The notes below the pieces were generated by a model. It was not told the origin of the DNA, did no database searches, and was given only the letters and a program-made list of their open reading frames with translations. Positions 1 to 64,000 of a stretch of DNA of 64,000 bases are shown here, piece after piece. The stretch covers positions 17,535,756-17,599,755 of the forward strand of contig NC_019880.2 in the NCBI RefSeq assembly GCF_002234675.1, read 5' to 3'. Within the stretch, counting starts at the first letter, position 1; every line of letters starts with the position of its first letter. The DNA comes from Oryzias latipes. Lineage: Eukaryota; Chordata; Actinopteri; Beloniformes; Adrianichthyidae. Both the position numbers and the translations under genes were made by a program.

Positions 1-1600
1 AGACAGAAACACACTTAAACTCTGGACTTTAGGAACTTTATTCAATTCTTAGGTTGAATATTGATGACAAATAGCATTGGGCGGAACTTACATTGTTCAT
101 GGTTAACTTTGACATTTGCACTGAAGGGGGTGCGGCCTATTTTATAACAAGAAAACATCAATCATGCAAAGACTTAACGGAGAATTTTCCAACTGATGTC
201 GGATTTGTTTCTATGCTGCCAACATAGAAACAACCACTTGTGGCCCTTTCTACGTAAAAAAAATACGACAGTCGAAATCAACTGAAATTTAAAATAAAAT
301 GAAACTAAATATTAGCAAAACTCTCTGCCGAATGGATTTACTTTGTTTGTTTGACAACGGATCTTATACCTGAGAAGCCTTCTCTTCGACTGACATGAGT
401 GAACAGAAGAGCCTTGGCTGTGTCTCAGATCCAACCAGGAGGATCCTTTTTTTTCCACCAGACAAGCCCATCGGAGCCAGGAGTCAAACTAGGCGTCCCA
501 CATCAGAGAGCTGCGTGGAATTCCTCAGCATGAATGAGCGCTGCATGCTCTAGATTGCGAGATTGGGGCGTTTTAAACATGTCCTGCGCTTATCTGACTT
601 AAGCTAGTCTGGGGGAATGCATAGACTTTAAGGTAGCTCCTTAGATGGGTTGGGAGGGTCAAATTTGAAGCCCTTTAGGCTTTGTTTCCCCCTGGGAGGG
701 ACATTCTTTGGGTGGCAGATGCATGCTTGACATAGCAGAACTGTGACATGTTTGTGTGATTGTGGGCTGGGAGATGCTGCAAATGCAGCCAAAGCGCCAC
801 TAATGGATGTGCGGAGGAATCCTCTGGATGAAGAAATCGTGAATTCACCGAATTTTTGTGTTAGCCAGGTGATGTGGACAGAGAATTTCAGGGATTAGTG
901 AGGAAGGGAAAGAAGATGACTTTGGAGAAAGTTGGTGGAATGACCCAAATGCCAATCAGCTTGTCGCTCTTAACGAAAAGAGAAAAATCTGCTGAGTCAC
1001 CACCGCCGCCGCCTCACTGGCTGATTCACAGGCTGTCTGGTGACAAAGCAACCCCAGTGTCTTCCCCAAATCTCCAGCCTGTTATGCAACAGTTTTGCTC
1101 TTGGAAAGACGGTCCTGTCATTCAAAATCCAAAGCTGGCCATTAAAATTCCTCCCTGCTCCTTGATGTACTGTTTTTTTCCAGCACCACAAAAACACATC
1201 TGTGGTTTTGTCTGAGGGAAAGAAACTGTTGCGCAAAGTGTGAAAAGGACACAGCAACAGAAAAAAATCTGCCTCAAAATGAAAAGAAAAGTATCTTCAG
1301 TGGTCATCTTCCTTTGTTTGTAGTCAAAAGAGACTGAACCTAAAGCGTTTATGTACTTTTACTGCTATTTTAATCCTTATATTATTCATTAAAGTTAAGT
1401 AATTGAGTTGCACTTACTGTAAAGCTGTTTTTAAAAGCTTTCTTTGTCGTTTTAAAGCAATTTTGCCATCATTTTTTTATTCCATTTGCACAGTTACAAC
1501 AAGTTTTAACCGATAATTTGTGTTGGATGTCACTTTAATCAATTTACAATTGTAGATTTTTTTTATTTTTCGTACTTCTCACAGTGAGAAAAAAAGAACC
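1..1600. other. gene-less upstream flank of marcksl1
   Basis: I see no coding region that I can support. The longest open stretch (874-1215, + strand) is proline- and serine-rich, has no recognisable domain and is overlapped by antisense open frames of similar length, so I treat it as chance. A TTTATT near position 38 could be the poly(A) signal of a minus-strand gene lying off the left edge, but nothing else supports that. Confidence 0.45.
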
Positions 1601-1918
1601 ATCCCCCTTTGCTAGTATCTCGATAAGCCCCGCCCATGGGAGGAGCCTTTGATCGATTTCGAGGCGCGGTTCAAAAACGCGCTCCTCTCCCTCACATCCT
1701 TCAATTTGAGCTCAGCCGTCGCGGGGAGCGCACTGAAAGGGGGGGTCCTGTCTTTACAAGCCTTTAAAGGTAGATCCTTCTGGATTTATTTTTTTCTTTA
1801 ACTCAAGAATTTACCCATCCCAGACCTGGATTTTTAAACCTCCACAACTCTTCAAGGTTTTTCTTTTTTCCATTTTTATTTTTTGGGGGTTTATAAAAAA
1901 CTTAAACAAAAAAACAAG
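1600..1918 (+). promoter_or_regulatory. marcksl1: marcksl1 promoter and 5' UTR
   Basis: A GC box (GCCCCGCCC, 1627-1635) and a short GC-rich, CpG-containing stretch at about 1660-1745 precede the coding start, in contrast to the AT-rich DNA on either side. I see no convincing TATA box, which is common for CpG-type promoters. The transcription start is probably near 1700-1760. The remainder to 1918 would be 5' UTR, T-rich and then A-rich up to the ATG. This is inferred from composition and position only. Confidence 0.5.
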
Positions 1919-3489
1919 ATGGGATCCCAGTTGTCTAAGGGTGGAGTAGCTGCTGAAGGGAAAGCCGCCGCCGCCGACCCTACTGCTGCCAAAGCCAACG
2001 GCCAGGTGAGTGAGCTGGGGCCCCTGATGCGTGGGGGGCATCAGCGGGGAGCCACATGGCACCAACGCCCACCACCAGCGTGGGTGCCACGGCGGAATCC
2101 ACTGCTGCTGCCTCCACAGATCTCCTTACACTAAATATTAATCTAAACATGAACTCTTAGTCGGAATCCGCCACCAGAGCAGCCACGGCTCGTCCCCGCT
2201 GCCTTTACGCGTCCACCCGCCTTTGTTCGTTCCGTCTGTTGGTCCCAAAGGGGCGATAATCCCGCACTTTTACGCACCAGACGCACCGATTTGGGTGCTT
2301 TCGTGCGTTTTCAGGCGCCTTTTCTGTCATGGGTTTGCCCGCGCGAGGCTTCAGCGTCGAACAAAGGATGCGGGGCGAGCGGTGCAAAGGATGCAAATGC
2401 GCTCTGCTGGAGGCGCAGTTTGCGGAGAAGCAAACAAAAGAGGCGCGAGAGCCTGCAGTCCTCGAAGCCTGCTGCTCACACCTGTAGTTTCTACGCCTCA
2501 AATAAAAGCTAAGAAGACACCAAACAGAAAGAAATATTGCCAAAAAATAAAACATACAAGAAACGAAGGTAATTTTTGTTTTTATGTGGTTTTATGTGTT
2601 TGTGCGCCCGCTTGCCATGACCCAGTTCTAAACTTCCCGATAATCGGAAGTCTCCAGAGCGTTTTTACAGACACTGAGCGTCGATTCTAGTGGTCCCGAC
2701 ATACAGAGCTGACTGGAGATGCTGGATGAGAGCAGAATCCAGGTTTCACGGAAATTCCTTTGTTCCCGAACCGCATTCTTGTTTAGTGGAGGTGAATCTC
2801 TACTGCCCCCGTGTGTCCGCCCTGCGTCATGACGCGTCAGCTGTTAGAAGAATGAATCCATACGAATAGGGAACGAGTTCAGATTTGCTTGGGGGGGAGG
2901 TCTGGAAAACGTTTTTTGTTTCTATTAGGGTAGTTTTAACCATGACCTCTTGACCTTTGCCCTGCAGGAGAACGGTCACGTCAAAACCAATGGAGACGTC
3001 TCTGCTAAGCCTGACGGGGAAGTGGCTGCCGATGGCAACGGGACCGCCGAGCCCACCAAGGACGGCGAAGCGAGCACCGGGGATGCGATCGAGCCCGCAC
3101 CAGCCGCGGAGGGGGAGGCAGCCAAAGCAGAGGGCGAGGCTACCAAGGATGCCAAGAAGAAGAAGAAGTTCTCCCTGAAGAACTCTTTCAAGTTCAAAGG
3201 CATCTCGCTGAAGAAGAGCAAGAAGAGCAGCGAGGAGGGCAAGGAGGAGGCCACGTCCCCCACGACCGAGGACAAACCAGAGGAGAACGGCCACACGGCC
3301 AAGGAGACCAAAGAAGACACGCCGGCCGCAGAGGCTAAAGAGGGCGAGGCCGCAGCCGCCGCTCCAGAGGGAGAGACCAAGGCCGCAGAGGAGGCCCCAC
3401 CGACAGAGGCCGCACCCGCCGAGGAGGCTTCCGCTCCCGCCGAGGGCTCAGCACCTGCAGCCTCTGAGGGTGAAGCCAACGCTGAGTGA
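1919..3489 (+). CDS. marcksl1: MARCKS-like protein 1 (marcksl1), two coding exons
   Basis: Exon 1 is 1919-2005 (29 codons, donor GTGAGT) and exon 2 is 2968-3489 (acceptor CCTGCAG), joined in phase 0 to give 202 residues, close to the roughly 200 of vertebrate MARCKSL1. The protein starts MGSQLSK, a typical N-myristoylation signal with Gly2. The intron falls inside the MH2 motif (KANGQ then [10 protein letters not shown]), its usual place in this family. Residues 92-116 form the basic effector domain: a lysine run followed by [11 protein letters not shown] with several serines, which in the family binds acidic phospholipids, calmodulin and F-actin and is released by PKC phosphorylation. The rest is Glu/Ala/Pro-rich and probably disordered. 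The family acts at the inner face of the plasma membrane on the actin cortex. I cannot say whether this is the a or b teleost copy. Confidence 0.95.
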
Positions 3490-4340
3490 CTGCCCTCCCA
3501 CTCCTCCACACCAGGACTGAATTTCCGAAATTAAAGTATATAAATATATATATGAGAGACTCGTGCCACGTTCTCAAAGTTTAAACAAAACAGAAGACGA
3601 CAACGGATTTATCACATTTGCTGATTCAGCCGCCAGTTCACTGCCTTTTATTAGTTCTTCGACAGACAGGAACCTCACCGGGCCCTCTCATGACGTGTGT
3701 CGCCCCTCCCCCTCACGGTACACACGGGGACCTCCATGCGTAAAAAGATGGAATGCAGAGCGCACCAGGAGTACTGACTTATTCTTTCCCCTCCTCCCCG
3801 ATCCACGAAGAGGCGTCCTCTTCAGCAGCAGCGTGGCAGCCCTATAACATTCTGTCTTTTCTCATTTTGTTGGGATCTACAAATCAGCACGGGACAGACC
3901 CATCTCCTCCACCGGAAATGACTGTTATATGGACACATGAATTTTTCAAATGAGCTTATTGATTTTTACATTTTACATTCCTTAAGTCTTTCCCCCCCGA
4001 CCCCCAGTTTCAAGTATTTTGTCATGTATAGAAAAGTGGAAAAACTTGTGGAGGGGAGGTGGAAAAAGAGCTATGTCTTTGTGCATTTTGATTCTTTTTC
4101 TGGCTAAAACCACATTCAAGCTACTTGGAGTGTTGCAGTGTTCACATTTCAGAGTCTATGACACAGATTTGGGGGGTTTGGGGGTTGTGTACAAAATGTG
4201 AGCTTTTTATCTGCAAACTGTCTCTGTAAATATGTTTTGGCCAATATTTTTTGGTTCTCTTTATTTTGCTATCATTTGAAGATGTTAATGGTTTTATTGT
4301 AACTTTTAATAAGGATAAATAAATGTTTGATCCCCTCTGT
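3490..4340 (+). terminator. marcksl1: marcksl1 3' UTR and poly(A) signals
   Basis: The TGA stop is followed by about 830 bases of AT-rich UTR. A canonical AATAAA sits at 4318-4323, followed by a GT/CT-rich stretch (about 4333-4360) that fits a cleavage-stimulating element. An earlier weak signal (ATTAAA, about 3532) could give a short isoform. Long 3' UTRs are typical of MARCKS-family transcripts. Confidence 0.65.
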
Positions 4341-7094
4341 GCGCCTCTCTGCTCTCTGCTTTCATTTGATTACAAGCCATATACTTCTCAAACAGGATAA
4401 TTAACAAGAAAATATGAACAGAAGGGTCTATTATGAAGCAGTAATCTCGAAATGACGGTGCCGACACCCAGTTCCGTCTTTTTTCTTCATTGTCATTTGC
4501 TGGTCTTTGGCTCCCCCTGGCGGCCAGAATTAGTTAGAACTATTTTAATTTGTAATTTTTATCGCCCCGTTTTTATGTTTTGTTAGTAAGTTTATAATAC
4601 ATTCTCTAATTTTAATATTTTTTTCAATACAGTAATGTGTATTTAAATGTATATATATATATAAATTTTAATGCACATGGTGGTTTATTTTGTACTTGAC
4701 CTGACCTGAATCTTAGCTGTTTGCTAAAGGGATTTTTAAAAAGTGCATCATTTGCTTTTCCTTTTTTTTCTACTTTTAGCATTTTAACATCAAAAGTTGA
4801 ACTATGGGTCGGTTTAAATGTCCCAAACTTCATATAGTTTTCTTTTTCTATTAGGTAGGAACTTCATGAATTTTAAAAGCTAAAACTTTCATCCTGCCCT
4901 TACAATAAACTCAAATGAGGGACAGGACTCTTATGTCATTTTATAATTCCAAAATAATCTTAAATCCCATTTTTTGTTCTTTTTTAATGCTAAAATACTA
5001 TTTTAGAAATGTGCTATTTCTGAAGTGTGTAGTTTGCTGTCTTTAGTACAATGAGTGATAAACCAGCAACTGCAGCGTGTGCTCCTGCAGGGACCTGACC
5101 TGACGAAACAAGGAAGTGCAGGTAAGGTCTTTTACAGAAGGAGAGAATGGCCTGCTTTGCCTTTTATTTTATTTTTTTGTTGCCTTTTTTCACGTTATAA
5201 CAACATCTGCTTTGACAAGAAAACATTTTTTTTTTCTCTTGATTGCAGACCAAATCCACAGTCCTTTCAGCCTGTCCTTCTCATGCATCATTCTGTAACC
5301 ATGGAGACGACCTGATCTCTCATCTGGTCACAGGCGAAATTGACAACAACTGCAGGATCACTAAACCTCCGCCACACGTGCAGCCGAGCCAGACTCCTCC
5401 TCAAACGACGATGGTCGCCTGAGTTAGACCACGACTCAAGTAATCAATCATTAATTCTTGGGTTGTTTGACATTTTCTCTGACAAACAGCTTTGGTTTGC
5501 TGTGGGTCGTAGAAACATTTCGGCAAAAAAATGTGTTTTCTTGTGATAATGAAATGTACTGTCTTGTTATCACCTCAAAAACTTGTTTTCTTGTGATAAC
5601 CTAATAGTAGATGTTGGCATCACGAGAAAATGGGCAAAAGTTCTCTTCACGGAGAACTTCTAAATGAGGTGTGTCGGAGTCCCTCCACCTCGACCCAAGG
5701 CCTTCCTCCCACCGAGTGCAAACTTCCTTTTTTTTTGCTCCATAAAAACAGAAAAGAAAACTTTAAAAACTCAGTCTTTGTCACATCAGTCCTCATTTTC
5801 TTCTTCAGGAAACACTTTCAGATGGTCTTTTGTAAAGAACATTTTTGACATTTTATTTTATAGTTAGCTGAACAATAAAAAATTTAAAAAAACAAATCTC
5901 TTATTTTATTTTACAAGGAAGTGTTGGACATAATCATGACGTAAACCTGAAAGTAAAACCAATTTGATCCTGCAGCATCAAATTCACAGGTATAACTACA
6001 AGGCTAAAAGGTAAAACTACAGTAAAGTAAAATAACAACAATCTGCTCATTTACAGACTGGGAATAGGGGTAGATCGGGCCCTTCTGCTGTGATGGCCAC
6101 CAAAGATGCAGCTGAATATGTTATGTCAGATGCTGAACTCCTCTCATCAGCTAACCAGGCAAAGAAAAGCAAAAACAAACCCTGAGTTTAAACTAAGCTT
6201 TGCTGCAGTCAGACGAAGTAGAAAATCCGTTTTCCTGGTTCTAGCATGAGGAAAAGTATCGAATATCCAATATTTTCCCATCTGGAGTCAGGAAAATGGA
6301 TTGCACTTGATTCAAAAGGTGGTATATAGTAACCTAAAGAATGAGGGAAAAGTGAAAAGACTGAGCTGCTCAGGTCAAAGCATTTTCCAAGAAGACATTA
6401 GGGCAGCTTGTGCGACAGCTGCTCATTCAAACTGCATTGAAGGGACAGTTTGGCAGAGCAGCTGCCTGCTGGACAGAATGACAGGGTGTTAAAGACCCAA
6501 ACAAAAGCTCTCATACACTTCTGTTGCTGCTTTTTAAGGACAACTCTGATATCTGAAGCTCCTTGACACAGACACCTTATTCTGTATCGTCAAAAAGTTA
6601 ATGAAACTCAAAACCTGGAGTTGATCCTCTGAACAGAAAAAGGAGGAATGTAAGACTGGGGCTTTAATAGTGCAGCAGATACCAATCTATCCCTGCATCC
6701 AGGGCGTCTGGAGCTTATTCCAGCTGTCTGTGAGCCAGAAGTGGATTAATGGTGGTCAGCAGTCCATCACAGTATTGCAAGGATCAACCGGGCACGCTCA
6801 CAACACCCTGGCGAAGCAGGTTGATGGCAAAAATGAAGAAAACGCAAGTGTGCATGGAGGAAAACATGTAAACTCTCATGCAGAAAGGTCTGGTTTCCAT
6901 TTCTGGGGACAATCCTAATCAAGCTGTGCACAACTTTTACAAACCGCTGTAAAAAAACATATGAATGTTCATCTTTAACTTTGTTTCATTTCAGAAGTTC
7001 CAAATACTCCACACAGAAACAACCAAAAACTGTTTGTCCTTGCTCCTGTTGGCCAGCAGCCATCCCATCACACGGGGTGGAGATGCAGTGGATT
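4340..7094. other. intergenic, marcksl1 to connexin
   Basis: AT-rich DNA without a supportable gene. Open frames at 5055-5867 are short, overlap one another and show no domain. It contains a diverged LINE-type tail repeat at about 6690-6830, listed separately. Confidence 0.45.
6690..6830 (-). repeat. diverged fish LINE-tail repeat
   Basis: The text around 'gcatccagggcgtctgg' followed by 'cagtccatcac' resembles, on the opposite strand, the fish-wide repeat seen better preserved at 33210-33375 and 48990-49275 (the segment with 'gataggctccag' and a GATG-type tail). Identity is low, so this is an old copy. Confidence 0.4.
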
Positions 7095-10000
7095 CTATAG
7101 CACTGTGGTTTTGTGCCCCTCCTGGGTTTTTTCCCTCCTGATCAGACTCGTCTTACTCTCTGCCCGTGTCGGGTCTCTCTGAAACTGTGATCTGGGCAGG
7201 GAGAGGGGCGTGAGCTGGTGCTGCTCTGCAAACAGGATCCTGTCGTTCTCGTGCCGGACCTTTGCCACTTTGATGATACGCTTGCAGATGAGGTAGACCA
7301 TCTCAAGGAGGCACATTAAGATGCAGACTGCGCTGGACACCACCATGAACAGCATGAAAATCTTCTTCTCTGTGGGACGGCTGATGAAGCAGTCAACTGT
7401 GTTGGGGCAGGGGTCCAGAGAACACTTGGACAACCTGTTAGAACAACAACAAAAGGATTTTAGCACTAATACGCTTTTTTAAAAATCTCCAACAATGTAG
7501 GATTTTATTACTTGGGTAGGTCATATCCGTGGTAGATCCGATACAGAATGTAGAGAAATGCGGCGTCAAATCCAGCTTTGAAGACCAAACTCAGCAGATA
7601 CGTCCACCACAGGCCTCCTCGCTTCTTGCCAGGGTTGGCGTACAGGTGGGAGCCGTTGTGCTGCTCCACATATTTCTGGTTCTTGCCTTCACGGAATTTG
7701 ACGTGAGCCATCACCATTAAGGATGGACAGGTGACGAAGATGAGTTGAAGCGCCCACAGTCGGATGTGGGAGATGGGGAAGATGAAGTCATAGCAGACGT
7801 TGGTACAGCCAGGCTGCAGGCAAAGAGACAGCCAACTCAAACTTTTTGAAAACTTTTCAGCAAACAGAACATTTGTTGCTTTCCTAGTGTAATTTCAAAT
7901 AAAAGACAGATCTATCATTGTTTTCAAGGTGTGGCTGCAGAAACGGGTGATGTTGCTAACCTCACAAAGACCTCTAATGAGCAAACATGAATACAAAACA
8001 ATGATGAATAACCGGTTCGGTGAGGTATCATGTCTTGTAAGTTTCACTTAAAATTTGCTTTAAACATTTGTCATTTACAGTAAAACACAAATTGTATAAT
8101 TTTTGTTCACCAGCAGGGGGCAGTTCATCAAAAGGCTTCAAGAATTTGAGGAAATTATTCTCTGATCCCACTGAAGTTGACAGCATGAAAAATTAAAACA
8201 TGTTTCAACCTTGAAAACAATTATAAATAAATAAATAAAAATAACAATAGTTTATAAAAATGTGGTCTGTTGTCTCAGATTTTTAATGTAGCTTCTGAAC
8301 AAAGCAGAAGAAAATCTTCAAAATGCTGTCTCATTGGAAATCAAATGATTAACAATTATCAAACCAAAAGAAAATTACAACTATCAATATATAATGTTGA
8401 CACACAAAAAAAACTACAACTAATAATCCAATAAACTCAGCTCTCACTATAGGCCTTTGATCTGTATTAACAGCACAGAGCAGGTGGAGAATATCTACAG
8501 AGGTGGAGGTTTGCAGTAAGTAAAAAGAAGAATGAAGATCAGGTGTGGCAAGACACAATATCTGTGTGTGAACGAGAACAACTCAAAGGGAACGGTGAGG
8601 TTTCAGGGAGCAGAGGTGAAAACGGTGTTTAGGGTCGGTCCAGAGAAACAGAGAGGGAGAGGTGGAGGTGAAGGTGAAGGGGCGTGTTCAAGCAGGTTGG
8701 AACAGGTGGAGGAAGGTTTCAGGTGTGATGCATGACAAAAAAGTATGAGCAAGAGTGAAAGGAAAGGTGTAGAAGGCTGTTGAGAGAGCAGCTATGTTGT
8801 TGGTTTAGAGACAGGAAGCAGAGATGAAGATGTTTTTGAGTTGGAAATGGTTTATTTCAAGCAATCAAGTAAGAATAATGCACAAAAACAATGCAATCAT
8901 CAGTTATACATTCATGCAAAGACGTATCAAACTTAGGAGAATTAGACATAAAATTAAAGATTGCTTGAAAGGGAGTGGAAGGAAGCGAACTTATATATTC
9001 CCACCCCTGTTCACCCCTGTAACAATTACATGATTTATCATTATCCAGTTTATAACTTTTATCAGACAGAATTAAGAATCCTTGGGTATCAATAAACCAC
9101 ATGACAAAGATGAATTAATTAATAATTATGTCAAAAAAACTATTTTAGAAATCAACATGGCAATGAGGATCAGTTATCTAAAATATATGCAGATTATATT
9201 GATTAGAAAAATCAGGTACATCGTTGAAAAATAATACAGTTTGAAAAATCTTCATAGCACAAATTGATCAAGTATCAAAGGTTAAAATATGCGCAAATTA
9301 AGTCTTATTAGGAAAAATCATGAATCAATATTTTGAGCAAGAGAAGTACTATCATTAGAAATCATTCATTTTAACCATCTTCAATCATTGAGTAAGCATT
9401 ATTTTTATCTTTATTTTCTTTTTAATTTTTTTTTTTTTTTATTATAAGGTACTGCTGTGAAATAAATAAAAATAAAATAAATGTTGAGGAGTGAAAAGGA
9501 TGGAGAGAATCAAAGGAACAGATCTCGTTAGATGTTGGAGATACATCCAATGCAGCAGATTGAGAACAAAAATGACTGAAAAGGAGGATTGTGGATGTAG
9601 ACAAGGAGGACACGAGGGTGGTTGGTGTTAGCAAGGAAGATGCAGAGGGTTGAGTAAAAATTCAGGTGGATGATCTGCCATGATGACCCCTAAAGGGAGC
9701 AGCTGAAAGGCAAATAAGAATCCTCCTAAAGCTGGTAAAAACGACATTTTCCATCAGTATTAGAATCAGTCTTTGTTCCAACTTGTGTAATGTACAGTGG
9801 AGCTTCCTGCAGGTATTACCGTCAACTATGCTGTTACACAAGAACAGCTGTGGAGCCTGTTTGTGGAGCTTTTTGTAACTAAGCTCACAAAAAAAGTCAC
9901 CTCGCCTTGATTGGCTCAGAACTTCTGACCAAATAGGTACCACTTTAAGACGAACGTTAGTGGAGGAGTTTGAACCAAAACAACAGACAGCCGCTGATTA

Positions 10001-10213
10001 TAAAGCCTCCTACAGATTGAATGAAGTGGTACGGGGTCGTACCTGTTTTGTGTTACACACAAAGTCCTTGCTCTCGTCTCCCCACACCCTCTGAGCGGCC
10101 ACCACGAACACCAGGACGCGGAACACGAACACCATGGACAGCCAGATTCTCCCGAAGGCGGTGGAGTATTTGTTGACTCCACTCAGCAGGCTCTCCAGTC
10201 CAGACCAGTTCAT
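7095..10213 (-). CDS. beta-type connexin, GJB3/GJB4-like, three coding exons
   Basis: Exons in transcript order are 10213-10043, 7813-7512 and 7434-7095 (introns 2,229 and 77 bp, all GT-AG). Joined they give 813 bp and 270 residues. Gap-junction channel subunit: six form a hemichannel that docks across the intercellular gap. Four membrane segments lie at about residues 22-41, 76-96, 126-148 and 184-208. Extracellular loop 1 has C53, C60 and C64 (C-X6-C-X3-C); loop 2 has C162, C167 and C173 (C-X4-C-X5-C, the usual connexin spacing). Signatures include [16 protein letters not shown] near the N-terminus, [14 protein letters not shown] and SRPTEKKIF. The short basic cytoplasmic tail fits the beta group. 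Introns cut both extracellular loops (after Q57 and within K158), unlike the single coding exon of most connexins. Mammalian GJB3/GJB4 are the closest I recall; the exact teleost name is uncertain. A 5' non-coding exon probably exists but was not found. Confidence 0.93.
8472..9720 (+). mobile_element. decayed LINE (non-LTR) 3' part, split by an AT-rich block
   Basis: Two pieces of the C-terminal region of a fish non-LTR retrotransposon reverse transcriptase can be read on the + strand. Piece one (about 8472-8845) has the tracts [41 protein letters not shown] and EAEMKMF in shifting frames with stops. Piece two (about 9478-9720) has KEDTRVVGV and ends near a degraded form of the element's terminal REQ-KGK motif. 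A block of about 630 bp of AT-rich DNA (8850-9475) separates them. The element sits inside the first coding intron of the connexin, on the opposite strand. Assignment to a clade is uncertain. Confidence 0.65.
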
Positions 10214-13200
10214 CCCTGTTGAAGTGTTGAAGTAAAGACTTGGGGCTTAAAAAAATGAGTTAAAAACTGTAAAAGAAGAACTGTTGTATTATAGGTGAGA
10301 ATCTTGTTAAAGTGGAAGTGTCCTGCGATAAATCTTGAGAAACCAGCACTAAAACTGCACCCGTTTAAAATCCTTTTCTAGGTTCTACCAACTTCTGTGA
10401 AAACTTGGTTGTAAATCTGGGCTAATTCCTGCAGAACTAGCACAGGCTAACAAGTGGTTCCTCTTACATGATGGTGACCCACCACCATGATCTCATAAAT
10501 ACCATCTTTCTGATGGAGATCCCAATTTTGACCAACTTTTATCCAAGCAAAGGATCAGAATACCTTGATAGTAGGGGTGTAATGATAAATGAATCCATTT
10601 CTATTCATACGATCCAACCAGATTGATCTGTCTGTGGCAAGTTGTTTATAGAATCAATCTAAACCATTATATAATAGTTTCAAAATGGAATAATTTGATT
10701 ATTGGAAAATACCACTAGGATTGAGGCAAAGTAAGTTTATTTTTCTGTAACATAAAAAAAAACCTCTGAGTGCGATTACAGCGGACGACACGTGATGACA
10801 GCAGACAATGATCAAATCGTCATTCCAGTCCGAAGTGTGGAAACACTTTGAATTTAGCAAAGACATGTGACCATACTGTGTGGTAGAATGTTCTAATAAT
10901 ATTCTGTTTGGATGATTTTTATCTGGGAAAACAACATTGTTAAAATTGTTGTTAAAATGAATCGTTACTCCTCTCGCTTGCTGGGTTTTCAGATGGTTGC
11001 TTCAAAAGACTTAAATACAACATTTTTGAATTTTAAAACAGACAGTGCCAATACAGAAATGATATGAATAATAAAAACTAATAAAACCTATTAAGAGCAT
11101 TAAGAGCAGTTCCTGAGACGCTTACTGATTCCACAGATTTCCTGTCTGTGGTCCAGATAATAAAATAAGCTGACAGCATTTCCAAATTTTGTACATTGAT
11201 TTCTCATCATTTATTTTGTTGTGTTCTCTGTTTATTAATTGTGTGTTTTTGAATTGTATTGCATGAAGTGAACCAGGCAAATTGAAACACTTTGTGTTTG
11301 CATGAAAAGCCCTATTTAAATAAAGTTGATTGATAGTCATTTACCACACTGGAAGTTTACCAATCAATTTGATTTAGCTCAATCATACTACAAACTTTAA
11401 ATCCAATAAAATAATTTACTTATTAGTTTTGTAGGGAAAATGTTTGTTGCCCGTGTAACAAAAGGAGTGCAGTCATGATAAGAAACTGTGATGAATGTAT
11501 CAATGCATTTCCTTTATTTTGGTTTAATTTTGACCACAGCAGCTGTCAGTCGTGTGTTTTAATGCTAGGTTTTGTTCTTTTCAAACTTTATTAATTTGTA
11601 TAGCGCCTTTCATTTTGGTTAAAAACACAAAGCGCTTGACATAAAAGCAGATAAAATAGTCCTAAAATATGAAAATGATTTAAAACAGAAAACACAGGAC
11701 AATCACACACAGATGGGACCCCTCCCTCACCAGATTCTCACCAAAAAACTGAGATGCTGAAACTTTCTTTAGTTTTAATTTTATTTCTACCTTTGTCAAA
11801 ACCAAAAATGGTATAATTAAGAAAAACACTTTTCCCTTTAATAAAAAATAGGATTACTAATAAGAAAAGGATTTTCCAGATTCTAAAAAAAAGTTGAACT
11901 CTGGGGAAAAAAGTAATTATAAATGTTCCAAAAGTGCAAACTTTCTTTACTCTAAGATCAACATTTTTGTGATTTACTCAGAAGTTTTCACAAATGTGAT
12001 ATGCAAGAGTTTGCTGCTAAGCTGGTTGTTTCTGGGTGAATTTGTGCAGACGTCATGGGTGAGTCATCCCACTGTTAGCTTCCTCTTAGACCAGCCCAGA
12101 GACTCTGATGGCTAAAACTGGCTGGGACGGTTTCTTTCCAAACGGCTCTTTTCTGTTACTCTACAATCTGAAAGCAAAAAAAATTAACTCTTTAAAGTTA
12201 ATTTGTCTTCTTTCTTTGTCCTGAATCACCAACATAGAGCTTAATGAACATAAGCCTGCTTCCTAATAAGAAAAGATCTTCCCACGTGTGCGAAAGCAGG
12301 ACAGAAAAAGTCCTCGGTCTACTATAAACAAACATCTTGTCATAATCTTCTCGCTGAATGTGGTTCTTGAGGCTGCATTACCAAGATTCTGCTCTAAGTA
12401 TTTGTGATGTGAGCCTGGAACATTTCTCCTAAACCACAAAGTATAACTCACGGGATCTGTATACATTTTCCTGCCAGATTTTCAGTGTCCTTTCATAGAA
12501 ATAGAAATGCTGAAATGCTTTACACTGAATTCGTTTTCACTCCATCACGCAACACAATCTTGTTATATAATGCATTTTCTCCCCTTTTTCTGTCAATATT
12601 TTTACTTTTGTTGCTTCAAGCTACAAAAAACATGACAAAGATTTATCTTTGAAAGTCTCTCTTATATTTAGTACCAAATGAGGTTTAATTTAGAGACAAA
12701 TTCTTGTTTAAATGGTTTATAATTTTCCCTTTCAGTGTAAAATAAATGATAGAATTTATATTAATTTTCTCTGCAGACATGCATGTTTTCTGCTGCAGTG
12801 ATGGATGGCTCATTGTCTAGACAAGACGTTGCTCCTCAATTACATAATCAAAGTGTGTGTTAGTTGTCTTTTTTTGTATTTAATCCTTTGCTCCTTTTTT
12901 TATTGTGAAGGTTTCCTCATCTGAAGTTCTCATAACTTTTTCTATCGTAATACTTGTGTGGTTTTTTTTTTCAATGTGCTGTTATTTAAGAAAAAGATAA
13001 ATGATTGAAAAAGTCAAGATTTTATGCATTTTTTCTCTCCAGACTATCCTGTAGATCAGATATCTTTTTAAAAAGGCCCAAGCAGACAGACGGGGTGGCA
13101 TGTCAACAACCAAGCTAGTCAACCAACTTTGACTTGAGTCAAAGTTGATTGTTAAAATTTGAGTCTCTTTCTGCTAAAAAAAAAGAAGTTAAGAATAATT

Positions 13201-13707
13201 CAGTTTTTATATCAACAGAAAAAAGAAACCAGTCAGATGTATCATGTTGATTGTGTAACAGATGCATTGCAGTGCATTCCTGAGCAACAGACACACCTAA
13301 AGTAACTTAACAGGGGGAATAAATCTCACCCAAAATGGTAACAAACATCAACTTGCTTATGTGTCGATTTCCTACGAGCTTTCTGTATTTGCGCTCTGGT
13401 TTCTCATCCATCCTCCTTGGGTTGGATTTTTTTACAGTGCTTAGTAAGAGACTAAACAGAGCTTTAACAGAAACATTTTGGGGGTCAATACCATGGTGAC
13501 ACCCAGAGAGTTGGAGTTCAGCACCCATCACCGAGTCTCAAAACAACAGGAGGACTTCCAGTTTAGGATCATTAGTTTTTTTGCTCCAACTGATTAGATT
13601 TTCCAAGGATGGGGGTGGGGGTCAGAACTGACCTATTGTGATCCTTAGAACTTGCACCCTGCTTTTTTTGAACCATTCGCATTCTTCTTTCCACTGATTT
13701 CCTTTAG
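10214..13707. other. gene-less stretch upstream of the connexin
   Basis: AT-rich, with no open frame that has a recognisable domain. It may hold the connexin promoter and a 5' non-coding exon, but I cannot place either. A perfect short inverted repeat lies just before the end (CAACTTTGACT, short spacer, reverse complement; about 13123-13148, see context at 13100-13150). A hAT-like MITE remnant begins at 10572. Confidence 0.4.
10572..10745 (+). mobile_element. hAT-like MITE remnant (TAGGGGTGTAA end)
   Basis: Starts TAGGGGTGTAATGAT, then alternates AATC/GATT motifs and mentions of 'ccatttctatt'. The reverse complement of the block at 53760-53934 begins in the same way (GGGGGTGAAACAATTAATCG) and carries the same 'tttctattcc' segment, so the two are diverged copies of one family. 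The right end is not clearly defined. Confidence 0.4.
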
Positions 13708-13711
13708 TTAA

Positions 13712-13916
13712 CCCTTGTGCTATCTTAGATGACCCCACCCCTAAATTGACGTGTTCTCCCTACCATGACAAAGGTGGATAAAGGTGGAAAGATTTCATGT
13801 AATCCATGGACACCAGTGAAGATCACAAATCATTGAAGAAAAAAGGTTCAGAGCACTGTCTAGTGGGTCTAGATGACCCAACTCCCAACGTTAAAGTGCC
13901 TAGGATAGCACAAGGG
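13712..13916. mobile_element. piggyBac-type MITE, 205 bp
   Basis: Terminal inverted repeats CCCTTGTGCTATC (left) and GATAGCACAAGGG (right) are perfect reverse complements. The left end is flanked by TTAA (13708-13711) and the right by TTAC (13917-13920), which fits the TTAA target of piggyBac elements with one later change. There is no coding capacity, so it must have depended on a transposase supplied elsewhere. The interior contains 'gatgacccca' close to the left end and 'agatgacccaa' close to the right end. Confidence 0.75.
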
Positions 13917-15548
13917 TTACATGTAGTCATCCGATCACAACCAAGGATATAAAACAAGCTGCTAGATCTGGAGAATCACAGTTTCCTATCTTTAGCGGAG
14001 AGTTAGAATGGTTGGAGGAAAGGATGGATGAGCATGTGGGAAATTCACAGCAAAGATAGATCTCAACTCAAACTTGTGCCTTGAAAAACGAGGGCAGTAA
14101 AGAGTTATCATTTTCAACCGCTGCCACAGGTTAAAAATGGTTTTGGTGAAGCCCCAATCTCAGTGGCTCCCCAGTTCTCTCCATGAAACAAACATCTTAG
14201 AAGATGGCTTCATGTTAGCACATGTTCATCACATCACAAAAATCAACACATAAAAGAATTGTGGTAAAGCCATCCGCAACATGTCTGTCCTTGACATGAC
14301 TCTGAGGCAGAGAAACAGTTGCAGTTCAGACTGTTAACTTTAAATCTTGGGGGGGTTTCTGTTTTCTTTACAAATTTTATGTTTTTTTCTTTCATTCATC
14401 AGGCTTAGTAAGCTGCATCTGCGTTTTTGTGGTAACACTGGGTTGAAAAGGAATCTGCAACACAGCCTGCTGAAAGTTTAAACCACTCTGGCTTTACGAG
14501 TTCCAGCTCAAGTCCTGACTCTACAGCACACAGCCAGATTTCTGAAAACCAAAGAAATGAAAGCCTTACCTGAAGCTGAGTCCGTCTGAAAATCTATGTC
14601 TTGTAAACCAGATAGGAAGGGCAAAAATGACAGAAGTGTGACTAAGAGTAGGGAAGGAAAAAAGCTCCAGCTCTTTTCCCTTTCCGCTTGTCTCTCCCTA
14701 CTTGTGCTTTGCTCAAAAAATCCAGCCAAACCTGCTGTGGCTGCGTCATGAAACACACGAAGCACACACTTAAACATAGAAGCCTAACATGTCTGATCTT
14801 GTCAGATTTTGGGCCAGCAGCTTCCAATAAACCAGGAAACCAAATGTCATGTAAATAGGAAAAGATGGTCAGGGATCCTAGTGAGGGGAAAAAGGGGGTG
14901 GGAAATGTATCCCTTAAGGGCAGAAGGAGAAAGGTTTTGTATGTGTGTGTGTTTGAACAATGTGGGTGGAGAAAAAGGGGAGAAGTGTGCCACACCCGTT
15001 GAGTGAGGCTACTAGTTTGCATGGAAAACTACAAAAACCTCAACTGGCTCCACAGTCTTAGTCACTTACTCAGGATTATTTTCAACTTTAACTTCAGTAG
15101 CAAACGAAAACATCACCCTGTGAATAAAAGATGAATCCAGACAGTCATTTCGGAGTAAAACTCATATATAGAAATATTTCAAGCGTATTTGCTTGATCAA
15201 TGATAATTATGAAAATTGTAAAAAAAACTAAAAAGCTTCAAATCAAAAATATAGAACATTACTTCACATCAAAAAATTTAACACATTGAGAAACCAGAAA
15301 AAGTGTAGATACTATGGGAAGTCGCTCCTACTCAGTGATTTGCATAAAAACAGTCATTTTTTAAAAACAAAAGACAGTACATTAATCAAATTTTGTCTAA
15401 AACCCATACAATGCACACAAGTTTCCCCCCTCACACACACACCCACACATATACATACACCATGGTAAAACACAAGATGATTGACTAAAATGATGCAATG
15501 TAGAAATCTATAATAGGATAATGCAATACAGGATAATAATATCCTGTA
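13917..15548. other. gene-less stretch
   Basis: No supportable gene. Open frames on the minus strand at 14508-15022 overlap each other in different phases and lack domains. There is a short CA-rich stretch near 15430-15460. Confidence 0.4.
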
Positions 15549-15951
15549 CAGTAAATCCTTGTTTTTCGTGGGGGTTACGTTCCAAAAGGAACCCGTGATA
15601 GGCAAAATCCGTGAGATTAGCCCCGCCCACCGCGACCCGGGTAATTGGATTAAACGGGAGAAAATTTAAAATGATCATGAAAAAAATACAAAGTACAGTC
15701 GGACAAATAGTGACTCAGGTGTATTTCACTGCTCTTCAGACTGAGCCGCTGCATCCTGACTCCGCTCTGCAGTGTTTTCTTCTTTTGAAGCCCGCGGTGC
15801 AGCTGTGTTTGTTCGGGAGCAGAACATAGTGATGGGCAGTTTTTGTCGCTCTTTTTTCTATGGGTTTGAGGGAAACTCGAAATTTCAAGATAATTTGCAC
15901 GTACGTAATGTAATTTTAGCAAGCTGTTTTATGTATGTGTACATATTAAAC

Positions 15952-16570
15952 TGTAACGGGAGTCACCTGTAGGTGTCTCTATACCCCTTGTTCAGAGGGT
16001 ATAAAAAGGAAGTTGACGTGTGGTTGCTATGGTGCTAACTTCCTGTGAGAAAGCCGGTTAGCTCAGAAAGCAGCGCGAGTTGGCTCGAGCAAAGAGTGCG
16101 GATCACGGCAGAGGTAGATCCTGCTTTACTGGGGGTTTTAAAGACTGGGCGTGAGGTGTTGCGACGCACCAGTGTTGGAATACTGTGCCCTGCTGTCCTG
16201 TTTAAGTTTATGTTTTGTATATTGTTTGTCCACTCCTCACGGGGCTGTCTCAGCGTGATTGACTAATCAAGTGCAGAAGCGGACTATTTACCCTCTGTTC
16301 TGTTTGTCATTTTTGTTGGTCACTTCCCTTAGGTTTCACCCCGCATGTTATTTTGGTGGGTGCCGTATCGCCGAGTGCTGTGCATCACAGTTATATTCAA
16401 TTTTTTTATTTTTTTATTGTTGTGCATGAACTGTGGTTTTTTTGTCTGCATGTTCCTGTGGTGTCATTGATACGGTCAACATTACCGTTACCGTTATTCT
16501 ACTCATGACGGGGTTTTTGCATTAATAAATTTTCGTAACCTGCTTTGTGGTAGTTTTCCTTTTTTGGCCG
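15952..16570 (+). repeat. gypsy left (5') LTR, 3' end truncated
   Basis: Begins TGTAACGGGAGTCACC and contains a TATA box (GGTATAAAAAGG, about 15999) and, near the end, AATAAA (about 16522), in the right order for transcription on the + strand. Compared with the right LTR it stops after TTTTGGCCG at 16570 and lacks the final CCTGCAACA, so the breakpoint with the inverted internal segment lies exactly here. A 9-bp duplication (ACCGTT repeated, about 16486) is absent from the other LTR. Confidence 0.88.
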
Positions 16571-16574
16571 ACAT

Positions 16575-19338
16575 AGGCAATTTATGTAGGTTAGAATGTT
16601 GGCCTGCCGTTTTTCGGGTTGACCTCCTGGGCTCACAAACTAGAGGCCTGTCAGCTTCTTCTGTGAGCTCCTGACCTTGAGGAGCTTGTATCTGAGGTGG
16701 TTTCTCCTCATCGTTTACATTCAATGAGTCATCCAAATGGAGCTCAGCACCATCATCAACACCTACGCCCCCCCTGTGCATGTTCCGGAACCTCCCCCTT
16801 CACTGAGGCTTCCCCCGCCGGCTTCCTCTCAGGGATGTTCCGTAGCTCTGCCCTGTAAACCTGTCGCAGAGGACCATCCTGACCTGCAGGGGCTACCGAA
16901 TACACATCCCCCTGTGGAGATGGCCGGCGAACAATCTGATAGGGAGTTGGGTCCCAAAAGTCTTGGCTTTTATTCCTTCCTCTAACTCCATGATTCCTTG
17001 TGTACACCAAATCACCCTCCTCAAAATCTGGGGCCAGACACTGATCCTGCATTTTCAGGTCTCTTTGCGCCCTGGTGTTTTCCATCTTCTGCTGCACCGC
17101 TGCATAGGCCACAGCTAAGGAGCTCTGATGCTCTTCAAGCCATTCGTCTAAAGGAAGATCACGCTCCATTTCACTTCCCATCAAAAAGTGTACCGGCAAC
17201 CTTGGTTCTCTGCCAAACATCAGGAAATATGGGGTCATACCAGTTGATTGACAGTTGTATTGTAGGCAAATGTAACTTGAGAAAGGTGGCGAGGCCATCT
17301 GCGTTTCTGCTCAGGTGGTAATGTTCGTAAAAGGTCATGCAGCGTGCGGTTAAAACGTTCACATTGGCCATTGCCTTGGGGATGGTAATGGGTTGTGCGG
17401 CTTTTGTCAATTTGATACAGTTTACAGAGTTGGTGCACCAAATTACTTTCAAAATTCCGCCCCTGACCGAATGAATGCGGGCTGGGGGACCAAACAGTTG
17501 AAACCAATGTTTCACCAATGCCTCTGCGACAGTACTAGCGCTTTCAACTTTTGTAGGGACCATTTGTGTACATTTTGAAAACACATCTGTCATCACCAAA
17601 ACATTCTCCCTGCCATTAGTAGCCAGATCCAACACAGTAAAATCTATCGCCAGAACTTCATAAGGATCGAGAGGCTTTTAAAGAGCCCATAAAGGTCTTA
17701 ACCTTTGGTTGTAATGCTTTTGACAATACGCACCTCTCACAGCTCCTACACCACTTCTCCACATCCGTATACATGTTTGGCCAATAATACCTCGACCGAA
17801 TCAGCTGCAGAGTCCGTTCGGTACCCTGATGGCCATGATCATCATGTAGGGAGTGAAGAATGGATTCCTGCAAAGACTGAGGCAACACCAACTGATTAAC
17901 TTCTCCCTGTCCATCTGAACTGTAAATGCAGCGGTAGAGCACTGACTCATGTTCCCGGAGACGCTTCCACTGCCTTATCAATTCCCTGGCCGGTTTACTT
18001 AACTCGTGCCTCTGTCTAGCATCTGGTATTTTACCCCTTTCCCAGTATTTCAAGAAGGGGCCAAGGACAGGGTATTTTCGTTGTAACGTGTAGAGGTCTG
18101 AAGGAGACAACCCAGGTAAGGTACTTATCTCAGCTTGCACACCTAAAACCCTCTCACTTCCCAAAGGCTCAGTTTCTGACAACTCCATCACTGGGTGCTG
18201 ACGCGACAATGCATCGGCATTGGCATTTTGGGAACCTGGGCGATATTTTATGGTTAAATCAAATGCTCCCAGCTCAGATGCCCACCTCTGCTCTGTAGCT
18301 CCCAACTTTGCTGTTGCCAAATGACTTAGCGGGTTGTTATCAGTGAACACCGTACAGGCATTCCCCACCAGATACTCGCAAAACTTTTCAGTGACCGCCC
18401 ACTTCAGTGCTACAAGCTCCAACTTCATGGAACTGTAGTTGTTCATGTTCTTCTTAGCAGGCTTCAAGCTACGACTTGCAAAAGCCACGGGGAGCAGCTT
18501 GCCCCCATGCTCCTGGGACAGTACAGCCCCCAAGCCTGCATGGCTAGCGTCTACCTCCAGTACAAAGGGTTTCTGAAAGTCTGCATAAACAAGAACAGGA
18601 GTGGTTGTTAGAGCAGTCTTCAGTTCCTGAAAGCTTTGCTCACACTCTGTGTCCCAGAACTCATCCACAGGCTTTTTAGGCGTCTTACCCTTTCTTCCAG
18701 GAGGGAGGAGCCTAGCCACCAAACGGTTTAATGGAGAGGCAATCTTTGCAAATCCAGCGATAAACCTTCTATAGTAACTTGCAAACCCCAAAAACGATCT
18801 GAGGTCAGCCAGGTTAGCTGGTCTTCTCCAGTCACGGACTGCAGCTGCTTTCTCTGGGTTGGTCGACACCCCCTCAGCAGACACCACATGGCCCAAGTAC
18901 TTCACCTGCTTCTGAAAAAACTGGCACTTTGAAAGCTTTACCTTCAAACCCTGTGCATCTAAACGGGAGAAAACTTGATCCAAACGTTGCAAATGTTGTT
19001 CAATGGAAGAAGAAAAAAACGATGACATCATCTAAGTACAACAGCACAGACTGAAAACGACAGTCCCCAAACAGTCTTTCCATGAGGCGTTGAAAAGTGC
19101 TAGGTGCATTGCATAAACCAAAAGGCATACGATTGAACTCAAATAAACCAAATGGTGTGCAAAAAGCAGTTTTGGCCTTGTCCTTTTTAGCCACCTCCAC
19201 CTGACTGTATCCGCTGGCCAAATCAAGTGTCGTAAACCATTGTGCTCTGGCCAAGGAATCCAAGGACTCGTCGATTCTTGGCAGGGGGAATGCATCTTTC
19301 CTGGTTCTGGCATTCAACTGCCTATAGTCTGTGGACCC
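16575..19338 (-). pseudogene. pol: gypsy pol remnant (RT, RNase H, integrase), several frameshifts
   Basis: Reads right to left. Reverse transcriptase starts in the middle (DYRQLN), runs through LDLASGYSQVEV and FGLCNAPSTFQRLM to the catalytic YLDD (about 19030). A one-base gain in a run of T (about 19011-19017) then shifts the frame. RNase H follows (VLEVDASHAGLGAV to NADALSR), then the integrase zinc-binding module (HDDHGHQGTERTL ... CRSCERC). Another shift lies near 17660. In the integrase core the first Asp is present (TDVFSK), but the second catalytic Asp is lost through a one-base deletion beside HS-QGRNFE (about 17470). CERFNRTL supplies the Glu. A further shift lies near 17250. The C-terminus ends RRSTRKTAGQHSN close to the left LTR. 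No functional enzyme can be made. Confidence 0.9.
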
Positions 19339-19376
19339 ACATCGTCGGGTCAACGATGCACTTTGAGGGGGAGAGA

Positions 19377-19997
19377 TGTAATGGGAGTCACCTGTAGGTG
19401 TCTCTATACCCCTTGTTCAGAGGGTATAAAAAGGAAGTTGACGTGTGGTTGCTATGGTGCTGACTTCCTGTGAGAAAGCCGGTTAGCTCAGAGAGCAGCG
19501 CGAGTTGGCTCGAGCAAAGAGTGCGGATCACGGCAGAGGTAGATCCTGCTTTACTGGGGGTTTTAAAGACTGGTCGTGAGGTGTTGCGACGCACCAGTGT
19601 TGGTAAACTGTGCCCTGCTGTCCTGTTTAAGTTTATGTTTTGTATTTTGTTTGTCCGCTCCTCACGGGGCTGTCTCAGCGTGATTGACTAATCAAGTGCA
19701 GGAGCGGACTATTTACCCTCTGTTCTGTTTGTCATTTTTGTTGGTCACTTCCCTTAGGTTTCACCCCGCATGTTATTTTGGTGGGTGCCGTATCCCACCG
19801 AGTGCTGTGCATCACAGTTATATTGCATGTTTTTACTTTTTTATTGTTGTGCATGAACTGTGGTTTTTTTGTCTGCATGTTCCTGTGGTGTCATTGATAC
19901 GGTCAACATTGTTATTCTACTCATGACGGGGTTTTTGTATTAATAAATTTTCGTAACCTGCTTTGTGGTAGTTTTCCTTTTTTGGCCGCCTGCAACA
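19377..19997 (+). repeat. gypsy right (3') LTR, complete
   Basis: Runs TGTAATGGGAGTC to GGCCGCCTGCAACA, 621 bp, with a TATA box and AATAAA in + orientation as in the left LTR. It is preceded immediately by the polypurine tract and followed by the AAAC target duplication. A 73-codon open frame occurs at the same place in both LTRs; it is a by-product of the promoter region, not a gene. Confidence 0.9.
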
Positions 19998-20141
19998 AAA
20001 CTGCAACGTTATTGACACACAGGTAGAGAAGAAGCGGAGTGACTTTTTAGCCAATCATACTGCAGAACACAATGCACGACGCAAATCCATGAAGTAGCGA
20101 AACTGTGAAAAGTAAACTACGTTATGGCAAGGGATCACTGT

Positions 20142-20454
20142 ATTTCCAAATAACTTTTGGTTGAAATGATGGACAAATGTCATCATCCAATCAGCGACGT
20201 CCCATTGTTCCTACCCTTTCCGATTTCTATATATTAAAAAAAACATTGCGGAAAACAAAATTCACAGAAATCCAAACTGAATCCTAAAAAATGAAAAACA
20301 AGAAGAAAAGTTAGGTACTTGTCAGGAACTGGTGGTGTAGGACCCAACATGCAGAAGACTAGACTTGGTGGGTGAAACTAAAACATTTAATAAACTAAAA
20401 TATGACAAAACCATGGGAGCAATTTAAGAGTGACAAAGGAGAACAAATGACCTG
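20142..20454. other. spacer with a partial dispersed repeat
   Basis: No gene. From 20321, 'tgtcaggaactggtgg' and a following 'aggacccaac' resemble the start of a dispersed fish repeat, cut off by the Harbinger element at 20455. I cannot assign the family. Confidence 0.3.
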
Positions 20455-20706
20455 GGGCCTCATTTATAAAACTTTGCGTAGGATTTGCGTCAGAACTGGC
20501 GTACGGATAAAACATAGGACGTGCGTACGCAAAGAAATATTCGGATTTATAAAACCGTGCGCACGCACATCCTACGGATTTTTCCCTTAATAAATTACAA
20601 TTAATTCTAAATGTAGCGCAGCTTTTGCGGCTTCATGACACGCCCATAGTTGCCCATAAACAGTCCGTGCGACGCCCACAATTTAATATTCATTGATTGC
20701 AAAATC

Positions 20707-21069
20707 ATGGCAAACACAGAAAGGAAATCAAAAAAACATAACTTCACTCAATGTGAAGTAGAAGTTGTCGTTGGCGAGGTGGAAAAGAGGAGAAAAATGT
20801 TGTTTGGAGGGCACAGTGTGGGCATTACTAATGTCAAAAAGGCACTTGAGTGGCAAACGGTGGCGGACGCCGTAAATGCTGTAGCCTCACAACCACGGAC
20901 CGTGGCCGAAATGAAAAAGAAATGGTCGGACATCAAAGTCGAGGCAAAAAAACGTCTAGCGCTCCATCGTCAGAGTGTGTCTGCCACGGGTGGGGGAAAG
21001 GGGACACCGGAGATGACCCTTCTTGATGAGAGACTGGCGACAATTATTGGGGAATCCCTATTAAGTTGA
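20707..21069 (+). CDS. Harbinger Myb/SANT-like DNA-binding protein
   Basis: This 120-residue open frame is intact. I chose the ATG at 20707 (MANTERKSKKHNFTQ) over the in-frame ATG at 20650 because the domain begins right after it. Residues 10-75 look like a Myb/SANT-like domain (NFTQCEVEVVV, EWQTVADAVNAV, VAEMKKKWSDIK). In Harbinger transposons the second gene codes for such a protein, which helps transposase enter the nucleus and bind the ends. Here it may be the full length or slightly shortened: related host proteins such as NAIF1 are longer. The 3' end overlaps by 9 bp the end of the convergent transposase remnant. Whether it is expressed is unknown. Confidence 0.75.
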   Translation: MANTERKSKKHNFTQCEVEVVVGEVEKRRKMLFGGHSVGITNVKKALEWQTVADAVNAVASQPRTVAEMKKKWSDIKVEAKKRLALHRQSVSATGGGKGTPEMTLLDERLATIIGESLLS

Positions 21070-21351
21070 GTGGTGACTGAGGTGGAGGGGGACACGACGT
21101 GCCAGATGCACCAGGAATCCTAGTGTTGTTAGGACTTGAAGTGGGACTGGCACAGCGTGGTTCCTCCGAGTTCTCCTCTGTAACGCCGGGCCCAAAAGAA
21201 TGCAAAGGTCCAACAGGACGGCTCGAGGAAGTCGGAACCGGCTCATAAGCCACTCGTCCTCGTTTGCCAGCAAGTCTTCTTGCTGTCTAAAGATGCGTTC
21301 ACTCTGAATTCTTCCATTTGCCACATCTTCTAAGAGCACAAGATCAGCCAT
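21061..21351 (-). pseudogene. Harbinger transposase (HARBI1-like), N-terminal fragment
   Basis: The 96-residue frame has the typical beginning of Harbinger transposases: DVANGRIQSERIFR, then a short charged linker, RFRLPRAVLLDLC, and LTTLGFL. The family protein is usually 300-400 residues and has a DDE catalytic core. Here the sequence leaves the family pattern after about residue 80 and stops, so the entire catalytic domain is missing. The element can therefore move only with transposase from another copy. Confidence 0.8.
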
Positions 21352-21622
21352 TGTGCGTCATTACACATTGTGATGGGGCATTTTATTTCCATCCATTTAA
21401 TTGCATCTGACAAGCTACAGATGTCGGTAATAATCGACGTGGAAATGGGAATTGGTTCAGCGCAAATGTAATTTCTTGTTGCTTTCTGAATGGTTGAGAC
21501 ATACGCCATACATTGTTTTATCAAAAATAAAACAAACTAAATGCATATGCATGAATACTATAATTCCGTAGCTTATGAAGAAATGTTTTACTATGAAAAC
21601 AACTTTCCCCAGTGGACAATTA

Positions 21623-21743
<121 letters not shown>

Positions 21744-22249
21744 ATTGCACCTATATCTGCTCCGCCAGATGGACACATTGACGAGAATATCAGTTTTGTA
21801 CATTATTTCGTTCTGTTAACTATATTATTTATGAGGATGAATTGCACAACATGCCAACATTGCAGAACATATTTCACTTTTCTTTTTGCAAATATGTGTT
21901 CATTTGAATTTCTGTTGTAAGTTTCGTTTGATTTCTTTTGTTTGTTTCACTGCTGAACGATCAAACGGATGTTCGTGTAGGCTGTTAATTGTAAGACTTG
22001 CTTTGTGAAGTCTTCATGTTATTTATGAGAGGCAGTATTGTCATTTTCACTTTCACGTGTTTCTTCCATCTGCCGATGGTGTCGCCATTTCTCATTTCAC
22101 CCGTTTTTTTGCGTACGCCTGGGTCAGAGCTTGCGTGAAGGACCGCACATTTTCCCGTCAAGTTTGCTTCTTATAAATATCAATTATTGCGTAGAGAGTG
22201 ACGTACGCCTTCTTTTGTGCATACGCAGCATTTATAAATGAGGCCCCTG

Positions 22250-23785
22250 GGGGATATTCCAGAAAGCATGTTTAAACTACCGCCTGAACTTGCTTACTCT
22301 GGGTATGTTGGTTCCAAAAGACCGGATATGAGTTAGCGTGATTACACTCGACTTGGTACCCCTGGGTTAATGCGTGTGCACAGCAGGTACATAAAGACAT
22401 TCTCAATGGATCGCCGATTTCCAGAGTCACCATGGAAATGCGTGGAGAAAAAAAGAAAGTGCTACACTTCAGTGAGCCTGATCAGAGATTTTAATGACGG
22501 CGTATGAAGATTATACGACCATCAAAAAAGTAATATGGCTGCATTATCAGCAAAAGAAAGAGTTTCTGCTTGGAGAAAAATAATGGACAGAGTAAACGCA
22601 CGAGTTTCTGACCTTATATCCAATTACATCGTGATATATATATATCTTCTTTCACTTTTGGCTTCTCCCATGAGGGGTCGCCACAGCGAAACAACCCTCC
22701 CTTGAGGATGAGTCGCATGGTTAACCTGGCAATGTTTTACGCCGGATGCCCTTCCTGATGCAACCCTCTCAATCCAACCGGGCTTGGGACCGGCACAGCA
22801 CCAGAGAAGGGAATGGGGAGCAGCCTGGAGTCGAATCCAGGTTGCACGGACGGAAGACGCTGCAAACCAGCACGAGCCCCCTCACATTGTGATATATATA
22901 TATATATATAAAACTTATAAAACTTAAATGAATTGATTCAGTTGGTAACAAGAATTTGAGTTATATTTATTCAACCTAATTTCTTATGTGATGTCTATCA
23001 AACTCAATAATTGTTTATAAAACTCAAATTTACATATTTATCTAACTAAATGTCATATTACTCCAATTCAATTCAATGTTTTTCCATATTATTTATTGTA
23101 CTTCTTGAACTCTCATATGTCTAAATTAGCGGCTGCAGATTTTCTCATTTTTATAAAATTAAAATAAACAATACAATGCAGATTTACAATATTAACATGA
23201 CTCTGACTGTAACTTTAGTTCTTCAACCATGCTGATGCACTAGGGGTGCTATATAACATATTTAGACAAAAACCTACACTTGTACCCAAACCCTTCCAGA
23301 CAGGCAAAGGGAATGGTATCCCACAATTCCTTGCGCTGCCGATCTAACAGCAGCACCAAAGTTACATCTACTTAAATGAATTAATTTGAATGAAAGTAAT
23401 GTAAATGTCTGATAACTATGTGTTATTTTTAAGTTGACTGAACTCGAAAAAATATTTATCTTAACTGAAGCAAATAATTAAGTTAGATCAAAGTATAAAA
23501 GTTTATCTTTCCAACATCCAAACGTGGTCTTATCACCCTCTCACGGTGGAAAAAGTATTATCTGAGCTTCTTCATCCACTAAATCATCTTCAAATGGACA
23601 CGTCATGCTGCTTCACCTCTCTGAAAACAAACTAACCTTCAACTAAACCTGCTCCAGACCAGGTTATGTTCAGAGAATAGTTGCTATTGCAACTTGACAT
23701 TCCCTGAAACATACCTCTGTTTTTGGAACCGAAAGCCTAAAACTTACCGTGGTAACTCACATAACCTGCTTTTTAGAATACCCCC
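22250..23785. mobile_element. second GGGG-ended DNA element beside the Harbinger
   Basis: The left end GGGGATATTCCAGAAAGCAT and the right end on the other strand GGGGTATTCTAAAAAGCAGG are imperfect inverted repeats; flanks read CTG (22247-22249) and CAG (23786-23788). This suggests another Harbinger-like element, inserted immediately next to the one at 20455-22246 and sharing its CTG. Near the left end a short open segment (RRFPESPWKCVEKKRK, about 22411) may be a relic of a Myb-like gene, but stops follow. The interior is AT-rich and has a SINE-like insertion at 22650-22883. Confidence 0.55.
22650..22883. mobile_element. SINE-like retroposed repeat with target duplication
   Basis: A GC-rich block ('cttctcccatgaggggtcg', 'gccggatgcccttcctg', 'gggcttgggaccggcac') known as a dispersed repeat in fish genomes. 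It is bordered on the left by 'catcgtgatatatatat' and on the right by 'cattgtgatatatatat', a direct repeat of about 17 bp with one mismatch. That is the signature of target-primed insertion. The flanking TA run may later have expanded. I did not identify an RNA polymerase III box, so SINE is a working name. Confidence 0.6.
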
Positions 23786-23788
23786 CAG

Positions 23789-24082
23789 ATGTTTAAAAAA
23801 TATCAGACTTATGTCGCTGCTACTGCCATGGGTGGACCAAATTACCAGTTTACTGTGAGGAAAAAAATCTTAAATAAAACCAGTTGTATATAGTTGTGTT
23901 TATTTAATATTTGACTAATTTAAAAAAAAAAGTACTCTATTAGATATCTAAAATATCCAAAGATTAGATTGCAACAAGTAGATATGTAGGAGACATAGAT
24001 ATCTTTTAGAACAATACTGTATTTATTGGTATATAGATTTAAAATAGACTTGTCTGAGATTTCCAGAAGACAATGTTAGCTA
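23789..24082. other. spacer, nothing recognised
   Basis: AT-rich, no open frame or repeat that I can name. Confidence 0.4.
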
Positions 24083-24494
24083 TAGGGCTGCATGATATGA
24101 GGAAAACTTGAAATATGTGATATTAGTGATGACTATTGTGATGACGATATAACCTGCGATACATGAAAACAAAACAAAAATTACCAAACACATAAATTCA
24201 ATTTCACTACAACAGTTTCATTTAAATAAGAGTCAACATAACTTAAATTATACTCCTTATACTCCAACATAAAAGGGCTCCATCCGTTGGTCAACAACGT
24301 GAAGGGGTCCATCCGATTAGTCAAATACATAAAAGGATTTATTTGATTTGTTCAATTCTTCAAGCTGCCATAAGATTGTTTTGGAACATTTAAGGTAACC
24401 ATTTATTGAAATTTTTGCTGACTTCTGGGATGTGCATATTGTACAGCTTGATTTTGCAATAACGATAAATTTTACGATTTATTGTGCAGGCCTA
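24083..24494. mobile_element. hAT MITE, copy 1 (412 bp)
   Basis: Ends TAGGGCTGCATGAT and, on the other strand, TAGGCCTGCACAAT. An 8-bp target duplication GTTAGCTA / GTTAGTTA (24075-24082, 24495-24502) has one difference. Inside are repeated 'gatat' motifs next to the left end and two 'catccgatt-ggtcaa' type motifs. A second copy lies at 40086-40523. No coding capacity. Confidence 0.85.
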
Positions 24495-24719
24495 GTTAGT
24501 TATCTAATAGACATCTTGTGCCCAGTGGAATGACTGAATTTCAAAAGTGAGAGTAAATCTTATTCAAGAGAGCAGATCAAATTAGAAAGTAAAAGTTTTT
24601 TTTGTTTTGATTATGGTGATGATTATTATTGTTGTTGTTGTTGTATGGGTTATTTGTGTTGCTGCAGTTTTTTTGGATTATTTTTGTTTTGATCAGAGCA
24701 GAGCGAATCCGTGATTTTA

Positions 24720-24857
24720 TTTTTGAAAGCCTGGTTCCGGAAGTGGTCACATCCATTCACTCTGGCTAACGGGTCTTTTCTCCTCAACATGCCTCCTTCG
24801 CAGACACGTCTGTATAACTAGGAACGTCTGAATTTCCCCGCGAATCTCTTGTGTTTC
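24720..24857 (+). promoter_or_regulatory. ptp4a2: ptp4a2 promoter and first non-coding exon
   Basis: An ETS-type site CCGGAAGTG (24737-24745) and CpG-containing DNA mark a likely core promoter. A strong donor (TTTC/GTAAGT at 24857/24858) ends a presumed first exon of about 100 bp. It has a short upstream ATG (about 24789). A possible second non-coding exon lies at 26355-26497 (acceptor GTGCAGCAG, donor GTAACC). Both are inferred from motifs; cDNA would be needed to place them exactly. Confidence 0.5.
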
Positions 24858-27274
24858 GTAAGTAATGACCTTTTCATCTCTTTCGGCCGACGTCGACCCA
24901 GATGTTACGGCTGTGGATGCGATGATGCCCGTGTTAGCAAGGTCACTGTATCCTCTGTCTTTGGGCTGTTATCGAGAGCCGGCGAAGGCTGGGCTGTTAG
25001 CTTTGTCCTGGCACGGAAACGTGAATTTTGACCTGTTTTTTTTAGAGACGGGTATTAAATTGCCGTTTGACAGATAAAAGAACATTTGTATTCTACAATA
25101 AATTATTTATACTTTCTTGCTTATTATGACAGTGTGTTCTAATGCGTGTTAAATTCCTTTCGTTGACCCATATTTAGCGTTAATGTAGCACTAGCTTAGC
25201 TAGCGGCGTTTGTCTGATGTCAGTTTTTAATTTAGCCGGTAAATTTAAAATACCTGCTTACTGTCATTCTTTGATATTGGCGTTGTTTTATTCAAAAGTT
25301 AATCGGAGACTGACGTAGTTTCGCCTTTAAACCACTGCAGTCTGTGGAAAAGCAACATAAAAGTGTTCTGAAAATTATAGTTGGTGCTTACTTTTAGCCT
25401 TTAAAAACACGTGTGAGTTAATAAAGGTCTTACAGCATATACAGCGAAAGTGTCAGGGTTTTTTTGTGTGTGTTTAGTGTCGTAAACAACTGAAAGAGAG
25501 AGAAAAGATTTGTAATAATTAACCGTTTGATCATGGAAAAACAGCGTCATTTAGGTGCGTTCAATTGGTGCTAGGAAACTGGAACGTCAGTGATTGTATC
25601 AACAAAGAATGGAAAAAGGTGGTAGGGTTTCATAACCCGTTACTTTTAGTTGTTTTCATCTAAAAGTAACGGGTTTGAAAAACCACAAAAAATAAAATAA
25701 AATACTTTTAATTGGTGCTTTTAATTTTACTACAATTGTGGAAATGTTGCTATTTAGTTGTCCGTCATTGTTTTGTTAAAAAAAAACAGTTGGTTGCTAT
25801 AAAATAATACCATAGGTGGTTATAAGACTCACTACCCATCTTAAGTTTGGTAAACTAAGCATTTTGTTGAATTTAAAAAAGTAAACCTACTGCTAAATAA
25901 AAAGTGTCAGTTGGCAGCATTTATGGATTTCTATTGTGCAGTTATTCAGATTTACACAATCTTTGCATCACAACAGACCCTTCACTCGGATTCAAATCTT
26001 TTGTAGACTTTAGAACAAGTTAATAGTTGCTTTTTCATGGTGGAAATCTGCTGTGTTTGTCACAATCTGTTGAATGGAACCTGAAACTAAATGTGCTACA
26101 TTGTGTTCCCTGTCTGGGGCGAGCTTTGTCCCTATTCTAATCGATGTCATTGAAGGACACCAATGACCGTAGGCCGACATGAATGGAAGTGCTTTAGCAA
26201 ACACGCTTAGCTGCTTTAAGTGGAGCAACAATATATATTATGTATTTTATTTGGTATTTGAGGTAGGAAATACATGTTTCAGAGAATTCCTGATGTTCCA
26301 GATAGTTTGTGGAGTGTCCAGCTAACTGGAGTGTGTTTTCATTTCTGCGTGCAGCAGGTCAGGTCTAAGCCAGCCGGTTGTCAGCGGGAACCCACAGCAG
26401 CAGCCGCGTCGTCATCAATGGTGTGTCTACATCCACGAGCCGTCACATTCTCCTGTGTCCGCTCAATGAACCATCTCCTCAGCTCTCATCAAAGTCGGTA
26501 ACCATGAGCACTCCTGACCGTTCCCAGCTAGAGGCTGCTCACCGTCATGCAGGAAACTCACGACTCTGTCTCATTCAGGCTGCACATGTATGGCGTTTGC
26601 GAAGCTCGGAGGGGAGTTTTGCCAAGCTCAGCACCTGCTGCTTATTGTGGACAAGTGAACAGGGGGACGCCAGCTCGGCACAATCACTGCCATTCACTCA
26701 AACAGGTCAGCGGCACAAAGGCTGGCGGTGTTTTACTGTCATCCAGTGGAAACAAGTTTCAATAAACAAATGGTTTAATAGGAATTAGTTATTATTAGTG
26801 ATTATTAATAGGATCTTGTTTGGCCAAAAAGACTAATGGTTAACTCTATGCTCACAGGTTCTTACTGCCATCCTGTTCAACCATATGAGGACAAGCCAAA
26901 CCTCGGTCTGCGGCCTGTCCTGGCGAGAAGGGGAGGCCTTGGTTGCAGCTTAGAAACATTTGTTCTGTCTTATCTTACAAATTCCTTCTTCTGCTCTGAT
27001 TTGAGTGGGTCTTTCCTGAATGGGCTGACTGGTTTGAAAGAGGAGGAACAGATCTTTTATCTTTTTTTTTTTTTTTTTTTTTAATCTAAATATCTGTCTG
27101 CAGTGTCCTTAAGTTTGTATGAAGTTCTCTTCATCTTCAAAGTTTTTTTTGGCAGACTGTCAAAGATTGTAATTTTTAACTGTAAAACACTCTGATTTTT
27201 GTCGCTATTCTTTTAAGAGATAAGAGAAAAGATCAAATTGTAATTGAAGCTCCAGACTCAAAGTGTTTTGTCAG
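24858..27274 (+). other. ptp4a2 5' introns
   Basis: AT-rich intronic DNA without recognised coding sequence. It contains a perfect hairpin at 25634-25675, a GC-richer block around 26340-26720 that may include a non-coding exon, and a run of T at 27062-27082. The acceptor for the ATG exon is probably TTTTGTCAG ending at 27274. Confidence 0.45.
25634..25675. repeat. perfect 16-bp stem hairpin
   Basis: AACCCGTTACTTTTAG (25634-25649) and CTAAAAGTAACGGGTT (25660-25675) are exact reverse complements around a 10-base loop. It lies within the 5' intronic DNA of ptp4a2. It could be a foldback repeat end or an RNA hairpin; function unknown. Confidence 0.85.
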
Positions 27275-27302
27275 ACTTCAGCTGCTCTAACTCTGTCTAA
27301 AA

Positions 27303-29325
27303 ATGAACCGACCCGCTCCCGTTGAGATTTCCTACGACTGTCTGCGATTCCTCATCACCCACAATCCTACTGACGCACAGATGGGAAAGTTTATAGAGGT
27401 ACTATTTGTTTTTAAATCTTAAATTGTACTAGAAGATTCAAGTCTGACATGCTTTATGTTTCAATCTATAGGATTTAAAGGCATTTGGGGTAAACACTCT
27501 GGTGAGAGTGTGCGCTGCTACCTATGACAAGACACCCGTGGAACAAGAAGGCATACAAGTGCTGGTAGGAAGAGATTATGGTGATCAGAACCCAAAGAAA
27601 TCACAATAAAAGTAGTGTCATAACTAATGTCACCCCGTAAACCAAAGAAGAAAAAAAGAGATGTAACCAGTATTTAAGCTCTAAACCTGCAACAATCAGT
27701 TCATGTTAGATTTCTGCTGATGCAATGCATTCTACAGAACTCAACCACAATTAGAAGTTTGATGAAGTGTGTTACTCCTAACATTGTTGCTGCATGAAAG
27801 GGAAACAGGACTAGAAAAAAGGTCAACAAAGACAGAGAGAAGATAGAAATGTGCATTGCAAGTTAAACCAGTTAAGCTTTGACCAACCAGGGAGTCTGAT
27901 TTGGTAGTGACTTCATAAAAGTGCCAACAGTTTGAAAATTGATCGTGGAGGAGAAATGAATAATGGTTCGTGCCCGGCTGGAATTCTAGGACACAAAGTC
28001 CTTCATAAATCGGAATAGAGGTGCGAAAGAAAAAGCCTGGAGCGAGATTTATGAGACTTACCCCGCTTTGACATTTCGCACCAAGCGTCTTCCAACTGTA
28101 GATGGCGGACAAGCGCTAATTTCGGGTAGGGACAGCTAAACACGCGTTTTAGGAAGAGTGTCACAAGCCCTGTGTGAACGCTGCATCATGATGTGCCAAA
28201 ACGCTTGTGAGAACAGTGACATCTAGTGGACCCCTGAAGCTATAGCAACCTGTTTCAAGCACGATTGAAGGTTACAGGTTTAACTTCAGGTCATCAGAAA
28301 AAAATGTCACTGACGACAGGAAATAACACATTCTGTGAAACTCTGTTAAGCTAGACAAATTTGCATAGATCGTTGATTGCTAGTAGTGAGAGAAATGTAG
28401 AAAGTGTAGTGAGGAGTTTAACAGCTTTAAAAAATGATAAAAGAAAGCTGACTACTTTGCAGATTTCATGTATCGCACGTTCTTTTCAGAATGCAACTCT
28501 TGTGATAAACTGCATACATAAATAAATAACAGACTGTCTGTTGGAAGACACTTATGTGGAGTGGTATTACAAAAAATAGCACCAAAGTAGATGCCGTTCA
28601 AATAAATGAGACTTTTTAACCAATTGAAAACAACATCAAAATATTCGTTTATTAATTAAACTAATCCTAGATTGTCAGATAATACACAGACCAGTTGGAT
28701 CTAGGAAGTGTTTTTTAGCCCTGCAGCTCTTTGTTTATCTACTTCAGCAGCTGTATGTTGAGCTTGTAGTCTAAATGCAGTCTACACCGTCTCCCCAGGA
28801 CTGGCCTTTCGATGATGGTTCCGCCCCACCAGACCAGGTGGTTGGGGACTGGCTGAACCTGCTGCAAGCAAAGTTTAAAGAGCAGCCTGGCTGCTGCGTG
28901 GCTGTGCACTGTGTTGCTGGACTGGGACGGTAAATAGGGAGTTTTTAAAGATTGTGCAACCTGTTTTCCCATGAATGAAGGCAATATTTAAACATTTATT
29001 AAGTGTAGTATTTGACACTTGAATGACTGTTTCTGGACCTCTTATGTCTCCGTAGAGCACCGGTGCTGGTGGCTCTGGCTTTAATCGAGTGTGGGATGGA
29101 ATATGAAGATGCTGTTCACTTAATAAGGCAGTGAGTTGGACTATGACATCACAGAGACCGGCCATTTTCTAAAAGAAGACCTACTCTGATTGAAATGTTT
29201 GCTGTTTCTGCAGAAAACGTCGAGGCGCTCTGAACGCCAAGCAGCTGCATTACCTCGAGGAATACAAGTCCAAGCTTTGCCTGCGCTTGAAAGATGCTAA
29301 CGGTCAGAGCTGCTGTATACAGTAG
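27303..29325 (+). CDS. ptp4a2: protein tyrosine phosphatase type IVA 2 (PRL-2), five coding exons
   Basis: Exons 27303-27398, 27472-27564, 28799-28929, 29056-29130 and 29214-29325 (all GT-AG) join to 507 bp and 168 residues; human PTP4A2 has 167. It is a small prenylated phosphatase of the PRL group, acting at the plasma membrane and endosomes and partnering CNNM magnesium transporters in mammals. Visible residues: start [11 protein letters not shown] (PTP4A2 type, without the MAR extension of PTP4A1), C46 that can pair with the catalytic Cys, WPFDDG with the general acid D69, and the P-loop HCVAGLGR with C101 and R107 (the R107 codon is split by an intron). The basic KRRG tract and C-terminal CaaX box CCIQ specify farnesylation. 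CCIQ differs from mammalian PTP4A2 (CCVQ) and matches PTP4A1. No break is seen; it should be functional. Confidence 0.95.
27565..28798 (+). other. ptp4a2 intron 2 with repeat sequence
   Basis: The largest coding intron of the gene (1.23 kb). A GC-richer insert around 28000-28230, with 'gtgtgaacgctgcatcatg' and 'gacatctagtggacccctg', looks like a dispersed fish repeat. The rest is AT-rich. No gene is seen. Confidence 0.4.
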
Positions 29326-29705
29326 GAAGCTGACACAAAATAAAAGGGAACTTTTAATCACATTTTGTTCTCCTGCTCGTTTTATAGCTTCACCAAAATA
29401 TGTAGCAAACTCCCTGAAATGCTTTGCATGTTAAAGTCGGAGGATAAAAAACATCTTTGTTGGTAAAGATATATGTTGAATCCCAAAGATTTTCTCTGTC
29501 AGTGAACATCACAGCTGCAGTTTGAAGCTCTGCCGATGTTTTTCAGAGATTCAGTTATGCTTTTCCTAGAACCCATAGTTCTTCCAGTACTGAATAAATA
29601 GTCGGCATTATATGGCACGGAAAAGACAGTTCCTTTTTACATCATCCCCTTTTGTCATTTTTGTTTTTAAGTTTTGTAATCAATGTTTTAATAAATAAAG
29701 CCTCC
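29326..29705 (+). terminator. ptp4a2: ptp4a2 3' UTR and poly(A) signals
   Basis: An early AATAAA lies about 12 bases after the stop (about 29338), and a tandem AATAAATAAA at 29690-29699 gives the more likely main site, making a UTR of about 370 bases. Confidence 0.6.
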
Positions 29706-30065
29706 ATCCCACCAAACTCCAACATTTGCAGCTCCACCAAAAGCATATGATAATCTTAAAAGAATGTCCAACATTAGCAAAGTGCAGCACTTGTGCTATA
29801 TTTAACCAGGATGACCTCTGCAACCTGCATCATGTGACCATTTACTACATTATATATACATATATATGTTAGTTCTGCAACAGGGAGTAAAACACGATGC
29901 TAATATGATATAATAATTTGTACAACCTGGTTTATTATCAAACTGCAGCTCATAGTATTCTATAAATCAAAGTTTCATTCTCCCGTCTTATAGTTGCTGT
30001 GATCATTTGGAAAAGAAAAATTGTGCTTTCTGTAAATGATTCCATCTTTCTAGGCTCCACTAAAG

Positions 30066-31007
30066 TTAAAACACTACCTGGTTCCTGTTTGTCAGTGTAA
30101 TTCTGGGTAAATCGACTTTCGTTCTGCGCAGGAACAGAGAACCAAAGCGGGTTTGTGGCACCACGCTGCTGCTAGTGGTGCAGCTATAGTTTCTGTTTGA
30201 AGTGCTGTCATCAAACATGCATTTGGTGGAACTGGAGCTGGAGTTTCTTCTGACTACCGTAGTATTTATTAAGAAAAGGGCTTGAAAACACGTAGACGTT
30301 TGCAAGATTTCAAGGATTTTTTTGGTTCCATTGTGAAAAAAATGGGATTTTTAAATCCTGCATAAAAGCAAATTTGCATGGAGAAAAAGGAGGCAGGATG
30401 CTTGGATGGGTGAAGGTTTTTGTAGAATATCCTATTCGCTGTGGAGCTTTAAGTCACTGCTATTCAATGAGTGTTTTCAATGCTTTTTGTGAGGGAACTT
30501 TCATGGAACTTCCTGCTCACACCTAAACACACTGTTCAGTGATAGTCTGCATGACATCAGTGTTCTCTGGGGTGCTTTGTTTAATAACCTTTAAGAAGCA
30601 GATTGAAAAAGCACATCAATAGAAAAATGCTGCTGTAGTGTCAGTTTGTTGTCACATTAATAGATCAATTTCTCAAACACTGTTTCTGTAGATACAACAA
30701 CAGAACCAGCTAGATCTCCAACTGAAACCTCAGTGTCCATGGTTTTATGGCCCTCCGGCACTCCGTAGTTCCTCAACTTACTGCTGTGCTCTCGACTGGC
30801 TTCTGCTCTTTGTGCTTTTTTGTTTTCTGATGATTTTCTCTCCTTTTGTGTCTTGAGCTGTTTGCTCTGGATGTTGATGAAGTTTTCCCTTTCTTTGTGA
30901 AGAGTCTGTTCCTTTCCAGACAACACATGTTCGTCTTGGATAAATAAAAGTGTTTGGTGCCGCCACTCTTGCATTGTATTCACTTTTTTTTCTCTCTTTT
31001 CATTTGT
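30066..31007 (-). CDS. candidate two-exon 3' part of an unidentified coiled-coil gene
   Basis: Exon A (31007-30782) has an acceptor TTTTTCTACAG and an excellent donor GTAAGT. It is open throughout (75 codons plus one base) and codes for a Lys/Glu/Gln-rich, probably helical stretch (QEWRHQTLLFIQDEHV, KERENFINIQSKQLK). Exon B (30253-30066) has an acceptor ACGGTAG and continues in the matching phase with RRNSSSSSTKCMFDD, then TRFGSLFLRRTKVDLP, to a stop. AATAAA on this strand at 29936-29931 lies about 130 bases after the stop. Phase compatibility, splice sites and poly(A) signal agree, but I do not recognise the protein and found no upstream exons. It would be convergent with ptp4a2. Chance agreement is possible. 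Confidence 0.35.
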
Positions 31008-34000
31008 CTGTAGAAAAATTGCGTGTAGAAAATATTTATAGGCAGTTTTCCATTTGAATAGAAGATTTGTTTGTTTAACCCGAGAAGATGCAGATCAAAA
31101 CATGATTATGAAATACAAGTGCATTTGCACATTCAGAGCATACATTTATTTGTGTATATGAGCTAGTCAAATGTTAGGTCCACAAATAATTTGGATAATC
31201 CCAGAAGGCTTTCTAGAGTGAAAAAAATAATATTCAATATTCAATCTAAGGCAATTATTTCTTTTGACTTTTTGCAGCTTTTTTATTTTTCATTTGAATA
31301 AAAACACATTATCAAAGTGTTCTTTGAATATCAGCACATTTGCATCTACTCAGCATAATTCTAGACATAAAAGTTCATTAACATATTCAGAATAAATGGT
31401 TTTTGTAGAATAGACCCGTGTTGCATTAGTGTGGAGCGATTGGTTTTTAGGCGGAATGGTTCTGTTCATCCAAATCGGATGATCGCAACACAAGACCGTC
31501 CAGTTCAGCAGGTCTGCTTCAATGATTCATCTCACGTGGAGCTGAACCCCGTGACCTCTGTGAGCGGGGATGCTGTGATCATGAAGCGCTTGGAAACATC
31601 GCATGGAGCCAGGAGCCGGCTGAATGTAGATTGGCTTTATTGACTGACCTGACCGCGCACACAGGAGTTACCCTTGAAGCTCAGGGACACCGTGGACAAA
31701 CTGAAGCTAGAATGGACATGCTCACTTAATCTACTTCTAGTTTATGTAGGCGCTGGAGTGTATATAAATACAGCAAGGCTAATTCAGCAAAAATCCTGGG
31801 CAAAGGAGCAGCTCAGTTCTGTACAATTGTGAGTTTAAAAAAATGTGCCAAGTAAATTCTGACTGTGCAACTTTTTACAATTTTAAACATCTGGATTGAA
31901 GGCCAAAAGAATTAATTTACTTTATATTCTAACAAAAAAACGCTGGTCTGTCGTGGTTTTAACTGAGGTTTTTATAATAAAAGGAAAAACGAAACTTTTC
32001 AAGTATGTTTTCTCCGTAAGAATTTGTTTTTTAAACTTCACTGCTGTTACCAAAGCTGCTACCAAAGTCCATTTTTAAAGTTTAATTGTAATTGTAAAGT
32101 TTGATTTAAAACGGCTGCTGTTCATTTTTGTTTTGGAATACAAGTTATACCTATAGTGACTTAGATTTTCTTTCTCCTAAAAGGAAACGTTTCTTTTTCT
32201 ATAAGAAAAAATAGCAAATGAGCTTCATTGACAAATCTCTCCAAAACATTTCTGCCTCCTAACATTCATGGACGGTCTCATCCATGTTACTGATGTAGCC
32301 ACCTAAAACAATCAATCTGCTCTCCCTACTGATTATAGTCCAGATTATTTCTGCTCCAAAATCCAACCAAGTACGCAACGTTTCCAACCCATGTCTGAGA
32401 TGATTTATGTTTGGAAAACTGTGCAGTTATTGCTTCTGAAATGTCACTATATTATCCTCATGTCTACATGATTATTTAAAAGAGCTATGTTCTTTTTGCA
32501 TAGGTAATGTTTAAAAAAAAAATATTTTAAGCACAAGAGAGAATCATAGATGGAAGCTTCTTTTTCATCAAAAGTGGATATTCATTTAAAGCTAATAAAG
32601 TAATCCATTTAAACCTTCAAGTGTTGTCATAGTGACGTGCTCACATTTTCTAGAACTTTCTCTTTTACCTGTTGCAAACTGACCGGTAACAGCAAAGGAC
32701 AGCTGATGGTGAATAGAAAACCGTACAGGTTTTTCTTTTATTATTTTAGAAATAGCTACCAGTTTTAAAGACTTAGATTCTCATTTTTTATCTGAATGTT
32801 ATTTAAAATAACTGGTTGTGAAGTCAGACTGAATAAAGTCACATTTTCTCTCACCAGCTGGACATACAGAGAAGATAAAACCAGCAGAGAATATTTGATG
32901 AAATTTGTTTAATGTATGGCAGGGATTCCCTCATTAAAAGGTTATCTTTAAACACAATAGTTTACTTTAGTTAACTTTATAAAGGTCTTATTTCAAGGTA
33001 GTAGTTATTTTATTATGTAAATATAAAATGAGGGGACAGAAACATCGTCCCTGGCAGCAGAGATTAGAGATGCGCTAATCTGCTGAATTTCTGACAGCGG
33101 AACATTTCTAAGCTTGTTGTAAGCCACACAACACTGACGGTGTTCAGTGAAGTCGGTCATTTTCCTGTCTGGTATTACTACAGTATGACTGTAAGTTAGT
33201 ATGGCTGAGCGTTAGCATGTTCTCCCCGTGCCTGCGTGGGGTTTTCTCCTGGCACTCCGGCTTCCTCCAACAGTCCAAAAACATGCCTCATACCCCGCCT
33301 TCGCCCAACGACAGCCAGGATAGGCTCCAGCAACCCCAAAAGGAATATAGCAGATTAAGAAAATGGATGGATGGAAAGAGAAATGTTGTATGAAATGTTC
33401 CTACAAATCACTGAAGTATTTACCGCATGTAAATGATAATAAAAGAAAAAGCCTTTTTCTCAGAAAAACGAATGGATCCTCTTGAATTTTAGGAAGCATG
33501 CAAACGTCAGAAAATGAGGGAACCCTCATTTGCTTTTGTCAACATATTTCATATTATTATTACATTATAATGTCAAGAAAATAGAACATTTTATTTGTTT
33601 TGTGATATTGTTACTACTTTTTTAATTGTATTTTCAGTGTTATTTATTATCTATCAGCTTTTTTCTTAATAGAGCTATGGCAACAAGGTATTTTCCTCTT
33701 TTATGGATCATTTCTATTCTATTCTATTCTATTCCGTTCTGTGAATCAATATTTCAAATAGATTAGATACATTGTATTTTTATTCTCCACAGTAAGAAAA
33801 TGCAAAGTTCATCTGTGTGTTTATTGGTTTTCTTTGGCAGGTTTCTTTTGTCACATTTAGATCTGTTTTGACTTAATTTTAGATATCTTTATTCTTTTTC
33901 TTTTCCGATGGCAAAGTGTAGATGTAAGTGTATCTGTAAAATTTCAATTTTTCCAAAAGAAGCTAAAAAAAAATAAAAGAAAAAGGATTTGAAAGATTAT

Positions 34001-34317
34001 CTAGTATATTATCATGCAGACATCAATCAGTCCCATTTTAATAGTTTATTTTCTCTATATTTTAATTAGAAAGACAGCACCACACACTTCATTCCTGGAG
34101 TAGTGTGAAATCTAAAATAAAAAAAAAGAAAAATACCAAATAATTTCTTCATTACAAACCTATGCTGCTCATCACCGAAAGAGGGCGCTCTTTGTTGAAA
34201 TTGTGTTGATTAAATCCTGAAAAATCTGCTGTGATTTTTTACTATAAAAAGTTTTATACAGCTGTTTTTTTATATTTTTTTACTACTAAAAAAATAGGAC
34301 AACCAAAAAATGAGACC
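31008..34317. other. gene-less stretch
   Basis: AT-rich. It could hold upstream exons of the minus-strand candidate gene at 30066-31007, but I could not identify any. A GC-richer patch at 31480-31700 has a + open frame (31431-31643) without a domain. Minus-strand 32250-32400 is open for about 50 codons with a protein-like composition, unassigned. A LINE-tail repeat lies at 33210-33375, and TTCTA repeats near 33715-33735. Confidence 0.4.
33210..33375 (+). repeat. fish-wide LINE-type tail repeat, copy A
   Basis: Contains 'gcatgttctccccgtgcctg', 'actccggcttcctcc', 'ataggctccagcaacccc' and ends in GGATGGATGG. This is a very common dispersed repeat of fish genomes, usually the 3' part of an L2-type LINE or a SINE sharing its tail. 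Another copy is at 48990-49275. Confidence 0.75.
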
Positions 34318-34763
34318 GAGGAGGAGATGAGAAAGGCGGTGACCCAGATTAAGCTAACCACAGGACCGCCCGCCGCGTGCGATGGGGGGGGGGGGGGGGG
34401 GGTGTAGTGTAGTGTGAAATGTCAACCAGGAGTTTAGTGGTTTTATTTAAACGTCCAGCTGCAGTTTCCTTTGTGAGTTTCAATGATCCCGGAGAGCGCG
34501 AGGCACAGAGGGAGCGAGTCGGAGTGGGTTTGAAGGGGGTTGGGGGAGTGAAAGAGAGGAAGGAAGAGGGTGGGTTTGTCAGGAAAGTAGAGAGGAGCTG
34601 AGAGTTTTCTAAGCATCTGATCCAGACTCGCGGAGGGGAAGAAGAAAAGAGGAGGAGGAGGAGGTGTGAATGTATGCAGAAAAGAGGGGGGAAAATAAGG
34701 ACAATTTAAAATAAAAAGCGCAAATAGCTTCACTGCCGGTGTGGAAACGAGGACTGAGCAGGA
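34318..34763 (+). promoter_or_regulatory. promoter and 5' UTR of the ASPP-family gene
   Basis: Purine- and GC-rich DNA just before the first coding exon, including GACCGCCCGCCGCG (about 34364), a run of 19 G (34384-34402) and GGAGGAGGAGGAGG (about 34648-34664). There is no TATA box. Composition and the following exon with GTAAGT donor make this the likely main promoter. Confidence 0.5.
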
Positions 34764-37700
34764 ATGTTACCGGTAAGTGTTCAGTGATGACATCAAACAG
34801 GATGTGCCTCGTGAGAGTTTACGGTTCCCGCCGCCTCTAACGCCGTTAACCGTTGCTAAGCAAGACACTCTGTAATATTGGCGGTACTTTTGAACTTAAA
34901 TAACTGTCAAAGCTGTACTGTGGGAAATAAAAATAAAGTTTCATCAGACTATATTGCAATGTTAACATGGTGGGTGTGCTTGTCTGTCCTCTTATCTATG
35001 CAGAGTAATTAGCTTAATTGGGCAAAACGTATTTTTTTTAAATAAAATAAAACAAAAAATGCATTTGGTAGACAGAGTTTACATATAACAACTGAGAAAG
35101 CTTAAAAAATTTATTGGATTTTAAAAAAATATCCAACTTCAATGTTACTTAGGGGTGCTAAACGTAGGTTAAATGTTTGGAACAGAAGTTTGAGTTTCTT
35201 ACCCATCTTCACTTTTATTAATTCATCCTCATTTTGTTTTAGCGCCTTTCTTCTGGAAGGACATTTAAGACCTCTGATGTCATAAATACTTAAACTGTGA
35301 TTGGACAAACAGCCAGCGGGGTGATGAGGTGCAACTGTGAGTAGCGGGGTTGGTTGTGTACATAGGCTGTAAAAACAGTGGACGAATCGAGGTGAGACGT
35401 CACCCATTAAAAAAACGCCTTAACTCCGGCTCTCGCGAAATGAGGCTAGCTCCCTCACCATTGCTTCCTGACACGGGCGCCGCCATGTTGAAACCAGTTG
35501 ACAGTGATTGGTCCAAGTCGCTCTGAGTCTAAGGTACGATCTTAGATACGATGACTCAGAGCAAAACTCAGAGCAACAGTAGTTGCCATTGCCTTAGATA
35601 CAATGACTCAGAGCAATTCGGACCAATCACTGTCGAGTGGTTTCAACATGGCGGCGCCCGTGTCAGGAAGCAATGGTACTTGCTATTTGGGAACACGAAA
35701 AGGGAGGGGTTGAGCTGTCCATTTTTACCGTGTGTAGGCTTTCAGTGAACATAAGACATAAGCTATGTGTGAATTCTCACCCTAATCCCTTACTCCTAAA
35801 AAACTATATAGCACAAGACTTTCTAGTGCTCTGGATTTTAAAAGAAATTCGGACATGATGCTCTCTACTTTTTTCTTTCTTTTTTTTTTTTTGAATGGGA
35901 AATATGACGTCACCGATTTCACGAAGTGAAAATCTAATCAATATGAGCATATTACAATGACTGTTTAATGTTGATTGTTTATTTTAAAAATACTTTTAAA
36001 CACATTTTTTTCACAAAATTTTTTCAAACGCAATGCATTGTGGTCTATATTCGCCAATCTAGTGAGCATCAATGCACACTGGTCTTTTGCAGAGACGTCT
36101 GGGAAACTTGCAGAGCACTGGATTTGAAATTTTAGATTTGTACAGCTCTACAAAATGGCATATGCACCATATAATGCACTATGTTGTGAGAAGTTACTGA
36201 ATTGAATTTTCTCTACTATCTAACTATTAAAAACTTTATAGTGTGGGACTATCTAGTTCCCTGTATTTTTAAAGCAATCAATAAATATGAGCATTTTTCA
36301 AAACTATTTATGAACCCACTGTGTTCTGATGAAAACGTGGATGGTTTATACAAAATTCATATTTTTTAACAAAAAAGGTCTATATTTGCCTAGTGAGCAT
36401 CGATGCACGCTGGTTTTTTACATACATTTTTGGGAAATTTTTAGGGCATTCAATTATGGAATTGTAGGCTATGTGAAAATTCCTTTACTACTCACAACAT
36501 AGTGCACCAGATAGTGCGTTCACCCTTTTGTAAATGGCGAATCGAGTGAGTCAGCTGATCCCATTTCTCCACACAGGTGTACAAACTTGGGTTGGTAGAT
36601 AGATTGTAAACAGATGTAAATAGAGCCTTTTACATTGCAGGTATTCATTTATCTTTGATTCATTTATTTCTGTGAAAAGTGAATTTATTTAATTAGCGTT
36701 TGCAGTAAGGTTTCATGTGTTAGGATTTTTTGTATCTCTGGTCATTCGGCCAAGTTGTTGAATGGATCTCATGACAATGCGTCCACATAAAAATTTCCTG
36801 TTTTTCATTTTGCTTTAAAGTTGTGGCGTTCAGGATAAAGGTCAGAATTGCAGATTCTCTGCTGTCTTTTCTCATCCAGTAGCCATTTCTCTGGATTGTT
36901 TCTCCCTTTCTCGCTCACACACAAATGCATTCAACACTACACCTCTTTGTGGCTGGGTTTAGCTGCTGTCAGCTCCAGACAAAACACAGAAGATATAAGG
37001 ACGTGTTTACTCCAAAGAGAGCGATAAAGAAAGGACAGAGGGAGCAACACAAAACCCAGAGGGGACTGCTACCTTGATCCTTGACCCCTCCTGAGTATTT
37101 TTTAATTTTTTTTTATTTTGTGATCCAAAGCACACATGGGAGTTTTAACCTACCCCAACACAATGTTAAAACAGTCAGTCATTGTGAAAGTGTTGCTGTT
37201 ATTTTTGTTCTGCCTCCAGAGAACCTGGATCAACTCCTCAAGTATTTTTTTTGTTGGTTTGCCTTTTAATGTTTCCTTCTAAAATAAAAACCCTCAACAC
37301 TAGTTTAGGATAGCCTAATTCATTGTTCCGGAAACAGAACATGACACCATCTGTGTGCTTCATCGGTGCCGAGCGGATGACGCATGTAAGTAAGAGTGTC
37401 AGCTTTACAGCTGTCATTGGTTTCCTTTCCAACAAGCAATATTGACATTCTAGATTCATGACTGCACCCTTCAGTACCGGATGGCCACTGGTTATAACAA
37501 TAAAAAAAAAAAAAAAAAACCGCAAACAATAACTGAGTTTAAAACCCAAGATGATGTCAGACTTGATTGAAAGATACCTGGAGTAGGATATTTATTCATT
37601 ATGCAGCACTAATCGAAATAGTTTCTAATATTTTTTTCAATTATTTTGTCTTTGCAACCATCTTAAGTCTGCATAACCATAATGCTACTTTTTTTTAAAT

Positions 37701-39624
37701 TTCTTTTTATTGCTTTTTAGTAAACTTTTAAATACACACAACACAAACACTGCCAGTGTACAATTGAGAAACACAGCATAAATACCCACATACAGCAACA
37801 ACACACATGGATTTGTCCCGAGTATTGAAAGAAAGGTAAACAATAGTCATCAGGTGAGATGCTGGGTTTTCGCCTGATTAAAATGATCCATTAAAGGTCC
37901 CAATTCTTTGTGAATTTGTCCTGCTGACCAGTCAGTTTGTATCGGATTTCCTCAAGGTATAAACAGCTCGTCATGTCGTTTAGCCATTTACAGAAACTAG
38001 GGGAAGTAGAAGCCTTCCACTCCTTCAGAATAATCCTCTTAGCTATAATCATTCCAAACATGACTGCTTGTTGAGTTGAGTGTGACAGCTTCTGAGTTTG
38101 CTCTGGACAACCAAATATTGCAATCAGAACATGGGGAGTTATTTGTACATTGTAAACGGAACTAAACAACTTAAAAATATCAGAGCAAAAATATGTTAGC
38201 ATAGGGCATGAATAATATAAATGAGATAAAGAACCTATACCAGTTTGACAACGGTTACAGGTTGGTGAAACAGAAGGAAAAATTTTATGCAATCTTGTTT
38301 TGGAGTAATCGTAATGATACTTTTATACCAGTCTCGAAAACACGCTTTGGACGGACCTCTTCCACTAAAAAGTCTATGTAAACAAGTGTAGATGTGCGTT
38401 TCGGGCTTTCATGTTCAAAGCTCTTGTTCGCTAGATCTAATTTTGGTCGTCATTGCCATTTTAATCAGAAAGGTCACTGAACCCCAAACATTTCTAGAGA
38501 AATGAAACAAAGTAGTCACATGCTGCATGACCAGGTCGGGCCATCGTAGTTCCTACACTTCCAACAAACACGGGTACATGTCAATTAGAAGGCCATTCCC
38601 CCACTTGAAAAAAAATAGTTTCGGAGATAAATTGAAATATTAATACTTTTGAAAAATGCAGGTTTCTTAAGCACAATTTAAATACAGGTGCAAAAAGGAA
38701 CCATTGTGTTTTGTTTCGGCTCTACAGTTTTCATATTTGCATTCTTTTCTACCTTTCATTTTTGTTGAGAACTTTTCAGGTATAACAAAAAAATACATCA
38801 GAAACATCACAAGCAGGACAAACGGGACAGTTAGGAGCAGTAACCAGCCCTTGGATGCTTTGTCCCTTTACGTCACTGAATTTTACTTTTTCAAACAATA
38901 TAGTTTGTCCCTGTTGGCTACGTGTTTACATGTTTGAGTGAGAGCAGAACAGACTGTCTGAAATGTGAATTCTCTTCAAATTTAACTTTACCTCACCGGT
39001 GGATGGACTCGTCAAGAACCGCCAGCAGGGGCCTTGGCTTTTATCTCTGAAAAACATTCTGCTGTTAGTCATAATCACAGTTTGTCACTACTCTGACTTT
39101 GGTGAGCGCTGAAACATATCTGCCTCTTCAGTTGAGCTTATAAACCTTTTAAATCTCTAGGTTTTTTTCCGCAGGAAGTTATAGATGTTGATGTTATTAG
39201 ATACTGTAGATGTTGATTTTTATTCTCTGTAAATTTTTCGCTAACTTTGTCCGAGGCATTTCTTTCATCTGTGGGCTGGTACTGGTCCATGGGTCACATG
39301 TTACCAGGCCTCAGAGAGAATAGAATAAATTAGTTTTTATTCATTTTCTTAAAACCAAAAGAAAAAGAAACATTTTGCTGATCTATGTGTCAAGCTCTGT
39401 TGAGCCAGGCTTTCTAGTATTCTACGAGGTTACTAACCGGAGATACCTCACTTCATGTTGTGTGCATTTTTTACCTTTTTACCTGTAGCAGCTGATGAGT
39501 TTGACTCATGTGCTTGTTCACCTTTGTTAGGCCTCAGGTAAGCTGCGATAAGGACTGTTTAGCCTGACATTGACAAACGGACATTCAAGTTAGAAATCTG
39601 GGTGTAAGTGGAAACTACACCAAA

Positions 39625-39657
<33 letters not shown>

Positions 39658-42600
39658 TGTGGAAGAAGTTCATTTCTGTTCCTTGTGAGAAGTTTAGAAG
39701 AAAATATTATGTCTCTGAGCGAAGTACCACTTTCTGCACACACAGTGATCACAAACATGGCAAACACAGAAACTATAGCTCTGCTATGACTAAAGGTTAG
39801 TCACGCCTCTGATAAAACAAGTGTAAGGATGTTAACACAAAAAAAGTGTTTGAGGTTGCAGTGATTGAAAAAAGTCCCAAGATATGTAGAGTCTAGGGTA
39901 CTTACTTTGAAACAGAATTTGTGTCATTAAAACCCCACTAAAACAGATCTTTTAAACTATTTTAAAAGCGTTCCCAGTGGTCTTTTAATTATGTGTTGTG
40001 TTGTTTTCTAGGCCATAGTTTCTTCAGAGTGGCAGTAGATCATTTGAAAATTGCCACCGAGTTGGGTGTGGCTATTGGCGCGGAGTAGAGCTGCACGATA
40101 TGAGGAAAACTCGCGATATGCGATATTAGTGATCAATATTGCGATGACGATATAACTTGCGATAAATGAACAAATAGCAGAAACAACAAAAACATCTCCA
40201 TTTCACCACGCCAAACAAAAGTTTAATTTAAATAAGAGTCAAAATACCTTAAATTATTCTCCAGATGACCCTCGTCTAATTAGGAAGGCAACATCTGACA
40301 TAAAAACTCCATCCGATTGGTCAACAACGTGAAGGGCTCCATCTGATTGGTCAAATGGATAATGGGATTTATTCAATTCATTATATAGTTCAAGTTGCCA
40401 TTAGATTGTTTAGGAAATTTAAGGTTTACCGTTTTTTTTAATTTTCACTGACTTTTGCGATATGGATATTGCACAGCTTGAAATCGCGAAAACGATAAAT
40501 TTGCATTTAATTGTGCAGGCCTAGCACGGAGCAAGCCTACTTCCACTTTCTGTCACCCATCTGTTTACACACATTCTCGATATCTTACAGCTAGTCTGGA
40601 TCAGTCATTTTCCATCTTGGAAAGGGTTGTACCTCTGTGAAAAAGAACTTCTGCATGGACAAAAAAAGTTCTGATAGCAACTCTTTTATGAAAGCACATT
40701 TTGTCTTGTTTCGGGAAGATGCTAGTGCAGCGACCAATGGCTGCAATCAGTGGATTAATATATATTGTATACTGTGTTAATCTCTCTATCTGGACAGAAG
40801 GGTAGGATAATATTAATGTGATCCTGCAGGTTCATTTATGTAGGCAGAAGAAATTAGGAAATTGATATTTACTCCATCCCAGCTATCGACTTATCTTCTG
40901 CTTGTTTCAATAGAAGCTGTAGAAATTGAGGGTGTTTGAGCACATGTAACCAGCATGTGACCCTCTGAGTGTGTGTGTGTGTGTGTGAGGGGTGCAGCTC
41001 CTCTGCCAGCGTGCTCTCTGCCAGCGCAGTCATGCTGCGGTGGATCAGTGCAGCTTTTCTAATCTCTGCCCTGCAGCTTTTGCCCCGCCGCCACTGCTGC
41101 TGCCGGTCAGACCCCCCTTCCACATCTCAGTACGAACAATCCGGAAGTATCCACTTTTAGATTATGTTCCTGCTGATTACTGTTGTTGACTTCTAGTATG
41201 TTGTGCTTTCAGGATTATTCATCGTTCTGATTAGCTGTGCAATGTTCTGACTGAACAGAGAAAAAAAGGGCTTGATTAGAATGTGTTTCTTGTAGTGGCC
41301 TCATCAAGCAGGCCTAACATATTCAAAAAAATATCCAACTTAGTTCTAAAATAATATTAGCTGTGCTTTATATTGCCAGGATGTGTTTGAGTTTGCAAAC
41401 TCTAGTGATTCTGTCAGTGAAGACATCAGAGTTGACCCTCGATGACCCGACTGGCTCCAGCTCTGCTGGACGTGGGGCTAAAAAAAGAGTTAGACGTCTG
41501 AGATACTGAGACCTAGAAGGCTCTGCCACACACCAGGGAAGTCATGTCAGACTCATTCAACTATCATCCTCTTTAAAGGGAAAATAGTCAATAAATATTC
41601 ATGAAGTTATCATCATTTTCATGTATTTTTTAATATTTGAGGTGTTGGAATTTTGTGTTTCCTTTCCTCAGTGCATTTTAATTAAAAACACCTAAACCAG
41701 TGACTTAAATAAAAATAAAAAAGGCCAAATGTTGCATTAAATATAGAATAATATTTAAAATAACTTTTTCTAATAAAAAAAAAAATCTGACAGGAAGCCT
41801 CCCATGAATGTGAAATTAGAAAAAGTACTAAAAAGTGTTGCCAATTTACGTGGTGCTTACTTCTCACACACACTCAGCCAGTGAGTAATAATAAAGACCC
41901 GTTACTAAACACATAAATATTCAGTCTTAAGGTATTTATTACTTACTCCTGGGAAAAAAGGCAAACTCCTTTAGAGCAAAGCGTTTTCTCGCTCCAAATG
42001 CTCTGATAAATAATGTAATATGTCTCCAACCCTTGAATGAGTCTTCATGTCTCCCTGCAACAGCGGCCCTCACACTTTGAAACTTGCTGCACAGATCCGT
42101 CTGGAAATGAAAAAAAAATCAGAGGAAATGAAGCAGATGGGAAATTCATCTTTTGCAAACCAAAAATGGCAAAAATGAATTCAAATTTGTTTGCAGTGTT
42201 AGTTTGTCATCCGCTTGACTCTCTGTTAAATTAAGATCACCATTCACAATCTTAGTTTTGTCTTTGTTTCATTCATGGAAATTGTGTAATGAACCAAATG
42301 AAGTCAGTTCAGTCGCCATTTTTTTACGACACGCATGCCGCCATGTTGGAGTCAGACATTGTCATTTAGCAGTGATTGGTGCAAAATCAGTCAATCAAAT
42401 GTTTTGTATGTTCGACATGAGGGTCAACCATTCAGTGTATATGACACCTGCATAAAAAAAACACTTTCTGGCTCCAAGAAGCCAAAATCCTCATTCTATT
42501 TGTCAGAATTACCATTCTCGCTCTACTACCTTTTTGTAAACAGTTCTTGCTAATCCTAATTTTTTCACAATATTTTTTTCTGTTGTACAAGTTATTAAAG

Positions 42601-45600
42601 TTATAAACTTACCAATCAGATGCCTTAATAAAAGTATGTGGCCTTATTTAGAACGTTTCAAACCTTTGACTTTCTCCCAAGCCCGCTTTTAAGTGGTAAT
42701 GGTGTGGCCTCCCAACAAGCGCCTGATTGGTGAGAGTGGTTTCCATAGAACTCGGACCAATCACTTCTTACTGAATCTGGAAACAAGTTATGCTTTATAG
42801 GTGAAGTCACAATCACTCGGGCCAGTACACCACATACACCATCCTGTGCAGAGATATTTATTTCTCTATAGATGTTTATGGGATTTTGGTTTCTTGGAGC
42901 CAGGAGGTACTTCCTGTTTGGAATGTGGGGGGGGGGGGGGGGGGGGGAGTCACTCAGTCTAGTTATACAGTCAATAGTTCATACAAAAATTAGACTGTGG
43001 CTCTTGCGTGACTATTTGGCCAAAAAAATTGTAAATTCTCAAATAAAAACAGAGGTATGAGCCTATTGTGAAATAGAAGAAAAGGAATTCTGCAACTTTG
43101 TGTTGAGAATCATTTCATCCGACTGACCTGATTTTCACAGCTACACTTGTTGTGGAATAATCTCGACACTCAACTCTTCATCTATTGAAGGATACACTTT
43201 GTTTTAAAAGTTGGTGTGAGCTCAGTCTGACTGTCTCCTCCTGATAACAGCCAGAAAATGATTCACCCTCTCTTATCAGCTGTCATCCTCCCTTTCTCAC
43301 CCGTTCTCCTCCTCCACTCATTCACTGAAAGTTGACTCCCCTCGCCCCCCCTTCCCTGACACGCTTTTATATTTGTAGTTCACGTCCCGGACAGCAAACA
43401 CATTTGAGACGCTGTCACCTGCAAAGTCGCCAGTTTCAAACCAGAAAGGATGCTTTAGTTTGTCAAAGTGGCCGGTGCCCTCGTGTGCATGCTCAGCGGT
43501 GAGCTCGATGCATGCCCGATGAGGCGCTTTTTGGGGCTGGTGTTGGAGCGGCTGGCGGTTCTGTCTAAAAACCTCAAGCTGAGAGATTGCAAGAAATCAA
43601 AGAAGAAACTCAACAAATGGAAAAGCAAAGCATGGGTGAGTGTTGGATCCAGACGTGGTCTTCTACGCTGACACTGCTTTACACTTTTGAAAGATGTAGA
43701 CTTTTACTTCATACCCACTCATATTATTGTGGGTTTTATTTAGCACTTCACAAAACTTTTGTTTGAAAAAAGAAGTAAAAGTGTTTCAACAGGAGTCCAG
43801 ACGTTTTTTCCCCAACAAAATAAGCGTCAGCTTGTTATTTTCTGAACAGCAAAATACATGGTGGTCTTTGTCCCCCCAGCTTGCTTACAGTCTCAATCCT
43901 GACTGTCTCACTTCCTCCCTCTAATGCTTAAAATAGTATCTCCATTCAGCACCAAAGGCATTTTAGGTACCACAACTCAGTCTGCTGTAGATGTGCGTAT
44001 GTGCATGTGTGTGTGTGCACGTGTGAGTGTTTGAATGAGAGAGTGCAAGATAGTTTCCTTAGCTTTTCGATAAACACAAACAAACTGTCCTTTCTTTTTT
44101 TTATCAGTTAAACATTACAAAACAAATTAATTTGTTCTTCCAACTTTATCATCTTTGTCTAAAGAAACCACAATGACTGAAAAGGGTTTTCCAACAGTAA
44201 ATTCTTTCGTTTTTTGTGGCCAAAAATTCTACTTTTAAATCTATGGATTGTTTTTTTTTCAGTTTGTTCTACATTTAATACAGAGGTTTACAGATGTTGT
44301 AGATCTACGGATCTATTCAGACACAACACATGTTTAGACAAAACTGAGCCTCTTTCTTGGAATGATTAGGGCTAAATATCAATGATAATTTTCTAAACTG
44401 ATGACTTTCAGATTCACAGTGGAACAAAAATACTTCAGCTAAGATATAAGCAGATGTAGACATTTATGAGAAAAACTTTTTGTGCTTGAGATCAGGTTTC
44501 TATTCATCTTTCTTAAATGCCTACTTTACCATTACAGAGAAAATACCTCAAATAATGAATACGTAATGGCACATTTAAATAGTAATAGTAATTAAAATGT
44601 TGTATATTTTAATATTTAAAAGAAATAGTGTTGTCTACGAGAAAAAAATATACCTTTATTTTCTGCAAGCATATACAGTGGTACAGAAGAACGCTCCATA
44701 GAATGGAAGATCTGAATCCCAAATGTTGCTGGGACCATCCCAGTACTTACATCACAAAGTTATCTTTATATTGGCTGCAAAAAATCTGATTTTCCATAAA
44801 GATTTCAAAAAAATATGGTGAAGTTCTTTTTTGTTTTGTTTTTAACTGCGCTTCCCTTCCTTAACAGTTGTCTTCATTTTTTTAGGGAAAAAATCGAATA
44901 AAATTCATGCGATGTCCTATGGCATATGCTCGCAATTCTTTTTTTTGAATGCCAAAGGCGATGATGAAAACAATTTATGAATCCACTATTCTGATGATGG
45001 CAGCTTGGACGACTTAAAAAAAAAATGTAAATACATTTTTTTGAATAACAAATCGTTGAAACACATTGCATTGTGGTCTGTAGTCACTAATCCAGTTACC
45101 ATCAATGCACTAGTTTTTCGCAGAGACTTATGGGAAATATCCTGGGCAATGGTTTTTGAAATTGGAAATTCAGACACGCTGACAAAATATAGTGCACTAA
45201 GTAGTGAGTAATAAGAGAATTCGGACGCAACCCACGGCTTCCCACATAATTCTATGGGAAGTTGTATTTTATATATAGTACACACTGGTGGAACGAATTG
45301 CATCTTTTACCCAATTTATCATTTTAAACTAGAGCTTATATGTATTTTGCTGTGAAAGCGGACCTACATGTTTGAATAAATAAGGTGGTAAATAGGTTTT
45401 AAACAGAAAGCCAAAACCGTTTAATTCTTCATGAACATTTTGATTTATTTTTGGGTGAAAATAAATTTCCTTCTTTATTCTACAAAAACGTCTGAAGAAA
45501 ATGACCCATAATTCCTACAGTCAGACCGGCAGCTGGTGGTGGTAGTATTATGATTTGAGGCTTTTTCTTTGGTAGAGTGTAGCTGCAGTGAAGCTATGAT

Positions 45601-48600
45601 TAGATGACTTAATAGTAAGTTAATAGTAATCTACAGAGTAGCTGTGTTTGCTGGGTTGTACGTTTTTTGTGCGTGTTTGTATTGAAATGTTCTTGTCTGT
45701 TTGTCTAAGAAGAGCTTTGGAAATGCAACCCTTCTCAGTGTGGCAGCATCCAGAGATTACGTGATATGATCTGGGACAGGTGTGCAGAACGCTGTGGATT
45801 AGTGGATGGGATATATTTTGTCCCTGTCTGTGTGTACATGTGTGCACGTCCTACAGTATGCAAACACGGGGCAATTTGTGTTTCTTTGTGTGTAAACAAG
45901 AGACAGAGGGAAAGAAAAACGAAGGATTTGAGATTAAAAGTGCATTTTGTGTGTTTTTGTGTGTGTCTCTGTGTGTGAGATCCTATCCCAGATTACCCTA
46001 AATTTATCCGTCAACTACTGACAGATGATCTAACATGACATCATTCAAATCGGCACTTGGTAAAACACGGCTGTAGGATTGCAAATACATTGTGCCAAAA
46101 CAGTTTTTATGGGGTCATTAGTCCACTGATCACTGTAAATAAATTATATTTTATTTGATCTGGAGACAGTTACATAAAATGATACGAGAGGGAAATGCTA
46201 TATATAATCCAAGCTAATATAAGGAAATGAAACGGTGATCCGCAAATTAAATACTCGATAAACTCTAATCTGTAATCAATGTTTTTGCATTTGTTGTCAC
46301 AAACGTGTAACTGCAACTTGGTCTCAATAATAATCAAAACCACCCTCAGATTTAGATAAAAAAGACTACTACTACTACTACTACTAGATTTTCATGATAA
46401 AACCAACCCTTCACATTCTGTTCCTGAATAAAACCCAAACCAGAACGACCTTTCATGTATTTCCGAGCGCTTGCAGCTCCGCGCTAACGTACTGTAGCTG
46501 ACCTGCGATATTGAGTAGGAGTAACGTCTAAACTCGAAGACACTTTATCTATAACTCTCAGTTTGGGGGGATGAATGTAGTGGTAGGGAGAAGCCCTATA
46601 CAGTGATGAAAGTCTTCCGGGAATTCCCGGAAATCCGGGTTTTTGAGCAAACCGAACGTACTTTCCGGGAAATAAAGACCAGATCTCTACGGACAAATCG
46701 CTTTCCGGATCAAAAAATGGTCTGAAATCAGCTAATTTTAGCTTTATTTTCTATATTTCTCCGCAGATCGCTTCCTCTATGGTCGTGGCCATCTCTCGTC
46801 TTCCCGGCCTAATTGACCAATGACAGGACGTTTTAGTTGCTTTCGGATGCGTCGACGGGTCTGATTGGCTCTGTCTGCACCACGTGGTCAGCGTGACTCG
46901 CTTCCCTAGAGACCAAAACTGGCGGACCCACGCTAAATTTTCACAAACACATCTGAAGAGTTTGCGATCAAATTTGTGTTAAAATAATGGCAGGCATCGT
47001 CATTATTGAGCGTGGTCACGACCTCAGTTGTGAGAAGACGATAAAAAACAAATTGAAGTGGTCTTGGCTGGAAAAAAAAGATTTTTAAGGTAGTGTAGGT
47101 CAAATACTTTTTTGTGTAAAATAATCTCAAAACCACATTTTGAAATAATTTCAATTTTAGTTTTGAGTTTCAGTTTTTATTTTGAATACATTTCTCTAAT
47201 TTATTTGTATTTCCTAATTACCATGATTTAGTCCAGTATAGTTGACATTAATTATAAGTATTTGATGGTTTGGACCCACACTCCCTTAAAAAATAATGTT
47301 TACAATGTTTAGTTTAGTTTTTATGTTTGTTTTGATATTTCCCAGATTACTTAGTATTGGTGTTAAAGAATTGATGTATTATGTTAAAGAATTATAGTTT
47401 AAAGCAGATCCCATATTTTGATGTAGTTATAGTTTGAGAAAACAGTGCAAGTGGATGTTGTACATCAGTCATTTCTAAAGCAGAAATAATGTATAAATAA
47501 CTGAGGTATTTTCATAGAATATAATAGTTACTGGTGTTCTTTTTGCCATTTGGGGCTTTGATGTTACTATATTTTAGCAATTGTATGTTTTGCAGCTTTA
47601 AGGAAAAGCGTAGATTGTAGGATTGTGTTACTTTGAGCAATTTTCCAAATTCTTTTTTGGGACCAGCAAGTCCTTAATGGAGAGTCAAACTAGGGGTTTG
47701 AATGACAAATCATGATGCTCCAATTAGTCTTAGTTTCTTGATAAAGAAGTGAATAACTAGTTGCCAGAATGCACCAGAATGCATCTAAGACCACGTATTT
47801 TTCCAAAATTTCGCTCTGTGCCCGCCATATCGCTCAAAGAAAAGTTCAGGGATTTTTTCCTTGCCTGACTTTCATCACTGCCTATAGGTTAGGGCAGTGT
47901 TTTTCAACCAGTGTGCCGCGGCACACTAGTGTGCCGTGGGAGATGGTCAAGTGTGCCGTGGGAAATTGCCCTCATTAACTGATCTAAAAACATTTCCCAT
48001 CTCCAGGATTTCAGCTCTGTGTTCATCCAAACAGGCCCTGATAAAACACTGAGGAGTTAGGAATATAAAAGATCGTAAAATACTTTTTCTTTGCGTTTAT
48101 TTTATTTTATTAAAGACATTTTGATAAGAATGACGGCAGCGCGATTCAGCTGCAGCTCCGGCTGTATTTAGGAAAAGTCCCGCCCCTTTACCTGTCTCCA
48201 CCAATCATTCTTGAAGGCTTAATCACATGTCATCAGTCTGCCCAATCAGAAGTGGTTAAAGTCTTCACTTCCTTGTCTCGATTTAGCTCGTAAAGTCGCT
48301 CAGTTCTAACAAAAATACCAGCTAAAGCTCGTCTTCAGCGGTGTAGCTTTCCACAGAATCCGGTATCAGACCGTGGAACAAGTGAACAAAACCATGAAGC
48401 TCCGAAAAGCGATCTCCGCCGGCCGTTTTTATGCACTACATCTCCCATGATGCATTGGGTTGTGAGAGTGACAGCGTAAAAGGAGTTCTGTTGTTAAACG
48501 TCTTGAAAACAACGAACACACTTCAAACTTTTTTTAAATCTTATAACTTAACTTTTATTGCATCTTTTAGAAAAACAGCTGCAGCTTCCAGCTTTTTCTG

Positions 48601-51600
48601 CAATAATTATCACAAAAATGCATGTGAGATTGTGGAGGGACTGTAGATCAAAACAGACTATGAGTTTCTCCTTTTTTTTTCATTTTTGGATGCTGGTGTG
48701 CCGCGGGATTTTTTTTAAGCTTAAAGTGTGCCGCGGCTCAGAAAAGGTTGAAAAACACTGGGTTAGGGGAAGAATTCAGTTTCAGCCAAACTGTCTTGAC
48801 TTTTTTGAATTACCAAGCTGTTTCATGAAGTGAAGAAACACAGAACTTAATACTGTATGCTCAACAAAGAAGTCATCAGTATTCGGCCACATAGACAACA
48901 CTTGCTGACTCACTTGACAGATGTACAATAACTGAGAAGCTAGACCATAAAATACTAAAAAGTGATAAATACTAATTACCTTTCTGTGTGAAGTTTGCAT
49001 GTTCTCCCCGTGCATGCGTAGGTTTTCTCGTTGGACTCCGGCTTCCTCCCACCATCCAAAAACATTCTTCATAGGTTTATTAAATTTAAATTGTCTATTA
49101 AATTCTTAAATTGTCCCTAGGTGTGAGTGTGTATGGGTGTGTGATTGTGGCCGTGCGACGGACTGGCGACCTGTCCAGGGTGTCCCCTGCCTTTGCCCAT
49201 GACTGGCCAGTATAGGCTTCGGGTGCCCCGTGACCCCAAAAGGGATAAAAACGAGTTTAGAAGATGAATGAATCAATAACTTGTCTTTCAAGATCAGCTC
49301 TTAGGAAAAAGATTGTAGTTGTGACGTTGCAAATACAGTGGGCGGGCCACAAGCTCCCTGCTCTGCTCCATTCTGATGCATCCACTGGTAGACGACTACA
49401 TCCATGAACATCTTTGTTTTTCTCATCTGAGCTGGCATCGAAATAAAAACTGTACATCTGGATAGCTGAAATTTTGCTCGCCCTGGTAATGTTAGGTTGG
49501 GGATGTGAGAGGCTGTAAACTAGTGGGAGAACGTGTAAACAGAGAACTCTCAGTAATCGGTAACAGGAAGTGGGGGTGGGGGTTGCTCAGCGTCAATTGT
49601 CCCGCCCACAACTCAAGGGCAAATGATGACCTTCAGAGTTCCCCCACTATATCGTGGTTCAGCCTTCATAGTGTGGGAGAGTTTCTTTTAATGTGACTTT
49701 GCAATCCTACTTTGCAGAGCGTGTCCCCCACGATAAATGAGTGTGCAGAGCCCTGTACTGCCGCTCTGCAGAAACTATTTTGTAGAAAAAGACACAGGTT
49801 ATTTGATTTTGGCCAAAAACTGCATAATCATGAATAAAAGACCACTGGTAAAGCTTTTGAAATACGTCAAAAGATGATCGGAGCTGGACTTTCAAGTCAC
49901 TTTTTACATGGTGAACTAATGTTCATACAAGGAAAAAAATCCTTGCTGATGCAAGCCATGGTATGATTTTTAAGGTCTTTTTAGTAGAACGAAAAGACCA
50001 TCTTTATAATCCTATTATTAGAGTAAGTAGTCTGTTTTTGTTGTTGTTGAATGAAAGCAAATATGTCCTGTATGTTGAAGTCTTGTAAACCTGCAGATTC
50101 ACTTATCATTGTTTCTTTTTTTGTCTTTACATGTGATTCTAGTGACAGACAGATGAATGTAGGAGGGAGAGGCTAAATGTGTAAAAAAGAATTCCCACTG
50201 TTCAAACACTGTACAGATGGACTGCTGTTGATTTCACAACAAAGTGATTTTATCAGGGAAAGAATTTGCCTCCTGAGAAATTTTACGTCAGAGGCTGCTT
50301 TAAGTTCAAAAAGGTCATCGTTGTTTATTTGTGAGCATACATACATACATACATACATACATACATACATACATACATACATACATACATACATACATAC
50401 ATACATACATACATACATACATACATACATACATACATACATACATACATACATACATACATACATACATACATACATACATACATACATACATACAAGA
50501 AACCTTAAACTTGTTGAAGATCACAAAATTTGAACTTTCCAGCATTTTCTGAACTGATAATCTGCACTCATTTAGAGTAAATACAAAAGTATTTGAAGTC
50601 CATGATATCCCTACAAAAGTAGAAATAGGGAATTCGACTGGGTCAAGACAGTTTTAGTCTGGGCCACTTTTTTAATTTGAATGAACTATAACATTCGATC
50701 TGTTTGTGGTTTCAGGTGATCCTGACAGTCTATCTCAATGACACCCAGCAGATGTTAACTGAGGTCCCAGTTACTCCAGCAACAAGAGTGGTTGATGTGG
50801 TGGAGTACTGCAAGGAGGCTGGTGAGGGGGAGTGCCACTTGGCCGAGGTCTGGAATGGACACGGTGAGTCCAATCACTGGTTTACCAGAAATCGTCAGGA
50901 ATCATACTTTAGCCATCCATGTTTTCATTTGTATGCTAAGCAAAATGTATATGGCACATGCCTAATTTGTTTGGACTTCCGCCAATTTCCGCTGTTGGTT
51001 TCTAAAAAACTGAATCCATCTTTAAGGTCTTTGGAAATCTAAAAAAAGGAGCAAGAAAGTGGGTTTAACCACTGTTACTTAAAATCTTGTGTGGTCCAAA
51101 CAAGCCAAGGCAAATCTGATGTTATAGAATGAAACCAAAGACCTGCTCGCGATCAAGGACTTATGAAAATTTGACAAACGGAACCTGTTCTGTACAGCAG
51201 ACACAGTGCAGAGAAGATTGATTGACACGGTTAACAGCCAATCAGGATGCAGAGCACATTGCACTGTTCAAAAAGAGGAAAATATAACTGACAAAAAAGC
51301 AACAAATCAGCGAGTGAGACTGTAAAAGGTAAACTATGTTAAAGCGAGGGAACACTGTAAATATTTAGCAGAATACAGAGTTAAGAAAAACATTTTCCAA
51401 GAACTTTTTAAATTGACGGATTGTTACTAAATTGTTTTATTTGTCCTTACATGCAGACTAATGATATTTTTTAATGGAAAAACACAACCACTAAGTAATG
51501 TTTACAAAAAAGACAGCCATAATCAGATCCATGAGGTCTTTTTGAATGTCTGGTGGTTTAAATGTTTCAAAGTTTATCACTAAACTACTGTTGGGGGCTC

Positions 51601-54600
51601 TATGAGAAAAACAAAGCAATATTTGATTTAGTTTTGTTATAATCTTCGATTGATCTGAAAGGAACTAGCATTAGATATTGATTCCCTCTGGACAAGTGGT
51701 GATTATTTGATTTGTTTGCAAGTAAATATTGATTTGTAAAGCGGGGAAATTTTTCTTTCTGACTGACATATAGCATTTAAAATAACTGATAAAAAGGTTC
51801 ACATTTTATGTTTTTTTCAAAGTTCTTTGTGCATAAATTCATCCTAATTCATGAGGTCTGTCTGGTTTTAGCCGTATGTTACATTCCTGATAGCATCTTT
51901 CTGAGGTAGCGCTCTAACGGTACTCCTGGTCTTTATTACAGTCTTTGTGACAGTAAACAGGTGTGTCGTCCTTTTTTTTTTAATCTAGTCTCTGGAGTTC
52001 TGGAGATCTGTTCAGCTGGATAAGATCTGAAGTATGATAAAAAGAGCCGGAGCTCAGGTGGTCAGCTGTTTCTCTCACTGTTTCTTTAAAGCAGATGTCG
52101 ATTTCCAACTATTAAGAATGCAGATTAGTAAAAAGCAGCATGGTTAATGTTTAGGCTGTTTGATGTAGTCAAAAATAAAGGAAGCATTTAACTAAAGGCT
52201 TTTACAGAAGTGAATTAGTCGTGTAAAGACATCATTAAGTTAAGAAATGCTCAAGAAAAAAACTCGGTTATCGGTTATTCTGGGCTATGTCAGCACTAAC
52301 ACAGATACTACTCACAGTCTTGTCTTTTGAGGATCAGGGGGTGTAAATAATTACTAAATAATCTGGTATTATATGACAGGATTATCACATTGTGAACTAG
52401 CCTAAATCACTTGTTGTGAGGCTTACAGCGGAGCTCCAGTTTAGGAAATCAATACAGCAGCGAGGAACTCTTTATGATTGTGACAATGCTGGCTCGAGTG
52501 GACCAGTCCATTTCCCTCACACTCTGAGAGCTGCTACCTCCATCAAGGCTTGGCCCACTTTCAGTCAAGCATAGCTGTCAAAGCAATAAACAGCACAGTG
52601 TTTGTGTGTGTTGTGTGTGTGTGCGTGGAGTGTGACTGAGAGGTTATGGGTGTGTCCCAGAGGGCAACAATATAAAACAGCACACAATAAATGCTTCTAC
52701 ATGTGTGTCAGATTGTTTCAGTGCCATGAGACACAGTGCTCCAAAGGCTCAGCTCTTGCTATTGTGTGTTTGTGTGTAACCGCTGAGAAAATATGACGAG
52801 CAGAGATTATTTTTGGTCTTGTTTTTTTTTTTTTTTTGCGTTATGGGAGGTGGTTAGAATAAAGTTTATACACATAGCCTTAGTGTTTTAAAATAAAACA
52901 TCAGAATGTGTTTGAAAAAAAAAAACGTTAGGATTTCTTAGGATGTAGCATTAAAGGCTGTTTGAGACTCATTCCGTTCAATATTCAAGCGCTAGTGCCT
53001 GGTGTCATTTATACAACTTTCCTTGTTATTCAAAGACGACACAGCATCTTCTCAGAGACAGTTAATGTCCTCATTATTTCTAGAAGGCCTGCCATAAATT
53101 TGACTAAAAACAAACAACAAAACCAATGTGAGGAGAAGTTATGGGATTATCGCTTTTTATAGAGCAAATAAAACATTAGAAATGCAAACAAACTTAAAAC
53201 ACAACCCCTTCTGTGGCACAGATAACTGTTAGATGACAGTACGATGGAAGAGCGGACAGCCAAATAGTGTGACTGGAGTAATTTTTCCTAGCGAAGTATG
53301 ATGCAGCTAAGAGATACAGGCAATATTAAATCAATCCAGACAAAAAAATAAATAAATCAATGCAAGAAATCTTTAACCAAAATTTCCACCAGTGGTACTT
53401 AGAGAAAAAAACCTGGTACTGAACAGTACAGGTGAAGTTTTCCAGATTCCTTGTATTTCTTGCAAGGTAATCAAATGTAAATGAAATATGTGTACAAACA
53501 AACAAGTAAACAAGAATTAATCACAAATCCATTCACATTATAGATTCATAAAGTTCAGCCCACTGTTGTTTTTCCACATCAAAATAATACAAATGGAACA
53601 TTATTAGAACACTCTAGCACACTGTATGGTCACATTTCTTTGTAAAATTCAAACACACAGTGGACTGGAATGATGGTTTGATCATTTTTTTGCTGCCATC
53701 ATGTGTGTTTTCCTCCGTGATGCACTTGGTCGATTTTACACTATAGTCAAGTAAACCTCAGTCCAAATGGTATTTTCCAAGATAGATTTAGCTATCGATT
53801 TATCTTATTTTGAAACAGTTTCTTTAATTGGTATTGGTCGATTCGATTTAATTTTGCCTCAGACAGATCAATGTGATTCAACCCTAGGAATAGAAATCGA
53901 TTCACCGATTTATCGATTAATTGTTTCACCCCCAGTGAAAATCATTGGAAGAAGTGTAAACAGATTGTGCTTGTTAAACTATTTCATTGAACCTAAACCA
54001 ATAATGGATTTTTAAATCTTTAAAAATGTATTACCTACTGTTCTATGTTAAGAATAAAATATATACTTAACTTTTCTTGCAGATGTGTACTTTCACACTG
54101 CCTGCTTGATTAGTTCAATTTTCTTCAAAAGGTTATGGTTACAAAAGGCTTTTAATCTTTTTTTTATTCAGTTTACTTGTTAGAAAAGTAGAACCTATAT
54201 ATTTTGACACTTTCAATGTGGTCTTTCAGCTGTTTTATTTTGAAAAATCCTCATCCATGTAAGGGGAAAAAAAAGTTGAATACATTTTTTTAAATGTTTG
54301 TGAGTTTTTGCTGATTCAATAGGTAACTTTTTGTGAAGTTCATATGGGAGGAGGCAGATATGTCCCTCAAAAATGGTTAATACGCATTACCAACAGTGAC
54401 AACAGCTGGTTTTATATACTTAATAAAACTAAAACAGTTTTAAACTATGTCTATTGTTGTACTTTTTAGTCGTACAACTGTGGTAAGGTCATTGATTTGT
54501 TTAAACCTGCTGCGTAATAGTAAAATTTTGTAGCTCTAGGTGGGGGTAGAAGCTGCGTGACTGTCACGGGGATGGATCCATTTTTGGACTCAACAAACCT

Positions 54601-57600
54601 CTCGCTTCACTTTGACCCATCGTATTGACCTTATTGGGCACGTTGTTGAGTTGGGTGGAGCAAACTGCGGTTAACATGCCCGTCCCCCTCCGGGCTTCAG
54701 TTTTTTTCTGTTCAAAACTGTGCGGCTGCTGTCTGACATTTGTCTTTCCAGTCTATATACTGTATGTCTGTGCGAAAAGAAAAGATGAACGGCCAAAGAG
54801 AAGAGTTTAGTTCAGTTTTTCAATGTCAGTTTGGGTTTTTTTTCTTTAAATTCCACTTCCTCAAAAACGTGGGAGAGGCAGAAAGAGGAAAGAGAGGAAA
54901 GCCCCATTCCTCTTAGCCTCACTGTCAACAACAAGCCAAGTTTTTTAATAGTAATCAAGTCATAAAAAACTACAGTTATGTCAATGAAAAACCTTTTAGA
55001 AAAGAATATATATCCACCGTATTTATAATCACCTTTGTTTTTAAAGAGACATTAAATTTCTACTTTCCTAAATGAACTCGTGTTTTTGCTTCCACCACCC
55101 TTCTGGCCGTCACAATTGTGGCTTTGTTAAAATAAAGTCATGAGCATTATTGACCAGAAAGTCATGTCTGATCAAATGACTCAGTCAGATGATTTTAGCA
55201 GACAGATTTCTGACAAAAGACTAGACATTGTGTTTAAACCATCTGAAAGAAATTCAAATGGCATGGTTGAATAAGGTTAACCCTTTAACACCGGAGCTGT
55301 AGCTCCGCTGTTGATGTTATTTTCCTTACTGCAACTCTTTGACTGTTTACCCAAATTTCCAGAATTACAATGCATTCTGAAGCAGAGTATGGTAAGTTTA
55401 CATTGATATGCAGCACTTTGCAGTAGAAAAATGCTTATGCAATTAACATAAACAATCTGATTCAGGGAAAAGTGGAGAAAAGTACCTTCATGGTTGTGAA
55501 GTGTTGCCTACGCCTCTTTTCACTGCTTCAGAATTCATCTGAATTACGGAAATTGCGTAAACATTTAAAGAGTTTTGATCTTTCGAAGAGCGTGTTTTAA
55601 TTTGTGTCACCAGCGACATTTCCAGTAGTAAAAAGGGTTAAAGATGGGACAGTGTACTCTTAAGTCAAATACATTGGGAGGGACAGAGTTAAGACATTCG
55701 TTTTTTGTTTTTTTTGGCCATTTGTCATATTCCTGTTTTAAAATGTCTTCATCTTGCATGTTTTTCAGAGCGAGCTCTCCCTCCGGAGCTGTTATTGTTG
55801 GACCTTCTTCAGCGGTGGGGAGCCAGAAGGCCTGAGGTCAGCTTCTACCTCAGACACTGCCCCCCCTGGCCTCAAGGTACAATCAAAACACCAATGAAAC
55901 CTGGTGCAGTGAAAGGCTAACTATAAAAAGGAAAAAAACAATTAAACTAATTATTTTATTTGTTTAAAGACCACCTCTAAGGGAGTGTGTAGAAAGTGTA
56001 GCGACTACATTGGTGGTGAGTGAGGTTTTGGAGTTAGGTCAGTGACTAAGTCAGTCATTAGCCAGATAAGATGATTAGAGTTACATAATGGGACAGAGCT
56101 GGCATTGAGTGACAAGGACAGAGATGTCAAATGATTTTCAGCTGGGAAGAGCTGTTCGACTTGCTTATCGCTGCAAACACAACGCATGAAAACATCTCCA
56201 TTGAAAAATGAAGGAATCAATAAGCGTATTGAATTTGTGCCACAGCTCTGATTGAGTCCCACTGTAGGAGAGACACAACCTCCTCTGATGTCAGAGCATT
56301 TCATTTTCATACTGGAGCCATTAAAAACATAATTACCATTCATTAGAATGTCATTAGATATTCAAAGTAATAATCCAAAAACAGTTAACCCTGATTGACA
56401 TTAAAGATTCTTTGTGTTTGTAGTTTCCAAATGTCTGACTTTGCTGAAGTTTTGCAGCACCTTTTCTCGCTGTAAGTCAGGGTTTTGCTGACTTGAAACA
56501 CGTTTTCTGATCAGTCCCAGATCTTCTGCCTGGAGGCCTGTAATGCGTTTATGAGCAGGGGGGTTAGATCTGGAGGGAGATGAAAAGAGCAGCCGCTCAT
56601 TTAGTTGCCAATAGCAGACAGAAAAGGAATACCCCACCCCCTTCCCCACTGCTTCTGTCCTACACATGTGCTTTTGAACCATCAGTAGATCACAAAGAGA
56701 ATCCTCACCCGCGCTTTTAAGGAGCATCCTCGTTAATGCAGCCCTCTGTGGCTGCCAGACTGCCCCCTCTCTAGCTCCCAGCTTGTGTTCGACTCCTCAC
56801 TTTACATTCTGAAACAGCCTCTTGAAGGAGTTGGATTTCCTCAATAGACCTGAGCAGAACAACATTAATGAATCACAGCCTCCAAAGACTCATTAACACC
56901 TTTCTTCCTTTGTGGCTTTGAACTCCAAACTTCAGTGATCAAGCTGCTCTAATTTAGGTGGTTAACTGGGTCACGCCCACCTCAAATGATCTTACATGTT
57001 TTCAGATTAATCGCAAAGGTTTGATTCCTGTTGTAATTGTCTGGCAATCAGGGTTACAGGACCCCGTTACAGAATAGGGAAAATTAAACAAGTTAATAGA
57101 GAAAAAGATAACATAACTTAGAAAAAAATTCACATATGCCCCTGTACGGGTGCGCATCACTAAAGTTATAGTATTGAAAAAAATCATATACACCCTTAAA
57201 AACATATTTACTGTATATTGTGCAAAAATGACAACTAAATTGTGCAGACTTTTGCACTTAGGAAGAAAAACTTGCTCACACTAAAATGAAATGAAAAGGT
57301 TTTTCTTTTTTAAAAGAGCACATAATAATTTCTTATGTCTACAAACATGTTACATCACACTAAGCATTACCTTCAAAGTATGCAAAAGGAAGATTGATCT
57401 TGTTGGATTAGTCCCCTAAAGGTAATTCTTTTATATTTCTTGTGCACTTTATGCATTTTATTTCAAAATTAAGAAAAACAATTTCTTGGAACTACAGGGG
57501 CTCTGTATCATTGATAGAAGACATGAAAGAACAGAAACAATGAATGGACTATTTAATGGTTATAGAAACAGTCAGATGATTGGAAAGCAAACCAACCACA

Positions 57601-60600
57601 AGTTGATGAAGAAGACGAGTATAGGAGAAGCTAAACTAATTAACTGAATAGGATATAAAAAAGAAACCCAACAGATTGAACCTACAAAACAGAAACATAG
57701 AACCTCCCAGTTACAATTGCCATCTGGACAGAAGTATTTCAATTCCTGCTCAAATGAAATCCACCGCAGCTCTCTGCTGGTTTGAAATGGAGTTTGAAGT
57801 GCTCGAATTTGCTTTAGTGAGTGAGGGGGAAACTTAGAGATGGGGAGGATTAAGTGAGATTGAACCTGTCTGGTCTGGATAGATTTAAAAGGAATGATGC
57901 TATTTATAGATAACATAGAGAGATTATGATGTAAAATCCCACTGAGAGCAGATATAATAAAAAGAGATTAGTCTTTTTTTTTTCCCCCAAAGGAAAACAC
58001 AGAAAAGGATTTCCTGTGACAGAATGTAGTTAAACACATATTCTCTTTTTAAAAGCAAACCATTTGACCACTTGTCACTCTGACCAATGTTTAACAGTGC
58101 AGCTTTTGAGTTGTTTATTTTAAACATACCAGCTGCGTTTCCATTGACAATGATTTGTGATACTAAATTTGCCTAATGGAAACACGACAATTTAAAAAAA
58201 CTATTTATCGACTACAAAGGGCACCAATGTGAGTGTGCAGACCGACGTGAAAAACGCCACGCGTAAAAGCGTCACTTTTTAAAAAACGCCTCGGGTTCGT
58301 TTTTTTGGTTTCACGCGCCGCGTCAAAAACTATACGACCAATGAGAATGGCGCTTTTGCACACGTGTCTGGAGCTTCTGAAGTTATAGTAAAACACTACT
58401 TGGGGGCGCTCAAACACAAAACTGTCTTGCTGAGCACACATATGTCACGGCGAAGAAGATATACGCCAAGAAGCGTCTACACTGCCGCGAAGAAATAAGA
58501 CGAAGAAGATCCACTCACTGACGGACATTCTAAAATATCCCCGAAAACGCTCATGATACATTTTCAGCTCTTGTACCAGTTGATAAAACTCCCCATGTTC
58601 TTCTCTTCTGGTAACTATGGGATGTACCCAAAATCGACGTCTTTTCCGGCGTCTTTCATCATTCAACAGAACAATAATTTCTTCATCGCTGGAACTGGAG
58701 CTAGAGCTACTGGTGCTGGAAATATTCATGTTTTCTTTGTTTGATTCTGACAAGCGCGTAAATACTTGCACTCTTCTTCTGAGTGAAAAGCGACTTTAAG
58801 AAGCGTAAAGTTGCGCAGCGCCACCTTGTGTACAGGGGGTATTTCTGTTTTACATTAAGCGCCATCTAATGTCAGGGAATGAAATTTCATGTTCGCTCGG
58901 CTCATCGTCAGCGAAAATCGCCTGGGTGTGAACACAAAAAACGTGTTGAAAAACGCTGGCGAAAAACGGCTGGCGAATATTCGTCCCGGTGTGTACAGGC
59001 CTTAAAGGTTTTTGTGCTTGGGGGAGGTGTTTTTTTAATTTGTAAATCGAAAGTGACATATTTTACAAAACTGCAATGGAACAAGGGAAACACTTTTTAT
59101 TAAATGAGTCACGTGATCAACAATTGAATGGCAAGGCGCTTCATAGTAGGAACTGGCTGCCTTGGTCTCTGCACAGTGGGCGCCACAAGAGGTCCCACAG
59201 CATCACACACATCATCAAAAGTTGAGCATGTCATGGGGATTTGTTGGATCCACAGCTCCTCTGTAAAATCACCAACCATGATTTCCCAAAATCGCTTCAT
59301 CCATAGCCGCTCTCGTGCATAAGGAGCTTGCAGCTCCATGGCCTGCATAAGACGGAGATTTGGTCACATCCTTTAGGAGATGATGATGAGCACTAGTGCT
59401 GTGGTAGAAATTTAAATGTGTGTGCTGTAAATCAAAGTATTGTTCACATATGTCGCTATGTTTTTGATTGACTCATCGCGCGATTTGGTTTTTGTCTATT
59501 TACATTTATGATTTTATGGAAACAGTGTACCGTATTTTCACAACCATAAGGCGCCCTTAAACGTCTTAAATTTTCTCCAAAATGTAGGGGGCGCCCTATG
59601 AGGCGGTGCGCCTAATGTGTTGAGAGACGCGTGTGTGTGTCTTTCTCTGCTGCCTGAAGACAAAGAAGGCATTAGAACGGGGGATGGAAGTGTGGGCGGG
59701 AACAACATTAGCCGCGGTTACATGCGCAAAATATCATGATTGGATAAATGGTCGGATTAAAATTCAACCGTGTACGTGGGCCCAGAAAAACTTTTTCCAA
59801 TTAGAACGAACATTCACATGTTCACACTTTCGGTCGGAATAAATCATTTGGGCATGCTCAGTAGTGTTGAAAATACCGGAAGAGGAAATGAATCCCGCTG
59901 TAAACAAAGTAAGCTGCCATATACATTTATGCAGCAGCTCGGTAATATACGGGACGACCTTCTAAATGTGCTTTTATGAATGTAATGAATATTATGAAGT
60001 GCCTGTTCACCCATCATTTTATTTTTAATCCGTGTGGTCAGTGCTTTTTCTGTTGAAGAACGGAGCAGGAAGAAGCCAGGGTTAGGAGAAGGCTAACACG
60101 CTCTAACAACATTAGCCTTGTTTGATGAACACAAAATCCATGCGGGAAATACTGCAATCTGCATCTTGGCTGCACGTAAATACGTGGGAATAACATCAGC
60201 CTTTATTTTGTCGTGAAATGACTGGAAACACAAATCCACGTGATCGTTGGAACAGTTTCTAAGGACTGAGCGGCATTTCTGCTTTGAAAAGCTCACATAC
60301 CGCCCCAAAGCCGGTGTGTGTGAGCTGGCGGCCCGAGCTTTGCTTGGACGCACAGTTATCCTGAGTCCGGCAGCCGCTAACCCAGAGCGGCGGGTCGGAA
60401 GCCTCCCCCCGGTGCGTACACGTAACAAAGCACCACCGCCCTGTCCACAAACACAAAGCTATAAGTCCGGCTGCTCTGCTTACAGACACGGTTCACTCGC
60501 GCAGAGCAGCCTGTCGGTCCTGTGTGCGCTCCAAAGCCTTCTCTGAAGCACCGTCTATGCGTGACGTAAACCAGAGCAGTAGTGGCACACGATTGGAATG

Positions 60601-63600
60601 AACTGTTTACATGCAACACGATCGGATCAACAATCAGCATAACCCACCTATCTCGATCGTAAAGAAATTTTGATCCGAACGAGTCTGATCAGGGCATAGT
60701 ATTCCGAACGGCGTGTTTACATGACGCATTTTTCTTCCGATCAGGCGTTCTTTCCGATTACTTTTGTCCATGTAAACGCAGCTAGTGTTTACAACATGGC
60801 TGAAGCACAGTTTAAACTGCAAGCTAACAGCTACTCGGAGGAGCATGGGTGCAGCTGCCAGAGAATTCAGGAGGAATGAATAAACCCATGGTTCACAAGT
60901 GGAGGAAGCTGGAAAATGAACTCCGACAAGTCAAGAAGACGCAGCTGAGTTTCCGAGGAAAAAAGGCGACTCGAATGATGGATTAACAGCAATCAGCTTT
61001 GAGAAGCTTCTCTGCAGTCACCTTTTGACTGAGGGCAGTAACGCTTTCAGAGGAAGTTTTTGCTTTCGTTTTATGAAGCGCCGTCATCTTTCCATCCGAG
61101 CAAGGAATATGGTGCTGCTGCAACATCCAGCGGATTACAATGAAAAGCTGTTCATCGTCCGCTCATACTGCAGCAAAAAGATTGACTACAAACACCTCCA
61201 GCCACATCAGAAACATGGACCAGGCACCGCTGACTTTCGACATCCCGGGGAGTCATACTGTTGAGAAGAACGATACGCACAACGGGGCACGGTTTTATTG
61301 TTGTGGAAGGCAATCGCCGGGCGAGTTATGCCACAGCTTGTGAATGGATTGTAGAAGCTTGGGCTAACGCAGGGGTCGGGAACCTATGGCTCGCGAGCCA
61401 TATATGGCTCTTTTGATGGTCACATGTGGCTCGCAGACAAATCCTTAATTATACTTTTTTTTTTCATTAGACCAGTCCTTCTCGGGCGCGATGCGATGCC
61501 AGAGGCGCGCAGTAGTAGCGGTGCTTGGAGAAAAAACTATCAGTTTACTGTTATCTATTATTTCACAGAGTTTTTACCACCCGGAAACCTTTGAATTGCC
61601 TCCCTGAGGAAGAGCGCGCAGTTTTGGGGACGGGATGTGTGAGGAAGAAAGCAGAGGGGGTGGGGGGTGGGGGGGGGACCGGCAGCAGGTGAATCGCGCA
61701 GAGATGGTAAAAACGTAAACCTGCTGCCCGTCACTCCTGCAGCGTGGGTGTGTGTGTTTGGTTCCATGTCTGTCTCACATCTAAAGAACATTCAGACCTA
61801 AGATCCCGTTTAAAGTCTCAACGCCTGCATGAAGCAGAAACTCACCACGTATCAACCAGACTAGACAATCAGCAAAACTACCACCAGAAATACTCATCAT
61901 TTATTAGCAACAGTATAACAATGTTATTAAAAAGAATCCACAGACTTATTGGACTTTAAAAATGTTGAAATTACATCAAATGCACACATTCATTTGTATA
62001 TTTAGTTTTAAACATATTGTCGCGGACTGAGTTTAACTTGGCTGTTGGGCCGCGTTAAAAGTTCTGGAGTTCATGGAACGCATCGTTCAAGCAGAGATCT
62101 GATTGGCCCTCAGTTCTGTCGCTCAGCCTGTTGTTAGGGAGTTTGGACCAATGGGGTTCAGCCATGGGCCGAATAAGGAAATGGGAGGACTGGAGCGGGA
62201 GCAGGGGAATATAAAGTTGGGAGAAGCGCTCTCGTCTCAGCGGGAGAGATTCAAGAGTTGCTGAATTGATTGTACGGCGTTTGTTGCGGTCTACAGTAAC
62301 CACTGCCACAATAAAGAACCCTAAAAGAGGTTAAGTCTCCGTGCCTTAGTGTGGGAAAGGGACACTACATTATTGTATGGCTCTTTCGAAATTACATTTA
62401 AAAATATGTGGCGTTTATGGCTCTCTTGGCCAAAAAGGTTCCCGACCCCTGGGCTAACGTGTCCGCTTTCGTAGTACAGAAAAGCCGACATCATTAATGA
62501 GGAGCCGCACTGCAACGAGACGGACTCTGATGATGAGGAAAGGGAACCTGGCGTATTTGATAGAAATTTAGCCCAGCTGTTCATTTCTGATACAGAAGAT
62601 GAGGACTTTGATGGATTTTCGGATGCTAATTGATGACTGAAAAATGAAAAAAAAAATCACAATCAACTCAGTTTTTCTCCTGCGTCCTTTTCTAAATACA
62701 CACTAGCATGCATGTTCTACCGGTATGTGTTAACGTGCCCGTGCCCTAACACCCAGTGCATCTTTTGTATGTGTAAAACACCGCAAAACCCCCTATAACT
62801 GAGAACGCGCCCTATAACCCAGTGCGCCCTATGGTCATGAACATACAGTAATCGCAAAATTGTGTTTTCTTTTTGACATTTCGCGAATTTTGATAAAGTT
62901 TTGCGAATATGTGTGATGGAAACACTGCAAAGATCTACTAAAAGGAGGCCTGACATGTTTTTTTAAGCTCTTCTATTACATAAAACATCTTCTGAAGGTC
63001 TATCACAACAGCTCTCCTCCCACCTTCCTGAAATGAGGGTGTTTGGACTGTGACCACCAGGCCACAGGAGGTAGGAATGTGGGGTATGGAAGGTGGTCCA
63101 TTTTTCTTCCTGATGGATGCAACTCTGAATAATTCTAGCAGATTTTGTTTTTTCAAGTGAAAAAAAACGATGATTCACTGAAAGCCTGCTGACTTCAGTG
63201 ACTGTTGTGCTTTGTAAGAAACAGCAAAAGCGTATAAATGATTTTGAACTTTTGGGCTATGTGACCACAACGTATTTTTTAAGTGTGGAATATCACTTTG
63301 GTATACCACTTTTTAATCCACACCGTGCAGCCAATAAACTCATAGTCTTGTGTAACAATAGTACACGCTCCTGGAAGGTAACCAAAGAAATTATACCAGG
63401 CCTTAATAAAGGAGATACATCACCCAAAATAGGTTTTTTGAAAACAACTGGAGAAAACAGGGAACATTTACCAATTAATTCTTTTCCGAAATTAGCTTTT
63501 AAAACAAATCCCTCAAAAAATGCTGATGTAAAGATATTTAAATTAAGAATATGCAGCCTTGAAAGGGCTTTAACCTCTTTTAAAAAAGCCTTTTCTGTTG

Positions 63601-63787
63601 ATTTTTATTTTTGAATTGAATGTCTTCCAGTTTGTAAAGCGCACCTCACCAATATTTTTCTCTTATTGTTCCAATAGATTATTTGAATGGTCTGCTCATT
63701 TGTCTTTTGATTGTTCGTTAATCTGCAGATGGTCCACAGTTGGAGCAGAGCTGGACCACAGAGGCTGCAGAGAGTCCCAGTGATAAG
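34764..63787 (+). CDS. ASPP-family protein (PPP1R13B/TP53BP2-like), 5' part, partial
   Basis: Exons 34764-34772 (M-L-P, donor GTAAGT), 50716-50863, 55769-55876 and 63729-63787 join without phase conflict to 108 residues; the gene continues beyond the window. The N-terminal ubiquitin/RA-like fold of ASPP1/ASPP2 is recognisable: [36 protein letters not shown], then [19 protein letters not shown] proteins stimulate p53-type apoptosis and recruit PP1 through C-terminal ankyrin repeats and an SH3 domain, which are not in this window. The sequence after HLAEVW (RWG-RR-EV) is nearer to mammalian PPP1R13B, but the NERP segment and the start of the following region are diverged ([14 protein letters not shown]). 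The exact paralogue is therefore left open. The first intron is about 16 kb, the others 4.9 and 7.9 kb, all rich in transposons. Confidence 0.82.
35459..35680. repeat. foldback repeat with arms of about 70 bp
   Basis: The left arm (about 35459-35530: 'ttgcttcctgacacgggcg', 'ccgccatgttgaaacca', 'cagtgattggtcc') and the right arm (about 35605-35680: 'ggaccaatcactg', 'tggtttcaacatggcgg', 'cgcccgtgtcaggaagcaa') are reverse complements at roughly 90%. The centre repeats 'gatacgatgactcagagcaa'. Similar half-arms occur at 42335-42385 and 42750-42780. Confidence 0.85.
35756..36530. repeat. dispersed repeat, two tandem partial copies
   Basis: Contains 'attgtggtctatattcgcc' followed by 'gagcatcaatgcacactgg' (about 36038-36080) and again 'ggtctatatttgcc', 'gagcatcgatgcacgctgg' (about 36377-36412). 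The related block at 44930-45240 has 'attgtggtctgtagtcac' and 'accatcaatgcac'. The left part has 'gaattctcaccctaatcc' and the right part ends near 'catagtgcaccagatagtg'. It looks like a non-autonomous DNA element of fish; superfamily not assigned. Confidence 0.55.
37688..38345 (-). mobile_element. L1-type LINE, 5'-truncated 3' end
   Basis: On the minus strand an open frame (38292-37891) matches the C-terminal end of fish L1/Tx1 ORF2: [35 protein letters not shown] and the final EEIRY region. The frame continues upstream with shifts to about 38345. It then runs through a short 3' UTR to a poly(A)-like tail (T-rich on +, 37688-37700). The rest of ORF2 and ORF1 is missing, the usual 5' truncation. 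Confidence 0.75.
40086..40523. mobile_element. hAT MITE, copy 2 (438 bp)
   Basis: Same family as 24083-24494. Ends TAGAGCTGCACGATATG and, on the other strand, TAGGCCTGCACAATTAA. The 8-bp target duplication is GCGCGGAG / GCACGGAG (40078-40085, 40524-40531). Internal 'attgcgatgacgatataac' is shared with copy 1. Confidence 0.85.
42300..42900. repeat. compound foldback repeat
   Basis: 'ctggctccaagaagccaaaa' (about 42468-42487) and 'ttttggtttcttggagccag' (about 42882-42901) are near-perfect inverted arms about 400 bp apart. Outside and inside them are 'gccgccatgttgg' plus 'cagtgattggtgc' (about 42340-42385) and 'ggaccaatcac' (about 42757), which match the arms of the foldback at 35459-35680. These appear to be members of one foldback or MITE family. 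Confidence 0.55.
42927..42947. repeat. G21 homopolymer
   Basis: An uninterrupted run of 21 G in the middle of an intron. A matching run of 19 G lies at 34384-34402 in the promoter region. Run lengths this long are prone to sequencing error. Confidence 0.9.
43489..43635 (+). CDS. candidate alternative first exon of the ASPP-family gene
   Basis: An open stretch ends at a strong donor (GCATGG/GTGAGT) in phase 0, exactly the phase of exon 2 at 50716. Using the ATG at 43489 gives 49 codons; the second in-frame ATG at 43519 gives 39. The end of the peptide is very basic ([17 protein letters not shown]) and would run straight into VILTVYL. A TATA-like TTTTATATTTG lies at about 43366-43376, roughly 120 bp upstream, in a pyrimidine-rich block. 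This would be a second promoter giving a longer, basic N-terminus in place of M-L-P. It rests on splice-site logic only. Confidence 0.4.
44930..45240. repeat. dispersed repeat, third copy
   Basis: Related to 35756-36530 ('attgcattgtggtctgtag', 'catcaatgcac', 'cagagacttatgggaaat'), ending near 'gtgcactaagtagtgagtaa' and 'gaattcggacgc'. Confidence 0.5.
46365..46386. repeat. (CTA)n microsatellite
   Basis: About seven CTA units in a row. Confidence 0.9.
46601..47880. mobile_element. TIR DNA element, 1.28 kb, superfamily unassigned
   Basis: Ends CAGTGATGAAAGTC (left) and GACTTTCATCACTG (right) are perfect reverse complements. Flanks share CCTATA (46595-46600 and 47881-47886), a possible 6-bp target duplication. 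Next to the left end is a set of short inverted CCGGGAA/TTCCCGG motifs. The interior includes CCAAT-type and GC-rich promoter-like DNA (46800-46900) but no transposase that I recognise. Confidence 0.7.
47895..48760. mobile_element. hAT element (CAGTGTTTTTCAACC ends), non-autonomous
   Basis: Terminal repeats CAGTGTTTTTCAACC and GGTTGAAAAACACTG are perfect. The 8-bp target duplication GGTTAGGG is exact on both sides (47887-47894, 48761-48768). Subterminal 'gtgtgccgcggc' motifs occur at both ends. The interior has CCAAT motifs and a short ATG-started segment near 48392, probably a relic of the transposase gene's promoter and first exon. No transposase domain remains. Confidence 0.92.
48990..49275 (+). 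repeat. fish-wide LINE-type tail repeat, copy B
   Basis: Contains 'gcatgttctccccgtgcatg', 'actccggcttcctcccacc', 'ttgtccctaggtgtgagtgt', 'gcgacggactggcgacctg' and a degenerate GATGAATGAATC tail. Same family as 33210-33375, somewhat longer. Confidence 0.8.
50336..50497. repeat. (CATA)n microsatellite, about 40 units
   Basis: About 162 bp of perfect tetranucleotide repeat, about 220 bp before exon 2 of the ASPP-family gene. Because the unit length is not a multiple of three, all frames are open (Y-I-H-T on +, M-Y-V-C on -), which produces several false open frames. Confidence 0.98.
51180..51357. mobile_element. right-end fragment of the pogo/Tigger-like family
   Basis: Ends 'gcgagggaacactg' followed by TA. 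The stretch 'gactgtaaaaggtaaacta' then 'tgttaaagcgaggg' parallels 'actgtgaaaagtaaactac' then 'gttatggcaaggg' at 20103-20132, and 'gccaatcaggatgcagagca' parallels 'gccaatcatactgcagaaca'. No matching left end was found. Confidence 0.55.
53760..53934 (-). mobile_element. hAT-like MITE remnant, second copy
   Basis: On the minus strand it begins GGGGGTGAAACAATTAATCG, followed by 'gaatcgatttctattcc'. It resembles the start of 10572-10745. The far end is indistinct. Confidence 0.4.
55281..55637. mobile_element. piggyBac-type MITE, 357 bp
   Basis: Flanked by TTAA on both sides (55277-55280, 55638-55641). Ends CCCTTTAACACC (left) and, on the other strand, CCCTTTTTACTACTGG (right). It ends 130 bp before exon 3 of the ASPP-family gene. 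No coding capacity. Confidence 0.7.
58217..59003. mobile_element. inner Harbinger-like element
   Basis: The left end (about 58217: 'aagggcaccaatgtgagtg', 'cagaccgacgtgaa') and the right end on the other strand (about 59003: 'aaggcctgtacacaccggg', 'acgaatattcgccag') are approximate inverted repeats. Inside is a minus-strand fragment of a Harbinger transposase (58445-58771). Boundaries are accurate to within about 5 bp. Confidence 0.5.
58445..58771 (-). pseudogene. Harbinger transposase N-terminal fragment
   Basis: A 108-residue frame starts with a low-complexity Ser run and acidic patch, then [39 protein letters not shown]. This is the N-terminal pattern of Harbinger transposases of the type found in fish. 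After about residue 90 the pattern is lost and the frame stops. The whole DDE catalytic region is absent. Confidence 0.75.
59109..59348 (-). pseudogene. second Harbinger transposase fragment
   Basis: The 79-residue frame includes [20 protein letters not shown], then [17 protein letters not shown] and [14 protein letters not shown], a standard stretch near the N-terminus of HARBI1-like transposases. It belongs to the outer element. It has neither a normal start nor a catalytic core. Confidence 0.75.
61370..62451. mobile_element. hAT element (CAGGGGTCGGGAACC ends)
   Basis: Terminal repeats CAGGGGTCGGGAACC and, at the right, GGTTCCCGACCCCTG are perfect. The 8-bp target duplication GGCTAACG is exact (61362-61369, 62452-62459). 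Both subterminal regions carry 'atggctc' motifs. No transposase is present. A solo LTR (62018-62369) has inserted within it. Confidence 0.93.
62018..62369 (+). mobile_element. solo LTR, about 352 bp
   Basis: Runs TGTCGCGGACTGAG to GGGACACTACA, the TG...CA of an LTR. It has a TATA box (GAATATAAAG, about 62208), then AATAAA (about 62312) in the proper order and CCAAT-type motifs upstream. There is no second LTR or internal region, so it would be a product of LTR-LTR recombination. A perfect target duplication was not found (TATT occurs near both ends), which lowers confidence. Confidence 0.6.
63198..63614 (+). other. unassigned 138-codon open frame in intron 3
   Basis: Open from a TTG/GTG-type codon region without a clear ATG-led signal; the first ATG is inside. 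The peptide has no domain that I recognise and has AT-driven composition (many Lys, Asn, Phe, Ile). It lies between the transposon nest and exon 4 of the ASPP-family gene. It may be a chance frame or a relic of a mobile element. Confidence 0.2.
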
Positions 63788-64000
63788 GTAAATGGGCCAA
63801 AACAGAAAAGCACACAACTAAACCAGGGGCTGCTGAACAAGCAGTAATTTACATCACCAATAGGTCTTCCTTTGTCTACATAGTTTGAACTACACACAGT
63901 GGAGTTGGAGTGTGTGTGGAGAGTACTGATTATCTTTGTTGAGGAGTGTGTAAATTTTAAAGTTTAAAGTCTGGACTTAAACTTTCTACAGTACCAGGAG
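63788..64000 (+). other. start of ASPP-gene intron 4
   Basis: Follows the GTAAAT donor of exon 4; nothing recognised before the window ends. Confidence 0.5.

Follow-up and report, generated by a model that had tools for sequence, protein, structure and literature searches.

How did an LTR retrotransposon come to carry its pol gene in the direction opposite to its own LTRs? The question is raised by a unit of 4046 bases (15952-19997) in the genome of Oryzias latipes, bounded by two direct LTRs and lying within a window of 64 kb (the whole stretch of DNA that was analysed, to which all positions refer). The unit is a defective derivative of a Ty3/gypsy LTR retrotransposon whose internal remnant is reversed, and its anatomy, as directly observed, is listed in Table 1. 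Relative to the LTRs the sense of pol is opposite, unlike in a standard Ty3/gypsy element.

Table 1. Features of the rearranged element, with positions in the window, strand and basis.
Feature	Position	Strand	Basis or remark
Left target-site duplication AAAC	15948-15951		sequence; 4-base edge match ~0.6% by chance
Left LTR	15952-16570	+	TATAAA near start, AATAAA near end; without the right LTR's last 9 bases
Left junction	16570/16571		LTR meets reversed 3' part of pol; no TGG before 16600
Presumed pol C-terminal part (integrase tail)	16571-17255	-	frameshifted; Pfam match absent; placed by position and by resemblance
Integrase core remnant	17256-17665	-	rve 17468-17665, rve_3 17256-17414; two frames; both below curated cut-off
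Integrase zinc-binding domain (Integrase_H2C2)	17715-17882	-	Pfam
RNase H domain (RT_RNaseH / RT_RNaseH_2)	18261-18656	-	Pfam
Reverse transcriptase (RVT_1)	18885-19338	-	Pfam; one frameshift near 19010-19030; N-terminal part absent
Right junction zone	19330-19364		secure RT homology ends at 19329; short inverted repeats inside
Polypurine tract GAGGGGGAGAGA	19365-19376	+	directly abuts right LTR
Right LTR, complete (TGT...ACA)	19377-19997	+	LTR comparison
Right target-site duplication AAAC	19998-20001		sequence

The two LTRs are identical at 595 of 610 aligned sites (15 substitutions, 8 of them transitions; K2P 0.025) and differ internally by one 2-base indel and one 9-base indel. Their alignment bore out a claim of the preliminary description of this locus, namely that the left LTR lacks exactly its last 9 bases at the junction with the reversed segment: in the right LTR these bases read CCTGCAACA. 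The outer ends of the element are TG and CA, and the AAAC target duplication that had been described outside both LTRs is indeed kept at both outer edges, where a 4-base match occurs in ~0.6% of random placements within the window. An annotation paper cautions that recombination between elements may account for rearranged LTR elements (PMC2672092), and it may also have been the source of the present copy; the matching target duplication speaks against this. No other copy of the element was found in the 64 kb window.

We then asked on which strand the LTRs are to be read. The preliminary description had placed both on the + strand from the order of TATA and AATAAA. Only the first of these motifs carries that reading: TATAAA occurs once per LTR, 49 bases in and on the + strand only, whereas AATAAA lies near the 3' end of both LTRs on the + strand and is also found on the - strand. 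As it is present on both strands, AATAAA does not fix the polarity and was set aside as evidence. The polypurine tract beside the right LTR was recovered on the + strand as previously stated, as a run of 12 purines without a gap to the LTR. The opposite polarity, in which the element as a whole would truly lie on the - strand, was rejected on the strand of TATAAA and on the position of the purine tract. It is further disfavoured by the mirrored places, as we found neither a purine tract on the - strand at the inner edge of the left LTR nor a TGG-type primer site near the inner edge of the right LTR. Given TATAAA, the placement of the purine tract and the empty mirrored sites, we read the LTRs on the + strand.

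The reverse transcriptase (RT), RNase H and integrase, in contrast, are read on the - strand, as had been proposed. Pfam matches were obtained in 4 of the 6 - strand frames scanned, for RVT_1 (3.5e-22 and, past a frameshift, 1.8e-7), RT_RNaseH_2 (8.5e-30), RT_RNaseH (1.1e-24), Integrase_H2C2 (2.4e-23), rve (4.2e-6) and rve_3 (2.8e-5), the last two both under their curated cut-offs. The other two frames, without a Pfam match, cover the region that we take to be the integrase tail from its position and from resemblance. As a control, 12 + strand frames with a length of 60 aa or more and an overlap with the internal region were scanned, and none matched Pfam. Neither gag nor protease was matched among these 6 - strand and 12 + strand frames, which is consistent with a deletion. 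The domains follow the Ty3/gypsy order, RT - RNase H - integrase, and the nearest sequence match in the PDB is Ty3 (7q5b, 4ol8; E 1.9e-40, and 3.9e-32 in a second search), Ty3 Gag-Pol and Ty3 RT being the best solved relatives. The element thus resembles Ty3/gypsy elements (Metaviridae) in this domain order, in its TG...CA LTRs, in its polypurine tract and in its 4-base target duplication. It differs from them in that pol is antisense to the LTRs, the left LTR is 9 bases short and without a TGG-type primer site, and the N-terminal part of RT and anything preceding it are absent.

The two junctions could be placed with different precision. The left junction lies 9 bases inside the U5 end of the left LTR. 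There is no TGG within the 29 bases after this LTR, the first occurring at 16600. At the right junction, RT homology is secure to 19329 (a DYR motif). The phmmer alignment to the Ty3 RT chain 4ol8 starts at residue 108 and becomes convincing at about residue 118, which is where 19329 falls, and the Pfam alignment reaches 19338. Homology past 19329 was considered, as the residues T-R-R-C-G resemble T-R-F-C-V in a relative and are included in the phmmer alignment, and was rejected as not significant, since scores as high were reached by 516 of 5000 shuffles and by 616 of 5000 random window pieces. Because of this, the right junction is placed only to 19330-19364, that is, within 35 bases and no further than 47 bases from the right LTR. 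The earlier claim that RT is cut in mid-domain near 19335 needs correcting: RT is truncated, but the cut lies near the start of the Pfam domain rather than in its middle, the RVT_1 alignment starting at profile position 15 of 205. The junction zone also contains overlapping short inverted repeats, TGTGG/CCACA (19330-19341) and CATCGT/ACGATG (19340-19358).

With the TGG-type primer site absent and the N-terminal part of RT missing, replication by the standard route is not possible. With no primer site and with a pol that is frameshifted, reversed and truncated, the copy would, on the template-switch reading given below, have been dead on arrival. The state of the left end also bears on the idea of a non-autonomous family that has the reversed pol as a fixed component and multiplied in inverted form, since a left LTR that is truncated and has no TGG-type primer site precludes copying by that route. 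Three frame changes in pol are bounded on both sides by Pfam matches, and two more probable frameshifts fall in the integrase tail (assigned by position and resemblance). This amounts to 5 frameshifts in 2760 bases (1.8/kb), or 3 in ~2.1 kb (1.4/kb), against 2 indels in the 1220 bases of the LTRs (1.6/kb), a comparison of rates that rests on small numbers. The similar decay of pol and LTRs suggests that the pol region was coding at about the time of insertion. As pol decay is not clearly above LTR decay, and as the 64 kb window holds no other copy, we regard a multiplying inverted family as highly improbable.

How, then, did the rearrangement arise? We infer that the LTRs and pol belong to one family; if so, an inversion plus a deletion of the internal region is required. 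Such an event, already put forward in the preliminary description, fits everything that we tested, with the opposite polarity disfavoured by the mirrored sites. We rank first, at about even chances, a template switch during reverse transcription, before insertion. The plus strand would have stopped 9 bases short of the U5 end, ahead of the primer binding site. The growing strand would then have switched to plus-sense template close to the 3' end of pol, with synthesis running back to a point near the RT start. A second jump would have led to the minus strand next to the polypurine tract, where the 3' LTR was completed. The product of this order of events and of these template jumps, which we infer, would have had two usable ends, so that insertion by integrase could have taken its normal course and left a 4-base target duplication. 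The complete outer LTR ends and the matching AAAC are as expected from normal integration of a rearranged molecule.

The position of the breaks speaks to this reading. The primer site and the purine tract are the places of strand transfer and of plus-strand priming in reverse transcription. For uniformly distributed breakpoints and an assumed element length of 4-7 kb, the chance that two breaks would both come this close to the edges is ~0.00003-0.0001, a figure obtained post hoc. Because the junctions are both found close to the ends of the internal domain, where strand transfer and priming naturally occur, template switching is mildly favoured over chromosomal breakage. Against template switching, two non-homologous jumps are required. 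A normal insertion followed by a later chromosomal rearrangement is a tentative alternative that we hold to be somewhat less probable. It supposes breaks at the end of the left LTR, in RT and near the polypurine tract, after which the 5' part was lost and the remaining piece was end-joined in reverse. Ordinary break repair suffices for such an event, which would have preserved the outer LTR ends and the target duplication, and the decay rates fit an inversion after insertion equally well. The inverted repeats at 19330-19341 and 19340-19358 are of the kind found at repair junctions and may also be native. Breaks at random, however, would rarely come as close as 9 bases to one LTR edge and 47 bases to the other, on a rough and post hoc estimate. 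For HTLV-1, the authors of one study argue that most defective proviruses were altered after integration (PMC13427564).

Two further explanations were weighed. An assembly error, by which two elements or a misoriented piece were wrongly joined, is very unlikely, if less so than the multiplying family discussed above: LTR repeats are typical places of misassembly, but the left junction lies 9 bases inside the LTR and not at a repeat boundary, and the window contains no N. Autointegration, the insertion of the cDNA into itself, was rejected by reasoning alone, as its inverted product would be a circle with oppositely oriented LTRs, whereas the LTRs here are direct.

Scrambled proviruses are already known from retroviruses. 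In a survey of HIV-1, inversions were reported for one provirus and inversions combined with a deletion for another, at 1.3% each (PMC9278108), and a survey of HTLV-1c gives an inversion in 1.9% of proviruses (PMC13427564), so that the share of proviruses with inversions is about 1-3% in these surveys. The authors of the latter point out that homologies at a junction can be left by template switching as well as by end joining, and they incline towards change after integration (PMC13427564). The present copy is like these defective proviruses in that part of the sequence is reversed, and one of the two HIV-1 cases also has a deletion (PMC9278108, PMC13427564). Those proviruses are recent, somatic and retroviral; the present copy is decayed and lies in the genome of a vertebrate host. 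A search of the literature, covering titles and the starts of abstracts of open-licence papers, found no description of an inverted gypsy copy.

The element is one dead copy of a common type, Ty3/gypsy, and as such a curiosity and not a new type of element. Its value is that of a clean fossil of an inversion within an LTR retrotransposon, with the outer ends and the target duplication retained. A lone copy is of modest value; if other copies have their junctions at the same two edges (the U5 end and the polypurine tract), they would provide genome-wide data on errors of reverse transcription. We also considered that the LTR promoter of this copy, and perhaps those of sister copies sharing its junctions, might still drive an antisense-pol transcript that, as a source of small RNAs, silences intact family members in trans, and that the inverted copy was kept as a suppressor. 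We consider this extremely improbable, more so than the multiplying inverted family.

We found no close relative of the element in prokaryotic, viral, plasmid and phage collections. Searches of viral contigs with the RT part and with an LTR pattern gave no match, nor did searches of prokaryotic genome contigs, phages and plasmids by DNA. The sole match to a viral contig was dropped, as the other frames of that contig are phage-like, reading presumably like a Mu-type phage. When plasmids were searched by protein, 3 records were returned, whose best places were all below 60% identity; one of them, NZ_CP087956.1, was used only for its RT start. This record (1-5332), which is filed as a Wolbachia plasmid, has genes for an aspartic protease, an RT of gypsy type and a protein resembling RNase H. 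It may be not a plasmid but a retrotransposon of the moth host in circular form.

The surroundings of the element contain several other features. Rfam and tRNA scans of the window gave no match (ARAGORN, bacterial code). An ORF at 2929-3489 matches the MARCKS family and is probably a host gene. About 650 bases to the right of the element, an ORF at 20650-21069 encodes a Myb/SANT-like DNA-binding domain and is possibly part of another transposon. Taken alone, these two ORFs would point to a vertebrate and perhaps to a fish. Further along, a stretch of 221 bases (35457-35677) matches its own reverse complement at 75% and is perhaps a palindromic MITE. The window also holds two near-perfect tetranucleotide arrays, (TCTG)29.8 at 21624-21742 and (CATA)40.5 at 50336-50497.
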